Shown: positions 1 to 64,000 of the stretch, piece after piece | Position numbering within the stretch: position 1 is the first letter of the stretch | How the letters are laid out: each line of letters opens with the position of its first letter | Source: an uncultured Halocynthiibacter sp. | GTDB lineage: Bacteria > Pseudomonadota > Alphaproteobacteria > Rhodobacterales > Rhodobacteraceae | Direction of reading: 5' to 3' | Assembly: GCA_947503035.1 (NCBI GenBank) | Contig: CANNCD010000004.1 | Coordinates: 186,001-250,000, forward strand | Length of the DNA stretch: 64,000 bases | Program-made: the position numbers and the translations under genes | Notes under the pieces: generated by a model | The model's database searches: none | What the model saw: only the letters and a program-made list of their open reading frames with translations | What the model was told of the DNA's origin: nothing

Positions 1-823
1 TATCAAGATCGGTTTTATCATCCACAAGAAGGGATTTGGTCCGATCGGCAAAGTTGGTTTCAAGGTCGTCCAGCAACGCCTCATAGTCGGCGCGTGCCGC
101 TGGATCTTGGTTGCGGGCATAGATGTCGGCGAATTTGGCGGTCGCATCGGTCGCGCCAGACAGATAGACGCCAAGATAGCGACGCGCCTTGGTCAGGTCG
201 CGCGGGTCTTCTTCGACGGTGCGGAACATGTCGCGGGCCACGGTTTGGAACGCTTCGACACGGGCAACAAGGGTCCGGTCTTCGGTGCGCAGGATGGCGT
301 CGCGCATGGCGGCCAGATGTTTTTCGCCCTCATTCACGACACGGGCGACGCGGTCCTGTTGGAATTCGTCGATGCCCTCCATGCCCTTGTTCTTCATCGG
401 GTCAAACCCAAAGGCAAAGCTGTGCAACGCACCGCCAAGAACCGCAAAGATAAGCGGCGAGAACAGGTTCGGCGCATCGGCCAAAGTCGCCAAATAAAAC
501 GCAATCGCGGTCAGGACCGAGCCGATCATTTTACGTGGCAATGCTGGGCGGCGCGCGACCTTGCGTTCGTCATAGGCGTCTTGGGCGGCCAGACCCTCGC
601 GGGTCAACCATGCGGCCAAGATCAATGTGCCGAAGGCCACAAGGGCCAGCGCCATTGCGCCCGCATCCAAGAAAAACGCGCGCACCGCCAGTGGCAGGGC
701 CGCAAGGAACAATGCGTTCACACGTCCACCTGCACGGCGCGGTTTCTTGCCCTTAAGGGGCGAAGATTTCGGAGTATTTGGGGTTGCATTGGGGCTATGG
801 GCGCCACCGAAACGTTGTGCCAC
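1..823 (-). CDS. XpaC-like (5-bromo-4-chloroindolyl phosphate hydrolysis family) membrane protein, partial
   Basis: The gene reads leftward and its C-terminus lies beyond position 1; about 274 residues are visible. It begins at a GTG (823-821), preceded by a GGGGG Shine-Dalgarno that lies inside the tail of the upstream small gene. The N-terminus is basic and proline-rich (to about residue 35). Two hydrophobic blocks follow (about 36-75 and 92-132), then a motif GFDPMKNKGMEGIDEF and a long helical, charged cytoplasmic region. This architecture fits the XpaC family, which in Rhodobacterales commonly precedes a TelA-like toxic-anion resistance gene; that neighbour would be off the window. The family name comes from a Bacillus phenotype and the biochemical role is not established. 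Start coupling: the previous stop and this start share a base (TAGTG). Confidence 0.65.
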   Translation of the reverse strand, partial: MAQRFGGAHSPNATPNTPKSSPLKGKKPRRAGGRVNALFLAALPLAVRAFFLDAGAMALALVAFGTLILAAWLTREGLAAQDAYDERKVARRPALPRKMIGSVLTAIAFYLATLADAPNLFSPLIFAVLGGALHSFAFGFDPMKNKGMEGIDEFQQDRVARVVNEGEKHLAAMRDAILRTEDRTLVARVEAFQTVARDMFRTVEEDPRDLTKARRYLGVYLSGATDATAKFADIYARNQDPAARADYEALLDDLETNFADRTKSLLVDDKTDLD

Positions 824-906
824 TAGAAGCCCCCCGTAAACGCGACCAAGAGGGTCAGCGCGAATAAGAGAAAGAATGCAAGTTTTTGAAGGCCGGTGCC
901 GGTCAT
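823..906 (-). CDS. 27-residue hydrophobic small membrane protein
   Basis: This is a short gene missed by length cut-offs. The ATG at 906-904 has an AGGA Shine-Dalgarno 5-8 bases upstream. The product has a short polar N-terminus (MTGTGLQK), then a single hydrophobic stretch rich in F, L and A, and ends TGGF. One transmembrane helix of about 16-18 residues is predicted by eye. The TAG stop (825-823) overlaps the GTG start of the XpaC-like gene, so the two are probably translationally coupled. Function unknown; a partner or leader for the XpaC-like membrane protein is an inference from coupling only. Confidence 0.6.
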   Translation of the reverse strand: MTGTGLQKLAFFLLFALTLLVAFTGGF

Positions 907-970
907 AATATCCTACTTTTTCATCGTAATGATGGTCTTAGGTATATGTGATGCACCGGCACCGAGCTAG

Positions 971-993
971 AAAAAAGGGGAATTAATGCCCCT
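971..993 (-). terminator. Intrinsic terminator containing the TerC-family stop codon
   Basis: On the minus strand AGGGG and CCCCT arms (993-989 and 980-976) enclose an 8-base AT-rich loop and are followed by six T residues. The TAA stop of the TerC-family gene (985-983) lies in the loop. Confidence 0.7.
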
Positions 994-1801
994 GTTCCCC
1001 TTTGCGTTGAGCAGCAAGTTTGCGCGCATAGCCAGATTGGATGATTTCCACGGCAACAAGGACAAGCACCGAGAAGTAGAAAGTCGATTTCGACATCGGC
1101 ACAATTTCATGACCAAAGACGAAAATCTTGAGGCTGTCGTCGTGCATCGCATGGGCGGCCGCGGGGCCCGCTTCGCCAAGAAGAACAACACCAACGATCA
1201 ACAGGATGAACAGGCCGAGAACCTCATACATACGGTTCTTTTTCAGGAACTCGGTCACGGTGTCGGCCAGAACAAGCATCGCGATACCGGACAGGATGAT
1301 CGCAATCGCCAAAACAACGAACACATCGGTGATTGCAAGGGCCGAGAGGATCGAGTCAAAGCTAAAGATCAGGTTCATGAAGACGATCAACATAACGACC
1401 TGCGCGGCGGATTTCTTGTTCTTTTCTTCGCCACCGTGGCCAAGGTCGTGAATGGACAACATGTGCGAGATTTCTTTCACCGCGGTATACATAATGAACG
1501 CACCCCCGATGACAAACACCAAGGTCGAGAAGTTCACCGCACCGGTAATCACACCCGGGAAGTCAAAGGTATAGAACGGCGCCTGAAGGGCTTCGATCAG
1601 GCTGATCATCACGAACAACAGAACCACCCGAAGGGCAACGGCGATGATAATACCCCAGAACCGCACGGCCTTTTGTTTGTCGGCAGGCGCGCGCTGGCTT
1701 TCGATTGTGATGTACAGAAGGTTGTCGAAACCAAGAACAGCCTGCAAGAAGCAAAGCATGATAAGGTTCCCAAGGTTTTCGATGGTCAAAAGATCAGCCA
1801 T
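983..1801 (-). CDS. TerC family integral membrane protein
   Basis: This is a 272-residue polytopic membrane protein. It carries the family motif GFDNLLYI (about residues 24-31, acidic Asp26) and a second membrane acidic block FSFDSILSA (Asp149), the two Asp-containing segments typical of TerC proteins. About seven hydrophobic segments are visible, with a charged, lysine-rich cytoplasmic loop near 120-132. The start ATG (1801) is preceded by TAGGA. TerC relatives are linked to tellurite resistance or to metal (manganese) efflux; which applies here cannot be read from sequence. It ends in an intrinsic terminator and is followed by the small membrane gene and XpaC-like gene on the same strand, a neighbourhood that suits an envelope or toxic-anion stress role. 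Confidence 0.9.
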   Translation of the reverse strand: MADLLTIENLGNLIMLCFLQAVLGFDNLLYITIESQRAPADKQKAVRFWGIIIAVALRVVLLFVMISLIEALQAPFYTFDFPGVITGAVNFSTLVFVIGGAFIMYTAVKEISHMLSIHDLGHGGEEKNKKSAAQVVMLIVFMNLIFSFDSILSALAITDVFVVLAIAIILSGIAMLVLADTVTEFLKKNRMYEVLGLFILLIVGVVLLGEAGPAAAHAMHDDSLKIFVFGHEIVPMSKSTFYFSVLVLVAVEIIQSGYARKLAAQRKGEQGH

Positions 1802-1941
1802 TGTTACGGTCCTACGGATAAAAACATTTTTCCTAGGACTAGCGAATTAGGCGGATGGGTCAAGGTGCAAAGGGGTGTGAAGTCGCATCTGATGCAGGAT
1901 CGCCCCATGGCAAAACGCGACCCGAGGGCCGCGCTTGAAAT

Positions 1942-2862
1942 TTATCGACGGGGTGGTTTGCCACCGGTTTTCGGCCGTTGGCCGCCGTGACCGGTTGGAC
2001 GTGGCCCACTTGATCGTGGCCCGTCCGGACGTGGTCCGTTTGGTTTGCGCGTTGCGCGTGGTTTTCTGGCCTTTGGGTCGTCGCCGGGGCGTTGGCCCTT
2101 GGGCTTCAATGCTGGCGTGCTGGTCAGGCCAAGCTGTTCGCGCAGGACGCGGGATTTGATCTCTTCGACTTCGCCTTGGCGCAGTTCGCCCAGTTTGAAC
2201 GGGCCATAGGACACGCGGATCAACCGGTTCACCGTCATGCCGATGTGTTCCATCGCGCGGCGAATCTCGCGGTTTTTGCCTTCGCGAAGACCAACGGTCA
2301 GCCAAGCGTTGGCACCTTGTTGGCGGTCAATCGCGACGGACATGCCCTGAAACCGTTCGCCGTCAACCGTCACACCCTTGCGCAGCGGCGCGAACATATC
2401 GTCGGTCGGACGACCCTTAACGCGCACGCGGTATTTGCGGACCCAACCGGTGGACGGCAGTTCGAGCTTGCGCTTTACCCCACCGTCGTTGGTCAACAAC
2501 AGCAACCCTTCAGAGTTCAAATCCAAACGGCCGATGGTCATCACGCGTGGCAGGTCCTCGGGCAGGTGATCGAACACCGTCTCGCGGCCCTTTTCATCGC
2601 TGTTGGATGTCACAAGGCCGGACGGTTTGTGATAGAGCCACATGCGCGCCGCTTCGGGTTCGCCCACAAGCGTGCCGTTGGCCACAATGCGATCCTTGCT
2701 GGTCACGTTCAACGCAGGGCTTGTGATCACCTTGCCGTTGACCTCGACCTTACCGGCCTCGATCATGCGTTCGGCTTCGCGGCGCGAGGCCACCCCAGCA
2801 CGAGAAAGAACTTTGGCAATGCGGTCGCCTTCGGGCGTTTTTTTGTCTGAATCTTGGGTCAT
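1942..2862 (-). CDS. rluB: 23S rRNA pseudouridine synthase, RluB/RsuA family
   Basis: The 306-residue protein has an N-terminal S4 RNA-binding domain (about residues 14-60, RIAKVLSRAGVASRREAE). The RsuA-type catalytic domain follows, with the GRLDLNSEGLLLLTNDG motif; Asp114 is the expected nucleophile. After about residue 240 there is a basic tail of repeated G-P-R/K units that probably adds nonspecific RNA affinity. RluB makes pseudouridine in helix 89 of 23S rRNA near the peptidyl-transferase centre; assignment to RluB rather than RluE/F follows domain layout and is not proven. A GGGGGGAT Shine-Dalgarno precedes ATG 2862. It is divergent from tadA, sharing a 74-base promoter region. Confidence 0.88.
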   Translation of the reverse strand: MTQDSDKKTPEGDRIAKVLSRAGVASRREAERMIEAGKVEVNGKVITSPALNVTSKDRIVANGTLVGEPEAARMWLYHKPSGLVTSNSDEKGRETVFDHLPEDLPRVMTIGRLDLNSEGLLLLTNDGGVKRKLELPSTGWVRKYRVRVKGRPTDDMFAPLRKGVTVDGERFQGMSVAIDRQQGANAWLTVGLREGKNREIRRAMEHIGMTVNRLIRVSYGPFKLGELRQGEVEEIKSRVLREQLGLTSTPALKPKGQRPGDDPKARKPRATRKPNGPRPDGPRSSGPRPTGHGGQRPKTGGKPPRR

Positions 2863-2936
2863 ATCCCCCCATATCGCGTTGCGGCGAAAATAGAAAGCGG
2901 CTTGGCAATTCCCGCTTAACGCGGCACAACCGATCT

Positions 2937-3392
2937 ATGACGACGTTCAAGACATATATGCCCATCGCATTGGAAGAGGCCCGCGCCGCCGCCGCCCGTG
3001 GCGAGGTGCCCGTGGGTGCGGTTCTGGTCGCGCCGGATGGGACGATCGCGGCACGTGCGGGGAATCGGACCCGTGAATTGTCAGACCCAACGGCCCATGC
3101 CGAGGTTCTTGTCCTGCGCGAAGCCTGCGCCAAGATCTCCTCTGAACGTTTGCCTGACTATGATCTCTATGTGACGCTTGAACCATGCCCCATGTGCGCG
3201 ATGGCCCTCTCGGCGGCGCGCATTCGGCGGATATATTACGGGGCAGGGGACCCAAAATCCGGCGGCATCGCCCAAGGTCCGCGTATCTATAGCCACCCGC
3301 AATGTCACCACACCCCTGAGGTTTACGATGGGATTTCGGCGGGGGAGTCCGAGACCTTGTTAAAGGAATTCTTTGCGGCGCGTCGCGGCTAG
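2937..3392 (+). CDS. tadA: tRNA-specific adenosine deaminase TadA
   Basis: This 151-residue zinc deaminase converts A34 to inosine in tRNA-Arg(ACG) to allow wobble decoding. The catalytic HAE motif (His54, Glu56) and the PCPMC zinc motif (Cys84, Cys87) are present at the spacing usual for TadA. The rest matches family length. No good Shine-Dalgarno is visible before ATG 2937, so the message may be leaderless or weakly initiated. Divergent from the pseudouridine synthase gene, so two RNA-modification genes share one promoter interval. Confidence 0.95.
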   Translation: MTTFKTYMPIALEEARAAAARGEVPVGAVLVAPDGTIAARAGNRTRELSDPTAHAEVLVLREACAKISSERLPDYDLYVTLEPCPMCAMALSAARIRRIYYGAGDPKSGGIAQGPRIYSHPQCHHTPEVYDGISAGESETLLKEFFAARRG

Positions 3393-3483
3393 ACCCATCC
3401 CCATTAATATGCGATGAACCGGTAACCGTGCCATTCCGCGCGGTCCCCTGATCAACATATCCTTTCGCCAATATGGAGGTGCC

Positions 3484-3729
3484 ATGCGTTTGCGCAAACT
3501 GTCGAGCTATGAACAGGAATTGAAATGGGTCGCCCTTGGGTTGGGTGTCCTGTCGACGATTGCGATCGTTCAGGACTGGTATCCGCTCAATATGTTTCTG
3601 AGCCTGCCGTTCTGTATCATCTGGACCTATTGCGCGTGGCTGCGCACCGAGCCGCAGTTGAAATACATCAATATACTGTTCACCGTCTTTTATATCTACG
3701 GGATCACACGGTATTTGGTGGTGGGGTGA
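3484..3729 (+). CDS. Small two-helix membrane protein (DUF6552-like)
   Basis: The 81-residue product starts at ATG 3484 after a strong GGAGGTGCC ribosome site. After a polar N-terminus (RLRKLSSYEQELKW) there are three short hydrophobic stretches (about 18-27, 35-50, 60-80), the last ending in YGITRYLVVG. It resembles small uncharacterised Rhodobacterales proteins grouped as DUF6552; the family call is from memory. A terminator hairpin starts at its stop codon. Confidence 0.7.
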   Translation: MRLRKLSSYEQELKWVALGLGVLSTIAIVQDWYPLNMFLSLPFCIIWTYCAWLRTEPQLKYINILFTVFYIYGITRYLVVG

Positions 3730-3757
3730 CCCAGCGACCACGCCGCTGGGTCGTTTG
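3728..3757. terminator. Hairpin between convergent genes
   Basis: GACCCAGC (3728-3735) pairs with GCTGGGTC (3745-3752), followed on the plus strand by GTTTGT. The 5' arm begins in the TGA stop of the upstream gene. It sits between two convergent genes and may act in both directions, though the T tract is short. Confidence 0.5.
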
Positions 3758-3759
3758 TA

Positions 3760-4104
3760 TCAGTCGAAATAATATGGGTTGCCCTTGGTTTTACCGATGT
3801 CACGGAATTCGATGCCGGTAATGGCGCCATCCGCGTTGGTCACCGCAACGGCGTCCTGACATTTGGTCGAATTGAATTCTTTGATCGTTCGGCAATATTG
3901 GCCGTTTTTGTTTTCCCATGTGCCGGAATAGGCCGAGCCGTTGTAAACACCAGAGAGGGTGCCGTCGGCGTTGATTTTACCATCGGTGACTTGGGCGTTG
4001 CTGAACGTTTTGCCGATGGCATAGTTCAGAATTTCGGTTGAATCTGCTTGGGCCGCGCCTGCAGCGCCCAGAATAAATGCAAATGCGATGATTGAATGTT
4101 TCAT
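3760..4104 (-). CDS. Secreted small protein, unknown function
   Basis: This is a 114-residue protein with a clear Sec signal peptide: MKHS then a hydrophobic core and an AQA-type cleavage site near residue 22. The mature part is a compact sequence with the repeating theme of a small beta domain (DGKINADGTLSG, SGTWENKNGQYCRT, two further cysteine-containing stretches). Two cysteines (YCRTIKEFNSTKC) are 11 residues apart and could form a disulfide. ATG 4104 was chosen because it has an AAGGAT ribosome site and begins the signal peptide; an upstream in-frame start would add an implausible leader. It resembles a short periplasmic domain of unknown function; no assignment made. Confidence 0.75.
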   Translation of the reverse strand: MKHSIIAFAFILGAAGAAQADSTEILNYAIGKTFSNAQVTDGKINADGTLSGVYNGSAYSGTWENKNGQYCRTIKEFNSTKCQDAVAVTNADGAITGIEFRDIGKTKGNPYYFD

Positions 4105-4269
4105 TGTAAATCCTTGATACTCTTGTACCCGACCAGCATCGCGTCGTTTGCCAGTATTGCAAGCCGTTTTGCACCGATTGAGACACAAACCAACGCTACC
4201 GCTGCGCTCGACCCTTGCGACCCACGCCTGTCGGCGCTAAACCGAACACAACTGATCACGGAGAGACCC

Positions 4270-4557
4270 ATGTCAATTGACAAGGACACCGCCGCACGCG
4301 TGGCGAAACTGGCCCGAATTCGGGTAGAAGACGATGCGCTTCCGGCGCTGGCAAATGAACTATCCAACATCATCGGCTTTATGGAGCAGTTGAACGAGGT
4401 GGATGTTGACGGCGTTGAGCCGATGACATCTGTGACCCCGCAACGTCTGTATCGTCGCACGGATGTGATCAACGATGGTGACCAGCAGGGTGCCGTTTTG
4501 GCGAATGCGCCAGACGCGCGCGAAGGTTTCTTTGCCGTTCCGAAGGTGGTTGAATAA
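4270..4557 (+). CDS. gatC: Asp-tRNA(Asn)/Glu-tRNA(Gln) amidotransferase subunit C
   Basis: This is the 95-residue small subunit of the GatCAB transamidosome component that converts Glu-tRNA(Gln) and Asp-tRNA(Asn) to the amidated forms. It wraps around GatA and the family pattern ([13 protein letters not shown] near the N-terminus, [32 protein letters not shown] at the end) is intact. ATG 4270 follows GAGAGACCC. Its TAA shares one base with the gatA ATG, giving tight co-translation. gatB is not in this window, as is common in alphaproteobacteria. Confidence 0.97.
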
Positions 4558-6044
4558 TGACTGATCTAAACAAACTGACCATCGCGGATGCCCGCGACCA
4601 ACTGCGTGCGGGTGACATTACATCTGCGGAACTGACTGGCGCATGTGTGTCCGCCATCGAGGGCGCTGGCGCGTTGAACGCATTCGTTCACAATACAGCC
4701 GAAATCGCGATGGAACAGGCCGCCGCTGCCGACACCCGTATCAAGGCCGGTGATGCGCCTGATATGTGTGGTATCCCATTGGGTATCAAAGATTTGTTCT
4801 GCACCAAAGGTGTGGATACACAGGCGGCCTCTGGCATCCTGTCTGGGTTTAAACCCGAATACGAAAGCACAATCACCACCCAGCTTTGGGATCGCGGTGC
4901 GGTTATGCTTGGGAAACTGAACATGGACGAATTCGCCATGGGGTCTTCGAACGAGACCTCTGTTTATGGCGATGCGATCAACCCTTGGAAACGTGACGGC
5001 GACGACGCGACCCTGACCCCTGGTGGGTCCTCTGGTGGCTCGGCTGCTGCGGTTGCGGGTGATCTTTGTCTTGCGGCGACCGGTACCGATACCGGTGGTT
5101 CGATCCGTCAGCCAGCCGCGTTCACAGGTATCGTTGGTCTGAAACCAACATACGGCCGTTGTTCGCGCTGGGGCGTTGTGGCGTTTGCGTCATCACTGGA
5201 TCAAGCGGGCCCAATGACCAAAACCGTGCGCGACGCGGCCATCATGATGGAAGCCATGGCAGGGTTTGACCCCAAGGATTCGACATCCCGCGATTTGGCC
5301 GTGCCGAACTTCGAGGCGATGCTGACTGGCGACATCAAAGGCAAGAAAATCGGCATTCCAAAAGAATACCGTATGGACGGCATGCCCGCCGAGATCGCGA
5401 AACTGTGGGAAGACGGCACCGCCATGTTGCGTGACGCTGGCGCAGAAATCGTCGATATCTCGCTTCCTCACACCAAATACGCGCTGCCTGCGTACTATGT
5501 TATTGCGCCTGCTGAGGCGTCTTCGAACCTCGCGCGTTATGACGGTGTGCGCTATGGTCAACGCGCGACATTGGCCGGTGGCGATGCCATCGACGACATG
5601 TACGAAAAGACCCGCGCCGAAGGTTTCGGCCCCGAGGTGCAGCGCCGCGTGATGCTCGGCACATATGTGTTGTCCGCTGGTTTCTATGACGCCTATTACA
5701 ACCGCGCCCGTAAGGTCCGCACGTTGATTAAGAAGGACTTTGAGGATGTGTTCGCCGCTGGCGTTGATGCGATCCTTACGCCTGCGACACCGTCTGCGGC
5801 CTTTGGTCTGGGTGAAATGAAGGACGCCGATCCGGTCAAGATGTACCTGAACGACGTGTTCACCGTGACCGTGAACCTTGCTGGCTTGCCTGCGATTTCT
5901 GTTCCTACTGGCACGGACGCGCAGGGTCTTCCGCTTGGGCTTCAACTGATTGGCCGTCCATGGGACGAGGGCGATCTGCTGAATACCGCCTATGCGCTTG
6001 AAAACGCCGCTGGTTTTGTGGCGAAGCCCGCCAAGTGGTGGTAG
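4557..6044 (+). CDS. gatA: Asp-tRNA(Asn)/Glu-tRNA(Gln) amidotransferase subunit A
   Basis: The 495-residue glutaminase/amidase subunit supplies ammonia to GatB. The amidase-signature triad is visible: Lys78 (GIKDL), the cis-serine Ser158 in GGSSGGS, and nucleophile Ser182 in [10 protein letters not shown], with the 24-residue Ser-Ser spacing expected for GatA. The C-terminal half has the usual [13 protein letters not shown] and [11 protein letters not shown] blocks. It overlaps gatC by one base. Length is normal for the family. Confidence 0.98.
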
Positions 6045-6074
6045 GTTAGCCCAAGAGTAACTAGGAGTTTGCAG

Positions 6075-6755
6075 ATGCAAAAGAGTTTGATCGTTATGAC
6101 TGTCTTGGGGCTGGCGGCCTGTTCGCCCCCCATTCCCGATAGCGGTCAGCCCTATAGCGGCTTGCCCTCCTATCAGGCCGAGCGCGAAGCAACGTTGCAA
6201 GGGTTGCAGGTGGATACGACACGTATTTCCGATGAAACCCTCGACAGCACCTATTCCGTGGACGCCTATGAGGACGAAACCGGCGCGCTTGCCAGTGATG
6301 TGATCGATGCCTTGGGCGTTGATTCGTCCGAAACCGCGACGGCATCGGCCACGATTTCCCGTGATGGTTCGATTTCGGATGAACAAAGTTTCGACGCTGT
6401 AACATCCCGTGAAACCATCGAAAGCGACGCAGAACGCATCCGTCGCAACGCCGAAGCCTATCAACAGGCCGAGGTGACTGCGCTTCCGACGCGCCCAGCA
6501 GACACCGGTGTTTCCATTGTGTCCTATGCCTTGCAGACCACCAATGCGGTTGGCGAACAGATCTACAAACGTGGCCGCTTCAACGAAGCGCGTTTCGCCA
6601 AGAACTGTTTGCTCTATGAATCGCCTGATCTGGCCCAAGAGGCATTCTTGGAAAATGGCGGTCCGGTAAAGGATCGCAAAGGTATGGATCCAGATGGCGA
6701 CGGGTTCGCCTGTGGTTGGAATCCAACGCCGTTCCGCAATGTCAGCGTCCAGTAA
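6075..6755 (+). CDS. Lipoprotein with C-terminal Excalibur-like calcium motif
   Basis: This is a 226-residue lipoprotein. The signal peptide ends in lipobox LAAC with Cys16 as the lipidated residue. A long acidic, Ser/Thr/Asp-rich, probably disordered middle follows. The C-terminal module begins near residue 160 and contains CLLYESPDLAQEAFLENGG and DPDGDGFACGW (205-215), resembling the Excalibur calcium-binding motif. ATG 6075 was chosen over the TTG at 6069 because the AGGAG at 6063-6067 is well spaced. The last 17 bases overlap the amidase start, so the two envelope proteins are likely co-translated. Confidence 0.85.
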   Translation: MQKSLIVMTVLGLAACSPPIPDSGQPYSGLPSYQAEREATLQGLQVDTTRISDETLDSTYSVDAYEDETGALASDVIDALGVDSSETATASATISRDGSISDEQSFDAVTSRETIESDAERIRRNAEAYQQAEVTALPTRPADTGVSIVSYALQTTNAVGEQIYKRGRFNEARFAKNCLLYESPDLAQEAFLENGGPVKDRKGMDPDGDGFACGWNPTPFRNVSVQ

Positions 6756-7698
6756 GATCATCCACCACCCATCGCCGAATTTCGGCCCGCGTCGCGATGT
6801 GACGCGGCCTGATATGGTTGTGATTCATTATACGGCGATGGACACCGCCGAGGCTGCGCTTGAACGGCTCTGTAGTCCAGAATTTGAGGTCTCCGCCCAT
6901 TACCTGATCTGCGAGCAGGGCACCGTGTATCAGATGGTAGAAGAGACCATGCGCGCATGGCACGCGGGCGCCGGATCGTGGGGCGCGGTGAGCGACGTGA
7001 ATTCCCACTCCATCGGGATTGAGCTGGCCAATAACGGTCGCACGCCGTTCGCTGCGGCTCAGATGGACGCGCTTGAGGTGTTGCTGGCCGATATCATGGC
7101 CCGCTGGGATATTCGTCCCGAGGGCGTCATCGGTCATTCCGACATGGCCCCATCCCGCAAATCCGACCCTGGCCCCCGATTCGATTGGCAACGATTGGCC
7201 CGCGTAGGCCTGTCCGTATGGCCGACAGATTCGGGTTTCGAGATATCCGAAGCAGAGTTCCCTGCCGCACTGACCGCCTTTGGCTATCCCGAGGGCCCCG
7301 ACGCCCAACGGCTCGCTGCGTTCCGGCTACGGTTCCGCCCATGGGCCACTGGCCCGCTATCACAGGGTGACAGAGAGGCCATCGCGGGTCTTCTGAAGGA
7401 AAAGACAGTTGGGGAAGAGCCCCCAAAGTTAATGCCCGTCGGTGACGGCAGCTATAGTCTCGAATTTGATGGCGAAGACTTTGATCTTGTGGTCCAAGCG
7501 ATCCGCCGCAGATACGGCAAACCAACCAAGAAAGAGTACCCGACCTTAACCGTATATACCGTTGATGGGTGCGAATTGGTGTATCAAAATGAATGGGATG
7601 ATCCGTGTCTTGTTTCCGACTGCGCCAAAGGTGAAGAGATCCTTCGCGCCGTGTTGGACGATATCCTGATCCTAAAGGGGCGGACATCGTCGACGTAG
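6739..7698 (+). CDS. amiD: N-acetylmuramoyl-L-alanine amidase (AmiD/AmpD type) with extra C-terminal domain
   Basis: The 319-residue protein has an N-terminal Amidase_2 domain (about 5-165) that cleaves the bond between muramic acid and the stem peptide. Zinc ligands are readable: His30 (VVIHYT), His133 (IGHSD) and Asp143 (KSDPG), with Glu94 in SIGIELANNG. A second block (about 166-222, EFPAALTAFGYPE...LRFRPW) matches the short peptidoglycan-binding-like tail of AmiD. Beyond residue 227 lies a 92-residue extension with two cysteines (DPCLVSDC) that I do not recognise. No signal peptide is seen. The start lies within the preceding lipoprotein gene and lacks a strong ribosome site, suggesting coupling. 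RNase P RNA follows directly. Confidence 0.9.
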   Translation: MSASSKIIHHPSPNFGPRRDVTRPDMVVIHYTAMDTAEAALERLCSPEFEVSAHYLICEQGTVYQMVEETMRAWHAGAGSWGAVSDVNSHSIGIELANNGRTPFAAAQMDALEVLLADIMARWDIRPEGVIGHSDMAPSRKSDPGPRFDWQRLARVGLSVWPTDSGFEISEAEFPAALTAFGYPEGPDAQRLAAFRLRFRPWATGPLSQGDREAIAGLLKEKTVGEEPPKLMPVGDGSYSLEFDGEDFDLVVQAIRRRYGKPTKKEYPTLTVYTVDGCELVYQNEWDDPCLVSDCAKGEEILRAVLDDILILKGRTSST

Positions 7699-7718
7699 CC
7701 CTGACATCGCACAGGCAG

Positions 7719-7747
7719 TTGACCAAGACCGTCGATACCACTAGGGA
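7719..7747 (+). promoter_or_regulatory. Candidate promoter of RNase P RNA
   Basis: TTGACC (7719-7724), a 17-base spacer and TAGGGA (7742-7747) lie just before the expected 5' end of the RNA at about 7752. The -35 match is good and the -10 match is weak. Confidence 0.4.
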
Positions 7748-7751
7748 CAAC

Positions 7752-8152
7752 TTGCGCGGATGGCTGGATGGTCGCGGGGGCAACTCCGAGGAAAGTCCGG
7801 ACTCCACAAAGCAATGGTGCCGGGTAACGCCCGGCGGGGGTAACCCTAGGGATAGCGCCACAGAAAACAGACCGCCTTCTGGGCTGTGTTGGGCAACCAA
7901 TACCGCAGGAGGTCAGGGTGAAACGGTGGGGTAAGAGCCCACCGCGGGACTGGCAACAGGACCGGCACGGCAAGCCCCACCAGGAGCAATGCCAAATAGG
8001 AATCGCGCGGGGGCAACCCCAGGGTCGCTTTGGCCCGAGCAGGTTCGGGTTGGCAGCTAGATCCGTCTGGTAACAGGCGGAGTAGATGAATGATCATCCA
8101 ACATTTGGTTCGCCAAATGGGGACAAAATCCGGCTTATAGGCCATCCGCGCA
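7752..8152 (+). ncRNA. rnpB: RNase P RNA (catalytic RNA of ribonuclease P)
   Basis: This is the RNA subunit that cleaves 5' leaders from pre-tRNAs. The universally conserved segment GAGGAAAGTCCGGACTCC is at about 7786-7803. The partner stretch ACAGAAAACAGACCGCC (P4 side/CR) follows at about 7860, and the 3' region has GGTAACAGGCGGAGTAGATGAATGATC and GACAAAATCCGGCTTATAGG-type P4/J elements. The ends pair as P1: TGCGCGGATGG near 7753 with CCATCCGCGCA near 8142-8152. Size, about 400 nt, fits alphaproteobacterial type A. Ends are set by P1 pairing and may be off by a few bases. Confidence 0.97.
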
Positions 8153-8192
8153 TATAATTTTTGGTTAAACGGCATTGATCCCCGTTTTGCCG

Positions 8193-8220
8193 TTGACTCT
8201 GCTGGGTATCAAAGTAAAAG
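8193..8220 (+). promoter_or_regulatory. Candidate sigma-70 promoter of rpmG
   Basis: TTGACT (8193-8198), a 16-base spacer and TAAAAG (8215-8220) lie about 57 bases before the rpmG start. It is the best -35/-10 pair in the interval between rnpB and rpmG. Confidence 0.45.
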
Positions 8221-8277
8221 GCAGCTTCATGGATTAATCGGGCGGCCAGATAGGCCCCCGCGTTGAGGAGAAATACT

Positions 8278-8445
8278 ATGGCGAAGCCGACCACAATTAA
8301 GATCCGCCTGAACTCGTCCGCGGGCACTGGCCACTTCTACGTGACCAAAAAGAACGCACGCACAATGACCGAGAAGATGGTTGTGAACAAATATGACCCA
8401 GTTGTGCGCAAGCACGTTGAGTACAAAGAAGGCAAAATCAAGTAA
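8278..8445 (+). CDS. rpmG: 50S ribosomal protein L33
   Basis: This is a 55-residue ribosomal protein of the zinc-independent (cysteine-free) L33 type, [11 protein letters not shown] at the start and [18 protein letters not shown] at the end. ATG 8278 has a GAGGAG ribosome site eight bases upstream; an in-frame ATG further upstream lacks one. Expressed alone: rnpB precedes it and a strong intrinsic terminator follows. Confidence 0.98.
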
Positions 8446-8470
8446 GCTTGATTTTCTTTCGAACGGATCA

Positions 8471-8498
8471 AAGGCCTCGCTTCTGCGGGGCCTTTTTC
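8471..8498 (+). terminator. Intrinsic terminator of rpmG
   Basis: AAGGCCTCGC (8471-8480) pairs with GCGGGGCCTT (8485-8494) around a TTCT loop with one G-T wobble, followed by five T residues. Confidence 0.9.
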
Positions 8499-8502
8499 GT
8501 TT

Positions 8503-9192
8503 CTAGGTCAGGACGATGTTCTGAACCTTAGCCCAGCGTGCCATGAGGTCGGCGGTGCGGTCGGGATAGGTTTCGTCCAAAACTTCGAACTTCGTGATGC
8601 TTTCTGTGCAAAAGTTCCGAAAATCCTGTTTTAATTCGCACCACGCGGCGATCAGGCGCACGTGTTCCATATATCCGATCAAAAACGGCCAGATGACCCG
8701 AGACGAGGTTTCGCCAGCGCGGTTGGTATAGTCGATCGAGATTTTGCGGTGGGCGCGAACGGCCTCGCGCAATGTTGCCAAATCAAAGATTTCAGGCGGG
8801 GCCGACTTTAGGACAATGGGGCGAACGGCCGGTTCGATCAACACAGGGCGAAGCTCTGGTGGGATGGCCGATGTCAATTTCCCGATCAAATCGCGCGCGC
8901 CAACGGCAAGGGCGGGGTCGCCGTTCTTCGCCACCCAAGCCGCACCAAGCACTGCCGCCTCGAGCTCATCCGGAGTGAGCATAAGCGGCGGCATGTCATA
9001 GCCATCCTCAAGCACATATCCCGTGCCTGCCTCGCCACGCACGGGGACACGACCTGCGGTCAATTCCGCCATGTCGCGGTATAGGGTCCGCAGGGATATC
9101 TCGAGCTCCTCGGCAAGCTCTTTGCCCGTCACCGGACGGCGGCGGGATCGCAGGATTTGGATGATCTGAAAGAGTCGTTCTGTGCGTCGCAT
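8503..9192 (-). CDS. YafY-type helix-turn-helix regulator with WYL domain
   Basis: The 229-residue regulator has an N-terminal HTH_11/DeoR-like domain (about 4-58, RRTERLFQIIQILRSRRRPV). A linker follows, then a WYL ligand-sensing domain (about 135-225, ISIDYTNRAGE...WPFLIGYMEHVRLIAAW). I chose ATG 9192 because homologues start at this point; a GTG at 9213 would add seven residues. It is divergent from the GFA-family gene, with a palindrome between them (9218-9235), so it probably controls that gene and itself. The effector ligand is unknown. Confidence 0.9.
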   Translation of the reverse strand: MRRTERLFQIIQILRSRRRPVTGKELAEELEISLRTLYRDMAELTAGRVPVRGEAGTGYVLEDGYDMPPLMLTPDELEAAVLGAAWVAKNGDPALAVGARDLIGKLTSAIPPELRPVLIEPAVRPIVLKSAPPEIFDLATLREAVRAHRKISIDYTNRAGETSSRVIWPFLIGYMEHVRLIAAWCELKQDFRNFCTESITKFEVLDETYPDRTADLMARWAKVQNIVLT

Positions 9193-9217
9193 AAATATCG
9201 ATACCACTGACACACTG

Positions 9218-9235
9218 CTGACACAACGGTGTCAG
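9218..9235. promoter_or_regulatory. Candidate operator for the WYL regulator
   Basis: CTGACAC and GTGTCAG form a perfect 7-base inverted repeat around AACG. A further TGACAC half-site lies at 9208-9213. The site is in the 88-base divergent interval between the regulator and the GFA-family gene. Confidence 0.5.
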
Positions 9236-9280
9236 GAGGGGGGCTCTAGAACGTGGGTAGATCAGTTAAGGAGATAGACT

Positions 9281-9703
9281 ATGGAACGATCAGGAGGCTG
9301 CGCCTGTGGCGCAATCCGGTTTAAGGTAAAGGCCCCGTTTGTCGGTGTCGGCGCCTGCCATTGCGCCGATTGCCAAAAGGCATCTGGGGGTGGTCCGAAC
9401 TATGTTGCGTTGCTGCCGCATGCTGCGTTTGAGGTTAGCCAAGGCACGCCAGTTCGGTTTGCAAAACAGGGCGATAGCGGCGCGACGGTTCACCGTGCAT
9501 TTTGCGGCGACTGTGGCACCCCGCTTTGGAGCGAACCCGCCCATGAGCCGTTCATGCCGATCAAGGTCGGGGCACTGGACGACGCGTCAGATCTGACGCC
9601 GGGGATGCATATCTATCTTAGCTCTGCGCCCGATTGGCACCAAACCCAAGAGGGCGCAGCGTGTTTCGAGAAAATGCCGCCGCCCATGCCATCAAAGTCA
9701 TAA
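9281..9703 (+). CDS. GFA family (glutathione-dependent formaldehyde-activating enzyme-like) zinc protein
   Basis: The 140-residue protein has the Mss4-like GFA fold with two zinc-binding groups: Cys7, Cys9 (CAC), Cys26, Cys28, Cys31 (CHCADC), and Cys75, Cys78 (CGDC). The CQKASGGG segment is typical of the family. Members were named for glutathione-formaldehyde adduct formation, but many have no proven activity, so only the fold is assigned. AAGGAG lies upstream of ATG 9281. Likely regulated by the divergent WYL protein. Confidence 0.88.
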   Translation: MERSGGCACGAIRFKVKAPFVGVGACHCADCQKASGGGPNYVALLPHAAFEVSQGTPVRFAKQGDSGATVHRAFCGDCGTPLWSEPAHEPFMPIKVGALDDASDLTPGMHIYLSSAPDWHQTQEGAACFEKMPPPMPSKS

Positions 9704-9706
9704 GAC

Positions 9707-9738
9707 CAAAAAAAGGGCCGCACATTGGCGGCCCTTTT
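9707..9738. terminator. Bidirectional intrinsic terminator
   Basis: AAAAGGGCCGC (9711-9721) and GCGGCCCTTTT (9728-9738) form a perfect 11-base stem with A and T runs on both sides, serving the convergent GFA and BI-1 genes. Confidence 0.9.
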
Positions 9739-9759
9739 CGAAATTAGTTATCGCGATGT

Positions 9760-10536
9760 TTACTCGCGGTTACCAAGCAGCTGTAGAAGCATGATGAACA
9801 GGTTGATGAAGTCCATGTACAGACGCAGCGCGCCCATGATTGCGGATTTCGCCAGCCATTCGCTATCGCCCATGTGAGCGTGCTGTAGGTAGTCGTTTTT
9901 GATGTCCTGCGTGTCATATGCGGTTAGGCCCGCAAAGATCAAAACACCCACGGCAGAGATCGCGAACTGAAGCGCGCTGGAGCCGAGGAAGATGTTTACG
10001 ACGGACGCGATGATCAGACCGATCACACCCATCATCAAGAAAGAACCCCACCCGGAGATGTCTTTCTTGGTGGTGTAACCCCAGAGGGATAGACCGGCGA
10101 AAGACGCGGCCGTGATCAAGAACACCTGAACGACGGAGCCGCCAGTGTAGATCAACAGGATCGAGCTTAGGGAAACACCCATCAAAGATGCGAACGCATA
10201 GAAGAACAGCTGAGCCGCAGCGGCGGACAGACGGTTCACAACGGCGCCAAATGCGAAAACCATCGCAAGAGGGGCGAACATGATGATGTATTTCAAGAAG
10301 CTGCTGTAGATCGCAGTACCAAGGCTGGTCAGGTAAACACCGTCACGGACCATTGCGGTCGCGTTGGTGGGATCATCCGTCACGGCAAGACCAGCGATGG
10401 CCCATGCTGCGATCGCGGTGATCACTAGACCGACCGACATAGTGCCGTATACTTTGTTCATGTGGGCGCGAAGTCCCGCGTCGATATCCGCTGCATTCGC
10501 GCGTGCGCCGATGCCTGCTGTACCGAATTGTGCCAT
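9760..10536 (-). CDS. Bax inhibitor-1 (BI-1)/YccA family membrane protein
   Basis: The 258-residue protein has seven hydrophobic segments and the family features AAWAIAGLAV near the first helix, TGGSVVQVFLITAASFAGLSLWGY in the middle and the C-terminal GLTAYDTQDIKNDYL. ATG 10536 is preceded by GGAGG; the ATG further upstream at 10557 is less well placed. Bacterial members are linked to membrane protein quality control (YccA-FtsH) and, for a homologue, calcium leak. Two intrinsic terminators flank it, so it appears to be a single-gene unit. Confidence 0.93.
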   Translation of the reverse strand: MAQFGTAGIGARANAADIDAGLRAHMNKVYGTMSVGLVITAIAAWAIAGLAVTDDPTNATAMVRDGVYLTSLGTAIYSSFLKYIIMFAPLAMVFAFGAVVNRLSAAAAQLFFYAFASLMGVSLSSILLIYTGGSVVQVFLITAASFAGLSLWGYTTKKDISGWGSFLMMGVIGLIIASVVNIFLGSSALQFAISAVGVLIFAGLTAYDTQDIKNDYLQHAHMGDSEWLAKSAIMGALRLYMDFINLFIMLLQLLGNRE

Positions 10537-10570
10537 TGTAGCCTCCGATTGATTCATATGGCGGCCAACA

Positions 10571-10610
10571 AAAAGGCCGCTCTCCCCATCTATATTGGTG
10601 AGAGCGGCCT
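10571..10610 (-). terminator. Intrinsic terminator after the DUF1127 gene
   Basis: AGGCCGCTCTC (10574-10584) pairs perfectly with GAGAGCGGCCT (10600-10610); on the minus strand the stem is followed by TTTTTG. It separates the DUF1127 gene from the BI-1 gene. Confidence 0.85.
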
Positions 10611-10668
10611 GAATTTCAAGATTTTCCGCGCTATCTGTCGGATAAATCGATCAACTTTACGTAAAAGC

Positions 10669-10857
10669 TTAGAAGATGCGACGTGTGAGAGCCGCTTGGT
10701 CTGCGCGTGTGATGCCGATGTCTTCTAAAAGAGTGTCATCAAGGCGAGCAAGCGCAAGGCGCTGGTTGCGGGCTTCGATCATACCCAGAACGAAGGATAC
10801 GATGGAGAATTCGCGCTTGGCATGCAATACGCCGAAGGTTGTTGTGTAAGTTGTCAT
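10669..10857 (-). CDS. DUF1127 small arginine-rich protein
   Basis: The 62-residue protein ends in the DUF1127 signature RNQRLALARLDDTLLEDIGITRADQ. The N-terminus is a hydrophobic/amphipathic stretch. DUF1127 proteins in alphaproteobacteria have been linked to RNA metabolism and to phosphate or stress responses; no specific role is readable here. AAAGGG lies before ATG 10857. It is divergent from a LysR regulator, suggesting control by it. Confidence 0.93.
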   Translation of the reverse strand: MTTYTTTFGVLHAKREFSIVSFVLGMIEARNQRLALARLDDTLLEDIGITRADQAALTRRIF

Positions 10858-10932
10858 GTCGTTACCCTTTCCATTTGTTGTTGGGTTGTCGTCTATTCAT
10901 CATTTCTGTTGATGTTTATGTCGTGAGTCGTA

Positions 10933-10942
10933 TGATTAATCA
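10933..10942. promoter_or_regulatory. Palindrome in the DUF1127-LysR divergent region
   Basis: TGATTAATCA is a perfect 10-base palindrome in an AT-rich stretch 38 bases before the LysR start. LysR regulators often autoregulate from such sites; binding is inferred. Confidence 0.3.
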
Positions 10943-10980
10943 AATGAATGATTTTTAACTGATACATCAAGGATCGTGAT

Positions 10981-11829
10981 ATGGCTCGAAATATCGATAT
11001 GACTGCCCTGCGTTCGTTTGTTGCCGTGGCCGATAGCGGTGGCGTCACGCGGGCGGCTGGTTTTCTGAACCTCACCCAATCTGCGGTGTCTATGCAGTTG
11101 AAAAGACTGGAAGAATCTCTTGGAATTCAACTCTTGGATCGCACCGCGCGCACCATTGCGTTGACGCCTGCAGGGGATCAGTTGCTGACCTATGCGCGGC
11201 GGATGCTGCGTCTGAATGATGAGGTTTTCACCCGTTTGACCAGCAAAGGCTTCGAGGGCGAAATTGTTTTGGGGGTGCCGCACGACATCGTTTACCCCGC
11301 GATTCCCCAGGTTTTGCGTCAATTCACGTCGAATCATCCGCGAATGAAGATCCAATTGGTGTCCTCCTATACGACCGAGCTGAAAGAGAGCTTTAAGCGC
11401 GGGGAATGCGATATCATCGTAACCACCGAGAAAAACTGTGGCGACGGCGGGCAGATTCTGAAACGGCTTCCGCTGGTTTGGGTTGGGACGATTGGCGGGA
11501 ATGCGTGGAAATCCCGTCCGCTTCAGCTGGCGTTTGAACAGAACTGTATCTTCCGCAAGGCCGCGCAGGATGCGCTCGATGATGTGGATATTTCGTGGGA
11601 CATGAAGGTCGTGTCCGATTCGAGCCGCACGGTCGAGGCGACGATTGCCGCCGATCTTGCGGTGACCACCGCGCTTGAGGGCGCGCAGATGCCGTATCTT
11701 GAGCCGATCAACCACGGCGGGGCCTTGCCCGATTTGCTTGAGATGAACGTGAATATGTATGTGGCCGATTACGCCCAAGGGCCCGTTGCCGAAGAATTGG
11801 CCGCGCTGGTGCGGCAGGGCTATTCCTAG
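10981..11829 (+). CDS. LysR family transcriptional regulator
   Basis: The 282-residue protein has an N-terminal winged HTH (about 6-65, ALRSFVAVADSGGVTRAAG...LTQSAVSMQLKRLEE). A linker helix and a type 2 periplasmic-binding-like effector domain (about 92-275) follow. AAGGAT precedes ATG 10981. Divergent orientation to DUF1127 fits a local target. It ends on a CTAG shared with the stop of the convergent sulfotransferase-like gene. Ligand unknown. Confidence 0.93.
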   Translation: MARNIDMTALRSFVAVADSGGVTRAAGFLNLTQSAVSMQLKRLEESLGIQLLDRTARTIALTPAGDQLLTYARRMLRLNDEVFTRLTSKGFEGEIVLGVPHDIVYPAIPQVLRQFTSNHPRMKIQLVSSYTTELKESFKRGECDIIVTTEKNCGDGGQILKRLPLVWVGTIGGNAWKSRPLQLAFEQNCIFRKAAQDALDDVDISWDMKVVSDSSRTVEATIAADLAVTTALEGAQMPYLEPINHGGALPDLLEMNVNMYVADYAQGPVAEELAALVRQGYS

Positions 11830-12596
11830 GTTGGTTTGGACGACGCGGGGTCGGTGACGCGCTGCGGAACGATTACGGTCAGGGCGGCGATTTCGTCGTC
11901 GGTCATCCCCATCGCGCGGTAAATGCCGTGGCCGACAAATGCGGTGTCCCGCTCTTCGTTGAAGGACAGTTCGTGGAACCGTCCAGCGGGCAGGGCGTTC
12001 GCCAGTCGTTTGAACACCACGTCCCAGTTGAACGGAAAGCCGAGGCGTTCGGCATAGGCGCGCGCGGCGAAATGCGGCGGCAGCACGCGGTTTTTCACAT
12101 AGCGAAAATGCGACCGGATCCAATCGGGCATCGGACGCCGATAGACAAAACAATCCACCGTCGCGCCACTGTTGGTCAGGCCATCATAGACCGCCCGAAG
12201 CGCGATTTCGTGAAACGGGTACAATCCAACACATTCGCGTGTCGCGGGGATCGCGCCCAAAATGTCCTCGTGGCTGATGAACCCGCAATCGGCATGGGAG
12301 CAAAGCCCCCCAAGGGTCTGCGCGGCCGTGCGGATATCGGGGATGGCTTCGATCATATCGTCCTTGGTCTGGGCGCGACGGATCAGGGTTTTAACCACCT
12401 CAAGCTCAAGCGTGCGCCGCGGTACGACGTGATAGTCGAGCGGCATCTGACAGGCGTTGGACTCGGCCATCCGTTGGATAAAGGTCGTGCCGGTTTTGTG
12501 TGGCCCCACATGCAGAACGATACGACGACCCGTGCGCGGGCCGAGGGCAACCTGCGCATCATAACGATCTTCGAGCTCGGCAAGGGTTGGCATCAT
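11826..12596 (-). CDS. Sulfotransferase-like P-loop protein
   Basis: The 256-residue protein carries a sulfotransferase-type 5'-phosphosulfate loop (LHVGPHKTGTTFIQ, about 27-40) near the N-terminus. A possible 3'-phosphate motif with YRRPMPDWIRSHF follows. Such proteins in roseobacters are annotated as sulfotransferase family; PAPS-dependent sulfation is inferred and the acceptor is unknown. The first ATG (12596) overlaps the TGA of the upstream quinone oxidoreductase gene (ATGA), indicating co-translation. A second, related P-loop protein is at 34263-35147. The stop shares CTAG with the LysR gene. Confidence 0.75.
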   Translation of the reverse strand: MMPTLAELEDRYDAQVALGPRTGRRIVLHVGPHKTGTTFIQRMAESNACQMPLDYHVVPRRTLELEVVKTLIRRAQTKDDMIEAIPDIRTAAQTLGGLCSHADCGFISHEDILGAIPATRECVGLYPFHEIALRAVYDGLTNSGATVDCFVYRRPMPDWIRSHFRYVKNRVLPPHFAARAYAERLGFPFNWDVVFKRLANALPAGRFHELSFNEERDTAFVGHGIYRAMGMTDDEIAALTVIVPQRVTDPASSKPT

Positions 12597-13567
12597 GACA
12601 CGGGCATTTCCACGACGATCTTGCCCGCATAAGTCCGATCCTTGAGGGCCTGAAAGGCGGCTCCCGCCTCGGCCAAGGGGAATGTCGCGCCGATATGGGG
12701 GCGCAATGCGCCGTCTTCGTACCATTTGAACAGTTCCGCGAGGGATGCGCGCATGATCTCGGGGCGTTCTTTCATATAGTAGCCAATATTCACGCCAATC
12801 ACGGTGATGTTCTTCACCAGCATATGGTTCGCTTTGATCGTCGGTACGTTGCCACCCGCAAACCCGATCAACAAGATGCGCCCATCTGGGTTGGTGGCGC
12901 GGAACAGGTCGTTGAACATGTCGCCGCCAACCGCGTCATAGACCACATCGGCCCCACCCAGCGATTTGATCACCTCGCGCAGATCATCAACATCGGGGTC
13001 CAGAACGTGGTGGGCCCCAGCGGCCTTAACGGCGGCAACTTTGTCGGCACCGCGCACGACTGCGATCACCTTGGCACCCATCTGAACGCCGATCTCAACC
13101 GCCGTAAGCCCCGCGCCACCGCCCGCGCCGGTGACAACAAGGGTTTCGCCACGCATCAGACGCGCCTTGTGCGCCAAAGCGATATGCGACGTGCCATAGG
13201 CAACGATAAAGGCGCTGGCGTGGTTGAATGGCATCGCGTCGGGGATCGCGACCAAATAACGAGGGTCAAACACACCATATTCCGCAAGCCCACCAGATCC
13301 CGTGAACCCCGCAACGCGGTCGCCCAATTCAAAGGGGCTGGTGTCGCTAACCGATTCGATTTCGCCCGCGAATTCCATGCCCAATGTTGCAGGAAAGGTC
13401 GGCATGTCCTGATAACGTCCAATAGCAATAAGTTGATCAGAGAAATTCAGCGCACAGGCATGTATGCGCACCGCCACCTGTTTGCCCTCGGGGGTGGGGC
13501 GATCTGTCGTCGTGATCTCTGGCGGCATTGTATTGGATTTTACCTGAAATATATACACGATCTTCAC
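12593..13567 (-). CDS. NADPH:quinone oxidoreductase family (MDR superfamily) protein
   Basis: The 324-residue medium-chain dehydrogenase/reductase has a GroES-like N-terminal half (VRIHACALNFSDQLIAIGRY) and a Rossmann domain with VTGAGGGAGLTAVEIG (about 146-161). The catalytic zinc cysteines are absent, as in the quinone oxidoreductase/enoyl-reductase branch. I use GTG 13567 (GGATGAG upstream); the first residues before TMPPEITTTDRP are slightly unusual, so a later start is possible. It is the first gene of a two-gene unit with the sulfotransferase-like gene. Substrate unknown. Confidence 0.88.
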   Translation of the reverse strand: MKIVYIFQVKSNTMPPEITTTDRPTPEGKQVAVRIHACALNFSDQLIAIGRYQDMPTFPATLGMEFAGEIESVSDTSPFELGDRVAGFTGSGGLAEYGVFDPRYLVAIPDAMPFNHASAFIVAYGTSHIALAHKARLMRGETLVVTGAGGGAGLTAVEIGVQMGAKVIAVVRGADKVAAVKAAGAHHVLDPDVDDLREVIKSLGGADVVYDAVGGDMFNDLFRATNPDGRILLIGFAGGNVPTIKANHMLVKNITVIGVNIGYYMKERPEIMRASLAELFKWYEDGALRPHIGATFPLAEAGAAFQALKDRTYAGKIVVEMPVS

Positions 13568-13822
13568 CTCATCCGCCTATAAACGGGAAAATAGGGCCCC
13601 GCACGGTGTTTGGACAACTTGTAACGCAATTCGGCGCTATGGGTAAATTGATTTCCTTATTCACCCGTTTGGGGGTTGGTGAAACCAACATACCACATTG
13701 ACATAGGCGACTTCACGTATGGGGCGTGCCGTTGTTTTATGAGCGTGGCTATGCTACAAAAGGTCCGCGCTTTGTGTCGTGGGGTGACGAATTGTAAGCG
13801 CAATTGCGAGGGGAAGTGTTTT

Positions 13823-14197
13823 ATGAAGCATCCTGTAGATGTTCATGTCGGCAAAAGAATTAGACACCGTCGTTGGATGGTTGGAATGACCCAACAACAA
13901 CTGGCGGAAAAGGTTGGGATTAAATTCCAACAAATTCAGAAATACGAAACCGGTATGAACCGCGTGTCGGCATCCCGTCTGTGGGATATCTCGGTATCTT
14001 TGGGCGTCTCCATTAGCTTCTTTTTCGAAGGTCTGGCTGGCGCTGAGGCGGCAACCGAAACGGGTGCAGATATCCAGCAGGGTGATATGCTCGCGGATAA
14101 AGAGGCGCTTGAATTGGTGCGTTCTTATTACGCGATTCCCGAAAACCAACGTCGCCGTTTGTTTGAACTCGCACGGGTTCTGTCAGACGTCGCTTGA
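13823..14197 (+). CDS. XRE (Cro/CI) family transcriptional regulator
   Basis: The 124-residue protein has an HTH_3 domain at about 10-66 (VGKRIRHRRWMVGMTQQQLAEKVG, IQKYETGMNRVSASRLW). The C-terminus is a helical region with LVRSYYAIPENQRRRLFELARVL, a pattern of a small regulator conserved across Rhodobacterales. ATG 13823 follows GAGGGGAAG. No operator was identified. It is followed 54 bases later by a histidinol-phosphatase gene, which it need not control. Confidence 0.92.
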   Translation: MKHPVDVHVGKRIRHRRWMVGMTQQQLAEKVGIKFQQIQKYETGMNRVSASRLWDISVSLGVSISFFFEGLAGAEAATETGADIQQGDMLADKEALELVRSYYAIPENQRRRLFELARVLSDVA

Positions 14198-14251
14198 CGC
14201 GGCCACCCCCTGCGCGATACCCGAGAGGGGCAATCGCAAGGGGCGCCAGAC

Positions 14252-15049
14252 ATGAGCACATTTCTAGATCAAACGGATATTGAAACGACGGCCAAGCGTT
14301 TGGCCGATGTGGCACGTGTGGAAACCCTCGCGCATTTTCGCACGGCCGGTTTGGTCGCAGACAACAAACGTCCCCAAGATTTTGATCCCGTGACCGTCGC
14401 TGACCGCGCGTCCGAGGCGGCGATGCGTGATATTCTGAACGTGGCCCGCCCCGATGATGGAATCTTTGGCGAAGAATTCGCTGCTAAGCCATCGCAGAAC
14501 GGTTTGACATGGGTGCTGGATCCGATTGATGGCACCCGTGGGTTTATTTCGGGGACACCGACTTGGGGCGTTTTGATTGCCCTTCGCGATGCGGATGGTC
14601 CATTTTTCGGCATTATCGACCAACCCTATATTGGTGAACGTTTTGTCGGCGGCTTTGGTCGTGCCTATGTCGAGGGACCCCATGGCACCCATGATTTGAA
14701 AACCCGCGCCGCGCGCCCCTTGGCCGAGGCCACCGTGTTCACCACCTTCCCCGAGGTCGGAACCCCCGAAGATCGTGCCGGATTTGAGGCCGTTTCCCAA
14801 AACGCCAATCTCACCCGTTTCGGGATGGATTGTTACGCCTATGCGCTGCTGGCTGCGGGGCAGATCGATCTGGTAATCGAGGCCGGCCTACAGGAATACG
14901 ATATCGCCGGCCCACATGCGGTTGTCACTGCCGCGGGCGGTATCGTGACGGACTGGAACGGCGGCCCCGCGCACGAAGGTGGACGGGTGATTGCGGCGGC
15001 GAATGCTGAAATTCACGCCGAAGCGCTGGCGATTTTACGAAAATTCTAA
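14252..15049 (+). CDS. hisN: Histidinol-phosphatase, inositol monophosphatase family
   Basis: The 265-residue magnesium-dependent phosphatase shows the family metal motifs GEE (73-75) and DPIDGT (90-95), and a C-terminal metal motif as YDIAGPHAVV. HisN removes phosphate from histidinol phosphate in histidine synthesis. The GTRGFISGTPTWGVLIAL stretch is characteristic of HisN rather than SuhB. It stands alone between an XRE regulator and an 8-oxoguanine deaminase gene; no other his gene is in the window. Confidence 0.9.
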   Translation: MSTFLDQTDIETTAKRLADVARVETLAHFRTAGLVADNKRPQDFDPVTVADRASEAAMRDILNVARPDDGIFGEEFAAKPSQNGLTWVLDPIDGTRGFISGTPTWGVLIALRDADGPFFGIIDQPYIGERFVGGFGRAYVEGPHGTHDLKTRAARPLAEATVFTTFPEVGTPEDRAGFEAVSQNANLTRFGMDCYAYALLAAGQIDLVIEAGLQEYDIAGPHAVVTAAGGIVTDWNGGPAHEGGRVIAAANAEIHAEALAILRKF

Positions 15050-15090
15050 GGTGTTTCAGGATTTTCTGTCTTTGAAAACGCCGTTGGTCC

Positions 15091-15105
15091 TGTAATATTA
15101 TTACA
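15091..15105. promoter_or_regulatory. Perfect 15-base palindrome upstream of 8-oxoguanine deaminase
   Basis: TGTAATA-T-TATTACA is a perfect inverted repeat located 80-94 bases before the start of the deaminase gene, in an AT-rich part of the interval. The form suits a dimeric repressor operator (for example GntR or TetR type); the protein is unknown. Confidence 0.45.
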
Positions 15106-15184
15106 AGTTATTCGTGTCCTTGCCCCTTCTGGCGAATGACGTTCACATATCACCGAACGGGTTTGATTTGATATGTGGGGACCT

Positions 15185-16516
15185 ATGTCTGAAATTTTGC
15201 TCAAGAATGCCGCCGTCGTTGTGACCATGGACGATGACCGCCGTGAACTGGCGGATACGGATATCCGTTGTGTCGATGGTGTAATCACCGAGATCGGACA
15301 AAACCTGACCAGCGATGGCGAAACGCATAATATGTCCGGCTGTGTCGTCACGCCGGGTCTGATCAACACACATCATCACCTGTATCAAAGCCTGACCCGC
15401 GCCGTTCCCGGTGCTCAGGATGCCTTGCTGTTCGGCTGGCTTCAGACGCTTTATCCGATCTGGTCACGGTTCGGCCCCGAAGAAATGCGGGTGTCGGCGA
15501 TGGTGGGCTTGGCGGAACTTGCCCTGTCTGGTTGCACCCTAAGCAGCGATCACCTGTATCTTTATCCCAATGGATCGCGGCTTGAGGATACCATTGATGC
15601 CGCGCGCGAGGTTGGGCTTCGGTTTCATCCGACGCGCGGCGCCATGAGCATCGGCGAAAGCGATGGTGGTCTGCCGCCCGATGCTCTTGTCGAACGGGAA
15701 GAGGCCATTCTAAACGATATGATCCGCGTGATTGATGGGTTTCATGACCCCCGAGAAGGATCAATGGTGCGCGTCGGTGTCGCGCCCTGTTCCCCGTTCT
15801 CGGTCAGTCGCGGGTTGATGCGCGACGCCGCGCGGCTTGCGCGGGACAAGGGCGTGATGATGCACACCCATCTGGCAGAAAATGATGAAGACATCGCCTA
15901 TAGCCTCGAAAAATTTGGCTGTCGTCCGGGGCAATATGCCGAGGACCTCGGCTGGGTTGGGGATGATGTGTGGCATGCGCATTGTGTGAAGTTGGACGCC
16001 TCCGAGATCGATCTGTTCGCACGGACCGGCACCGGTGTCGCCCATTGCCCCTGTTCGAATTGTCGACTTGGTTCGGGCATCGCGCCGGTTCGCTCGATGC
16101 GGGATGCTGGCGTTGATGTGGGGCTGGGCGTGGATGGGTCTGCATCAAACGATGTGGGCAATCTGGTGCTTGAGGCCCGTCAAACCATGTTGCTGCAACG
16201 TGTCGCCAACGGGGCCGACGCCATGAGCGCGCGCGAGGCTTTGGAAATTGCGACGCGCGGCGGGGCCGATGTTCTGAACCGTCCTGACTGTGGTCAAATC
16301 GCCGTGGGGAAACGGGCAGACATTGCAGTGTGGGACGTTTCAGGCATCGAAAACGCCGGAAGCTGGGACGCCGCAGCGCTTGTTCTTGCGGGACCGACCA
16401 AGGTGCGCGATCTATTTGTCGAAGGGCGGCACGTGGTCGGTGAAGGTCGGATGAAAACCATTGACTTGCCCAAGGTCATCGCAACCCAAAACAGGTTAGC
16501 ACAACGTTTACGCTAA
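15185..16516 (+). CDS. 8-oxoguanine deaminase (amidohydrolase superfamily)
   Basis: The 443-residue TIM-barrel amidohydrolase converts 8-oxoguanine to urate in purine catabolism. Metal-binding HxH is His63/His65 (INTHHHLYQSL). Downstream barrel motifs are MHTHLAEND (about 233), HAHCVKLD and the C-terminal VDGSASND Asp. The HCPCSNCRLGSGIAPVR block is typical of the cytosine-deaminase-like 8-oxoguanine deaminases. ATG 15185 was chosen over the one at 15173 because the family begins MSEILLKNA. The related guanine deaminase is 600 bases downstream on the other strand. Confidence 0.88.
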   Translation: MSEILLKNAAVVVTMDDDRRELADTDIRCVDGVITEIGQNLTSDGETHNMSGCVVTPGLINTHHHLYQSLTRAVPGAQDALLFGWLQTLYPIWSRFGPEEMRVSAMVGLAELALSGCTLSSDHLYLYPNGSRLEDTIDAAREVGLRFHPTRGAMSIGESDGGLPPDALVEREEAILNDMIRVIDGFHDPREGSMVRVGVAPCSPFSVSRGLMRDAARLARDKGVMMHTHLAENDEDIAYSLEKFGCRPGQYAEDLGWVGDDVWHAHCVKLDASEIDLFARTGTGVAHCPCSNCRLGSGIAPVRSMRDAGVDVGLGVDGSASNDVGNLVLEARQTMLLQRVANGADAMSAREALEIATRGGADVLNRPDCGQIAVGKRADIAVWDVSGIENAGSWDAAALVLAGPTKVRDLFVEGRHVVGEGRMKTIDLPKVIATQNRLAQRLR

Positions 16517-16583
16517 ACCCCTATGCTCCGTTGCAATGGCTGGTCCACTGACTATGCTTGGCGCAGGAAAATAGGAGAAAATC

Positions 16584-17078
16584 ATGCGTTCACTTCTCAT
16601 TGCTGGGCTTGCGGTTGCGCTGTTGTCTGGCTGCGTGGTCATTGAACCCGCCGGATCACGGGCAACCACAACGGATCAACTTTTGTCTGACAACCCTGTT
16701 GGTCAGGCCTTGAACCGCGAACGGGCCGCGGCGGGGCTTGCGCCGCTTATGCGTTCGGTGTTGCTCACTCAGGCGGCTGAACGTCTTTCGCGAGATATGG
16801 AGGCAAACGGTTTCTTTGGGCACACTGGATCAGATGGCTCTGACAATAAAACGCGTATTCGTGACACGGGCTATGGCGGGTGTTTCTTTGCCGAGAACCT
16901 CACACAAGGGAGCGACAACGCGGTCGACGCGATGGCCCGTTGGATGGAGTCGCCCGCGCACCGTGCCAATGCACTGGAAAAACGCGCGACTGAATATGGG
17001 ACGGCGCGGATTGGCAACACTTGGGTGATGACATTTGGCGCCCAGTGCAAAGAAATCCCAGGGGGTATCGTTCTCTAG
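16584..17078 (+). CDS. CAP/SCP (YkwD-like) domain lipoprotein
   Basis: The 164-residue protein has a signal peptide ending in LSGC (lipid Cys at residue 17). A CAP superfamily domain (about 38-160) follows, with LNRERAAAGLAPL, FGHTGSDGS, GYGGCFFAENLTQG and WMESPAHRANAL motifs. CAP proteins are secreted and of varied function; an enzymatic activity is not established. GGAGAAAATC precedes ATG 16584. The stop shares CTAG with the convergent guanine deaminase stop. Confidence 0.92.
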   Translation: MRSLLIAGLAVALLSGCVVIEPAGSRATTTDQLLSDNPVGQALNRERAAAGLAPLMRSVLLTQAAERLSRDMEANGFFGHTGSDGSDNKTRIRDTGYGGCFFAENLTQGSDNAVDAMARWMESPAHRANALEKRATEYGTARIGNTWVMTFGAQCKEIPGGIVL

Positions 17079-18355
17079 GAGCGTGGCACGCCGTTTATCC
17101 ACGTGGCGGTGATCGCACGGTCATCGCCCATCATTATCGTCGCGAACAGGGCATCCCAGATCGTTTTGGCGCGGCTTGCGCGCTGGGCGATCGCCGCGGT
17201 TGATGCGAGATCAAGCACAACCAAATCCGCTTCGTTCCCTGCGCGTAGATTGCCAATTTTGTCGTCCATACGAATGGCGCGCGCAGACCCAGCCGTGGCT
17301 AGCCAATAGAGTTCCGACGCATGAAGCGGCCGCCCCCGAAGTTGCCCGATTTCATAGGTGGCGGCCATGGTGCGCAGCATCGAAAAGGACGACCCGCCAC
17401 CGGTGTCCGTGGCAAGACCGATCCGATGGCCGTCCGCCATGAGACCCCCCATATCGAACAAGCCCGAGCCGATAAACGTATTGGATGTGGGGCAATGGAT
17501 CAGGCTCGCGTCGACCTCTCGAAGGCGGTCTTTTTCGCGGTCTTCCAGATAAATCGCATGGCCGTACAACCCATTCGCGCCCAACAGGCCGTGCTGTTCA
17601 TAAGTATCAAGGTAATCGCGCGCCGCGGGATAAAGCGATTTGACCCACTCGATTTCGTCGACCTGCTCGGACAAATGTGTCTGCATCAAACAGGTCGGAT
17701 GCTCGGACCAAAGCGCGCCAAGTGCCGAGAGCTGTTCTGGTGTGGAGGTCGGCGAAAAGCGGGGCGTGATCGCATAGGTCGCCCGCCCAGTCCCGTGCCA
17801 TTTTTCGATCAGTGCCTTGGATTGGTCATAGGCGGTTTGCGCCGTGTCACAAAGGCCATCGGGGGCGTTGCGATCCATACAGGTTTTTCCCGCAACAACA
17901 CGCATTCCACGCGCGGCGGCGGCCTCAAAAATCGCATCGACGCTGGCGGGATGAATGGTGGCATAGGTCACGATGGTGGTCGTGCCGTTATCGATCACCA
18001 GATCAAGATACATATCCGCCATTTTGCGCGCATACGCAGGGTCGGCAAAACGCATTTCTTCGGGGAAGGTATAGGAATTTAGCCAATCAATCAGACGCTT
18101 GCCCCAGCTGGCGATGATTCCGGTTTGCGGGTAATGCACATGCGCATCGACAAACCCAGCAGTGATGAGCCCATCGCCATAGTCGATGATTTGCGCCTGC
18201 GGATATGTGGCGCGCATCACGTCAGCTGTGCCGGTTGCAATGATCATTCCGCCATCGACAACCACGCCGCCACGGCGCTCAAACGTTGCCGCCTCAATCC
18301 CAAGATCAAAGGGCGAGTCTGAAAACCCGAGGGTCTGACCAAGAAGCAATTTCAC
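17075..18355 (-). CDS. guaD: Guanine deaminase
   Basis: The 426-residue zinc amidohydrolase converts guanine to xanthine. The zinc HxH motif is in GFVDAHVHYPQTG (about residues 70-75). Further motifs are MQTHLSEQ, GHAIYLED, the guanine-deaminase signature HCPTSNTFIGSGLF, and a metal Asp in LATDTGGGSSFS. I start at GTG 18355, which has AAGGAAC upstream and gives the expected length; the in-frame ATG upstream would add about 32 non-homologous residues. Divergent from mgtE. Confidence 0.95.
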   Translation of the reverse strand: MKLLLGQTLGFSDSPFDLGIEAATFERRGGVVVDGGMIIATGTADVMRATYPQAQIIDYGDGLITAGFVDAHVHYPQTGIIASWGKRLIDWLNSYTFPEEMRFADPAYARKMADMYLDLVIDNGTTTIVTYATIHPASVDAIFEAAAARGMRVVAGKTCMDRNAPDGLCDTAQTAYDQSKALIEKWHGTGRATYAITPRFSPTSTPEQLSALGALWSEHPTCLMQTHLSEQVDEIEWVKSLYPAARDYLDTYEQHGLLGANGLYGHAIYLEDREKDRLREVDASLIHCPTSNTFIGSGLFDMGGLMADGHRIGLATDTGGGSSFSMLRTMAATYEIGQLRGRPLHASELYWLATAGSARAIRMDDKIGNLRAGNEADLVVLDLASTAAIAQRASRAKTIWDALFATIMMGDDRAITATWINGVPRS

Positions 18356-18423
18356 ACGGCGTTCCTTATTCTGTTGTGTCAATATTAGGCATCGGCGCCC
18401 CAAACGTAAATTCGTATAATCCT

Positions 18424-18443
18424 GAAACAGTTTAGCCTGTTTC
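18424..18443. promoter_or_regulatory. Inverted repeat in the guaD-mgtE divergent interval
   Basis: GAAACAG and CTGTTTC are perfect 7-base arms around a 6-base spacer, 50-69 bases before mgtE. It could be an operator or a short leader hairpin; no riboswitch structure was recognised. Confidence 0.3.
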
Positions 18444-18492
18444 TTGGGCAATCAATTCGATAGGGTCAAAGAGACAAGACGGGGGCTTCGGC

Positions 18493-19875
18493 ATGACAAC
18501 AGAACAGCTCGAATTGGTGCAAGACGAAGACCGCACCTATCACCTTAGCCAAAAATCCGTAGCGGCCGTCGTAGAGGCGGCCCTTGCTGGGGATATCAAT
18601 CGCGTGGTTCGGTTTCTTGAACCGCTGCATGCGGCAGACATTGCCGACCTTTTGGAGCAAATCAACGCGGCGGAACGTCATGCGATTTTGACCGCGTGGC
18701 GTGGGGAATTCGACGGGGATGTTTTGTCCGAATTGGACGAATCACTGCGCGAAGAAGTGATCAATATTCTTGCGCCGCAGGATCTTGCTGATGCGGTTCG
18801 GGAACTTGAAACCGACGACGTTGTGGATCTGATTGAGGATCTCGATGCGCCCCAACAAGAGGCGGTTCTTGAAACCCTTCCCACGGCGGATCGTGCGGCG
18901 GTCGAACAATCCCTGACCTTCCCTGAGAATTCCGCCGGCCGATTGATGCAACGTGAAACCGTTGCTGGTGCCGAACATTGGACGGTGGGCGATGCGATCA
19001 ATTTCTTGCGCGCGGAAACCGCTCTTCCGGATCAATTCTATCACATGATCCTTGTCGACCCGAGCATGACCCCCGTTGGCTATGTCACCTTGGGCAAGAT
19101 GTTGTCGACGGATCATTCCGTCCCATTGGTGGATATTGTCGAAGACAGTTTCCGTACCTTTCACGTTGCCCAGCCCGAAGAAGACGTGGCCTATGCGTTT
19201 AACCAATATCACCTGATTTCTGCGCCGGTGGTTGATGATTACGACCGTTTGGTTGGGGTGATTACCATTGATGATGCGATGGCCGTTTTGGATGACGTGG
19301 CAGAAGAGGACATTCTGCGATTGGCGGGTGTCTCCGAGGGGAGCCTGTCTGACCGCGTGATCGAAACCACCAAGCAACGGTTCCCGTGGTTGGCGGTCAA
19401 TTTGGTGACGGCGATTTTGGCGTCCCTTGTGATTGCCCAGTTCGAAGACGCGATTTCCACCGTTGTTGCGCTTGCGGTTTTGATGCCGATTGTCGCGTCG
19501 ATGGGCGGGAATGCCGGTACTCAAAGTTTGACGGTGGCGGTGCGTGCCCTTGCGACCAAGGACATCACATCCGCCAACGTGCTGCGCGTTATTCGCCGCG
19601 AGGTTTTGGTTGGCCTGTTCAATGGTATCATTTTTGCGGTGCTGATCGGCCTGATTGGGTTCTTTTGGTTCGGCAGTGCCGCGCTTGGCGGAGTCATTGC
19701 CACAGCGATGGTCGTGAATATGGTCGTCGCGGGGCTGGCAGGTGTGATGGTGCCCGTTGGGCTTGAGCGGGTGGGAATCGATCCCGCGCTTGCGTCCGGT
19801 GCCTTTGTGACGACCGTGACGGATGTTGTCGGGTTCTTTGCATTCTTGGGTCTGGCCGCATTGGTCTTGTTGTGA
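18493..19875 (+). CDS. mgtE: Magnesium transporter MgtE
   Basis: The 460-residue magnesium channel has an acidic helical N domain (about 30-135, with AADIADLLEQ and LLEQINAAERHAIL). Two CBS domains (about 140-265) and five transmembrane helices (about 295-460) follow. The MPIVASMGGNAGTQSLT motif of the pore is present. The cytoplasmic domains gate the channel by sensing intracellular magnesium. It is the first gene of a co-oriented run; its TGA overlaps the next ATG (TGATG). Confidence 0.96.
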   Translation: MTTEQLELVQDEDRTYHLSQKSVAAVVEAALAGDINRVVRFLEPLHAADIADLLEQINAAERHAILTAWRGEFDGDVLSELDESLREEVINILAPQDLADAVRELETDDVVDLIEDLDAPQQEAVLETLPTADRAAVEQSLTFPENSAGRLMQRETVAGAEHWTVGDAINFLRAETALPDQFYHMILVDPSMTPVGYVTLGKMLSTDHSVPLVDIVEDSFRTFHVAQPEEDVAYAFNQYHLISAPVVDDYDRLVGVITIDDAMAVLDDVAEEDILRLAGVSEGSLSDRVIETTKQRFPWLAVNLVTAILASLVIAQFEDAISTVVALAVLMPIVASMGGNAGTQSLTVAVRALATKDITSANVLRVIRREVLVGLFNGIIFAVLIGLIGFFWFGSAALGGVIATAMVVNMVVAGLAGVMVPVGLERVGIDPALASGAFVTTVTDVVGFFAFLGLAALVLL

Positions 19876-20414
19876 TGGATAAATCCCCCTTCCGTAAGGC
19901 CGCGTTTGCCGCCCGCAAGGTCGCCCACGCAGAAGGTCTGGATGCCGCCGCCAATGCCCTGTTGCAGGCCGAATTGGCCGCGTTCAGCGACGCATCAATA
20001 GCGGGCTATATGCCGATCCGCACGGAAATTAGCCCTCTCAAAACGATGGATACGCACCGCGGAGTTGTCTCGGTGCCTGTTATCCAAGCAGAGGCGATGC
20101 CGTTGAAATTCGCCCGCTGGCACGACGGGGGAACCATGGTCGACGGGCCCTTTGGGGCGCAGGTCCCTGCGGAACTTGACTATGTTGAACCTACGGTTTT
20201 GATCGTACCGCTTGTGGGGTTTGATCGCGCTGGAAATCGGCTTGGATATGGCGGTGGGTTTTATGACCGGACGCTTGAAATCCTGCGGGCGAAACGGCCA
20301 ACCATCGCGATTGGCTTTGCCTATGAGGCGCAGAAATTGGACGATCTTCCGATTGAACCCACGGATCAACCGCTTGATATGATTGTCACAGAACGTCGCG
20401 TGTTGCGTTTCTAA
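19875..20414 (+). CDS. 5-formyltetrahydrofolate cyclo-ligase
   Basis: The 179-residue protein converts 5-formyl-THF to 5,10-methenyl-THF with ATP. The family signature near the C-terminus (PLVGFDRAGNRLGYGGGFYDR) is intact, and the N-terminal FRKAAFAARK supplies the ATP-binding basic residues. It overlaps mgtE by one base; a GTG three bases earlier is a possible alternative start. In many bacteria this gene (ygfA) neighbours 6S RNA, but there is no room for one here. Confidence 0.93.
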   Translation: MDKSPFRKAAFAARKVAHAEGLDAAANALLQAELAAFSDASIAGYMPIRTEISPLKTMDTHRGVVSVPVIQAEAMPLKFARWHDGGTMVDGPFGAQVPAELDYVEPTVLIVPLVGFDRAGNRLGYGGGFYDRTLEILRAKRPTIAIGFAYEAQKLDDLPIEPTDQPLDMIVTERRVLRF

Positions 20415-20450
20415 CTTGCCCTTTTGGCCCTCGCGGCCTAGGCAGTTACT

Positions 20451-21266
20451 ATGCGAATTTTGTTTCTAGGTGATGTGGTCGGGCGCGCTGGGCGTGCTGC
20501 GATCATCGAGCGGCTCCAAACCCTGCGCGATGCGTGGAAAATTGATTTTGTTGTCGTAAATGGCGAAAATGCGACGGGCGGCATGGGTCTGTCTGGCGGT
20601 CATGCCAAGGCGTTGTTGGATGCTGGGGCGGATTGTCTGACCCTTGGGGATCACGCCTTTGATCAACGCGATATGCTGTCGTATATCGACCAAGACAGCC
20701 GTATCATTCGTCCTCTGAACTTTGCCAAAGATGCGCCCGGTCGCGGTGCGCGCCTGTTTGATGCGGGTCGTGGTCGCAAGATCTTGGTGGCGCAGGTTCT
20801 GGGTCAAGTGTTCATGAAACGCCCGTTTGATGATCCATTTTCCGCCATCGAGGCCGAGCTTAAGAAGCACCCCTTGGGCGGTATCGCGCAGGCGAGCCTT
20901 GTGGAAATCCACTGTGAGGCGACCAGCGAAAAGATGGGCATGGGGCATTGGTGTGATGGCCGCGCGTCCATGGTTGTTGGCACCCACACGCATATCCCGA
21001 CGGGTGACGCACAGATCCTGCCCAAGGGCACGGCGTTCCAATCTGATGCGGGCATGTGTGGCGACTATAATTCCGTGATCGGAATGGAAAAGGACGAACC
21101 TATGCGCCGTTTCATCACCGGCATGGGCAAGGGGCGTTTCACGCCAGCCACAGGTGAGGCGACCCTGTCGGGTCTATTCGTCGAAACCGATGATCGCACA
21201 GGTAAGGCGACGACGGTAAAAATGATCCGTGACGGTGGGCGGTTGGAGCAATCCCACCCCGTCTAG
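20451..21266 (+). CDS. YmdB family metallophosphoesterase (TIGR00282)
   Basis: The 271-residue calcineurin-like phosphoesterase begins with GDVVGRAGR (first metal ligands Asp8) and has NGENATGGMGLS, LGDHAFDQRD and GTHTHIPTGDAQILP metal motifs. Members hydrolyse 2',3'-cyclic nucleotides (YmdB of Bacillus). The biological role in alphaproteobacteria is not defined. It follows the cyclo-ligase by 36 bases and probably belongs to the same transcript. Confidence 0.93.
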   Translation: MRILFLGDVVGRAGRAAIIERLQTLRDAWKIDFVVVNGENATGGMGLSGGHAKALLDAGADCLTLGDHAFDQRDMLSYIDQDSRIIRPLNFAKDAPGRGARLFDAGRGRKILVAQVLGQVFMKRPFDDPFSAIEAELKKHPLGGIAQASLVEIHCEATSEKMGMGHWCDGRASMVVGTHTHIPTGDAQILPKGTAFQSDAGMCGDYNSVIGMEKDEPMRRFITGMGKGRFTPATGEATLSGLFVETDDRTGKATTVKMIRDGGRLEQSHPV

Positions 21267-21332
21267 TGATCCAATGTCTTGCCCTTCAGGGGCGGGGCGC
21301 TAGACTATGACGAAACGGCTGAAAGAGTATCT

Positions 21333-23111
21333 ATGATTAACCTTCCCCTTTCTGAGACTGGCGATGCGGTTCTGACGCTTGGCGTTGTGGTGGTCATGTT
21401 CATCATGTTCCTACGCGAGCGCTATCCAACCGAGGTCGTCGCGCTTTGTGGGGTTGCGTTGATGTTGCTGTTTGGCCTGCTGCCCTATGACGCGGGCTTG
21501 GCCGTTCTGTCGAACCCTGCGCCGTGGACAATTGCGGCGATGTTTATCGTGATGGGGGCGTTGGTGCGGACCGGAGCCTTGGCGTGGGTGACACAATTCG
21601 CCGAGAAAAACGCCGAGACAAAACCCAAGCGCGCAATGGCTGCGATGATGGGGTTTGTGGTCACGTCTTCTGCCTTTGTTTCGAACACGCCTGTGGTTGT
21701 TGTGATGATCCCTGTGTTCGTTCAGCTGTCCAAGAAATTGGGCACTGTTCCGTCTAAGCTGTTGATCCCATTGTCATATGCCGCAATCCTTGGGGGGACC
21801 ATGACATTGATCGGGACCTCGACCAACCTGTTGGTGGATGGTGTGGCCCGCGCCAATGGTCTTGAGGGGTTCTCGATCTTTGAGGTCACTCCGCTTGGGA
21901 TCATCCTTGTGATTTGGGGTATGATCTATCTTCGGTTCATTGCGCCGCGTCTGTTGCCCGAACGCGATAGCATGGCGGGCATGTTGACCGACCGCTCCAA
22001 AAAGAAATTCTTTTCCGAGGCGGCGATCCCCCCCGAAAGTGACCTGATTGGTCGCGAGGTCACCGGCGTTCAACTGTTCAAACGCGAAGGCGTGCGATTG
22101 GTCGATGTGGTGCGTGGCGATGCGTCGCTTCGGCGTCGCCTTAAGGACGTAAAGCTCGAGGTTGGTGACCGCGTGATCCTGCGCACCGAGATGACCGAAC
22201 TGTTGTCGCTTCAGCGGACCAAATCCTTGAAACGTGTGGACCAACTGTCTGCCGTTGAGACCAGCACGGTTGAGGTGTTGATCACCCCGGGTTGCAAAAT
22301 GATTGGGCGTTCGCTCGGCTCGATCCGTCTGCGTCGTCGTTATGGTATTTACCCGCTCGCCGCGCACCGGAGCAATCAGAACCTTGGTCATCAGCTCGAT
22401 GATCTGGTTGTGCGGGTCGGCGATACGCTCTTGCTTGAGGGCGCGCCCGAGGACATTCAACGTCTCGCGACTGATATGGGTTTGGTCGATGTGGCGACGC
22501 CAACGGACCGCGCGTTTCGCCGCAATCAGGCGCCGCTTGCGGTGGCGACAATGGTTGCGATGGTTGCGCTTGCTGGCCTCGGCGTTGCGCCGATTTTCTT
22601 GGTTGCGGTTCTGGCCGTGGCGGTCGTTTTGATCACCCGCTGTATCGATGCAGAAGAGGCGTTCTCGTTTATCGATGGTCGCCTGTTGGCGTTGATCTTT
22701 GCCATGCTTGGCATCGGTGCCGCGCTTGAACATACGGGGGCTGTGTCGTTGATTGTTGCGGCCATCGCACCCCTTCTTGAAATGTTACCGCCGTTCTTGA
22801 TCGTCTGGGCGATCTATCTTTTGACGTCGGTTCTAACCGAACTTGTTTCGAACAACGCGGTTGCCGTGGTGGTCACACCGATTGCGATTGGCATGGCCGA
22901 TGCGATGGGGATTGACGCGCGCCCGCTTGTTGTGGCGGTCATGGTTGCCGCCTCGGCCAGTTTCGCGACGCCGATTGGCTATCAGACGAACATGATGGTT
23001 TACGGCCCTGGTGGGTACAAATTTAGCGACTTTATGAAGGTGGGTATTCCGCTCAATCTGTCCGTCGGGCTGCTGGCCTCTGCGGTTATTCCCTTTATTT
23101 GGCCGCTATAA
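21333..23111 (+). CDS. SLC13/DASS family permease with two RCK-C (TrkA-C) domains
   Basis: The 592-residue membrane protein has two halves of about five to six helices (1-205 and 395-592) separated by two cytosolic TrkA-C domains (about 210-385, [21 protein letters not shown] in the second). The motifs [13 protein letters not shown] and [14 protein letters not shown] are the paired SNT/SNN substrate-sodium sites of the family. Relatives carry sulfate, dicarboxylates or other anions; the substrate is not predictable. ATG 21333 is chosen for the membrane start; the ribosome site is weak. Confidence 0.9.
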
Positions 23112-23184
23112 CCGCCTCTGGACTTGGCATTTTCGCGTCTCTGACATATTAAGTCACAAATCCAATTTAATGCAGGAGCCCCTC

Positions 23185-23925
23185 ATGGCAGGCCACTCAA
23201 AATGGGCGAACATCCAACACCGCAAAGGTCGTCAGGATAAACTTCGGTCCAAGCTTTTCTCAAAGCTGTCCAAAGAGATCACAGTTGCGGCGAAAATGGG
23301 CGACCCTGATCCCGACAACAACCCACGTTTGCGCATGGCAATCAAAGAGGCGAAATCCGTTTCTGTGCCAAAGGACGTGATCGAACGCGCGATTAAAAAA
23401 TCGCAAGCGGGCGAGGGTGATGATTACGAAGAAATCCGTTACGAGGGTTACGGCCCTGGTGGCGTTGCCGTGATCGTCGAAGCGATGACCGACAACCGCA
23501 ACCGCACCGCGTCCTCTGTGCGTTCCACCTTTACCAAGGCCGGTGGGTCTTTGGGCGAAACCGGTTCCGTAGGTTTCATGTTCGAGCGCAAAGGCGAGAT
23601 CGTCTATAACGCCGAAGTGGGCGATGAAGACACCGTGATGATGGCCGCAATCGAGGCCGGAGCAGAAGACAGCGAGTCCTCTGAGGACGGTCACGTGATC
23701 TATTGCCAAGATACTGATCTGCATGGTGTTTCCACCGCTCTTGAAAAAGAGTTGGGTGAATCTGTGACGTCGAAATTGGTGTTCAAACCAACCACGACGG
23801 CGCCGCTTGATCTTGAAGGTATGCAAAAACTGATGAAGCTGATCGATGCGCTTGAGGATGACGATGACATCCAACGTGTGACGTCCAACTTCGAAGCCTC
23901 TGACGAGGTGATGGCGCAGCTGTAA
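23185..23925 (+). CDS. YebC/PmpR family regulatory protein
   Basis: The 246-residue protein starts with the near-invariant [18 protein letters not shown] and has the usual three domains ([17 protein letters not shown] in the middle). YebC proteins have been described as DNA-binding regulators and more recently as ribosome-associated factors that ease translation of proline stretches. AGGAG precedes ATG 23185. It is followed by a strong terminator. Confidence 0.96.
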
Positions 23926-23943
23926 CGCGTCATCCATAGGTTC

Positions 23944-23972
23944 AAAAAGGGCGCCCCTGTGGCGCCTTTTTT
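23944..23972. terminator. Intrinsic terminator between yebC and argP
   Basis: GGCGCC arms (23950-23955 and 23961-23966) around CCTGT are flanked by A5 and T6 runs, so it can serve both convergent genes. Confidence 0.9.
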
Positions 23973-24840
23973 ATTGGAGTGCCGTGCGCGCGGATCGTTT
24001 CAATGCCCGCGTCAAATCCGTCAACGCATGGCCCATGTGACGGTTGATTTGCCAGAACAGCGGCACGTCATAGACCAGATCAGGGTCAAGCGACACAAGC
24101 CGCCCCTCGGCCAATTCGCGGCGGATCAGATGTTCGGGGTTCATACCCCAACCAAGCCCCGCCAGCGCCCCGTCGACAAAGCCCTGCGTCGACGGCACCC
24201 AATGGGTCGGGGCGGCGATGACCTTGCCGGTTTTGCGTTTGATCCAATCCGCCTGAAGCCCGTCATTTTGGTTAAACACCATGGTCGGCGCATGGGCCAA
24301 GGCATCGGCGGTGACCCCATCGGGGAACCACCGTTCCATGAATGCCGGACTGGCCGAGGCGCAATATCGAAGCGCCCCAAGCGGATGCACATCACACCCC
24401 TGCACCGGTTTTTCGCGCGCGGTGACGGCGCCGACCACCTCACCCCGTCGAAGCCAATCTGCGCTGTGATCTTGGTCCTCGACGGCGATATCAAACAACA
24501 AGTCAGGACAGTCCGCCATGGCCGGAACGATCCACGTGGCAAGGCTATCTGCATTGACCGCAATGCGCACCGACGTCCACGGACCGGTCTGTTCTTTGCC
24601 TGCCTCAAGGCCGCGCTCCAACACCTGAACCTGTTCATAGTGCCGCGCCAGTCGGGCACCCAATTCTGTCGCTTGTGTCGGGGTTTCACGCAACACAAGG
24701 ATGGCGCCAAACTGTTCCTCAAGGGCTTTGATCCGCTGTGACACGGCCGATTGTGTCACCCCAAGATGCGCCGCGGCGGTCTCAAAGCTTCCTGTGCGCA
24801 GAACCGCGGCGAGGGTCGCCAGTTGGGTATAGTCGAACAT
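23971..24840 (-). CDS. argP: ArgP (IciA)-type LysR family regulator
   Basis: The 289-residue LysR protein begins MFDYTQLATLAAVLRTGSFE with the HTH (about 2-60, HLGVTQSAVSQRIKALEE), followed by an effector domain containing RIAVNADSLATWIVPA, the ArgP-type sequence. ArgP activates argO for export of arginine and senses lysine/arginine. It is directly divergent from a LysE/ArgO exporter, which supports the assignment. Its C-terminus overlaps the terminator of yebC. Confidence 0.9.
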   Translation of the reverse strand: MFDYTQLATLAAVLRTGSFETAAAHLGVTQSAVSQRIKALEEQFGAILVLRETPTQATELGARLARHYEQVQVLERGLEAGKEQTGPWTSVRIAVNADSLATWIVPAMADCPDLLFDIAVEDQDHSADWLRRGEVVGAVTAREKPVQGCDVHPLGALRYCASASPAFMERWFPDGVTADALAHAPTMVFNQNDGLQADWIKRKTGKVIAAPTHWVPSTQGFVDGALAGLGWGMNPEHLIRRELAEGRLVSLDPDLVYDVPLFWQINRHMGHALTDLTRALKRSARTALQ

Positions 24841-24923
24841 TAGCCGCTCTTATGTGTGATTATCATTATGAATTTGAATTAATCAGATGCGGCGCGGTAT
24901 GACCAACAAAAAAGGAGAACATC

Positions 24924-25523
24924 ATGCAGCCCATCATCGCCGGTTTCGGAGTGAGCCTCAGCCTTATTGTGGCGATTGGCGCGCAGAATGCCTTTGTCCT
25001 GCGCCAAGGGATCTTGCGCGAACATGTTCTGCCGGTCGTGCTATTTTGTGCCTGTACCGATGCGATTTTGATCTGGGCGGGGATCGTTGGATTCGGCGCG
25101 GTAACGGACGCCGCGCCATGGGCGTTGGTTGCGATGCGTTGGGCGGGGGCGGCGTTTTTGTTTGTCTATGGCGCCATGAATTTCCGCTCAGCTTGGCGGG
25201 GCGGGGCGTCGATTGACGTGGACGGAGCGGCGCCGACGTCGCTTGGGCGGACCATGACCGTGTTATTCGCGATGACTTGGCTTAATCCGCATGTCTATTT
25301 GGATACGGTGGGTTTGATTGGCGCGGTCGCACAAGGCTATGACGGCGCCGAGCTTGCCTTTGGGGTCGGGGCGACGATGGCATCCGCGACGTTTTTCTTC
25401 ACGCTCGGCTATGGGGCGCGGCTCTTGGTGCCGCTGTTTCGCAAGCCACGCGCCTGGCAGGTGCTTGATCTATTGATCGGTGTGGTCATGTGGACGATTG
25501 CGGTGGGGCTTTTGATCGACTAG
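24924..25523 (+). CDS. argO: LysE/ArgO family amino acid exporter
   Basis: The 199-residue membrane protein has about six helices. The N-terminal GFGVSLSLIVAIGAQNAFVLRQG-like segment and MTWLNPHVYLDT motif mark the LysE/ArgO family. It exports basic amino acids (arginine or lysine). GGAGAACATC precedes ATG 24924. The AT-rich 83-base divergent interval with argP probably carries the ArgP site. Confidence 0.92.
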   Translation: MQPIIAGFGVSLSLIVAIGAQNAFVLRQGILREHVLPVVLFCACTDAILIWAGIVGFGAVTDAAPWALVAMRWAGAAFLFVYGAMNFRSAWRGGASIDVDGAAPTSLGRTMTVLFAMTWLNPHVYLDTVGLIGAVAQGYDGAELAFGVGATMASATFFFTLGYGARLLVPLFRKPRAWQVLDLLIGVVMWTIAVGLLID

Positions 25524-25567
25524 ATCAAAGAAGGACGAACCCGCGTCCCCAGTAGGATCAACACCCC

Positions 25568-26470
25568 ATGTCTCCATCGCCCACGCCCCAGCGCCCCCTT
25601 TTGGGTGCCTTCTATATGCTTCTGACTGGCTTGCTTTTTGTGGGTATGACGACGGTTATTAAATCCATCGGCTCAGAGTTGCCATCCATCGAGATCGCCT
25701 TTTTGCGGTTCGTTTTTGGGGCGATCGCCTTTCTTCCAATGGTATGTCGCAGCCCCGATAAGTTCGCATTTGATCGCGGCCTTTTGGGGTTGTTTTCATT
25801 GCGCGGGGCCTGCCACGTTGCGGGGACGGGCATGTGGTTCTATGCCCTGACGGTGATTGATCTGTCCGATGTGACCGCGATCAACTATATGGTCCCGATT
25901 TTCTTGACGATTGGTGCGGCGTTGATTTTCGGCGAACGTCTGGCGTGGATGCGGATTTGCGCCATTATCGTGGCCTTTGTCGGGGTTCTTATTATCCTTC
26001 GTCCTGGATTTCAGGTCATCGAGCTGGGCCATATCGCGATGATGTGCGGCACTGTTGGCTTGGCAGGGTCATACCTCTTGGCCAAGCGTCTGTCACAAGA
26101 GGCAGACGTGTCCGTCGTTGTGGCGATGATGTCCTTTACGGCGGCGATTGGGATGGCGCCCTTTGCGCTGGCGGTTTGGGTAGCGCCCAGCCTGAGTGAG
26201 CTTCTTTTTTGCTGTTTGATCGCGGCGATGGCCAGTGCGGCACACTACTTTATGACCGTGGCATTCAAAGCCGCGCCGATGGTGGTGGTCCAGCCAGTGA
26301 GTTTTCTTCAACTGGTTTGGGCGACGTTGCTTGGGGCGGTCATGTTTGGCGAGGCCATCGACGGGTTTGTCGTGCTGGGCGGCATCATCATTGTCGCGTC
26401 GGTGAGCTTTATCACTTGGCGCGAAACGGTTGTAAAACGGGCTAGTGCTTCCGATAAAACGCCAGCATGA
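25568..26470 (+). CDS. EamA/DMT superfamily transporter
   Basis: The 300-residue protein contains two EamA repeats (about 12-145 and 158-285), ten hydrophobic segments in all. It is a drug/metabolite-type permease with unknown substrate. AGGATC precedes ATG 25568. The last 29 bases overlap the 3' end of the convergent hydrolase gene. Confidence 0.9.
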   Translation: MSPSPTPQRPLLGAFYMLLTGLLFVGMTTVIKSIGSELPSIEIAFLRFVFGAIAFLPMVCRSPDKFAFDRGLLGLFSLRGACHVAGTGMWFYALTVIDLSDVTAINYMVPIFLTIGAALIFGERLAWMRICAIIVAFVGVLIILRPGFQVIELGHIAMMCGTVGLAGSYLLAKRLSQEADVSVVVAMMSFTAAIGMAPFALAVWVAPSLSELLFCCLIAAMASAAHYFMTVAFKAAPMVVVQPVSFLQLVWATLLGAVMFGEAIDGFVVLGGIIIVASVSFITWRETVVKRASASDKTPA

Positions 26471-27239
26471 CGCGGATTGCGTCGGGTTGCCACACGTCCA
26501 AATGGCCTGCCCCCGTGACCGAATAGAGCCTCTTGTTGGTGGTGGCCGCGGCATCCACAATCGCACGTCCCATGCCAATCGGGATCAACGGATCTTGGGT
26601 TCCATGAAGCACCAAAAGCGGACGATCGTTCATATGGGTAACGGCTTCTGCGCTGTTCCATTTGTCCGTTAGAAACCGCGTCGCGAATGACAGCTTGGGC
26701 AGAAGGTGTTCGGCCAGCTCTGGTACCGATGAAAATGGAGCCTCAAGAACGGCGGCGCGATAGGGGATGTCCGAATCCGCAATCTGCGAAACGACGGCGG
26801 CTCCAAGGCTCTCGCCGTATAATGCGACACCTCCAACGTCATTCGCCCCAAAGGTTTCGGCCATGTCGAGCAACTGCTCGGCGTCTTGAATGATCCTGCG
26901 CTCGGTGGGTTTTCCGCTGCTGCCGGAATACCCACGATAGGCCATCGCGATGATCCCGAACCCTTGGTCCGTGAAAATTTTGAACCGTTGGGTTCGCATT
27001 GAAAGTGTCCCTGCGTTGCCATGGAAATACACGATGGTCGTGCGGTTCGGGCGTGGCGGATGGGCCCAAACGATGATGGTTTCCCCGTCGGGGGTCGCCA
27101 TTTTGTGTTCGAGAAAGCCCGCGGGCGGCGGCGCATATGTATCGTCGATCTGGTAAATAAATTTACGGTCAAGCGGCCCCGCGGCAACGGCCGCACCCAA
27201 GGCAATGGCACACACCAGAACAAAGAGACGTAGCATCAT
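26442..27239 (-). CDS. Alpha/beta hydrolase (BEM46-like) with N-terminal membrane or signal segment
   Basis: The 265-residue protein has a hydrophobic N-terminus (residues 3-20) that is either a signal peptide or anchor. The alpha/beta hydrolase core has oxyanion FHGNAGT (about 74-80), nucleophile elbow GESLG (Ser about 144), Asp in LHGTQDPLIP and catalytic His in GAGHLDVW. BEM46 relatives are serine hydrolases of unknown substrate. Its start ATGATG overlaps the TGA of the PccR gene, so the two are co-translated. It overlaps the EamA gene convergently by 29 bases. Confidence 0.9.
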   Translation of the reverse strand: MMLRLFVLVCAIALGAAVAAGPLDRKFIYQIDDTYAPPPAGFLEHKMATPDGETIIVWAHPPRPNRTTIVYFHGNAGTLSMRTQRFKIFTDQGFGIIAMAYRGYSGSSGKPTERRIIQDAEQLLDMAETFGANDVGGVALYGESLGAAVVSQIADSDIPYRAAVLEAPFSSVPELAEHLLPKLSFATRFLTDKWNSAEAVTHMNDRPLLVLHGTQDPLIPIGMGRAIVDAAATTNKRLYSVTGAGHLDVWQPDAIRVMLAFYRKH

Positions 27240-28633
27240 GTTTCGATCTCATAAGGAAGGGTGCCGCGTTGATTGTGGTCAATTCGAAGTTGTCGTTCAA
27301 GCGGCGGAACCGAGCGTTGATGGCATGTTTTACGTTCGCAAATCCGGCATGAAATCCCGATGGGGTCAAAGGTCTTGGACAGGTCCAGATCATCCGCATA
27401 GACCATGGCATCCGCGTGTTTGACCTCGCAACCGAGCCCAATCGCATAGCGGCGCACGGGGGCCTGAAATGACCCGCCGGTTTTGGAGACATCCCGCGCA
27501 AGGCATAGATACCGCGCCCCGTCTGGGGTCTCGGCCAGTTGGCGCAGAAAATGCCCAGGCGTTTCAAAGGCGCGGTGCACATTCCACAACGGGCAGGCCC
27601 CGCCGAACCGCGCAAATTGCAGCCGTGTCGCCGAGTGGCGTTTGGTGATCGTGCCGGCCTGATCGACGACAACGAAAAAGAACGGAATGCCCTTGTTTCC
27701 GGGGCGCTGAAGGGTCGAAAGACGATGCCCGACCTGTTCGATGGATGCGCCGAATTCATGTGCGAGCACTTCGAGGTCGTGACGGGATGTACGGGCGGCA
27801 TCCAGAAAGGCGTCATAGGGCATCAATGCGGCGCCGGCGAAATAGTTCGCCATGCCAATTTTGGCGATGTCGCGGGCCATGTCGGTTTGAAAACGGGCCA
27901 AATCAAGCGCGGCATCGATCAGGTCGCCTTGGGTGATCAGGGCGTATTGATGCAACAGTTGGAACCGTCGCGTCGCAGGGGCCGCCCGCGCCGAAAGCGT
28001 GAGTGTCCGTGTGTCGGGGTCATAGCCGCGCGTCGCGGAATCCGTCGCCATTTGGACGGTGATACCCAGTGTTTCAAACGCCGTAAGGGCCAATTGTTCG
28101 GGGTCTTGGCGCTCACCATTGGGGCAGGCAAACCGTTCGGCGGCATGGTCCAGCGTATCCACATAGTTGTCGCAATAATGAAAGAAATCGCGCACCTCTT
28201 CCCATGGGCTGGTCTGGGGGGCGGCATCATCGCGTCCGAGGGCCTCGTCCAAGGCGGCGAGCCGTTCGTTGGTTTGGCGATAGGCGCGGTGAAGGTCCAG
28301 AAACGCACGGGCAAGGGCGGGGGCGTTCGATGCCGCCAGACGTAGATCGGCAAGGGGCGGGGGTGTGTCGCCAAACACCGGATCGGCAAGGGCTTCGCGC
28401 ATGTTGCTGACCATGCGTTCGCTGTCGCCTGTCGAAAATTCGCTGACGTCAAAGCCAAATTCCGACGCCATCGCCAAAACAACAGCCGCGGACACCGGAC
28501 GGTTGTTGTTTTCCATCTGGTTCAAATACGGCAATGACACGCCCAGCTTTTCCGCAAAGGCCCGTTGGGTCAGGCCCAGCGTCGTGCGGGTCTCGCGCAG
28601 TTTGGTGCCTGCATAAAGTTTCTGAACGGCCAT
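27236..28633 (-). CDS. pccR: PccR, short-chain fatty acyl-CoA regulator (ScfR family)
   Basis: The 465-residue regulator has an N-terminal XRE HTH (about 8-64, [20 protein letters not shown]), a central IrrE-like region (about 185-310) and a C-terminal domain with [14 protein letters not shown] and the cysteine-rich [19 protein letters not shown]. This layout is that of ScfR proteins such as PccR of Rhodobacter sphaeroides, which activates pccB in response to propionyl-CoA (or a related acyl-CoA). It lies divergent from pccB, with TTTGCAA operator copies between. Downstream it is coupled to a hydrolase gene. Confidence 0.93.
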
Positions 28634-28688
28634 TCTGTGGTCCCTTGCGTGGGCTGGGTCATGGGGTAGTCTGGTGCAGAGAGCGTAG

Positions 28689-28711
28689 TTTGCAAATTTG
28701 CAGTTTGCAAG
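28689..28711. promoter_or_regulatory. PccR operator candidate: three TTTGCA repeats
   Basis: TTTGCAAA (28689-28696), TTTGCAG (28697-28703) and TTTGCAAG (28704-28711) lie in direct tandem between pccR and pccB. The known PccR operator in R. sphaeroides is TTTGCAAA-X4-TTTGCAAA. Here the outer copies are separated by seven bases filled by a third, imperfect copy. Confidence 0.8.
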
Positions 28712-28806
28712 TCACGCAATTTTATTACTATGCAAATATGCTGTTTCTCGCTGGCTTTATGCTGCGACTGCACGGTATGCATGATTTACGAGATGAGGAG
28801 CTTGTT

Positions 28807-30339
28807 ATGAAAGACATCCAGCAAGAGCTAGAAGAACGCCGCCAGGTTGCCCGCCTTGGCGGAGGGGCCGCGCGCATTGAAAAACAGCATGCCAAAGGCA
28901 AGCTGACGGCGCGCGAGCGTGTGGAGCTTTTGCTGGATGAGGACAGCTTTGAAGAATTTGACATGTTCGTCGCCCACCGCTGTACCGAATTCGGTATGGA
29001 GAAAGACCGTCCCGCTGGCGACGGTGTTGTAACCGGTTGGGGCACGATCAATGGTCGCATGGTCTATGTGTTCTCGCAGGATTTCACCGTGTTCGGTGGG
29101 TCGTTGTCTGAAACCCATGCGCAAAAGATTTGCAAAATCATGGATATGGCCGTGCAAAACGGCGCTCCTGTGATCGGCATCAATGATTCCGGTGGAGCAC
29201 GCATCCAAGAAGGTGTTGCGTCATTGGCCGGCTATGCCGAAGTATTCCAGCGCAATGTGATGGCGTCCGGTGTGGTGCCACAGATTTCGTTGATCATGGG
29301 TCCATGTGCCGGTGGTGCGGTCTATTCGCCCGCGATGACCGACTTTATCTTTATGGTAAAGGACAGCTCCTACATGTTTGTGACCGGCCCAGACGTTGTG
29401 AAAACCGTCACAAATGAGGTCGTCACCGCAGAAGAACTGGGCGGCGCATCCACCCATACCAAAAAATCAAGCGTTGCAGACGCCGCCTTTGAAAACGACC
29501 TTGAGGCCATCGCCGAGACCCGTCGTTTGGTGGATTTCCTGCCGCTCAATAACCGTGAAAAACCACCCGTTCGTCCGTTCTTTGATGACCCATCTCGTAT
29601 CGACGAAAGCCTCGATACATTGGTGCCTGAAAACGCGAACACCCCATACGACATGAAGGAACTCATCACCAAACTGGGGGATGAGGGTGATTTTTATGAA
29701 ATCCAAGAGGATTTCGCAAAGAATATCATCACTGGATTTATTCGTCTCGAAGGCTCCACCGTGGGCGTCGTGGCGAACCAGCCGATGGTTTTGGCGGGCT
29801 GTCTTGATATAGATAGCTCTCGTAAGGCAGCCCGCTTTGTTCGTTTCTGTGACGCGTTTGAGATCCCTATTCTCACTCTCGTTGATGTACCTGGGTTCTT
29901 GCCCGGTACATCACAAGAATACGGCGGCGTGATCAAACATGGCGCGAAACTGTTGTTCGCCTATGGCGAAGCGACTGTGCCCAAGGTAACCGTAATCACC
30001 CGCAAGGCATACGGTGGCGCCTATGATGTGATGTCGTCGAAACACCTGCGTGGTGATTTCAACTATGCATGGCCAAGTGCGGAAATCGCTGTGATGGGGG
30101 CCAAAGGCGCGACCGAAATCCTGTACCGGAGCGAGTTGAACGATCCAGAAAAGATCGCGCAGCGCACCGCGGATTACGAAGACCGTTTTGCCAACCCGTT
30201 TGTGGCCGCCGAAAAAGGCTTCATCGATGAGGTGATCCTGCCGCGCAGCACGCGTAAACGTGTGGCCCGTGCATTCGCGTCTTTGCGGGGGAAAAACCTG
30301 CAAAATCCGTGGAAAAAACACGACAACATTCCGCTCTGA
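28807..30339 (+). CDS. pccB: Propionyl-CoA carboxylase beta subunit (carboxyltransferase)
   Basis: The 510-residue carboxyltransferase accepts the carboxyl from biotin and passes it to propionyl-CoA, giving (S)-methylmalonyl-CoA. Both crotonase-like halves are intact, with [17 protein letters not shown] and GGAVYSPA in the first and [13 protein letters not shown] and [11 protein letters not shown] in the second. ATG 28807 has GAGGAG upstream and starts at the conserved [12 protein letters not shown]; upstream in-frame starts run through the regulatory region. Expected to be induced by PccR. Confidence 0.97.
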
Positions 30340-30341
30340 TC

Positions 30342-30692
30342 ATGCCAGTTCGTAAATGGATAACCAAACGTGACGGCGACACCGTGACATTGGCGCGCCG
30401 GTTTCCGGTGCGGTTCGATGTAGTGGCCGAAACGACGGGCCCGATTGTTGGGCGGGCGTGGCTGGCGACATTGATCCGTCAGGACCTGTGGCGCGCATTA
30501 CAGGGGCTTCGGGGATTTTCCCCCGAGGTCGAAATCACCACCAACGGCGACCATTTGATGATCCGTGCTGGCGGCCGTCTTGATGGGATTGCCCCCATCG
30601 AAGCAACCAACGGCCGTATCGCGACCCTTGTGAACGACCCGCAAAAACGCGCCCGTTGGTTCGCCAAGGCCACATCTGGAGCGAAATCATGA
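30342..30692 (+). CDS. Conserved hypothetical protein in the pcc cluster
   Basis: The 116-residue basic soluble protein starts two bases after the pccB stop (MPVRKWITKRDG). It contains a tryptophan-rich stretch GRAWLATLIRQDLWRAL and ends WFAKATSGAKS. No catalytic motif or membrane segment was recognised. Location directly behind pccB and before pccA, as in related Rhodobacterales, suggests a role tied to propionyl-CoA carboxylase, but this is inference only. Confidence 0.75.
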   Translation: MPVRKWITKRDGDTVTLARRFPVRFDVVAETTGPIVGRAWLATLIRQDLWRALQGLRGFSPEVEITTNGDHLMIRAGGRLDGIAPIEATNGRIATLVNDPQKRARWFAKATSGAKS

Positions 30693-30927
30693 GCTTTGTG
30701 CTGGTCATCCCGTCCAGACCCTCGTTTAAAGGGGTATCGCCCCTATGTGGGCTCTATGGGATGAATCATATGAAAGCGCTTATCAGTCGGCATATGCCGC
30801 ACATGCAAATTGCTTGGCCCTTTGGGTTAATTCAGGGTAAGGTCGCCTTGGATCGCAGAACGCGGTCTAATCGCCAACTCATGGTGCAAGGTCAAAACAC
30901 GTCCTTGTTCAGCAAATGGAGACAGAC

Positions 30928-31065
30928 ATGTCTATTACCCTCAAATCCGTCGCCGTTCTCGGCGTTGTCGCTACTTTGGCAGCCTGTTCGTCTTCTGCAC
31001 AAGAAGAAGTCGTATACGTTGCAGAGCCCGTTGTTTCGGAACCTGTTCCAACATCTAAGTACTAA
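30928..31065 (+). CDS. 45-residue lipoprotein
   Basis: This short gene encodes MSITLKSVAVLG, a hydrophobic core and a lipobox LAAC with Cys20. A 25-residue mature part rich in Ser, Val, Glu and Pro follows. GGAGACAG lies upstream of ATG 30928. It is one of several very small accessory genes between pccB and pccA. Function unknown. Confidence 0.7.
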   Translation: MSITLKSVAVLGVVATLAACSSSAQEEVVYVAEPVVSEPVPTSKY

Positions 31066-31128
31066 TACCTCTGCGACGCGGGGCACTGGCGCCGCGTCAC
31101 GACCTCTGACTTTGGTTGGAGGTGTGCC

Positions 31129-31497
31129 ATGCTAAAACATCGTGGCTTTCCGGGCCGTTTGCCCGGTACAGATTTCCAATTCACAATTCGTCGCCCGAAC
31201 AAAAAGGGTGTGACTGCGATCACCGAACGCGAACGCTATGCGGATCGCAAACCTGCTGATCGTCGTGCGGACTCTGGCTTTGTTGAGGCCCTATGGCGTC
31301 ACTTTGGCGATCAGCCGTTTGAACGTGGCAATCTGGATGCGGGCCGTATCTCTTGGCTGTTTGGCCGTGAAATCATCGCCGCCGAAGACCCGTTCGATCC
31401 CGAAAGCTATGAGGCGATGCTGGTGCTTAACGAAGCCGTTGCCCGCCGGTCCTTTCCCGATGCCTTTGGCGCGGGCATTTTTGACTGGGACGACTAA
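31129..31497 (+). CDS. Conserved hypothetical protein in the pcc cluster
   Basis: The 122-residue soluble protein starts at ATG 31129 after a GGAGGTG ribosome site. It is charged and begins with a basic half (RHFGD and several RR/KK pairs) followed by an acidic C-terminus ending GIFDWDD. No known motif was found. It is followed by a stretch without genes and a strong terminator. Confidence 0.75.
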   Translation: MLKHRGFPGRLPGTDFQFTIRRPNKKGVTAITERERYADRKPADRRADSGFVEALWRHFGDQPFERGNLDAGRISWLFGREIIAAEDPFDPESYEAMLVLNEAVARRSFPDAFGAGIFDWDD

Positions 31498-31813
31498 GCA
31501 TGAAAGCGCCTATCCCCCTCATAAACCGGCAGAATTCGGCGCAGCTTTCCGCTGCGGCGTTCTGGGCTATTTCTTCTGCCCAAATGTTCTGCAATGGTCT
31601 GGGCATAGGCGTTGTTCACATCAAAACGTGGCCTATTAACGATCTTGATCGTTACCCTTCCCCTTCTACGGGGTCTGGCTTTTCCCCCGCTAGACCCCGA
31701 TTTTTTTCCCCATTTGCGCGAACTTTTGCCCGCCGTGAAAACGTGATTTTGCAGCCAGTGTTAACTGGTGTAAAAGGGTGGCAAGCAGTCAATCAAATAA
31801 AGGAAAAAACCTT
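31498..31813. other. Gene-free stretch of 316 bases with terminator
   Basis: No convincing gene is present on either strand. It contains a strong hairpin terminator (31670-31707) and an AAAGGAAAAAACC ribosome site at the right end for the next small lipoprotein. An open frame from 31500 exists, but it runs through the lipoprotein gene in another frame and looks accidental. Confidence 0.6.
31670..31707 (+). terminator. Intrinsic terminator within the pccB-pccA interval
   Basis: GGGGTCTGGC (31670-31679) pairs with GCTAGACCCC (31689-31698) with one G-T wobble, followed by GATTTTTTT. It would end transcripts from the pccB side, so the next genes need their own promoter or readthrough. Confidence 0.85.
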
Positions 31814-32017
31814 ATGTCAGTTCAAAAAATCATTCTCGGAGTTGCGCTTGTCTTTGGCCTCTCGGCCTGTCTTGACAACGATCTCGAACGTGCGGCCGCT
31901 GGCGCGCTTGTTGGGGCCGTCGCAGCCGAAGCAACAGGTGGCGATGCTGTCACTGGCGCAGCCATTGGTGGCGCGGCTGGTGCGCTGTGCGACAACGTCA
32001 CAAACATCTGTAACTAA
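31814..32017 (+). CDS. Small glycine/alanine-rich lipoprotein
   Basis: The 67-residue protein has a signal peptide and lipobox LSAC (Cys19). The mature part is a run of alternating Ala/Gly (AAAGALVGAVAAEATGG, AAIGGAAGA), a glycine-zipper-like segment, then CDNVTNICN with two cysteines. AAAGGAAAAAACC precedes ATG 31814. Glycine-zipper lipoproteins often insert in or bind envelope structures; the role here is unknown. Confidence 0.8.
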   Translation: MSVQKIILGVALVFGLSACLDNDLERAAAGALVGAVAAEATGGDAVTGAAIGGAAGALCDNVTNICN

Positions 32018-32137
32018 TACACTATTCGGGTCGTTCGCGGCCCCATCTATGAAATCGACACCGGTCAGGGGCATGCGCCCTTGGGCGGTGTTTTGCGTTG
32101 GGCCCATGGTCTGCGCGCACTAAGGGAAGAGGGTGCC

Positions 32138-34138
32138 ATGTTTGATAAAATTCTGATTGCGAACCGCGGGGAAATTGCCTGTCGAGTGATTAAGTCTGCC
32201 CAGAAAATGGGGATCAAGACGGTCGCGATTTATTCTGATGCCGACAAACAGGCTCTTCATGTGAAAATGGCGGATGAGGCCGTTCACATCGGCCCGCCCC
32301 CTGCGAACCAGTCCTATATTGTGATTGATAAGGTCATGGAAGCGATCCGCGAAACCGGCGCACAGGCTGTGCATCCGGGTTATGGCTTCCTATCCGAGAA
32401 CCCAAAATTCGCCGAGGCTTTGGCCGCAGAAGGTATCGCATTCGTTGGCCCACCCGTTGGCGCGATTGAAAAGATGGGCGACAAAATCACGTCCAAAAAG
32501 ATCGCCCAAGAGGCCGGCGTGTCCACCGTTCCGGGCTATATGGGTTTGATCGAGGACGCAGAAGACGCGGTCAAGATTTCCAACCAAGTCGGCTATCCTG
32601 TGATGATTAAGGCGTCCGCCGGTGGTGGTGGTAAGGGTATGCGCATCGCGTGGAACGATGACGAGGCCCGCGAAGGTTTCCAGTCGTCGAAAAACGAGGC
32701 CGCGAACTCATTCGGTGATGACCGTATTTTCATCGAGAAATTCGTGACCCAGCCCCGCCACATCGAAATTCAGGTTCTGGCCGACGCGCACGGCAACTGT
32801 GTGTATCTGGGCGAACGCGAATGTTCCATCCAGCGTCGCAACCAAAAGGTTATCGAAGAGGCGCCGTCGCCCTTCCTTGATCCCGAAACCCGCAAGGCGA
32901 TGGGCGAACAATCCGTCGCGTTGGCCAAGGCGGTTGGATATGCGTCTGCCGGTACGGTTGAATTCATTGTGGATGGGGACCGGAACTTCTATTTCCTCGA
33001 GATGAATACACGTTTGCAGGTTGAACACCCTGTGACCGAATTGATCACCGACGTCGACCTGGTGGAACAGATGATCCGCGTGGCCAATGGTGAGCCACTG
33101 ACGATCACGCAAGACGACGTGAAACTGAACGGTTGGGCCATCGAGAGCCGCCTCTATGCCGAGGACCCCTATCGCGGGTTCTTGCCATCCATTGGCCGTT
33201 TGACCCGCTACCGTCCGCCGGCGGAAATCGTCACCGACACCGCGGTTGTTCGCAACGACACCGGCGTATTCGAAGGCGGCGAGATCAGCATGTATTATGA
33301 CCCGATGATCGCGAAGCTCTGCACATGGGCACCGACCCGCGCCGAGGCCATCGAAGGCATGCGCAACGCCTTGGACGGGTTTGAGGTCGAAGGCATCGGC
33401 CACAACCTTCCGTTCCTATCGGCGGTGATGGACCACGATAAATTCACATCCGGCAACATGACCACCGCCTTTATCGAAGAAGAATTCCCCGAGGGATTTG
33501 ACGGTGTGACCTTGGACGATGCGTCCCTGCGCCGGATCGCGGCGGCGACCGTTGCGATGAACCGCGTGGCCGAAATTCGCCGCACCCGCGTGTCGGGCCG
33601 TATGTCCAACCACGAACGTAAGGTCGGCGATGATTGGGTTGTGACGGTACAGGGTGAATCCTATCCGGTGACTGTTGCTGCTGACTCAGAAGGTGCGACT
33701 GTGACCTTTGATGATGGCGCGTCGCATCGCGTTGCGTCCGATTGGACCCCCGGTGACCTACTGGCGACTTTGGATGTTGACGGCACGCCGTTGGTGTTGA
33801 AGGTCGAAAAGAAAACCGGTGGCTTCCGTGTGCGCAGCCGTGGCGCAGATCTTCGGGTGTTTGTACGCAATCCGCGTCAGGCCGAATTGGCCAAATTGAT
33901 GCCGGAAAAGGTCGCGCCAGACACGTCCAAATTGCTTCTCTGTCCGATGCCCGGTTTGATCGTTAAGGTCGACGTTGCGGTTGGCGACGAGGTCCAAGAA
34001 GGTCAGGCGCTTTGTACGGTCGAAGCCATGAAGATGGAAAACATCCTGCGTGCCGAACGCACCGGTGTGGTGTCCAAGGTCAATGCCGCCGCGGGTGAGA
34101 GCCTTGCGGTGGACGACATCATTATGGAATTCGAATAG
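32138..34138 (+). CDS. pccA: Propionyl-CoA carboxylase alpha subunit (biotin carboxylase + BCCP)
   Basis: The 666-residue subunit has a biotin carboxylase ATP-grasp module (about 1-450: KILIANRGEIACRVI, GYGFLSENPKFAEAL, KASAGGGGKGMR, FLEMNTRLQVEHPVTE). A BT region follows, then a C-terminal biotinyl domain with EAMKMEN, Lys632 being the biotin site. It carboxylates biotin with bicarbonate and ATP for PccB. GGGAAGAGGG precedes ATG 32138. Separated from pccB by about 1.8 kb of small genes and a terminator, yet with family-typical sequence. Confidence 0.97.
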   Translation: MFDKILIANRGEIACRVIKSAQKMGIKTVAIYSDADKQALHVKMADEAVHIGPPPANQSYIVIDKVMEAIRETGAQAVHPGYGFLSENPKFAEALAAEGIAFVGPPVGAIEKMGDKITSKKIAQEAGVSTVPGYMGLIEDAEDAVKISNQVGYPVMIKASAGGGGKGMRIAWNDDEAREGFQSSKNEAANSFGDDRIFIEKFVTQPRHIEIQVLADAHGNCVYLGERECSIQRRNQKVIEEAPSPFLDPETRKAMGEQSVALAKAVGYASAGTVEFIVDGDRNFYFLEMNTRLQVEHPVTELITDVDLVEQMIRVANGEPLTITQDDVKLNGWAIESRLYAEDPYRGFLPSIGRLTRYRPPAEIVTDTAVVRNDTGVFEGGEISMYYDPMIAKLCTWAPTRAEAIEGMRNALDGFEVEGIGHNLPFLSAVMDHDKFTSGNMTTAFIEEEFPEGFDGVTLDDASLRRIAAATVAMNRVAEIRRTRVSGRMSNHERKVGDDWVVTVQGESYPVTVAADSEGATVTFDDGASHRVASDWTPGDLLATLDVDGTPLVLKVEKKTGGFRVRSRGADLRVFVRNPRQAELAKLMPEKVAPDTSKLLLCPMPGLIVKVDVAVGDEVQEGQALCTVEAMKMENILRAERTGVVSKVNAAAGESLAVDDIIMEFE

Positions 34139-34262
34139 GATGACGCCTCGGGCGACATATGGGCCGCCGCGACGCTTAAGGGTTTCGTCACCGTATATGG
34201 GCTATGGTCGATACAGATCAATGACGGGGCGGCGACGCCCCACCCATATCAAAGGCCGACCC

Positions 34263-35147
34263 ATGGACGTGACCCTTCATATTGGCGCCCACCGTACCGC
34301 CACGACCAGCTTCCAATCCTTCGTTACTGCGAATGAGGGTAAGCTGGCGAAACATGGGATCGCGGTATGGGGGCCGTCGCGTACGCGAAGTGGCTTGTTC
34401 GATGGCTTGGTCCGTCGTGCCAAGTCGCCCCAGACCCGTCGTGGTGTACGCTCATCGCGCCGTGTGGAAATGGAACGCGCGCGGTTTGAAACCCTCGGCT
34501 ATCGTCATCTGATCGTGTCCGAGGAAAACATGATCGGCACGCTGAAATCCAATCTGTCGCAACGCTCGCTCTATCCTGACGCGATGGTGCGGCTTGATCG
34601 GTTTGCGGCGCCGTTTGGCCTTTATTGCAAGCGGATCGTTTTGTCTGTGCGCGCCTATGACGCCTATTGGGCCTCGGTGCTTGCGGATCAAGTGGCCCGT
34701 GGTGGGCGGCAGCCAGATGACGCGTTTCTTGACCACCTCGTGACCCAGCCGCGGCGCTGGTCCGATGTGATCCGCGACATTCACACGGTCTTTCCGACGG
34801 CCGAGTTGATCGTTCTGTCGCACGAGGCCCACGCGGGCCTGCCCGAACATCGTTTGGCCGCGATGACGGGAACCGAAATTTCCGCGCCATGGGTGGATGC
34901 CCGTGAATGGCGCGCCAAACGCCCAACCGGTGCCAGCCTGTGCAAGATGGGCGCGGACACCGATACAAGAACAACGCCGTGGCAACCCTTTGCGGCCCAC
35001 CACATTGACGTCCTGCGTATGAAATACGCCGAAGACATCGCGTGGCTGCAAGACGGGGCCGATGGCTGTGCAACATATATCGCCAATGCGGGGCAAACAC
35101 CGCAGGGCGGATCATCAAAGGGACCGGATCATGTCGAAAACCGATGA
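34263..35147 (+). CDS. Sulfotransferase-like P-loop protein in the pcc-mcm cluster
   Basis: The 294-residue protein begins [20 protein letters not shown], a variant of the sulfotransferase 5'-phosphosulfate loop, and has VSEENMIG and [16 protein letters not shown], the likely 3'-phosphate region. It resembles the 11826-12596 protein in the P-loop (there LHVGPHKTGTTFIQ), but with Arg and Ala at the positions of Lys and Gly. PAPS use is uncertain. AAAGG precedes ATG 34263. The last 17 bases overlap the methylmalonyl-CoA mutase start, so the two are probably co-translated. Confidence 0.7.
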
Positions 35148-37254
35148 ATGGAAAAAGATCGCTGAAAAAGAGCTTCGTGGGCGTCCGTTGGATGATCTAA
35201 CGTGGGATACGCTCGAAGGGATCCCCGTGAAACCTCTCTATACCGCGGATGATCTGGCCGATGTGGAGCACCTTGGCACGATCCCTGGTGCCGCGCCGTT
35301 TACCCGTGGCGTTAAGGCGACGATGTACGCTGGCCGTCCATGGACAATCCGTCAGTATGCGGGTTTCTCGACCGCCGAGGAATCCAACGCGTTCTATCGC
35401 AAGGCCTTGGCCGCAGGCCAACAGGGTGTCTCGGTCGCCTTCGACCTCGCCACGCACCGCGGCTACGATAGCGACCACCCCCGCGTCGAAGGGGACGTCG
35501 GCAAGGCCGGTGTGGCCATCGATAGCGTCGAAGACATGAAAATTCTGTTCGACGGTATTCCGCTCGACAAGGTTTCTGTGTCGATGACGATGAACGGCGC
35601 CGTCATCCCGATCTTGGCGAATTTCATCGTAACCGGAGAAGAGCAGGGCCACGACAAATCGGTCCTTGCGGGAACGATCCAAAACGACATTCTCAAGGAA
35701 TTCATGGTGCGCAACACCTATGTCTATCCGCCAGAACCATCGATGCAGATCATCGCCGATATCATCGAATATACCGCGAATGAAATGCCGAAATTCAACT
35801 CGATCTCGATCTCCGGCTATCACATGCAAGAGGCGGGCGCGAACTTGGTTCAAGAGCTTGCCTATACTCTTGCCGACGGGCGCGAATACGTGCGCACCGC
35901 GATCAAGGCGGGCATGGACGTGGATAAATTCGCGGGCCGCTTGTCGTTCTTCTTCGCCATCGGCATGAATTTTTTCATGGAGGCCGCAAAGCTGCGCGCC
36001 GCGCGTCTCTTGTGGCACCGCGTCATGTCAGAGTTTGAACCCAAGCTTGAAAAATCCATGATGTTGCGCACCCACTGTCAGACGTCTGGCGTGTCCTTGC
36101 AGGAACAGGACCCGTACAACAACGTTGTCCGTACCGCATACGAGGCCATGGCCGCCGCTCTTGGTGGGACGCAATCCTTGCACACCAACGCACTGGACGA
36201 AGCCATCGCCCTTCCGACGGATTTCTCTGCACGGATCGCCCGCAATACCCAACTGATTTTGCAAGAAGAAACCGGAGTGACCAATGTCGTCGATCCGCTT
36301 GCGGGGTCCTATTACGTTGAAAAACTGACGTCCGATTTGGCCGATCAGGCATGGGCTCTGATGGAAGAGGTCGAGGAAATGGGCGGCATGACCAAGGCGG
36401 TGAATTCCGGCATGCCTAAGCTGCGTATCGAAGAAACCGCCGCCCGTCGTCAGGCCAATATCGACCGCGGCGACGAGGTCATCGTGGGCGTGAATAAATA
36501 TCGTCTGGAAAAAGAGGACGATATTGATATCCTTGATATCGACAACAATGCCGTCCGCGAGAGTCAAATCGCGCGGATCAACGACACCCGCGCCAACCGC
36601 GATCAGGCGTCGTGTGATGCGGCATTGGATGAATTGACACGTCGCGCGGCCGAGGGTGGCAACCTGCTTGAGGCGGCCGTCGAAGCGGCCCGCGCCCGCG
36701 CAACAGTAGGGGAAATCAGCATGGCGATGGAGAAAGAATTTGGTCGCCACCGTGCCGAGGTTAAAACGTTGGCGGGTGTCTACGGCGCCGCCTACGAAGG
36801 GGACGAAGGCTTTGCCGCGATCCAAAAGTCGGTCGAAGATTTCGCCGAAGAAGAGGGGCGTCGCCCCCGTATGTTGGTCGTGAAAATGGGCCAAGACGGC
36901 CACGACCGCGGCGCCAAGGTCATCGCGACGGCCTTTGCGGATATCGGGTTTGACGTGGATGTTGGGCCATTGTTCCAAACACCCGACGAGGCCGCGCAGG
37001 ATGCCATCGACAACGACGTGCATGTTGTCGGCATCAGTTCTCAGGCCGCGGGCCACAAGACCCTTGCGCCGAAACTGATTGAATCTCTCAAGGCGCAAGG
37101 GGCTGGTGACATCTTGGTCATCTGCGGCGGAGTGATCCCGCAACAGGATTACGAATTCCTGCAAAACGCGGGCGTAAAGGCGATCTTTGGCCCTGGGACG
37201 AACATCCCAGAAGCGGCCGAAGACATCCTGCGTCTTATTCGCGCGGCACGATAG
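35131..37254 (+). CDS. scpA: Methylmalonyl-CoA mutase
   Basis: This 707-residue adenosylcobalamin enzyme isomerises (R)-methylmalonyl-CoA to succinyl-CoA. The substrate barrel (about 60-420) contains [22 protein letters not shown]-type and [18 protein letters not shown] motifs. The C-terminal B12 domain has [10 protein letters not shown] with the cobalt-ligand His in DGHDRG, and ends in [25 protein letters not shown] precedes ATG 35131; the start lies within the sulfotransferase-like gene. The methylmalonyl-CoA epimerase is not in the window. Confidence 0.97.
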
Positions 37255-37314
37255 GGCAAACAGACTTGCGTGACGGCGGGAAGCGACTATTCTCGCCGTA
37301 ACGAGAGGATGTTT

Positions 37315-37803
37315 ATGCATATTCGCCCCGCCACCCATGACGACGCACCGATCATTTCCGCAATTTGGGAACCCATTTTGCGCGACACCTGTATAACATT
37401 CGATAGCGTTCCGCGCCCTCCGGCCAATATAATTGAACGGATCGACGGCGCGCGTACCGCCGGACACGAATTTTTTGTTGCCGAACATGACGGCGAAACA
37501 CTGGGGTTCGGAACCTACTATCCGTTTCGCGGCACTGTTGGCTATGCGCATACCTGTGAACATTCGGTGTTCCTGACCGAGGCCGCACAGGGCATCGGGG
37601 CTGGGCGTGCCCTGATGAACGCCATCGAAACCCACGCGAAAAACGCGGGGATCCATTCCATGTTCGCGGTGATTTGGTCGGGAAATACGCCCGCCATTGG
37701 GTTCCACGCGGCGCTTGGCTATGATCACGTTTGCGAGATGAAACAGGTCGGACGTAAATTTGACACGTGGCTTGACGCGGTTTTTATGCAAAAGATGCTG
37801 TAA
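37315..37803 (+). CDS. GNAT family N-acetyltransferase (phosphinothricin acetyltransferase-like)
   Basis: The 162-residue GNAT protein begins MHIRPATHDDAPIISAI. It has the acetyl-CoA loop in AQGIGAGRALMNAIE and a C-terminal YDHVCEMKQVGRKFDTWLDAVFMQ, the pattern of Pat-like acetyltransferases that acetylate amino-acid analogues such as phosphinothricin or methionine sulfoximine. GAGAGG precedes ATG 37315. The natural substrate is unknown. Confidence 0.85.
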   Translation: MHIRPATHDDAPIISAIWEPILRDTCITFDSVPRPPANIIERIDGARTAGHEFFVAEHDGETLGFGTYYPFRGTVGYAHTCEHSVFLTEAAQGIGAGRALMNAIETHAKNAGIHSMFAVIWSGNTPAIGFHAALGYDHVCEMKQVGRKFDTWLDAVFMQKML

Positions 37804-37821
37804 GCAGCGTAAGGAACCCTC

Positions 37822-38499
37822 ATGTCCATTTGGTCCAAAATCTCAGAAGCCCTGTCCGCGCTCGCCTCGGGCGAGAGCCTCAAGGATGTGTTCGAGAAGC
37901 TGCGCACCCCCCCCGAACGCACGATGGCGTTTACCATTGGCGTGATTGCCCTTGGTGCGAAAATGGCCAAGGCAGACGGGCTTGTCACGCGTGACGAGGT
38001 GTCCGCGTTTCGTCGTATTTTCCATATCCCCAAGTCAGAAGAGGCCAATGCCGCCCATGTGTTTAACCTTGCGCGTCAAGATGTTGCAGGGTTCGAGGAA
38101 TACGCGCGACGCATAGAGCGAATGTTCGGCGATGACCGCGGCGTACTCTGTGATCTTATGGAGGGGTTGTTTGAAATTGCTGTTGCGGATGGCGAATATC
38201 ACCCGAACGAAAATGAATTCCTTGCCCGCATTGCCGATATCTTTGGCCTGTCCGAACGGCAATTTCGCGCGGTGCGCATGCGATTTGTTCCCGATGCTGC
38301 CCCTGATCCCCACGATGTTCTGGGCGTTGATCCCACCGCCACGATGGACGAGAAAAAGGCCGCGTGGCGTGCGCTTGTTCGTGAAATGCACCCCGACCGG
38401 ATGATTGCGCGCGGCGTGCCAGAAGAGGCGGTCAAGTTGGCGGAGAAACGTTTGATTGCGATCAATGATGCGTGGCAAGAAATTCAGGACGCGGCCTAG
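37822..38499 (+). CDS. DjlA-like co-chaperone (TerB + J domain)
   Basis: The 225-residue protein has an N-terminal TerB-like helical domain (about 37-150, GAKMAKADGLVTRDE and IAVADGEYHPNENE) and a C-terminal J domain (about 161-223) with the HPD motif at 190-192, so it should stimulate an Hsp70. Unlike E. coli DjlA it lacks an N-terminal membrane helix. It starts 18 bases after the acetyltransferase and is followed within 4 bases by the EEP gene. Confidence 0.9.
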   Translation: MSIWSKISEALSALASGESLKDVFEKLRTPPERTMAFTIGVIALGAKMAKADGLVTRDEVSAFRRIFHIPKSEEANAAHVFNLARQDVAGFEEYARRIERMFGDDRGVLCDLMEGLFEIAVADGEYHPNENEFLARIADIFGLSERQFRAVRMRFVPDAAPDPHDVLGVDPTATMDEKKAAWRALVREMHPDRMIARGVPEEAVKLAEKRLIAINDAWQEIQDAA

Positions 38500-38502
38500 G
38501 GT

Positions 38503-39516
38503 ATGCGCATCGCGACCTATAATGTGGAATGGTTTTCGTCCTTGTTTACGGACAACGGACGGCTGATTGACGACGATGGCTGGTCCGGTCGGCGCGACGT
38601 GACCAAGGCCCAGCAAACCGCCGCGGTGGGCAAGGTGTTTCAGGCGCTTGATGCCGATATTATCATGGTGATTGAGGCCCCCGACACCCACAAGGGACGG
38701 TCGGGTACCAATGCGCTTGAACATTTCGCGGCGCGGTTTGATTTGCGCGCACGGCGGGCCTTGTTGGGGTTTTGCAATACCACCCAACAGGAAATCATGG
38801 TGATGTATGACCCCGATGTGGTCACCATGGAACATGACCCTGTTGGGACGCTCGATGATGGCTATGCCCCGCGGTTTGACGGTGTACTTGGCCATGATGT
38901 GAATGTCGACACCACGCCCGAAACGATCAAATTCTCGAAACCTCCGCTTGAGGTGCGGGCGCAAACGCATGACGGGACGGCGTTTCGCATGATCGGTGTG
39001 CACGCCAAATCCAAGGCCCCCCATGGCGCCAAAAACGATGCCGACGCCAAGCGGATCTCAATCGAAAATCGGCGTAAACAACTGGCCCAATGCATCTGGC
39101 TTCGCCGTCGGATCACCGCGCACCTTGAGGACGAAACACCGTTGATCGTACTTGGGGATTTGAACGACGGACCCGGCTTGGACGAATTTGAAAAACTCTT
39201 TGGGCATTCCGGTGTGGAAATCGTTCTTGGGACCGGCAACCAAATCCCGATGTTCGACCCCCACGCCCAAGAGGCCTTGATGCGGGGTATGCGTGCGCCA
39301 CCCACCACATCGCGGTTTTATAAACATAGGGAAAAACGGTTTCTCTCCGCGCTTCTTGACTATGTGATGGTATCTCCGGACCTGCGGGCCAAGGGGGGTA
39401 CATGGCGTATTTGGCATCCGTTTGATACGCCAGATATCTTCGATGACTTGGATCTGCGCGACGCATTGTTAACGGCGTCGGACCACTTTCCGGTTACACT
39501 TGATATTGATCTCTAG
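38503..39516 (+). CDS. Endonuclease/exonuclease/phosphatase family protein
   Basis: The 337-residue protein is of the EEP fold. It opens MRIATYNVEWF and carries IEAPD (metal Glu), IGVHAKSKAPHG, LGDLNDGPGLDEF and the C-terminal SDHFPVTLDI catalytic motif. It is a metal-dependent phosphodiesterase or nuclease; substrate unknown. No signal peptide. Stop TAG overlaps the convergent ppx stop as CTAG. Confidence 0.88.
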   Translation: MRIATYNVEWFSSLFTDNGRLIDDDGWSGRRDVTKAQQTAAVGKVFQALDADIIMVIEAPDTHKGRSGTNALEHFAARFDLRARRALLGFCNTTQQEIMVMYDPDVVTMEHDPVGTLDDGYAPRFDGVLGHDVNVDTTPETIKFSKPPLEVRAQTHDGTAFRMIGVHAKSKAPHGAKNDADAKRISIENRRKQLAQCIWLRRRITAHLEDETPLIVLGDLNDGPGLDEFEKLFGHSGVEIVLGTGNQIPMFDPHAQEALMRGMRAPPTTSRFYKHREKRFLSALLDYVMVSPDLRAKGGTWRIWHPFDTPDIFDDLDLRDALLTASDHFPVTLDIDL

Positions 39517-41066
39517 GACGTTTTTCGCCACGTGCGGATTTCGGCCGTCGCGCCCAAGGTCGTCGTGAGCGACTTGAACCGCGCCTGTGCCACCTCGCCA
39601 TAAAGGTCGATGGCGGTCGGGCTTAGGAACAATTCGATCTCTTTTTTCTTGGGATAGAATTTGAGCTTGGCCAATTCATCGGGTGCATTCACCGTGAACA
39701 TCGCGCCAAACCGCATGGCTTTCCCAAGGATTTCGGCCTCGTGGATTTCTTTGTCCGAGAGCAATTCAAACAACGGCGCATAGCGGGAATCTTCGCGGCT
39801 GTTTTTGTAACGGTGTAGCAGGGATAGCCCCAAAAACACGCGTTCGCGGTGCGTCAGCCCCCCCATATTCGCGCGGGTCACGTTGTCAAAACAGACCTCG
39901 GCACGGAAATCGGGATGCGCGCGCCAGCTCACATCATGCAACAGACAGGCCGCCTTAATCAGACGTTTACGGTCATCCTTGGCCGCGCCAAACAGAGGCA
40001 GAACAAAATTATAAAGCGACTTCCCAAAGCCGGGAAGACGGGAATCTTTGGACTCGGAAAACAGGCAGCTTTCAATCAACGGATCGCGTTTGCGCACCTT
40101 TTCGGGCATCTGTTCATAGAGCATGCCTTCGCGGATGCCGTAACTGGAAATCGCGATCTCCTTGGGTTTGATCGCGCGTACAAGGTACTTCAAAACCACG
40201 CTGGCCACAGGCAACAATGACATCCGTGCAGTCGAAATGCCGGTACGGCTTCGCAGGTCCTCAAGGTCATTTTCTTCGAGCCATTTGACCGTGTCGAACA
40301 CGTCCTTTGGCGCCATACGATATTCGTGCAGAACCGTCAGCGGGTAATTGCGTCGCTCCATATCCAGCCGCGCGATGGCCCGCCATGACCCGCCCACAAG
40401 GAACAGACGTTTGTGCTCGGCGGGGAATTCTTCGGCCAATGTCGCGACCTGTGCCTTAATATGAGCGCGCATGCCCTTTTTGCCGCCTTTGACGTCCGCA
40501 AGTTTCAGCGGTCCAAGCGGCGACGTCATGCGTTTCCCAATAAGGCCGTCTGACACTTCGGCCAATTCCATGGATGAACCACCAATGTCGCACATGATCC
40601 CGCGCGCCTCGGGCCAGCCCAACAGAACCCCTTGGGCGGACAGGCGGGCCTCTTCGCGGCCATCGATCACCCAGATTTTCAAACCGGTTTCGTTTTCGAT
40701 TTCGGCACAGAAGTCGGGTCCGTCTTTGGCCTCGCGCACGGCGGCGGTGGCGACGGCGGTCAGTGGTGCAAGGCCCATGCCAGCGGCCAACAGTTGGAAC
40801 CGACGGATCGCCGCAAGGGCACGTTTGCGTCCCTCGGGGTTTAGCATACCCGTTTCCGATAGGCCGGCGCCCAAGGCACACATGATTTTTTCGTTAAAGA
40901 AATACGCGGGGCTTCTGGCGGCGCCATCAAACACCACCAAACGGACCGAGTTCGACCCAACATCCACAACCCCGACACGGGCAAGAGACCGCGCCGAGGG
41001 GCTTTCGAACAAGGCGCGTCCAAACGGGCCAAAATCGGTGTCTGGGGCGTCGTCGTGCTGGGTCAT
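39513..41066 (-). CDS. ppx: Exopolyphosphatase / Ppx-GppA family
   Basis: The 517-residue protein has the ASKHA-fold Ppx domain with VDVGSNSVRLVVFDG (phosphate-1 loop) and GIMCDIGGSSMELAEV (phosphate-2 loop). A C-terminal HD-like helical domain (about 330-510, CLLHDVSWRAHPDFR) follows. It degrades polyphosphate or pppGpp. ATG 41066 has GAGG upstream. It follows ppk by 72 bases on the same strand, so synthesis and breakdown enzymes for polyphosphate are co-expressed. Confidence 0.94.
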   Translation of the reverse strand: MTQHDDAPDTDFGPFGRALFESPSARSLARVGVVDVGSNSVRLVVFDGAARSPAYFFNEKIMCALGAGLSETGMLNPEGRKRALAAIRRFQLLAAGMGLAPLTAVATAAVREAKDGPDFCAEIENETGLKIWVIDGREEARLSAQGVLLGWPEARGIMCDIGGSSMELAEVSDGLIGKRMTSPLGPLKLADVKGGKKGMRAHIKAQVATLAEEFPAEHKRLFLVGGSWRAIARLDMERRNYPLTVLHEYRMAPKDVFDTVKWLEENDLEDLRSRTGISTARMSLLPVASVVLKYLVRAIKPKEIAISSYGIREGMLYEQMPEKVRKRDPLIESCLFSESKDSRLPGFGKSLYNFVLPLFGAAKDDRKRLIKAACLLHDVSWRAHPDFRAEVCFDNVTRANMGGLTHRERVFLGLSLLHRYKNSREDSRYAPLFELLSDKEIHEAEILGKAMRFGAMFTVNAPDELAKLKFYPKKKEIELFLSPTAIDLYGEVAQARFKSLTTTLGATAEIRTWRKTS

Positions 41067-41138
41067 TGGGTGCCTCAAAGTCGTGTTCACCCAATTTGCC
41101 CCGCCCCAATGGGCGAGTCAATCAATCAGCCGAAATAG

Positions 41139-43319
41139 TTAATCGTCGTCAAAGCTGTGGGTCAGTTCGGGCACATCTGCCGCCCCAGCGGAGCCACGAC
41201 CAGACAGGGACGGGTTCTCCATAAAGAAGCGGTGGCAGTTGAACGGCCGGTCGCCTGATGCGATCTCGGGGCGCGTGAACGATCCATCCGGCGCCATGAC
41301 CCAGCTTTGGGCGACATCGGACAAATTGGCCGCCATGACTTGGCTAACGATCTGGGCCTTGACCGTCGGGTTGGTGATTTCCACGAGGGTTTCGACCCGA
41401 CGATTGAGGTTGCGACCCATCCAGTCGGCGGAGGACATGAACACACGCGCCTGTTTCGACGGCAATTCGTGACCATTGCCGAAACAGACGATCCGCGAAT
41501 GTTCAAGGAACCGCCCGACGATGGATTTCACGCGGATGTTCTCGGACAAGCCTTTGATGCCTGGGCGCAAACCTGTGATCCCACGAATGACGAGGCTAAT
41601 CTTTACGCCCGCCTGCGAGGCGTCATAAAGGGCGTCGATCACATCTGGGTCCACAAGGGAATTCATCTTGGCCCAGATCACGGCGGGTTTACCGGCGCGG
41701 GCATTGTCGGCCTCGGCCATAATCATTTCAAGAAGGCGCGGTTTAAGCGATGTCGGCGAAATCGCGAGGTTTTCGAGGCCCACGGGTTGGGCATATCCCG
41801 ACAGGTAATTAAACACCTTGCCGGCGTCACGCCCAAGGGCAGCATCACATGTAAAGAAGCTCAGATCGGTATAAATCCGCGCGGTAATCGGGTGATAGTT
41901 CCCTGTGCCATAGTGGGTATAGGTCACCAATTGGTCGCCCTCTCGGCGAACCACAACCGAGATTTTCGCGTGGGTTTTATAGTTCATGAACCCGTACACA
42001 ACATGCGCGCCCGCCCGTTCCAGACGGCGGGATTGGCGGATGTTGGCGGCCTCGTCAAAGCGGGCCTTAAGCTCGACCAAGGCGGTGACCGATTTGCCCA
42101 TCTCGGCGGCCTCACAAAGGGCCTCAACGATTGGGGATTTGCGCGAGGTGCGATAGAGCGTCTGTTTGATCGCAACCACGTTTGGATCGCGCGCAGCCTG
42201 TTGCAGGAACCGCACCACCATATCAAAGGTCTCATAGGGGTGGTGAAGCAGCATGTCCTTTTGTTTGATCGCCGAGAACATATCGCCGTCGTGGTCCTGA
42301 ACCCGTTCGGGGACGCGGGGCTTAAACGATGGCCACAACAGGTCGGGGCGTTCGTCGACCACCAGTTCCTTGAGATCAGAGAGACCAATCAGTCCTTCGA
42401 CCTCGACGACCTCGTCGCGGGTCACATGAAGTTCTTCCATGATCATTTTGCGAAGGGCCTTGGGGGCATTTGCAGACAGTTTCAGACGCACGACTTCGCC
42501 ACGACGTCGCCGTTTTAGGGCAACTTCAAATTCGCGGACAAGATCTTCGGCCTCGTCCTCGACCTCCATATCGCTGTCGCGCAGAACGCGGAACGCACAG
42601 CTGCCTTTGGTCGAATAGCCGGGGAAAAGGGCGTCGATATGGAGCAAAAGAAGTTCTTCGAGCGGGAGGAACCGGTGTTGGCCGTCGTCCGCGGGAAGCT
42701 GAATAAATCGATCAATTTGACCGGGGATCGGCAGCAGAGCCATCAATTGGCGTTTGTCAGATTTACGCACCAGTTCAAGCGCAAGCGAATACCCCGTGTT
42801 CGGAATAAACGGGAAGGGGTGTGCGGGATCAACGGCCAGCGGGGACAGAACCGGAAACACCTGTTTAAGGAAAAAGCTGTTCAGAAATTTTTCGTCGCTT
42901 TTGCTCAGGTCATTGCGGTTCAGAATATCCAAACCTTGGGTTTCCATCTCGGCGGCGAGGGATTCGAAAACGGCTTGCTGACGTTGAAGAAGGTCACGGG
43001 CGTCCGTGTTGATCAGAACCAGCTGATCCGCGGGGGACACACCATCGGCGGCGGGGGTGGTAATGCCGCCCTTTGCCAATTCCCGAAGACCCGCGACGCG
43101 CACGGTGTAGAATTCGTCAAGGTTTGCGGCGGAAATCGACAGGAAGCGAAGACGTTCGAGCAATGGAACGCGTGGGTTCGATGCCTCTTCGAGGACACGC
43201 CAGTTAAAACCAAGCCAGCTGAGCTCGCGGTTGAAAAAACGTTTTGGGCCGGCGAACGCCTCGGGGGCGAGTTCAACGGCGGGTGCAAATGGGGCATCAA
43301 GGAAATTTGTATCAGTCAT
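41139..43319 (-). CDS. ppk: Polyphosphate kinase 1
   Basis: The 726-residue enzyme makes polyphosphate from ATP. The N-terminal [20 protein letters not shown], the [24 protein letters not shown] block, the His-containing [17 protein letters not shown] segment and the C-terminal second HKD-like half with [22 protein letters not shown] mark PPK1. ATG 43319 is used; a GTG at 43328 would add three residues. It is between hdaA (18 bases upstream) and ppx. Confidence 0.97.
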
Positions 43320-43337
43320 GTCAGCCACTATAGCGGG

Positions 43338-44030
43338 TTAATGTGAAGAGGGCATGACGTTTGTGAATTGATCAAGAAATTCGGCGGCCAAGGGTCGGGT
43401 GATGGCGCGATTTCGGGCAAGGGCAAGGTGATCAAGCCCCGCGACCACATCCCGCGCGGCGGCGAATGATCGGTCCATACGCGCGGCGACATAGGTGATG
43501 ACCTCGGGGGCGGGGGCCAGTTGGCGGTCGGCGAAAAGCTTGACCAGTACGGCCATGAGAAGCGCGTCGTCCGGCGCGGACATCTGGGTGATGGTGGTGG
43601 CGTTCATGCGGCTCGCCAGATCGGGCAGGGTGATGCCCCAACGTGTGGGCGCCGTCGCGGCGGTGAGCAGAAGCGGGTTGCCGATCGCGAAGGCAAGGTT
43701 GTGAAGATGAAAGAGGGTTTCCTCGATCTCGCGGTTGCCAGCGATCTGGTCTGCGTCTTCGATCACACAGGGCGCCGCGGCGAGTGTCTCGACGGAGGCC
43801 GGCGTCAGGTCCGCGGCGCGTCGCACGGTTGCGTTTGTTTCAGCCGCCCAAACGTGCGCCAGATGCGTTTTGCCCGAGGCCGACGGGCCAATCAGCGCCA
43901 TCTTTTTGGACGGCCACGCGGACCAATCTGCAAGGGTTGCGACGGCCACGGCATTGGATGGGGACAAGAGGAAGTCCTCTCGACCAAGGGCGGGCTTGGT
44001 CGGCAGGTGAAAGGCAAGTTGTTCGGCCAT
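43338..44030 (-). CDS. hdaA: DnaA-related regulatory inactivator HdaA
   Basis: The 230-residue AAA+ protein has an N-terminal clamp-binding-like QLAFHLP, Walker A GPSASGKTHL (about 48-57), Walker B-like CVIEDAD (about 89-95) and a C-terminal sensor helix. HdaA with the beta clamp promotes hydrolysis of DnaA-ATP to stop extra initiation. It shares one base with the AI-2E gene stop and leads into ppk. The Walker B motif is DAD rather than DE, which is usual for Hda proteins. Confidence 0.93.
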   Translation of the reverse strand: MAEQLAFHLPTKPALGREDFLLSPSNAVAVATLADWSAWPSKKMALIGPSASGKTHLAHVWAAETNATVRRAADLTPASVETLAAAPCVIEDADQIAGNREIEETLFHLHNLAFAIGNPLLLTAATAPTRWGITLPDLASRMNATTITQMSAPDDALLMAVLVKLFADRQLAPAPEVITYVAARMDRSFAAARDVVAGLDHLALARNRAITRPLAAEFLDQFTNVMPSSH

Positions 44031-45151
44031 TAGGCGGTGTCCTCAGTCACGTCTTCCGCCCCATCGGGCGCGTCTGTGGCGAGGCCCTTGTAGAGGCGAC
44101 CCTGTTTATAGCGGTCAATCCAGAACCGCGCGACCACACCGATGGAAGCGGCCACTGGAACACCGATCAACATGCCTGCGAAACCGAACACCGACCCAAA
44201 TGCGGACAGCGCAAAGATCAGCCACACAGGGTGCAGGCCAACGGAGGAGCCGACGAGTTTAGGCGTCAGAACGTTCCCCTCGGCGACTTGGCCGATGGCA
44301 AAGATGATGGCGACGGCGCCGATGCTCCACCATTCGCCCCAGAATTGGAACAAGGCCAGACCAATGGCCAAGGCCCCGCCGACAAGTGCGCCAACATAGG
44401 GGATAAAGGTCAACATGCCCGCGATGAACCCAACCACAAGGCCAAATTGCAAACCGGCGAACATCAGCGCAATCGCGTAATACGCGCCAAGGATCAGACA
44501 GACAGTGACCTGCCCGCGGATAAATGACGCAAGGGTGCGGTCGATTTCACCAGCCAGAAACCGAATATCGGCGGCGTGGTCACGGGGCAGCATATCGTCG
44601 ACCTTGGCAATCATGCGGTCCCAGTCGAGCAACATGTAAAACGCCACAACGGGCACGATCACGAACAGAACCACAATGTTCACAACGCCAAGCGCCGAGT
44701 TGAACACCGACGACAGAAATTCACCGCCCTTGGCCTGAAGGAATTCGCCGCCGCTTGTTTGGGCAAGTGCGGTGACCTTGTCCAAGGATTGACGGATCGC
44801 GCTGGTTTCGTCCAACAGCTGGGGGAAGCGGTCGATCAGGAAGGCTTGGAAATTGGCCGCAAGTTCGGGGGCCTGATTGTACAGCGAAATGGATTGATCC
44901 ACCAAAAGTGAGATGATCAAGATCCCAAGGGGCAACATCACCACAAATGCCACGACCGTGATCACCGCCGTTGCGGCGGCGCGCGACAGGCCCATATCCT
45001 CAAGCCGGTCCGCGACGGGATCAAGGAAATAGGCAATCGCGCCCCCGATCAAAAACGGCAAAATTACCCCGCCAAGGAACCAAAGCACCGCCATAAAGAC
45101 GACGGTCGCGATGCCCCAATAGGTCACCTGTTGTTTTACGGGCAATGCCAT
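44030..45151 (-). CDS. AI-2E family transporter (PerM-like)
   Basis: The 373-residue protein has about eight hydrophobic helices. The family PF01594 region includes [20 protein letters not shown] and [21 protein letters not shown] 45151 is placed 7 bases after an AGGAT site; the ATG at 45157 lies too close to it. Family members have been linked to AI-2 or ion export. It heads the hdaA-ppk-ppx run; the grouping recurs in Rhodobacterales. Confidence 0.9.
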
Positions 45152-45283
45152 GATCATATCCTATCTGCCAAACTTGGGATTAGTCTTCGCGCAAACACGA
45201 CCGATGCGCAAGTAGAGCGCGCTTGTCCGAGGGCTATCTTTATCGTATGGCAGATGAAACGATTCAATCAAAGGTCCACTACG

Positions 45284-46621
45284 ATGCGGCTTTCACGCTA
45301 TTTTCTGCCTGTTCTAAAAGAGACGCCTGCCGATGCGCAGATCGTCAGCCACCGCTTGATGTTGCGTGCTGGTATGATCAAACAATCAAGCGCGGGCATC
45401 TATAACTGGTTGCCGCTGGGCCTTAAGGTACTGCGCAAGATCGAAGACATCGTGCACGAAGAACAGGCCAAGGCGGGCCACATTCCGATCCTTATGCCAA
45501 CGATCCAAGGGGCGGACCTTTGGCGTGAATCTGGCCGTTATGATGATTACGGTGATGAGATGTTGCGCATCAAGGACCGTCATGATCGTGACATGCTGTT
45601 TGGTCCAACCAACGAAGAAGCCGTCACAGACATCTTCCGCAGCTATGTGAATTCCTACAAAGCGCTGCCTTTGACCCTGTACCAGATCCAGTGGAAATTC
45701 CGCGATGAACGCCGCCCTCGTTTTGGTGTGATGCGTGGTCGTGAATTCCTGATGAAGGATGGCTATAACTTTGACCTGACCAAAGAAGCGGCGCTTCATG
45801 CGTATAACCGCCACCTTGTGACGTACCTGCGGACCTATGAACGTATGGGCCTTCAGGCGATCCCGATGCAGGCCGATGGCGGTCCTGTTGGCGGCGACTA
45901 TACGCACGAATTCCTCGTGCTTGCAGAAACTGGCGAAAGCGAAGTGTTCTACGATTCCGACGTGACCGACATCACATTGGGCGACCGCGATATTGATTTC
46001 GACAATGTCGAACAATGCGAAGCGGTGATGAATGAATTCACCACGAAATATGCGCGCACCGATGAAACCCACGACGAGGCCGTGTTCAACGAGGTTCCAG
46101 AAGAACGCCGTCGTTCCGCACGTGGTATCGAGGTCGGTCAGATTTTCTATTTCGGTACCAAGTACTCCGACGCGATGGGCGCCGAGGTCGTAAACGACGA
46201 AGGCCAAAAAGTGCCGGTCCACATGGGCAGCCACGGTATCGGTGTGTCCCGTTTGCTTGGTGCGATCATCGAGGCATCGCATGACGACAAAGGGATCATC
46301 TGGCCAGAAGGCGTGACGCCGTTTGACTGTGGTATCGTGAACTTGAAGCAGGGTGACGAAGAAGCCGACGCCGCCTGTGAGGGCCTCTATGATGCGCTTG
46401 TCGCGGCGAGTCTTGACCCGCTGTATGATGATCGCAAAGAACGTGCCGGTGGCAAATTCGCGACGATGGATTTGATCGGTCTGCCATGGCGCATCACCGT
46501 GGGTCCACGTGGTCTGAAAAACGGTGTTGTCGAGGTCACATCGCGCAAAACGGGCGAAAGCATTGAGATGTCCCCAGAGGACGCGATTGCAAAGATCATC
46601 GCGATCTACAAGGACGTCTAG
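45284..46621 (+). CDS. proS: Prolyl-tRNA synthetase (short, editing-less type)
   Basis: The 445-residue class II synthetase shows motif 1 ([19 protein letters not shown]), motif 2 with [21 protein letters not shown] and motif 3 [15 protein letters not shown], then an anticodon-binding domain. The INS editing domain found in E. coli ProRS is absent, as usual in alphaproteobacteria, so misacylated Ala-tRNA(Pro) must be cleared in trans. AAAGG precedes ATG 45284. Confidence 0.97.
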
Positions 46622-46624
46622 GAC

Positions 46625-47116
46625 ATGTTGCGGATGCTCACTATGGCGGGCGGGATCGCTGGCGCGGTTGGGCTTTCGCAATTTCCGGAATTCTCACAAC
46701 AATATCTACAGCGTCTTTCGGGCGCTGTGGATGAATTGAAAATCGTCGTGGGGGCCTTTGATGCCACCGCCGCGATATCGGGCTTCACCCGCGACGAGGC
46801 CCTTGCCCAATTGGGCGATAGCCAGTTCGAAAATGATCTTCGTGAAAATATGACCGACAGTTTCAAACGTTTCGACGGGCTTCGGGCCGATTATGACGCG
46901 TTGAAAAACGCCGATACCCTGACACGTCTGTCCCAGCCGTGGCGCTTTGCCGATGCGGACCTTGTGGCGCGCACATGGGATGATTTCAAACCCGCCGTTC
47001 CCGTGACCACCGATGGTGCGATTTCTGCCGGTATCGGCTTTGTCGGGGGCTATGGCATTATGTCCGCTCTGTTTGCCCTTTTGAAATGGCCGTTTCGCCG
47101 CCGACGTCGGGCGTAA
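46625..47116 (+). CDS. DUF2937 family membrane protein
   Basis: The 163-residue protein has an N-terminal hydrophobic segment (5-25) and a C-terminal hydrophobic segment (about 130-155) ending in RRRRRA. The middle is helical and charged (RLSGAVDELKIVVGAFDATAA). The pattern fits DUF2937, function unknown. It starts three bases after proS, suggesting co-transcription. Confidence 0.82.
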   Translation: MLRMLTMAGGIAGAVGLSQFPEFSQQYLQRLSGAVDELKIVVGAFDATAAISGFTRDEALAQLGDSQFENDLRENMTDSFKRFDGLRADYDALKNADTLTRLSQPWRFADADLVARTWDDFKPAVPVTTDGAISAGIGFVGGYGIMSALFALLKWPFRRRRRA

Positions 47117-47185
47117 TACCGCCTGATGGCTTGACCGCGCCGCGCCCCTCGCGCACAGTCCGGCCAAGCAAGTCAGGAGAGCCCC

Positions 47186-48472
47186 GTGGCCAATCAATCC
47201 GCACCCTTTTCCCGTTTCGAATGGCTGATCGCATGGCGATACCTGCGGGCCCGTCGCGCCGATGGCGGCGTAAGCGTGATGACGTGGATTTCTCTAATTG
47301 GGATCATGTTGGCCGTTGCCGCCTTGATCATCACCTTGGCCGTGCGGGCCGGTTTTCGCGATGAATTTGTCGATACGATCCTTGGGTCCAACGCCCATGT
47401 GACGGTGTATAATACCGTGACGGTCGACGATTTCGGCAACACGACACGGACCATGGCCGACTATGCCGAACGCGCCGCCGCCATCGCCGAGGTACCTGGC
47501 GTCACCCGTGTGGCACCCCTGGTCAAAGGTCAGGTCATGGCCAACAACAACCAATCGAATTCCGGCGTTCAGGTGTTCGGGATCGCCGCCGACGATCTGT
47601 TGGGCATCCCCCGCATCGCCAACCCCGAAACCGCGCAGGGCGACATCACACGGTTTAGCGAGGGCATCGCGATTGGCTCGGGCGTGGCGCGCGAACTGGG
47701 CGCTGGGCTGGGCGATCGAATTAAGCTCATCTCGCCCAATGGTGTCAAAACTGCCTTTGGGACCAGCCCCCGCGTCTCGGCCTATGAGGTGGTCTATATC
47801 TTCACGGCGGGCCGGTACGACATCGACCGCACGAGGGTCTATCTGCCCTTTGCCGAGGCGCAGAATTACTTTGATCGTGACGGTGTCGCGGATGAGTTGG
47901 AGGTCATGGTCGAGGACCCCGAGGCCGTTGATGACCTGACGCTGGCGCTGCTCAACGCGGGCGGCGAACGCACCCTCCTTTGGTCATGGCGCGACGCGTC
48001 TGGTTCGTTCCTCAAGGCGCTTGAGGTCGAGGACACCGTGATGTTTGTTCTTATGTCCGTGCTGGTTTTGGTCGCGTCACTGAACATCATTTCCGGCCTC
48101 GTCATGTTGGTCAAAAACAAGGGCCGTGACATCGGCATCCTGCGCACCATGGGCCTGACCGAGGGGGCCGTGATGCGCGTGTTCTTTATCTGTGGGGCGC
48201 TGGTCGGGTTGATCGGCACCGTGATGGGCGTGATCATCGGATGTCTGTTCGCCACCTATTTCGACGCGATCTTGGCGTTCGTGAATGGCGCATCGGGCGG
48301 CGGCGTCTGGGACGCGTCCGTGCGGGGCATCTATAAACTGCCCGCGAAACTTGAATTCTGGGACGTGGCCAAGGCCGTCGGCCTGTCGCTTGCCCTCTCC
48401 TTTGGCATCACCATTTTCCCTGCGCGCCGTGCCGCGCGGATGAACCCCGTCGAGGCGCTGCGCTATGAATAA
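47186..48472 (+). CDS. lolC: Lipoprotein-releasing ABC transporter permease LolC/LolE
   Basis: The 428-residue permease has one N-terminal helix (RYLRARRADGGVSVMTWISLIGIMLAV region), a large periplasmic domain (about 50-265) and three C-terminal helices (270-415). The start is a GTG (47186) after AGGAG. With LolD it extracts lipoproteins from the inner membrane to LolA. Only one permease gene is present next to lolD, as usual in alphaproteobacteria. Upstream of lolD with an 8-base overlap. Confidence 0.95.
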   Translation: MANQSAPFSRFEWLIAWRYLRARRADGGVSVMTWISLIGIMLAVAALIITLAVRAGFRDEFVDTILGSNAHVTVYNTVTVDDFGNTTRTMADYAERAAAIAEVPGVTRVAPLVKGQVMANNNQSNSGVQVFGIAADDLLGIPRIANPETAQGDITRFSEGIAIGSGVARELGAGLGDRIKLISPNGVKTAFGTSPRVSAYEVVYIFTAGRYDIDRTRVYLPFAEAQNYFDRDGVADELEVMVEDPEAVDDLTLALLNAGGERTLLWSWRDASGSFLKALEVEDTVMFVLMSVLVLVASLNIISGLVMLVKNKGRDIGILRTMGLTEGAVMRVFFICGALVGLIGTVMGVIIGCLFATYFDAILAFVNGASGGGVWDASVRGIYKLPAKLEFWDVAKAVGLSLALSFGITIFPARRAARMNPVEALRYE

Positions 48473-49142
48473 GATCTTGGAACTCTCGGGTGTTGAGAAA
48501 TATTACCACCGTGGCAAGCCCAACGAAATCGCGGTGCTGCGCGGTGCGGACCTGATGTTGAATGCGGGCGAGGTCGTGTCGCTGGTCGCGCCATCGGGGG
48601 CGGGGAAATCGACCCTGCTTCATATCGCGGGGCTGTTGGACACGGCGGACGCGGGCACCGTGGCGTTGAACGGCAAGGTGATGACCGGCACGTCGGATCG
48701 CGCCCGCACGATGGCACGCCGCGCCGATGTGGGGTTCATCTATCAATTCCACCACCTGCTGCCGGAATTCTCGGCGCTGGAAAACATCACCCTGCCACAG
48801 CTCGCGGCGGGCGTGTCGGCCCGCGCGGCCAAGTCCCGCGCGATGGATTTATTGGATAGCGTGGGCGTCGCCGACCGCGCCGATCACCGCCCCGCCGAAA
48901 TGTCCGGCGGTCAGGCCCAGCGGGTCGCGTTTTGCCGCGCCCTTGCGAATGATCCCAAGGTGCTGCTGGCGGATGAGCCAACCGGAAACCTTGACCCCGC
49001 GACATCGGACCAAGTGTTCGAAGCGCTGATGAAACTGGTCCGCGAAACCGGCCTCTCGGCGCTCATCGCGACCCACAACATGGACCTCGCAGCGCGCATG
49101 GACCGGAGTGTGCGGTTGGATGGCGGAGTTTTGACGTCCTAG
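48465..49142 (+). CDS. lolD: Lipoprotein-releasing ABC transporter ATPase LolD
   Basis: The 225-residue ATPase has Walker A in APSGAGKSTLLH, Q-loop, signature MSGGQAQRVA, Walker B VLLADEPTGNLD and H-loop in LIATHNMDLA. It energises lipoprotein release by LolC/E. The start overlaps lolC by eight bases. A convergent AT-rich gene follows within four bases. Confidence 0.97.
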   Translation: MNKILELSGVEKYYHRGKPNEIAVLRGADLMLNAGEVVSLVAPSGAGKSTLLHIAGLLDTADAGTVALNGKVMTGTSDRARTMARRADVGFIYQFHHLLPEFSALENITLPQLAAGVSARAAKSRAMDLLDSVGVADRADHRPAEMSGGQAQRVAFCRALANDPKVLLADEPTGNLDPATSDQVFEALMKLVRETGLSALIATHNMDLAARMDRSVRLDGGVLTS

Positions 49143-49145
49143 GTG

Positions 49146-49535
49146 CTATTCTGTTGGGGGGACCGCCGTGCAGTCATTTCCTTTGAAGCTTGCTCCGGCG
49201 ACTCTGCCTTTTTCGATAGCGAACGTTGTCTCACAGTGCATTGTGATGTTCTGAGCGGAGGTTCCGCCATAGGAATTTGTATAGGCGGTGTTTCCGATTA
49301 CGTTGGTCGTGTAGCTCGGAGCGGTGCCGGGAATGTAGACATTTCGGCTTGTTCTATAGGATAGAAACTTGGTGCTACCCGCTGTGTAGGCAGAACTCGG
49401 TACCCCTAGAGAGGCTACTAGCTGTTGTTCCGACGCGCCAGTCCAGCTATCGACCAATATTTGATAGCCCTCTGTTGTAGGGAAACACCCAGCCGTAAAA
49501 AATAGTGTTGCTGAAAGAAAAGCGAACTTCTTCAT
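49146..49535 (-). CDS. Small lipoprotein, unknown function, AT-rich
   Basis: The 129-residue protein has a signal peptide with lipobox TAGC (Cys17). The mature part has TEGYQILVDSWTGASEQQLVASLG and a YTTNVIGNTAYTNSYGG repeat-like Tyr/Thr/Asn stretch. It then has two cysteines (MHCETTFAIEKG, KGNDC) that may form a disulfide. The SWTGASEQQLVASLG block resembles the start of a SmpA/OmlA-type module found in outer-membrane lipoproteins; this is tentative. Base composition is visibly lower in GC than its neighbours, hinting at transfer. It runs toward lolD with a 3-base gap. Confidence 0.8.
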   Translation of the reverse strand: MKKFAFLSATLFFTAGCFPTTEGYQILVDSWTGASEQQLVASLGVPSSAYTAGSTKFLSYRTSRNVYIPGTAPSYTTNVIGNTAYTNSYGGTSAQNITMHCETTFAIEKGRVAGASFKGNDCTAVPPTE

Positions 49536-49567
49536 AAATAAACTCCAAAATAAATTAGTGATATGTC

Positions 49568-51535
49568 CTAAACATCCAGCTCCTCAACGAACTTCGCGTT
49601 CTCTTGGATGTACTGGAACCGCATTTCGGGCTTTTTGCCCATTAGGCGTTCGACCAGATCGCCGGTTTCGCCTGGTTCGTCCTCGTCAATTGTCACGCGG
49701 ATCAGGGTGCGTGTGGCGGGGTTCATCGTGGTGTCCTTAAGGTCTTTCGCGTCCATTTCGCCCAGACCCTTAAAGCGGGACACGTCGATTTTGCCGCGAC
49801 CGCCCAGACCCTTGGCAAGTTGCGCGTCCTTTTCGGCCTCGTCGATACAGTACACGCGCTTCGCGCCTTGGGTCAGGCGGAACAGCGGTGGACAGGCAAG
49901 GTACAGGTGACCCGCATCGATCATCGGGCGCATCTGGGTAAAGAAGAACGTCATAAGAAGGGCGGCGATGTGTGCGCCGTCGACATCCGCATCGGTCATG
50001 ATGATGATTTTATCGTACCGAAGATCATCCACGTTGAATTTCGTGCCCAGCCCAACGCCAAGCGCCTGTTGCAGGTCGTTGATTTCGTTGTTGGTGGAAA
50101 TCTTGGAGGACGCAGCGCCGAGCACGTTCAGGATCTTACCCCGAAGCGGCAAAAGCGCCTGTGTTTTGCGGTCCCGCGCCATCTTGGCCGAGCCCCCCGC
50201 AGAGTCGCCCTCCACGATGAACAATTCGGTGCCCGCGCGGTCCTTGGATGAACAATCGGTGAGCTTACCGGGCAGACGCAGTTTCTGGGTCGCGGTCTTG
50301 CGCTGGGTTTCTTTTTCTTGGCGACGGCGCAGACGTTCCTCGGCGCGCAGGATAAGGAAATCAAGGATCGCGCCGGCGGCTTTGGTGTCATTGGCAAGCC
50401 AGTTGTCAAAGTGATCGCGTACGGCCCCTTCGACCAGTTTACCGGCCTCAACGGTGGCAAGGCGGTCCTTGGTTTGACCCACGAATTCCGGTTCGCGGAT
50501 GAAGCAGGACACAAGCGCACAGCCGCCCGTGATCAGGTCGTCCTTGGTGATGTTGGACGCCTTTTTGTTGTTCACCAATTCGCCATAGGCGCGGATCCCC
50601 TTAAGGATCGCGGCCCAGAACCCGTTCTCGTGGGTGCCGCCCTCGGGGGTGGGCACGGTGTTACAGTAGGTTTCCGAGAAGCCGTCGCGCACAGGCGTCC
50701 AGTTGATCGCCCATTCGACGGAACCAACGGCGTCCTTGCCGAACTTTTCGGCAAAGTGGACCTTGCCCGCGAATGGGGCGTCGGCATAGGTCGTGGCCTT
50801 GTTCAGGCGGATACCAAGGTAATCGGCAAGACCACCAGGGAAGTGGAACGTTGCCTCGGTCGGGGTTTCACCGTCGTCGATTTCGGATTTCCAACGGATT
50901 TCAACGCCGGAAAACAGATAGGCCTTAGAACGCACCATCGTCATCAGACGTTTCGGCTTCATCTGGTGCGAGCCAAAGATTTGTTCATCCGCGTGGAAGG
51001 TCACGGTGGTGCCGCGACGGTTGGGGGCCGCACCGATTTTTTCAACAGGTCCCAACGGAATCCCGCGCGAGAACCGCTGCTCATGGAGCTCTTTGTTACG
51101 GGCGACCTGAACGACCATGGAATCGGAAAGGGCGTTCACAACCGACGCACCAACCCCGTGCAGACCACCGGATGTCTGGTATGCCTTGCCCCCGAATTTA
51201 CCACCGGCGTGGAGGGTACATAAAATAACCTCGAGCGCAGATTTGTCAGGGAACTTGGGGTGCGGATCAATCGGGATACCACGACCGTTATCACGGATCA
51301 CAACGGACCCATCGGCCAACAGTTCGACCTCAATCCGGTTGGCGTGACCGGCGACGGCCTCATCCATCGAGTTATCAAGAACCTCGGCGACCATATGATG
51401 AAGCGCGCGTTCGTCTGTGCCGCCGATATACATACCAGGGCGTTTGCGAACCGGTTCGAGTCCTTCTAGGACCTCAATCGACGACGCATCATAGGTTTGG
51501 TCTGTTTCGGTGTCCTGAAGGAGGTCGTTGCTCAT
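49568..51535 (-). CDS. parE: DNA topoisomerase IV subunit B
   Basis: The 655-residue ATPase subunit has the GHKL motifs (EVLDNSMDEAVAGHA, DNGRGIPIDPHPKFP, GGLHGVGASVVNALS), a transducer domain and a TOPRIM domain with the acidic EGDSAGGSAKMARDRKTQA and DADVDGAHIAALL. It decatenates daughter chromosomes with ParC. ATG 51535 was chosen on the family start MSNDLLQ with GAGAAG upstream; a longer open frame reaches 51679 and has no homology. It is divergent from a LuxR regulator. Confidence 0.97.
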   Translation of the reverse strand: MSNDLLQDTETDQTYDASSIEVLEGLEPVRKRPGMYIGGTDERALHHMVAEVLDNSMDEAVAGHANRIEVELLADGSVVIRDNGRGIPIDPHPKFPDKSALEVILCTLHAGGKFGGKAYQTSGGLHGVGASVVNALSDSMVVQVARNKELHEQRFSRGIPLGPVEKIGAAPNRRGTTVTFHADEQIFGSHQMKPKRLMTMVRSKAYLFSGVEIRWKSEIDDGETPTEATFHFPGGLADYLGIRLNKATTYADAPFAGKVHFAEKFGKDAVGSVEWAINWTPVRDGFSETYCNTVPTPEGGTHENGFWAAILKGIRAYGELVNNKKASNITKDDLITGGCALVSCFIREPEFVGQTKDRLATVEAGKLVEGAVRDHFDNWLANDTKAAGAILDFLILRAEERLRRRQEKETQRKTATQKLRLPGKLTDCSSKDRAGTELFIVEGDSAGGSAKMARDRKTQALLPLRGKILNVLGAASSKISTNNEINDLQQALGVGLGTKFNVDDLRYDKIIIMTDADVDGAHIAALLMTFFFTQMRPMIDAGHLYLACPPLFRLTQGAKRVYCIDEAEKDAQLAKGLGGRGKIDVSRFKGLGEMDAKDLKDTTMNPATRTLIRVTIDEDEPGETGDLVERLMGKKPEMRFQYIQENAKFVEELDV

Positions 51536-51667
51536 GATCTTCTCGATTCTTGTATATTGGGTCCAGCTATTAGAACAGGATCGCGGCGTCAGGGGCAAGG
51601 TGGGATATTGTCGAAATACAACCAAGGGGATAGTGTAGGGCCAGAAATTTAGATCCGCCAAAACGCA

Positions 51668-52390
51668 ATGCTCAGCCAAAACGCATTAATTGATATTTTC
51701 GACCGACTCGGAGGGCAGTTTGACCCCGATAAGCGATGGGACGTGGCGCAATGTATTGCCGCAGACATGGGCGTGACCGGCATGAATTTGAGTCTGCTTG
51801 GGCGGCGGGACCAGATCATCCATGGCTATCGCACATCGATGTCCGAGGCATGGCAAGACGAATATATCGGCGAAAACTATATGTCCGTTGATCCGTTTGT
51901 CACGGGGATTTCAAAGTCGAACGACCTCATGCTCTATCAACCGGGCGCGGCGTCGTTTGATGACACGTCTCGGTTGGGCAAACAAATGAACCACGGTTTT
52001 CTGGATGCGGGCTATCGGACCATGGTTGGATTGCCATCGAACGGTGCTTTGCCTGAGCTTTGCAAATTCGTCGCATTGTGTACGGAGATGTCGCCAGATG
52101 ATCGGTTCTTTGATCAGCACGTAGGGGAATTGAAGGTGCTGGGCGGGCTGATTAAGGCCTTTGTCGACACGGGGGAGACGGGCATTCAACGCGGTGCCCT
52201 GACGCCTCGTGAAACCGAAGTTCTGCGGCTTTTGGCCTTGGGAAACCAGAACAAATCCATCGCCTATCAACTCGATATCGCCGAGGTGACAGTGCGCAGC
52301 CACATTACATCGGTACGGCGCAAATTGGGGGCGAAAACGCGGGAGCATGCGATTGCCTTGGCGATCACCAAGGACCTTATTTCGCTGTAA
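51668..52390 (+). CDS. LuxR family regulator with autoinducer-binding domain (solo)
   Basis: The 240-residue protein has an N-terminal AHL-binding-like domain (about 20-160) and a GerE HTH (about 176-236, LTPRETEVLRLLALGNQNKSIAYQL). Trp62, Tyr66 and Asp75 have exactly the spacing of TraR Trp57, Tyr61 and Asp70, the acyl-homoserine lactone contacts, while Tyr90 stands where TraR has Trp85. No luxI is in the window, so it is a LuxR solo in this window. Divergent from parE. A hairpin follows its stop. Confidence 0.9.
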   Translation: MLSQNALIDIFDRLGGQFDPDKRWDVAQCIAADMGVTGMNLSLLGRRDQIIHGYRTSMSEAWQDEYIGENYMSVDPFVTGISKSNDLMLYQPGAASFDDTSRLGKQMNHGFLDAGYRTMVGLPSNGALPELCKFVALCTEMSPDDRFFDQHVGELKVLGGLIKAFVDTGETGIQRGALTPRETEVLRLLALGNQNKSIAYQLDIAEVTVRSHITSVRRKLGAKTREHAIALAITKDLISL

Positions 52391-52393
52391 TGT

Positions 52394-52417
52394 TGGTGAT
52401 GCCCGAAGGCATCACCA
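52394..52417 (+). terminator. Perfect hairpin after the LuxR gene
   Basis: TGGTGATGCC and GGCATCACCA form a perfect 10-base stem with a CGAA tetraloop four bases after the stop. There is no proper T tract, so it may be a mRNA 3' end stabiliser rather than a full terminator. Confidence 0.55.
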
Positions 52418-52590
52418 GATAACGTTTAAAATACAAAACTACTTAAATATCTGCCACTCACGACATGGGTATCATGGTATTGACGATGTCTGGTCTGGGC
52501 CACCTATCAAATTCGATAGTGCGATCGGGCACTCCCAGTGCGGACTGGAATTTTGTTGTCAGACCCGAAAAAGAGGCATAGGGATTTTGC

Positions 52591-53940
52591 ATGACACAGA
52601 CCGCATCCTACAAATCCCATGCCCTATCGATCCTGAAACTTGGTGCGCCTTTGGTGGCGGGTCAGATCGCGCAGTTCGGCCTTCATATGACGGATACGTT
52701 GATGTTGGGCTGGTACGGGGTGGATACCTTGGCGGCGGGCGTTTTGGCGACGGCGTTCTTTTTCATCCTGTTTATTGGCGGTTTGGGATTTGCCCATGCG
52801 GTGGTGCCGTTGGTGGCTGCGGCGCATGAACAGGGCGACGTGCGCGGGCTTCGGCGGGCGACACGCATGGGGATTTGGCTCAGCGTGATTTACGCCTTGA
52901 TCGTCTCTGTGCCTTTGTTCTTTTCGGAACGCATTCTGGTGGCTTTGGGGCAGGACCCCACGTTGTCATTGATGGCGCAATCCTATCTGCGGATCGCGGG
53001 ATGGGGCATGGTTTTGGGCCTCGTGGGGATGGTGGTGCGGAACTATCTCTCGGCGTTGGAGCGTCTGAGCGTGGTTCTTTGGGTGACGCTCGCGGCCTTG
53101 CCGTTGAATGCATTGATCAATTATGTGCTGATCTTTGGCAAATGGGGCGCGCCGGAATTGGGCATTGAAGGCGCGGCGTGGGCGTCGATCTGTGCTGGTG
53201 GATTTATGATGGTTGGCTTGATCATCTATGCGATGATCGCCGAAAAGGACCATCAGATTTTCGCGAACCTATGGAGGCCTGATTGGGGCGCAATGGGGAC
53301 GGTGTTTCGGCTTGGCTTGCCGATTGGCTTGACCATGTTGGCCGAGGTTGGCTTGTTCACTGCGTCCTCTGTCATGGTGGGCTGGATCGGGACGGTTCCC
53401 TTGGCCGCACATGGGATTGTGCTTCAGGTGGCGGGCGCGACGTTCATGATCCACCTTGGCCTTGCCAATGTGGGAACGATCCGTGCCGCGCGGGCCTTTG
53501 GGGCGGGGGATGCGGAACATCTGCGCCGTGGCGCGAAAACTGTGGCGTTCGTTTCGGCGGGTATTGCGCTGACGACGATGGTGGTTTTTGTCGCGATCCC
53601 TGGCACGTTGATCGGCGCATTCCTGTCGCCTGATAATCCCGAACGCGGGGATATCATTGCCGTCGGGTCCATTCTTTTGATCGTCATGGGCATCAGCCAA
53701 CTTGCCGATGCGCTTCAGGCGATCAAGGTCGGTCTGTTGCGCGGAGTGCAGGACACCGCCGTGCCGATGCGGCTCGCGATGCTAAGCTATTGGGGCATTG
53801 GCGCGCCCTGTGCGTTTTTCCTTGGGCGGTCCGCTCTTGGGGCGACGGGGGTTTGGATCGGCCTGTGTATCGGCCTTGCGACGGCGGCGATCCTTTTGTC
53901 CTATCGGTTCTGGATCACTTCTCCTTGGAAGGATTCATAA
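52591..53940 (+). CDS. MATE family multidrug efflux transporter
   Basis: The 449-residue protein has twelve hydrophobic helices in two halves and MATE features (LGAPLVAGQIAQFGLHMTDT, ITSPW end). It is a sodium- or proton-driven exporter, NorM-like. The last 26 bases overlap the 3' end of a convergent gene. There are 200 bases between the LuxR gene and this start, holding the hairpin and a CTATC/GATAG inverted repeat near 52504-52519; no gene seen there. Confidence 0.92.
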   Translation: MTQTASYKSHALSILKLGAPLVAGQIAQFGLHMTDTLMLGWYGVDTLAAGVLATAFFFILFIGGLGFAHAVVPLVAAAHEQGDVRGLRRATRMGIWLSVIYALIVSVPLFFSERILVALGQDPTLSLMAQSYLRIAGWGMVLGLVGMVVRNYLSALERLSVVLWVTLAALPLNALINYVLIFGKWGAPELGIEGAAWASICAGGFMMVGLIIYAMIAEKDHQIFANLWRPDWGAMGTVFRLGLPIGLTMLAEVGLFTASSVMVGWIGTVPLAAHGIVLQVAGATFMIHLGLANVGTIRAARAFGAGDAEHLRRGAKTVAFVSAGIALTTMVVFVAIPGTLIGAFLSPDNPERGDIIAVGSILLIVMGISQLADALQAIKVGLLRGVQDTAVPMRLAMLSYWGIGAPCAFFLGRSALGATGVWIGLCIGLATAAILLSYRFWITSPWKDS

Positions 53941-54328
53941 GGCGGTCTGCCTTTTTGCGTACAAGCACCGTCCGAAGATCATGCATTGCCAGCAAAAGCG
54001 TATCTGTGATGTCTTCAAGTTGTTCATCCGTCGCCTTGGATTGAACCCATTGCGTGGTGAAATTCATGTGGTCGATGGCGCGGAAAATATCGTCGATCTG
54101 ACGTTCCTGAAGAACCGCCTGACGTTCGTTCATCCAATCGGTGATGGTGATCCGGTCGGCGGCCGACAGTTGCCGGTCGCCGTGCGGTTTGATCTCGCCT
54201 TTGTTGACGTTGACGATCGCGATTTGATCCATTTCGATGCGCCGTTGCCGGTTTTCGGTATCAACTCGGTAAACAACGGCCCCGTTTTCACGGACTCGGA
54301 AATAGTATTCTGGTAAATCGCTTGCCAT
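53915..54328 (-). CDS. Conserved hypothetical protein
   Basis: The 137-residue soluble protein has an N-terminal beta-rich segment (LPEYYFRVRENGAVVYRVD, ending in MDQIAIVNVNKGEIKPHG) and a long helical C-terminus (DRITITDWMNERQAVL onward). No signal peptide, membrane segment or known catalytic motif. It overlaps the MATE gene convergently by 26 bases and lies 9 bases after the aminotransferase stop on the same strand. It looks like a small conserved Rhodobacterales protein; function unknown. Confidence 0.78.
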   Translation of the reverse strand: MASDLPEYYFRVRENGAVVYRVDTENRQRRIEMDQIAIVNVNKGEIKPHGDRQLSAADRITITDWMNERQAVLQERQIDDIFRAIDHMNFTTQWVQSKATDEQLEDITDTLLLAMHDLRTVLVRKKADRLMNPSKEK

Positions 54329-54337
54329 TCGGCCCTC

Positions 54338-55570
<1,233 letters not shown>

Positions 55571-55667
55571 TCAGTCATAGGCCCGTCACAAATGTCACGC
55601 AAGCGATGTCTGTTCATTTCTGCGCGCGCCGTATAAAGAAGGGGCAGTTGCCACAGAAAGAGACACC

Positions 55668-55943
55668 ATGACCGAAACCCCAGAAGCCCGCCTGAAACGA
55701 ATGAGAATGCGCAGCTGGCGCCGTGGTATTCGCGAAATGGACATGATCCTTGGGCCGTATTCCGACACCGAGACCGCGAAACTGACCGATGCGGAGTTGC
55801 AGGTCTATGATCTGATTCTCGAGGAAAACGATCACGATCTGTATCAATGGGTGTCCGGTGCCGCGCCGACGCCGATTGAATATCTTGACCTCATGAGCAA
55901 GATTTCCGCACATGCGCGGGCCAACAACGCCAAGCATCTGTAA
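55668..55943 (+). CDS. sdhE: Succinate dehydrogenase assembly factor SdhE
   Basis: The 91-residue SdhE/YgfY protein attaches FAD covalently to SdhA. The RGxxE motif is at residues 19-23 (RRGIREMD), and YDLILEENDHDLYQWVSG matches the family. Length is normal. It stands alone, divergent from aspC. Confidence 0.95.
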   Translation: MTETPEARLKRMRMRSWRRGIREMDMILGPYSDTETAKLTDAELQVYDLILEENDHDLYQWVSGAAPTPIEYLDLMSKISAHARANNAKHL

Positions 55944-55977
55944 AATTGTCGGCAAACCCGTCGAAAATGCATCAATT

Positions 55978-56012
55978 GGTTTAACCTAATATTCGGCATT
56001 TCTAGTTTAACT
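55978..56012. promoter_or_regulatory. Two TTTAA-centred palindromes before ldtR
   Basis: GGTTTAACC (55978-55986) and AGTTTAACT (56004-56012) are near-identical 9-base palindromes with centres 26 bases apart, 30-64 bases before the LdtR-like gene. The layout suits autoregulation by a MarR-type dimer. Confidence 0.4.
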
Positions 56013-56041
56013 GATCCGTATCACGATTTACGGAGAGTAAC

Positions 56042-56539
56042 ATGAGTATTCATACAGAAGTGCCTGGAACATCCCAACAGGGATTCATGACAGGTTACCT
56101 GGAGGCGCTGGCGCTGGTAGAACGGCTTCACCGCTTGCTCTTGGATGTGATTAAGGACGAATTCGAACGCGTTGGCGTGTTGGAAATCAATGCGGTTCAG
56201 GCGTTGTTGCTGTTTAATATCGGCGACAACGAAGTGACCGCAGGTGAATTGAAATCACGTGGCTACTATCAGGGTTCAAACGTCTCTTATAACCTAAAGA
56301 AACTGGTCGAAATGGGCTATATGCATCACCAACGTTGCGAAATTGATCGCCGCAGCGTGCGTGTACGCCTTACCGAAAAAGGGCGCGAGATCCACAGCGT
56401 CGTAAACGAACTTTTCTTACGCCATGCAGATGGTCTTGAGAAAAAAGGCGTTTTGGGTGCGGAGGGCATTGATGAAATCTCGACTTCATTGCGCCGCGTC
56501 GAACGGTATTGGACCGACCAGATTCGATACATCTATTAG
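56042..56539 (+). CDS. ldtR: LdtR-type MarR family transcriptional regulator
   Basis: The 165-residue winged-helix MarR protein has the HTH at about 65-112 (VTAGELKSRGYYQGSNVSYNLKKLVEMGY) and a DRRSVRVRLTEKG wing. The sequence fits LdtR of rhizobia and Liberibacter, which controls an L,D-transpeptidase gene and osmotic stress response; no such gene is in the window. ACGGAGAG precedes ATG 56042. A good terminator follows. Confidence 0.88.
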   Translation: MSIHTEVPGTSQQGFMTGYLEALALVERLHRLLLDVIKDEFERVGVLEINAVQALLLFNIGDNEVTAGELKSRGYYQGSNVSYNLKKLVEMGYMHHQRCEIDRRSVRVRLTEKGREIHSVVNELFLRHADGLEKKGVLGAEGIDEISTSLRRVERYWTDQIRYIY

Positions 56540-56558
56540 GAACCAGAAGGTTCACAGG

Positions 56559-56583
56559 AAAGGGGGCATTGCGCCCCCTTTTT
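56559..56583 (+). terminator. Intrinsic terminator of ldtR
   Basis: GGGGGC (56562-56567) pairs with GCCCCC (56573-56578), loop ATTGC, flanked by AAA and followed by TTTTT. Confidence 0.85.
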
Positions 56584-56588
56584 ACATT

Positions 56589-57017
56589 CTACCAATGGCC
56601 GGTGTTTTCCATGCTGGCCCATGGTTCTTGGGGGGGCAGGTGATCGCCCTCTTGTAGCAATTCAATCGAAATATTGTCGGGCGAACGCACGAACGCCATA
56701 TGGCCGCAACGAGGCGGGCGATTGATCACGACGCCCGCATCCATCAAACGTTGACACATCTCGTAAATATTATCGACGCGATACGCGAGGTGACCAAAGT
56801 TGCGTCCATCGGCGGGCAGTTTCGGATCATCATCCCAGTTGAACGTCAACTCAACCGGACATTCCTCTTGGCCCTCGGGTGCCATGAAAACCAATGTAAA
56901 ACGCCCGCCCTCAAAATCACGGCGGCGAATGACCTTAAGATCAAGCAGTTCGAAAAACGCGATCGACGCGTCCAGATCCTTAACGCGGACCATCGTGTGC
57001 AAATATCGGGTCGTCAT
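56589..57017 (-). CDS. gloA: Lactoylglutathione lyase (glyoxalase I, VOC family)
   Basis: The 142-residue VOC metalloenzyme converts the methylglyoxal-glutathione adduct to lactoylglutathione. Metal ligands are placed as His in YLHTMVRV, Glu in CPVELTFNW, His in NFGHLAYRV and Glu in ISIELLQEG. ATG 57017 has AAAGGA six bases upstream; the in-frame ATG at 57023 lies right on the ribosome site. It follows the DUF817 gene with no gap, so they form a unit. Confidence 0.9.
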   Translation of the reverse strand: MTTRYLHTMVRVKDLDASIAFFELLDLKVIRRRDFEGGRFTLVFMAPEGQEECPVELTFNWDDDPKLPADGRNFGHLAYRVDNIYEMCQRLMDAGVVINRPPRCGHMAFVRSPDNISIELLQEGDHLPPQEPWASMENTGHW

Positions 57018-57019
57018 AG

Positions 57020-57898
57020 TCATTCCTTTGATTTTGGGCGTGGCGCAAGTAAACCTGTTTCGGGATCGACCTGCAATGAAGAAGCCGTCCATGTTTCGCG
57101 CATGACAAACAGAACGGTCGCAAAACTGACAAAAAGCAACAAATACCACGACCCCAATTTGCCCCATGGCACGATGTCGAATTGGGCCTGCCCCGCATAG
57201 GTCCATGTTTGGGTCACGGTTCCGACATTTTCGGCGACGAACACCGCAAGCGCCGTCAAAAATGCCGCAAGCGGAAGGGGCATCCAACGGGCCACGCCAC
57301 CGATGTGAAACCATACGCGCGTAGGGCCGAACAGAACAATCGACGCCGCAAACAGTGCGATCCGAATGTCGGGCAGATAATGGTGGCTAAAGAAATTCAG
57401 ATAAATCAGACAGGCGAGCAAGGCGAGAACCCAGTAGGGCGGGACGGGGGCGAATTTCATGTCAAACACCCGAATAACCCGCGCGATATAGGACCCGATG
57501 GCCGCATACATAAAGCCAGAGAACATCGGCACACCCCCGATTTGGAATATCGCGCCCTCGGGATAGGACCACGAACCCGCGTTGACCTTAAACACTTCCA
57601 TCAAGGTGCCGGTCAGGTGAAACAGCACGATAACCTTAGCCTCGGCCGTGGTTTCAAGCCGAAGTACCAGCATGAAAATCTGTATGATCATCGCGAAAAT
57701 GAACAACGCATCATAGCGCGCCAGCGCCCATCCATCGTCCCAAATCAGGCGCGTGACGATGATCGCGACCAAAAACAATCCACCGAATAAACAGGCCCAA
57801 GCTTGCTTTAGAATAAACATAAGAAATTCGGCAATGGCGGCGGGTAAAATCCGGCGCATTTTGTCGCCAAGGTGCCTCTCAATCGACTGTGTTCTCAT
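57020..57898 (-). CDS. DUF817 family membrane protein
   Basis: The 292-residue protein has eight hydrophobic segments. The [17 protein letters not shown] and [19 protein letters not shown] stretches match DUF817 (YoaT), of unknown function. ATG 57898 has GGAAG upstream. It is divergent from thyA over 62 bases and runs into gloA. Confidence 0.85.
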
Positions 57899-57960
57899 CT
57901 GGTATCTTCCAATTTCTCGCGCTGCTCTATACACTTGACCCTAACGACGAGGAGAGCCAA

Positions 57961-58794
57961 ATGAAACAGTACCATGATGCGTTGCGCACCGTTCTTGAAC
58001 AGGGCGAAACATCCACCGACCGTACAGGAACCGGTACGATTTCGCATTTTGGCATGCAGATGCGGTACTCTTTGGCGGACGGGTTTCCCTTGGTGACCAC
58101 TAAGAAGGTCCATCTTCGTTCGATCATCCATGAACTTCTTTGGTTTCTCGCTGGTGATACCAATATTCGGTATCTGCAGGAAAACGGCGTCTCGATTTGG
58201 AACGAATGGGCGGATGAAAACGGTGAACTGGGGCCGGTTTACGGACGGCAGTGGCGTGATTTTCCGGCGCTTTCGCCGGCTGTGGAAATTCCCGATGGGG
58301 CGCCACTCTACCACCGAGGCTCGGTTGATCAGATCGCGAAGCTTGTTGAAAGCATTAAGAAAACGCCTGATAGCCGTCGGTTGATCGTATCCGCGTGGAA
58401 CCCTGGTGAAATTGAAGACATGGCCCTGCCGCCGTGCCACACCATGTGGCAGGTCCGCGTTGTGAATGGGAAAATGCATCTCCAGCTGTATCAACGGTCC
58501 GCGGATATGTTCCTTGGTGTGCCGTTCAATATCGCGTCCTATGCTTTGTTGTTGCAAATGTTGGCGCATGTGACCGGATATGAGGCGGGTGATTTTGTGC
58601 ATTCCATCGGCGACGCGCACATTTATAGCAACCATATGGATCAGGTCGAAACACAGCTGTCGCGCGAAATTCGCCCACTTCCTGTGATGAAGATCAAACG
58701 CGATGTGACCTCGATTTTCGACTTCAAATATGACGATTTCGAACTGGTTGGCTATGATCCACATCCCCTTATTTCGGCACCAGTGGCAGTATAA
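57961..58794 (+). CDS. thyA: Thymidylate synthase
   Basis: The 277-residue enzyme methylates dUMP with methylene-THF. It has active-site Cys159 in [10 protein letters not shown] and the folate/dUMP motifs [17 protein letters not shown] and [20 protein letters not shown] precedes ATG 57961. It is followed by folA two bases later, giving the dTMP-folate recycling pair. Confidence 0.98.
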
Positions 58795-58796
58795 CG

Positions 58797-59285
58797 ATGA
58801 TTACTTTGATTGCAGGCCGTGACCGCAATGGTGCCATCGGCAAAGACAACACCATCCCATGGCACGCCCCCGAGGACCTTGCGTTTTTTCAACGCGAAAC
58901 CCGTGGTGGCGCCATGATCATGGGGCGCAATACCTGGGATAGCCTTCCGTTTAAGCCGTTGAAAAACCGCTTGAATTTGGTCGTGACCTCGCGCGATTGC
59001 GACGCCGAACATTGTTTTACATCGATCGAAGCGGCCGTCGAGGCGGCCCAAAATGCGGGCTATCGTCGGATTTACAGTATGGGTGGTTTTCGGGTGTACA
59101 AGGATATGTTGCCGATTGCGGATCGCATTCTGTTGACCGAGGTCGACACAGTGGTCGACGAGCCCGACACGTTTTTCCCAACCTTTGACGCAAACGAATG
59201 GGGCGATATCGGGCAATCCGTTTTGCGCACCGAAGCACCGGGATGTGTGGTGCATGAATACCTGCGCCGCCAACCCAAGGCATAA
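58797..59285 (+). CDS. folA: Dihydrofolate reductase
   Basis: The 162-residue enzyme reduces dihydrofolate made by ThyA. Features are MITLIAGRDRNGAIGKDNTIPWHAPEDL (NADPH and folate loop), IMGRNTWDSLP and YSMGGFRVYKDMLPIADR. The acidic active-site residue is at the usual position (Glu in APEDL). It is in an operon with thyA. A terminator sits just after the stop. Confidence 0.97.
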   Translation: MITLIAGRDRNGAIGKDNTIPWHAPEDLAFFQRETRGGAMIMGRNTWDSLPFKPLKNRLNLVVTSRDCDAEHCFTSIEAAVEAAQNAGYRRIYSMGGFRVYKDMLPIADRILLTEVDTVVDEPDTFFPTFDANEWGDIGQSVLRTEAPGCVVHEYLRRQPKA

Positions 59286-59309
59286 AAAACCCCCACAAAG
59301 TGGAGGTTT
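59284..59309. terminator. Hairpin between folA and the cold-shock gene
   Basis: An imperfect stem (about 59287-59296 with 59300-59309, one C-A mismatch) is flanked on the minus strand by TTTTTT, so it best serves the cold-shock gene; it may also block folA readthrough. Confidence 0.65.
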
Positions 59310-59331
59310 CGTTCGTGTATCGCAGCGGCGA

Positions 59332-59538
59332 TTAAAGCAGAGCAAGCTCAGCAGCAGAGGCGCGGCCGTCGCGACCTTCTTGAAGTTCGTAAGAAATCTT
59401 CTGGTTGTCGGCAAGACCAGTAAGGCCAGCGCGTTCAACAGCAGAGATGTGTACGAATACATCAGAGCCGCCTGCATCAGGTGCGATAAAGCCGAAGCCT
59501 TTTGTTGTGTTAAACCATTTTACGGTGCCAGTAGCCAT
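59332..59538 (-). CDS. Cold-shock protein (CspA family)
   Basis: The 68-residue single-stranded nucleic acid-binding protein has RNP1 KGFGFI and RNP2 VFVHIS. It is very similar to the next gene (same ends [18 protein letters not shown] and LADNQK). A 227-base leader region separates it from the paralogue. AAGGAGACTACGGG precedes ATG 59538. Cold-shock or growth-phase induction is typical of the family. Confidence 0.97.
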   Translation of the reverse strand: MATGTVKWFNTTKGFGFIAPDAGGSDVFVHISAVERAGLTGLADNQKISYELQEGRDGRASAAELALL

Positions 59539-59765
59539 CCCGTAGTCTCCTTTGATATGATCCCACGCAACATGCATTGGGACGTCGCAGCAAACCAGAA
59601 AATCGATCCGGCTGCTTTGAAACAAAGCAGAATGATAGAATCTGTCGTCACGTGAATTAAAAATGCGCAGTAAATATTTGCATTTCAAGTTTTTTTTCGA
59701 TTTTTCAAAAAATTACCATACAACAGCCCGCAGGGCGGACCGTTTGGCCGTTTGTTCAATAAATC

Positions 59766-59972
59766 TTAAAGAAGGCTAAGGTCGCCGGCCATTTGACGGC
59801 CATCGCGACCCTCTTGAAGCTCGTAGGAAACCTTCTGATTGTCCGCAAGGCCAGTAAGGCCGGACCGTTCAACGGCGGAAATATGGACGAACACGTCCTT
59901 GCCGCCTTCTTCTGGCTCGATAAACCCAAAGCCTTTGGTGGTGTTAAACCATTTTACGGTGCCTGTGGGCAT
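59766..59972 (-). CDS. Cold-shock protein (CspA family), tandem paralogue
   Basis: The 68-residue protein begins [18 protein letters not shown] and ends [12 protein letters not shown]; it shares most residues with the gene downstream and differs mainly in the loop after RNP1 and in the tail. AAGGAG precedes ATG 59972. The upstream 213 bases contain no gene and presumably its promoter and leader. Tandem duplication is the likely origin. Confidence 0.97.
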
Positions 59973-60185
59973 GCCGTTTCTCCTTCATAGTGTCGTCGTG
60001 CCGCGCGGAATTACGTGGCACAGTGTCGCCAGATGTTCAAAACACGGCTGCCACGTGGTGGCTGCTTGTGGGAGAAAACCTGATTTCACCCCAAAAGTTT
60101 GGCGCATTTTTCCCCAAAATCAAGTATTTCCTGTGCGAATTGGGACTGGTCCGCTTATAAAAAGCCCAGTTAACAGAGAGATGAC

Positions 60186-60512
60186 ATGCAAATTATCAGT
60201 TTAAAAACATGTGACACCTGCCGTAAGGCAATCAAGGCCCTTCGGGAGGTACACCCTGACCTCACGGTCGTTGATGTCCGTGCCGATGGGCTGTCTGCCG
60301 TTGAATTTGAACGGCTATTTGGGGTTTTGGGCGATGCGCTTATCAATAAAAAATCCGCAACTTGGCGCGGTTTGGACGAAGACGTACGCGCGGGTGCGCC
60401 CGTTGAATTGCTGGTTGCCCATCCGACGTTGATGAAACGCCCCCTGATTGAGCATGACGGCGAAATTACGCTGGGCTGGACCAAAGATGTTCAGGCGAAG
60501 TGGCTTGGATAA
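60186..60512 (+). CDS. ArsC/Spx family thioredoxin-fold protein (YffB-like)
   Basis: The 108-residue protein has the thioredoxin-like ArsC fold with the CxxC-type motif in LKTCDTCRKAI (Cys9, Cys12) and the central Arg/Pro block (LINKKSATWRGL, MKRPLIEHDG) of the Spx/YffB branch. It is more likely a reductase-like or regulatory protein than an arsenate reductase; no other ars genes are near. ATG 60186 was chosen after GAGAG. Confidence 0.88.
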   Translation: MQIISLKTCDTCRKAIKALREVHPDLTVVDVRADGLSAVEFERLFGVLGDALINKKSATWRGLDEDVRAGAPVELLVAHPTLMKRPLIEHDGEITLGWTKDVQAKWLG

Positions 60513-60557
60513 TCGGCCACGCTTCCCTATCTATGGGAAAAGAGTAGGAGAGTAACG

Positions 60558-60908
60558 ATGCGGAATGCGGCTTTGGTATTGGGTTTGATCGGCGGAATTG
60601 TCGGGATGATCGTGGGTTTCTTTAGCTTTGGCTACACCGAATTTGTTGATTGGGCGAATACCCCCGCCTTGGATCAGGTCGATAATGTGGGATTGATCCG
60701 TGTCATGAGCCTTCTTGCGCCTCTTTTGGCGATTGCCGGGGGTGCGATGGCGCGGTCACAGGCGATGATTGGTGGCATCTTGATGCTCATCTCATCGGTG
60801 GGGATGCATTATGCGTTTGGTTTTGGCGTGTTTACAATGTTCCCAATTGCGATGTGCGGTCTGGGCGGTGTGCTGGCGCTTGTTGCGCGCCAGCCCGATG
60901 CGCATTAG
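60558..60908 (+). CDS. Small four-helix membrane protein (DUF4064-like)
   Basis: The 116-residue protein has about four hydrophobic segments, opening MRNAALVLGLIGGIVGMIVGFF, a short periplasmic loop (YTEFVDWANTPALDQVDNVG) and a closing hydrophobic pair. It resembles DUF4064-type small membrane proteins. GGAGAG precedes ATG 60558. The stop TAG shares bases with the convergent DoxX stop (TTAG). Confidence 0.72.
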   Translation: MRNAALVLGLIGGIVGMIVGFFSFGYTEFVDWANTPALDQVDNVGLIRVMSLLAPLLAIAGGAMARSQAMIGGILMLISSVGMHYAFGFGVFTMFPIAMCGLGGVLALVARQPDAH

Positions 60909-61459
60909 CGGCGACCGATGATCCGGTCGATGGACAATGGGCCCGCACCTTTGACGATCAGAACAACCAAAATGGTCACCCAGAACAGGCGCTGATCAAG
61001 GATCAAGCTGTCGGACAGGCGGTCGAACCATGCGCCGAGTGTGCCTTCGTGTTCGATCCCGCCGTGGCCGTAAAGGTCAGTGAGGGATTGGATCGCGATA
61101 AAGCCGATCATGCCGATGGATGCGAGACGTGTGAACAGGCCAAACACGACAAGCGCCGGTAGGATGAATTCCCCCCAAGTGCCCGCAAGAGCGACCAAGG
61201 TGTGGAACGGGGTTAGGGCGGATGTGTCATATCCCGCGGCCTCGATGGCCTTGGGGAAGATCTGGAAATAGGCGCCGTTGGAGAGGCTGAGAAAGCCGAA
61301 AAATCCATCGCCGATCTTGGTCAGGGCGGAGTTCCAGAAATAGATCAACAGCGTCGCGGCAAATGTGAAGCGCGCAAGCGTCGGAAGAACCACGCCGGAG
61401 AACTTGGTTTCTACCCATGCGAAAATCGCGTCGTGAAGCGAGAAAAGTCGTGTGATCAT
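60905..61459 (-). CDS. DoxX family membrane protein (HvfD-like), last gene of bufferin-type cluster
   Basis: The 184-residue protein has four to five hydrophobic helices and DoxX features (RFTFAATLLIYFWNSALTKIGDG, GTWGEFILPALVVFGLFTR). DoxX proteins occur with DUF692-DUF2063 genes in bufferin/Hvf operons, where a membrane or redox role is proposed but not proven. AAGGAT precedes ATG 61459. It lies 4 bases after the DUF2063 stop. Confidence 0.88.
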   Translation of the reverse strand: MITRLFSLHDAIFAWVETKFSGVVLPTLARFTFAATLLIYFWNSALTKIGDGFFGFLSLSNGAYFQIFPKAIEAAGYDTSALTPFHTLVALAGTWGEFILPALVVFGLFTRLASIGMIGFIAIQSLTDLYGHGGIEHEGTLGAWFDRLSDSLILDQRLFWVTILVVLIVKGAGPLSIDRIIGRR

Positions 61460-61463
61460 GTCG

Positions 61464-62213
61464 TTATCCTTCGTGTATCTTTGTTATTGCGGCCCCATGT
61501 ATCAGCGGGCCGAGGGTCGTTCCGAGATCGAACTCGGGTGTTGCGCGCGATGCCGCCTCAAAGGCGACGCCGAATGATTTATTGTTTTGAAGCGCCTCGA
61601 TAAATGTCGCCGCACCAGCAGGAAGTAACACTGGCATGGGGTCAAATTCGGGACGCGTGATCAGAACGTTTTCCCCAACGTTCTGCGGCACAGGGCCGTC
61701 TTTCATATTGGCGGCCCAGATGCCAAAGATCGGCCAACGGGACCGCACCAACGCCATGCTTGGGGCGAATTCGACCTTGATCTTCATCAGATCAGAGGCA
61801 GAAAACGCGCCAAGTTGCGCAGGATCGATCGCGGCCACATCCGCCGCGTGATAGGACACCCGCATCGCGCATTCGAGGCGCGCGACATGGGGCAGGTATC
61901 CGAATTGTTGAGCGGGCTCAAAGCTCCGCAAGAAACGGGGCATCTCGGCCCCGAAATCCTTGATTAACGGTGTTTGCGGCGGCTGATTGCGCAGGTATAC
62001 GCCCGCCATCGCGCGGAACCATTCATCGCCGACCAGTTTATAGATCACTGGAAAGGACGAAATCAGCGCTTCGGTCAGGGAAACGGCCACGTTGTTGCGG
62101 TACACATCGAACCGTTTACCCGCGGGCGCGCCGTTTGGGCCGATCAAACCGTCGGGTGTGGGTTTGTTCGCATCAAGGGTCGCGGTGATAAACTCGGCTT
62201 GGCTTACGGTCAT
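61464..62213 (-). CDS. DUF2063 protein (HvfC/BufC-like), MNIO partner
   Basis: The 249-residue protein has the DUF2063 N-terminal helical domain (about 1-95; FDVYRNNVAVSLTEALISSFPVIYKLVG is the best-known family stretch) and a C-terminal domain (about 130-245). In bufferin and HvfABCD systems this protein binds the DUF692 enzyme and helps deliver the precursor peptide. ATG 62213 overlaps the DUF692 TGA (ATGA), so the two subunits are made together. Confidence 0.9.
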   Translation of the reverse strand: MTVSQAEFITATLDANKPTPDGLIGPNGAPAGKRFDVYRNNVAVSLTEALISSFPVIYKLVGDEWFRAMAGVYLRNQPPQTPLIKDFGAEMPRFLRSFEPAQQFGYLPHVARLECAMRVSYHAADVAAIDPAQLGAFSASDLMKIKVEFAPSMALVRSRWPIFGIWAANMKDGPVPQNVGENVLITRPEFDPMPVLLPAGAATFIEALQNNKSFGVAFEAASRATPEFDLGTTLGPLIHGAAITKIHEG

Positions 62214-63067
62214 GCGGGCACCCCATTCAGTACGCTGGTCGCGCGCGCTGCCTCGGCGGCGAGGGTTGCCCAATCTGGCACATCTGTGTCCCACTCAATC
62301 AGCGTGGGTTTGGCGCCGCCCTTGGCAATCGTATAGTCGTACATTTCCCACACGGGTTCGACGACCTCGCGTCCGTGGCTGTCGATCAACAGGGGCGCGC
62401 CGAAATCATCGGTGTCTTCGTCATGGCCCGCCAAATGGATTTCGCCGACCTTATCCAATGGAAAGGCATCCACATAGGCATAGGGATCGGTTTGTTGGTT
62501 GGTCGCCGACACGAACACGTTGTTCACGTCAAACAACAGGCCACAGCCGGTGCGGGTCGCGATTTCGTTTAAAAATTCGACCTCAGGGATTTGGGATTCT
62601 GCAAAGGCGAGGTAATTCGACGGGTTCTCGAGCAACATCTTGCGGCCAACGGTGTGTTGAACCTGATCCACATGCGCAACGACACGGGCAAGGGTTTCCT
62701 CGGTATAGGGGAGGGGTAAGAGGTCGTTGAAAAAATGGCTGTCGTGGGTGGACCACGCCAAATGTTCGCTAAAGGACGCGGGGTTAAGCCAGGCGATAAG
62801 GTGTTTCAGACGGGCAAGGTGATCCGTATCAAGTGGGCCTTCGCCGCCTATGGACAGACCGACGCCGTGTACAGAAATTGGAAACCTTTGGGCGAGATGG
62901 CGCAGTTGGGAAATCGGACGACCACCGTCGCCCATGTAATTCTCGGCGTGCACTTCGAGCCATTCCACAGGTGCCGGATTTTCGATGATATCGGCGAAAT
63001 GCTGGGGCTTGTATCCGACGCCCGTGCGGTTGGGCAATTGGTCAAAAGAATGAACAGCATCAAGCAT
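62210..63067 (-). CDS. MNIO (DUF692) family iron oxidase (HvfB/BufB-like)
   Basis: The 285-residue TIM-barrel protein matches the multinuclear non-heme iron-dependent oxidase family, to which MbnB also belongs. Recognisable stretches are GVGYKPQHFADI, LEVHAENYMGDGG, SVHGVGLSIGG, LLENPSNYLAF, LFDVNNVFVSATN and IHLAGHDE, with the many His, Glu and Asp residues that bind the iron atoms. It is expected to modify cysteines of the neighbouring precursor peptide. GAGGTG precedes ATG 63067. A hairpin separates it from the precursor gene. Confidence 0.93.
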   Translation of the reverse strand: MLDAVHSFDQLPNRTGVGYKPQHFADIIENPAPVEWLEVHAENYMGDGGRPISQLRHLAQRFPISVHGVGLSIGGEGPLDTDHLARLKHLIAWLNPASFSEHLAWSTHDSHFFNDLLPLPYTEETLARVVAHVDQVQHTVGRKMLLENPSNYLAFAESQIPEVEFLNEIATRTGCGLLFDVNNVFVSATNQQTDPYAYVDAFPLDKVGEIHLAGHDEDTDDFGAPLLIDSHGREVVEPVWEMYDYTIAKGGAKPTLIEWDTDVPDWATLAAEAARATSVLNGVPA

Positions 63068-63097
63068 ATCGGCACCTCAGGAATGGTCAAAAGGGGC

Positions 63098-63123
63098 GTG
63101 TCCCCGCGGATGGGCGGGGACAC
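63098..63123 (-). terminator. Hairpin between precursor and MNIO genes (attenuator)
   Basis: GTGTCCCCGC and GCGGGGACAC form a perfect 10-base stem around a 6-base loop. On the minus strand it is followed by GCCCCTTTTG, a weak T tract. It would cause partial termination or protect the 3' end of the precursor mRNA. Confidence 0.6.
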
Positions 63124-63132
63124 AGCAAAATT

Positions 63133-63423
63133 CTATGCAGGTAGGTCGCGGTCAAGCGCTTCTAGGGAACCCATGCGGCCTTCTGGAAGTTCCATGGTCT
63201 CGCATGTGCCTTTGGCAACAACGGTCCATGCGTTACCTTGGTAATCCACGGTGGATGTACCGGCGCATGTTGTGCCAGGGCCCGCGGCGCAATCGTTCGC
63301 ACCAGCAAGGGAAATACCGTAGCATTTTTCAGTTTCAGCAGCGTGTGCAGGAGCAGTCGCGGCAGCAGCAACAGAAGCAGCAACAGCGCCAAGAACGGCG
63401 ATTGATTTAACAGTAGTGGTCAT
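63133..63423 (-). CDS. Bufferin-type RiPP precursor (DUF2282, BufA1-like)
   Basis: The 96-residue precursor has a Sec signal peptide ([12 protein letters not shown], alanine-rich core, cleavage near AHA at residue 28). Four cysteines follow at 34, 45, 53 and 74 in the DUF2282 pattern [19 protein letters not shown] and KGTCE, then an acidic C-terminal tail. In Caulobacter bufferin 1, an MNIO/DUF2063 pair turns cysteines into thiooxazoles that bind copper in the periplasm; the same is inferred here. GAGAGGATG precedes ATG 63423. First gene of the cluster. Confidence 0.9.
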
Positions 63424-63451
63424 AGTGACATCCTCTCTTTAAAAATCAGGC

Positions 63452-63467
63452 GTCGCAGCGTTGCGAC
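63452..63467. promoter_or_regulatory. Inverted repeat in the precursor gene leader
   Basis: GTCGCA and TGCGAC arms around GCGT lie about 30-45 bases before the precursor start; an operator or leader hairpin is possible. The surrounding interval (63424-63575) contains no gene, and no GTAACC-type SigF promoter like that of Caulobacter bufferin operons was seen. Confidence 0.3.
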
Positions 63468-63569
63468 TGGGATATTTGTAGCTCAGAGGTGTTAAACGTT
63501 TCCACTCACAACGGCGTGTGTCACGTTTGCGTGTGGTGATGTTATGATTTTCGTGGGGATATTGCAAAA

Positions 63570-63606
63570 ACGCAAACGGCCCGCCGCAAATATTACGACG
63601 GGCCGT
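63570..63606 (-). terminator. Intrinsic terminator of thrS
   Basis: ACGGCCCGCCG (63576-63586) pairs with CGACGGGCCGT (63596-63606), one C-A mismatch; on the minus strand it is followed by TTTGCGTTTTTG. Confidence 0.7.
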
Positions 63607-63628
63607 GAGAATTGTTACAGAAACGTTG

Positions 63629-64000
63629 TTACGCGAGGTCAGGCGCCTTGGCGGATACGGCCAATTCGGCCACGATTTCGTCCAATGTTACAACATTGGT
63701 CTGTTTTTCACCCAAACGACGAACGGTCACGGTGCGGTCTTCGACCTCTTTCTTACCAATCGCCAAGATCACTGGAACCTTACCAAGGCTGTGTTCGCGG
63801 ACCTTATAGTTGATCTTTTCGTTGCGGATATCGGCCTCGGCACGGATGCCTTTGGCGCGCAGCTCGGCGACCGCCTCGTGGACGTAATCATTGGCGTCGG
63901 ACACGATGGACGCGACGACAACCTGACGCGGAGCCAGCCAGAATGGGAACTTACCGGCGTGTTCTTCGATGAGAATACCGATGAACCGTTCGAATGAACC
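63629..64000 (-). CDS. thrS: Threonyl-tRNA synthetase, C-terminal part
   Basis: The gene runs off the right edge; the last 123 residues are present. They include [24 protein letters not shown] and the anticodon-binding domain ([62 protein letters not shown]). The N-terminal editing and catalytic domains lie outside. Ends before a terminator, upstream of the bufferin-type cluster on the same strand but apparently separate. Confidence 0.97.

Follow-up and report, generated by a model that had tools for sequence, protein, structure and literature searches.

Within the window, by which we mean the entire 64,000-nucleotide stretch of DNA analyzed, a four-gene cluster on the minus strand encodes a DUF2282 precursor (BufA), an MNIO maturase (BufB), a DUF2063 partner protein (BufC), and a DoxX-family membrane protein (Table 1). 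Every element that the first-pass annotation had described, namely the 96-residue ORF with Cys34, Cys45, Cys53, and Cys74, the DUF692, DUF2063, and DoxX genes, the 4-base ATGA overlap at the bufB/bufC junction, and the 4-base gap between bufC and doxX, was present as claimed; bufA and bufB are spaced 65 bases apart. The 3′ end of thrS is the upstream neighbor of the cluster (a fragment, the gene being cut by the window edge), while DUF4064-like and ArsC-like genes lie downstream, the DUF4064 match scoring 27.9 bits, below the Pfam cut-off of 32.1. Given these flanks, no sigma factor is adjacent to the cluster. Among 80 named relatives, bufB, bufC, and doxX all adjoin bufA in 76.

Table 1. Genes and putative regulatory features of the buf cluster, in window coordinates.
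Feature	Coordinates	Strand	Evidence
Terminator-like hairpin at the thrS end, T run on the minus strand, between bufA1 and thrS	63576..63606	.	Direct sequence reading
Tandem palindrome, putative operator: two CAC-N6-GTGA units, 15-bp period, then NTGG	63502..63534	-	Zero-mismatch match
-10-like hexamer TACAAA with T as the following base, 21 bases downstream of the TGG in the operator	63475..63480	-	Conserved cTANNNT columns
Hairpin GTCGCA-ACGC-TGCGAC at predicted transcript start	63452..63467	-	Conserved stem in relatives' leaders
bufA1, Buf1/DUF2282 precursor, 96 aa, signal-peptide-like start	63133..63423	-	PF10048, 86.3 bits (cut-off 22.4)
bufB1, MNIO (DUF692) bufferin maturase, 285 aa	62210..63067	-	PF05114 (MbnB_TglH_ChrH), 353 bits; NF050167, 381.1 bits
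bufC1, DUF2063 partner protein, 249 aa, ATG start	61464..62213	-	PF09836, 82.6 bits
doxX, DoxX-family membrane protein, 184 aa	60905..61459	-	PF07681, 23.6 bits, exactly the cut-off

The cluster is a complete Buf1 (DUF2282) bufferin cluster and an ordinary member of the published class, whose core consists of genes for DUF2282, DUF692, DUF2063, and DoxX. This assignment is based on the match to that four-gene core, on the search of the precursor against bufferin families, in which DUF2282 scored above its cut-off, on the NCBIfam bufferin-maturase model NF050167 (MNIO_BufB; cut-off 310 bits), which BufB exceeds, and on the aligned iron ligands. Seven of the eight BufB ligands were placed by alignment against MbnB and the eighth against 3bww: His91, Glu135, Asp165, Asn168, His194, Asp209, and Glu238 of VcMbnB align to His102, Glu147, Asp180, Asn183, His211, Asp229, and Glu258 of BufB, the base Asp240 aligns to Asp260, and His67 is the likely eighth ligand by the 3bww alignment. 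The iron ligands on which the earlier reading of the DUF692 protein depended are thus present on alignment. BufC belongs with the PME type 1 partner proteins, and its predicted structure (mean pLDDT 96) matches the folds of TglI (8hi7, E = 3e-6) and NGO1945 (3dee, E = 1e-5). Within the family, DUF2282 is found in 211 of 295 genomes.

The first-pass annotation had named the cluster bufferin/HvfABCD-type, and the first half of that label holds while the second does not. An HvfA/oxazolin-type peptide would be made by a shared enzyme pair, and its chemistry is described as the same thiooxazole in the available text of PMC13097082, but the precursor here is a DUF2282 protein whose sequence lacks the EGKCG repeat, and all Hvf models scored below cut-off on the cluster (HvfB 240 against 360 bits, HvfC 38 against 142, and HvfX 30.5 against 80), so that we regard such a product as extremely improbable. 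The Buf2 model NF050166 scored 19.2 bits, short of the 60 required, and the precursor has four cysteines rather than the six or twelve of Buf2.

BufA begins with a hydrophobic stretch that ends, by eye, at AHA. We aligned 84 sequences, 83 chosen from 137 listed relatives together with the window's own, and the four cysteines are invariant in all 84 of this non-random sample of near relatives of the query and top DUF2282 scorers. The tail after Cys74, previously described as acidic and unusual, is indeed acidic, with six acidic and two basic residues among the last 22, but it is a lineage trait rather than an oddity of this locus: its GSL core recurs in 80 of 84 rows, and an L..RD-type end is found by expression in 54 of 84. 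The structural model has pLDDT values of 91, 92, and 85 for residues 71–80, 81–90, and 91–96, and the tail is predicted to be ordered along with the core. Conserved among relatives and confidently modeled, the tail was ruled out as an anomaly. Foldseek comparison of the BufA model with the PDB gave no usable match (best E = 5.1). In the proposed maturation route, BufB and BufC would introduce thiooxazoles at the central cysteines Cys45 and Cys53, the outer Cys34 and Cys74 would form a disulfide, and the product would reach the periplasm via Sec and there bind copper. Scaled from the 8-Da loss given in PMC13097082 for a two-repeat substrate, each modified cysteine would lose 4 Da, making 8 Da for Cys45 and Cys53 together, with a further 2 Da for the disulfide and absorbance near 305 nm.

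The region upstream of bufA contains a 14-bp palindrome, TNACR-N4-YGTGA, in tandem with a 15-bp period; a -10-like hexamer and then a hairpin follow. The pattern CAC-N6-GTGA-NN-CAC-N6-GTGA-NTGG occurs without mismatch at the bufA1 site and nowhere else in the genome, the window included; the window's own palindrome site carries A instead of T at the outer position, and no exact match to the single palindrome was found within the window. When three mismatches were allowed, the genome contained 14 operator-like places, bufA among them, against one for the reversed pattern. Three of the others were inspected: one with a single mismatch (L122) falls within a long ORF, one with two mismatches (L123) appears by eye to be coding, and one with three (L130) is intergenic.

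The columns cTANNNT are conserved over 56 upstream regions (T in 37, A in 43, and the final T in 36), and the window's hexamer carries A at the position of that final T. A stem of at least 4 bp occupies the hairpin position in 47 of 54 leaders (9.5 ± 2.6 in shuffles) and is built from 33 distinct 5′ arms; the window's own leader, taken alone, does not yield a significant hairpin (z = −0.6). A promoter of its own, situated past the putative thrS terminator, would drive transcription of the operon, with the RNA start predicted at the hairpin, about 30 bases beyond the operator.

To gauge how widely the operator is distributed, we scored bufA upstream regions: 54 of 98 reached at least 14 of 17 positions, compared with 0 of 1960 shuffles, in a set from which 15 of 110 loci dropped out because the precursor expression did not find them, and whose two locus sets overlap (e.g., L052 and L112). 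The initial operator pattern was derived by eye from some of the very sequences that were then scored, and the 295-genome and 380-genome searches constitute the wider tests. At no more than one mismatch, the operator was found in 100 of 295 family genomes, with one match for the reversed-pattern control. Sixty-nine sites share the strand of a listed DUF2282 domain and precede it by no more than 350 bp, and where position was checked (77 genomes) the operator nearly always stands just before bufA. Each of the 30 sites that were fetched belongs to a buf cluster; 29 lie upstream of bufA and one between bufA and bufB, and no thrS is seen at 5 of these 30 loci. Elsewhere in the class, outside the family, the operator occurred at chance level (2 of 380 genomes; reversed control, 4 of 380). 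Among the 123 family genomes in which DUF2282 is listed and no NrsF exceeds its cut-off, 54 lack the operator at no more than one mismatch; therefore, either the site degenerates or another control exists. Among the titles and abstracts listed from the open library, none dealt with this palindromic site.

A second operator-like site in one relative (G163:C10, L200) lies before msrB, and we therefore examined msrB loci, which are the best matches to that locus and hence a non-random draw. A single palindrome precedes leader-bearing msrB in 12 of 30 loci, or 11 of 29 when the ascertained locus is removed (shuffles: mean 0.33, maximum 3), and is absent from the other 18. Where a fasciclin-like ORF was found by expression upstream of msrB, the palindrome also stands before that ORF (4 of 4 loci); a locus with a fasciclin-like end before msrB by eye (L215) has no palindrome in 1500 bp. 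These results suggest that the operator links copper buffering with periplasmic methionine repair, and a single copy of the palindrome in related genomes would serve exported msrB and fasciclin genes. The genome studied here contains one MsrB match (E = 8e-42). In another relative (G105:C1, L199), an operator-like site precedes an ORF resembling a solute symporter by eye and may be due to chance.

Because the palindrome-sharing genes point to oxidative envelope damage, the operon might be directed at an oxidant, or at some metal besides copper; some bufferin operons were named for gold induction, and the available text of PMC12452194 discusses other metals. The same text describes the characterized Caulobacter Buf1 as copper-binding, and the four cysteines and the maturases are conserved here; we consider such an alternative role unlikely and favor copper as the probable cargo of this BufA.

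A search of the whole genome (99.9 percent complete) for NrsF gave no match, with the Caulobacter positive control detected. The earlier remark that no ECF sigma/anti-sigma pair adjoins the cluster is consequently borne out, with no adjacent sigma factor and an NrsF-free genome, but this is a trait of the lineage and not something unusual about the locus. The operator is found in 1 of 40 genomes with NrsF over cut-off compared with 99 of 255 others (p ~5e-7, kinship ignored), and the conserved site in front of bufA may replace the usual sigma-factor switch in many relatives. At one locus (L048), NrsF lies beside bufA, and the upstream region scores at background (9/17).

The tandem dyad has a -10-like hexamer 21 bases downstream, msrB is preceded by a lone dyad, and ECF elements are not known to be palindromic, all of which argues against the conserved stretch being an unusual promoter element for an alternative sigma factor rather than an operator. 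Such an element would fit with an ECF-sigma-like/RskA pair near msrB in one relative (L273) and with the role of the ECF factor sigma-F in driving the Caulobacter bufferin operons, as given in the available text of PMC3511200; on balance we judge it quite improbable. Our preferred reading, with a probability of roughly 0.78, is that the locus is a complete Buf1 operon with its own promoter, run not by sigma-F/NrsF but by a putative regulator acting on the tandem palindrome. This regulator, most likely an activator, would bind the palindrome, whose end lies close to the -35 region.

One candidate is a CusR/CopR/HprR-type two-component response regulator sensing periplasmic copper or oxidants. 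The available text of PMC9302797 gives the E. coli CusR/HprR box as CATTACAAAATTGTAATG, which shares the geometry TNACA-N4-TGTNA, and reports that copper induces periplasmic msrP via CusSR in E. coli; the single palindrome before leader-bearing msrB genes is in keeping with this. However, a TIGR01387 regulator exceeded the cut-off in 0 of 45 genomes (228 bits at best in the genome studied here, against 279.2), hits above 200 bits were about as frequent in genomes with the site (7 of 23) as in those with NrsF (6 of 22), and the palindrome lies in the 300 bp upstream of such regulator genes in 1 of 30 cases. The candidate is thus unsupported, and we view it as doubtful. Scanning of neighboring ORFs (10 + 9) revealed no recurring regulator; a WYL-type regulator lies between thrS and bufA in a single case (L003). 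A single genome (L204/L271) carries a response regulator next to msrB; its relative in the genome studied here, at 44 percent identity, is succeeded by a sensor kinase, and we take that pair to be ChvI/ChvG. Locus L261 contains no palindrome, and the sole match in L271 is a loose one that precedes the regulator by 277 bp.

More tentatively, at slightly less than even odds, a new periplasm-stress regulator acting on a CusR-like dyad would have taken over the job of sigma-F/NrsF in Rhodobacteraceae, placing in one protective set bufferin for binding copper, exported MsrB for repairing oxidized methionines, and a fasciclin protein, with the tandem site giving bufferin the strongest control and the 5′ RNA hairpin adding post-transcriptional control. 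The cluster itself is one more bufferin among thousands; the operator, by contrast, offers an entry point to how bufferin could be turned on, independently of sigma-F/NrsF, across a large bacterial family, as well as bait for the regulator, and its motif is a means to list the regulon.

Compared with the Buf1 operons of Caulobacter vibrioides, the cluster is alike in its core genes, four cysteines, MNIO and DUF2063 partner, and precursor of apparently secreted type, whereas the genome here lacks NrsF and has a tandem palindrome operator instead. A further probable difference is the tail, which is extended here, (E/D)LPxGRMGSLExLxRDLPA, with the sequence from Caulobacter itself outside the comparison. 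HvfABC(X)/oxazolin of Haemophilus (the EGKCG class) likewise combines a homologous MNIO and partner with a copper-binding cysteine peptide, but belongs to a different precursor family, with all Hvf models below cut-off here. The E. coli CusR/HprR boxes resemble the operator in the arm length and spacing of a 14-bp dyad and belong to a regulon that joins copper to periplasmic Msr, while the sites here have GC-rich arms and, at bufA, tandem copies, and no family-level CusR was found. Finally, the sigma-F/NrsF stress regulon (buf operons and a YedY gene in Caulobacter; sigF/nrsF with yedYZ and mrpX in perchlorate reducers) likewise joins a secreted peptide to periplasmic methionine-sulfoxide repair, whereas here, without NrsF, the link is a palindromic site shared by buf, msrB, and fasciclin genes.

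The four genes are present as the first-pass annotation had described them: bufA, bufB, bufC and doxX follow one another on the minus strand. In profile searches, BufA scored 86.3 bits against DUF2282 (cut-off 22.4), BufB 353 bits against the MNIO family and BufC 82.6 bits against DUF2063, and the fourth protein only just reached the DoxX-family cut-off with 23.6 bits. BufB also matched the NCBIfam bufferin-maturase model (381, cut-off 310); the HvfB, HvfC, HvfX and BufA2 NCBIfam models each fell below their own cut-offs for the window's proteins. PMC12452194 gives precursor, MNIO, DUF2063 and DoxX genes as the core of the Buf1 class, and, as judged from sequence, the cluster is of this class and is an ordinary one.

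Features on and around the bufferin cluster (window coordinates)
Feature	Position	Strand	Remark
bufA-bufB-bufC-doxX	60905-63423	-	
Putative operator	63502-63534	-	Only zero-mismatch match in the 3.1-Mb genome
ArsC/Spx-like and DUF4064-like genes	60186-60908		Face doxX; 4-base overlap between the DUF4064 and doxX ends
Two tandem cold-shock-domain genes	59335-59972		
Cold-shock-domain ORF	59335-59688		N-terminal extension when called from a TTG start

The first-pass annotation had also stated that its reading would fall if the DUF692 protein lacked the iron ligands. Eight metal ligands of VcMbnB are named in PMC8888699; alignment with MbnB (7dz9) places identical BufB residues at seven of these eight and at the catalytic-base position, and His67 fits the eighth in an alignment with 3bww. 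With these ligands retained, the reading stands on this point. The predicted BufC structure (mean pLDDT 96) matches the fold of TglI and NGO1945 (3dee), and sequence search gave no convincing solved relative of BufC.

All four BufA cysteines, and likewise G85, are unchanged in 84/84 aligned DUF2282 proteins (83 of 137 relatives plus the window's BufA), with S86 and L87 of the tail almost invariant. According to PMC12452194, modification is on the central two cysteines, with a disulphide between the outer two. The C-terminal tail, earlier called unusual, turns out to be a lineage trait common to relatives: the long form, (E/D)LPxGRMGSLExLxRDLPA, occurs in Rhodobacteraceae and some other alphaproteobacteria, and other relatives have a shorter ETPxGMGSLEP ending or GGSL alone. 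The structure model is confident in the tail region. The BufA proteins of loci L095, L107 and L014 carry a far longer tail, >40 residues past the last cysteine.

The window's genome encodes one DUF2282 and one MNIO protein; DUF2282 occurs in 211 of 295 family genomes and in 135 of 385 genomes drawn across the class. Among 80 named relatives (the best 80 of 518 found, mostly Rhodobacteraceae, some clipped by contig ends), bufA is accompanied by bufB, bufC and doxX in 76, an ArsC-like gene lies within the locus in 49, and the thrS end is <900 bp from bufA in 45. The ArsC/Spx-like and DUF4064-like pair is a recurrent neighbour of the cluster in many Rhodobacteraceae. In Tropicimonas, Aliiruegeria and an Afifellaceae relative (L008, L009, L007), a single bufB/bufC pair is preceded by two consecutive DUF2282 precursor genes. 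Nitratireductor sp. XY-223 (L016:980-1780) keeps a long-tailed bufA and doxX; bufB and bufC were not found there, the gap holding only apparent out-of-frame remnants.

Side-by-side reading of bufA upstream regions revealed a tandem palindrome, T.ACR....YGTGA..CAC(G)....YGTGANTGG, with an extra TNAC half-site lying 10 bases ahead of it and a TANNNT block that follows its TGG at a distance of 21 bases. On a 17-position template, 54/98 upstream regions scored at least 14, versus 0/1960 dinucleotide shuffles (15 of 110 loci, missed by the precursor expression, were dropped). With at most one mismatch, genome-wide search found 105 sites in 100 of the 295 family genomes, and a single match to the reversed pattern. 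Among the matches listed, 69 of the 105 have a DUF2282 domain no more than 350 bp downstream on their own strand; four are placed otherwise (one between bufA and bufB, one other-strand copy of the same palindrome, and those on G105:C1 and G163:C10), and 32 belong to genomes lacking a listed DUF2282 match. Eight of these 32 were fetched, all upstream of bufA, and a ninth is a fetched site read on its opposite strand. Adjacency to bufA was confirmed in 77 genomes, 23 of the 105 sites falling outside that check. In genome G063 (L135) the operator sits between bufA and bufB rather than before bufA. Since every one of the 30 fetched sites belongs to a buf cluster, five of them in loci where thrS was not seen, the site tracks bufA and not thrS. 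Across the class, it occurs in 3/5 family genomes and 2/380 others (reversed control: five matches, four outside the family). The putative operator is a lineage-specific regulatory variant, on which we saw no paper in the open-library listings searched.

NrsF was not found anywhere in the window's genome by whole-genome search. It occurs in 45 of the 295 family genomes, in 40 over the cut-off, and in 18 of the 26 over-cut-off genomes with a listed DUF2282 match it lies on the opposite strand <2 kb from bufA. Absent here and adjoining bufA elsewhere, NrsF therefore marks at least two arrangements within the family. The operator is present in 1/40 genomes with over-cut-off NrsF versus 99/255 others (p about 5e-7, uncorrected for kinship); in the sole genome with both, NrsF and bufA are on different contigs.

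The dyads end near the -35 region, where no recognisable hexamer is present, a position that suggests that the putative operator-binding regulator is an activator. The CusR/HprR box has the same geometry as the dyad. In a search for the matching CusR-type regulator family, covering 23 genomes that carry the site and 22 that carry NrsF, no protein exceeded the cut-off, and weaker matches were evenly divided (7 versus 6).

Directly after the -10-like block, a stem of at least four pairs forms within the first 28 bases in 47 of 54 leaders, versus 9.5 ± 2.6 in shuffles (two of 56 leaders were left out for start or length). Pairing is kept across 33 distinct 5' arms, which points to structure in the RNA and not to an invariant DNA site. 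Over whole leaders, folding gives a modest signal (mean z -1.3); that of the window's leader, taken alone, is not significant (z -0.6).

The second site of G163 lies 86 bp upstream of an MsrB gene with an N-terminal leader (L200, L201). A single palindrome occurs ≤220 bp upstream in 12 of the family's 30 best MsrB loci (shuffles 0.33 ± 0.59, maximum 3), at a distance of 63-98 bp from the start in 10 of the 12, and in 11/29 once the locus that prompted the test is removed; response-regulator genes gave 1/30. Where a fasciclin-like ORF precedes msrB (four loci by expression, one ORF confirmed as Fasciclin by Pfam), a palindrome stands ahead of that ORF too (4/4); at L215, fasciclin-like by eye and not caught by the expression, none was found. 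In two genomes, G246 and G077, the distance between NrsF and msrB is about 1 kb. In one relative (L273:3828-5079), msrB has as neighbours genes for a sigma-70 region 2 protein and for an RskA-type anti-sigma factor, possibly a third kind of control for msrB.

Elsewhere, peptides are grouped with methionine repair under sigma-F/NrsF as well. In Caulobacter, both buf operons are under sigma-F control together with a YedY gene (PMC3511200), and in perchlorate reducers sigF/nrsF is paired with yedYZ and mrpX (PMC4623255). E. coli msrP is induced by copper via CusSR (PMC9302797). The same pairing of functions therefore recurs under differing control.
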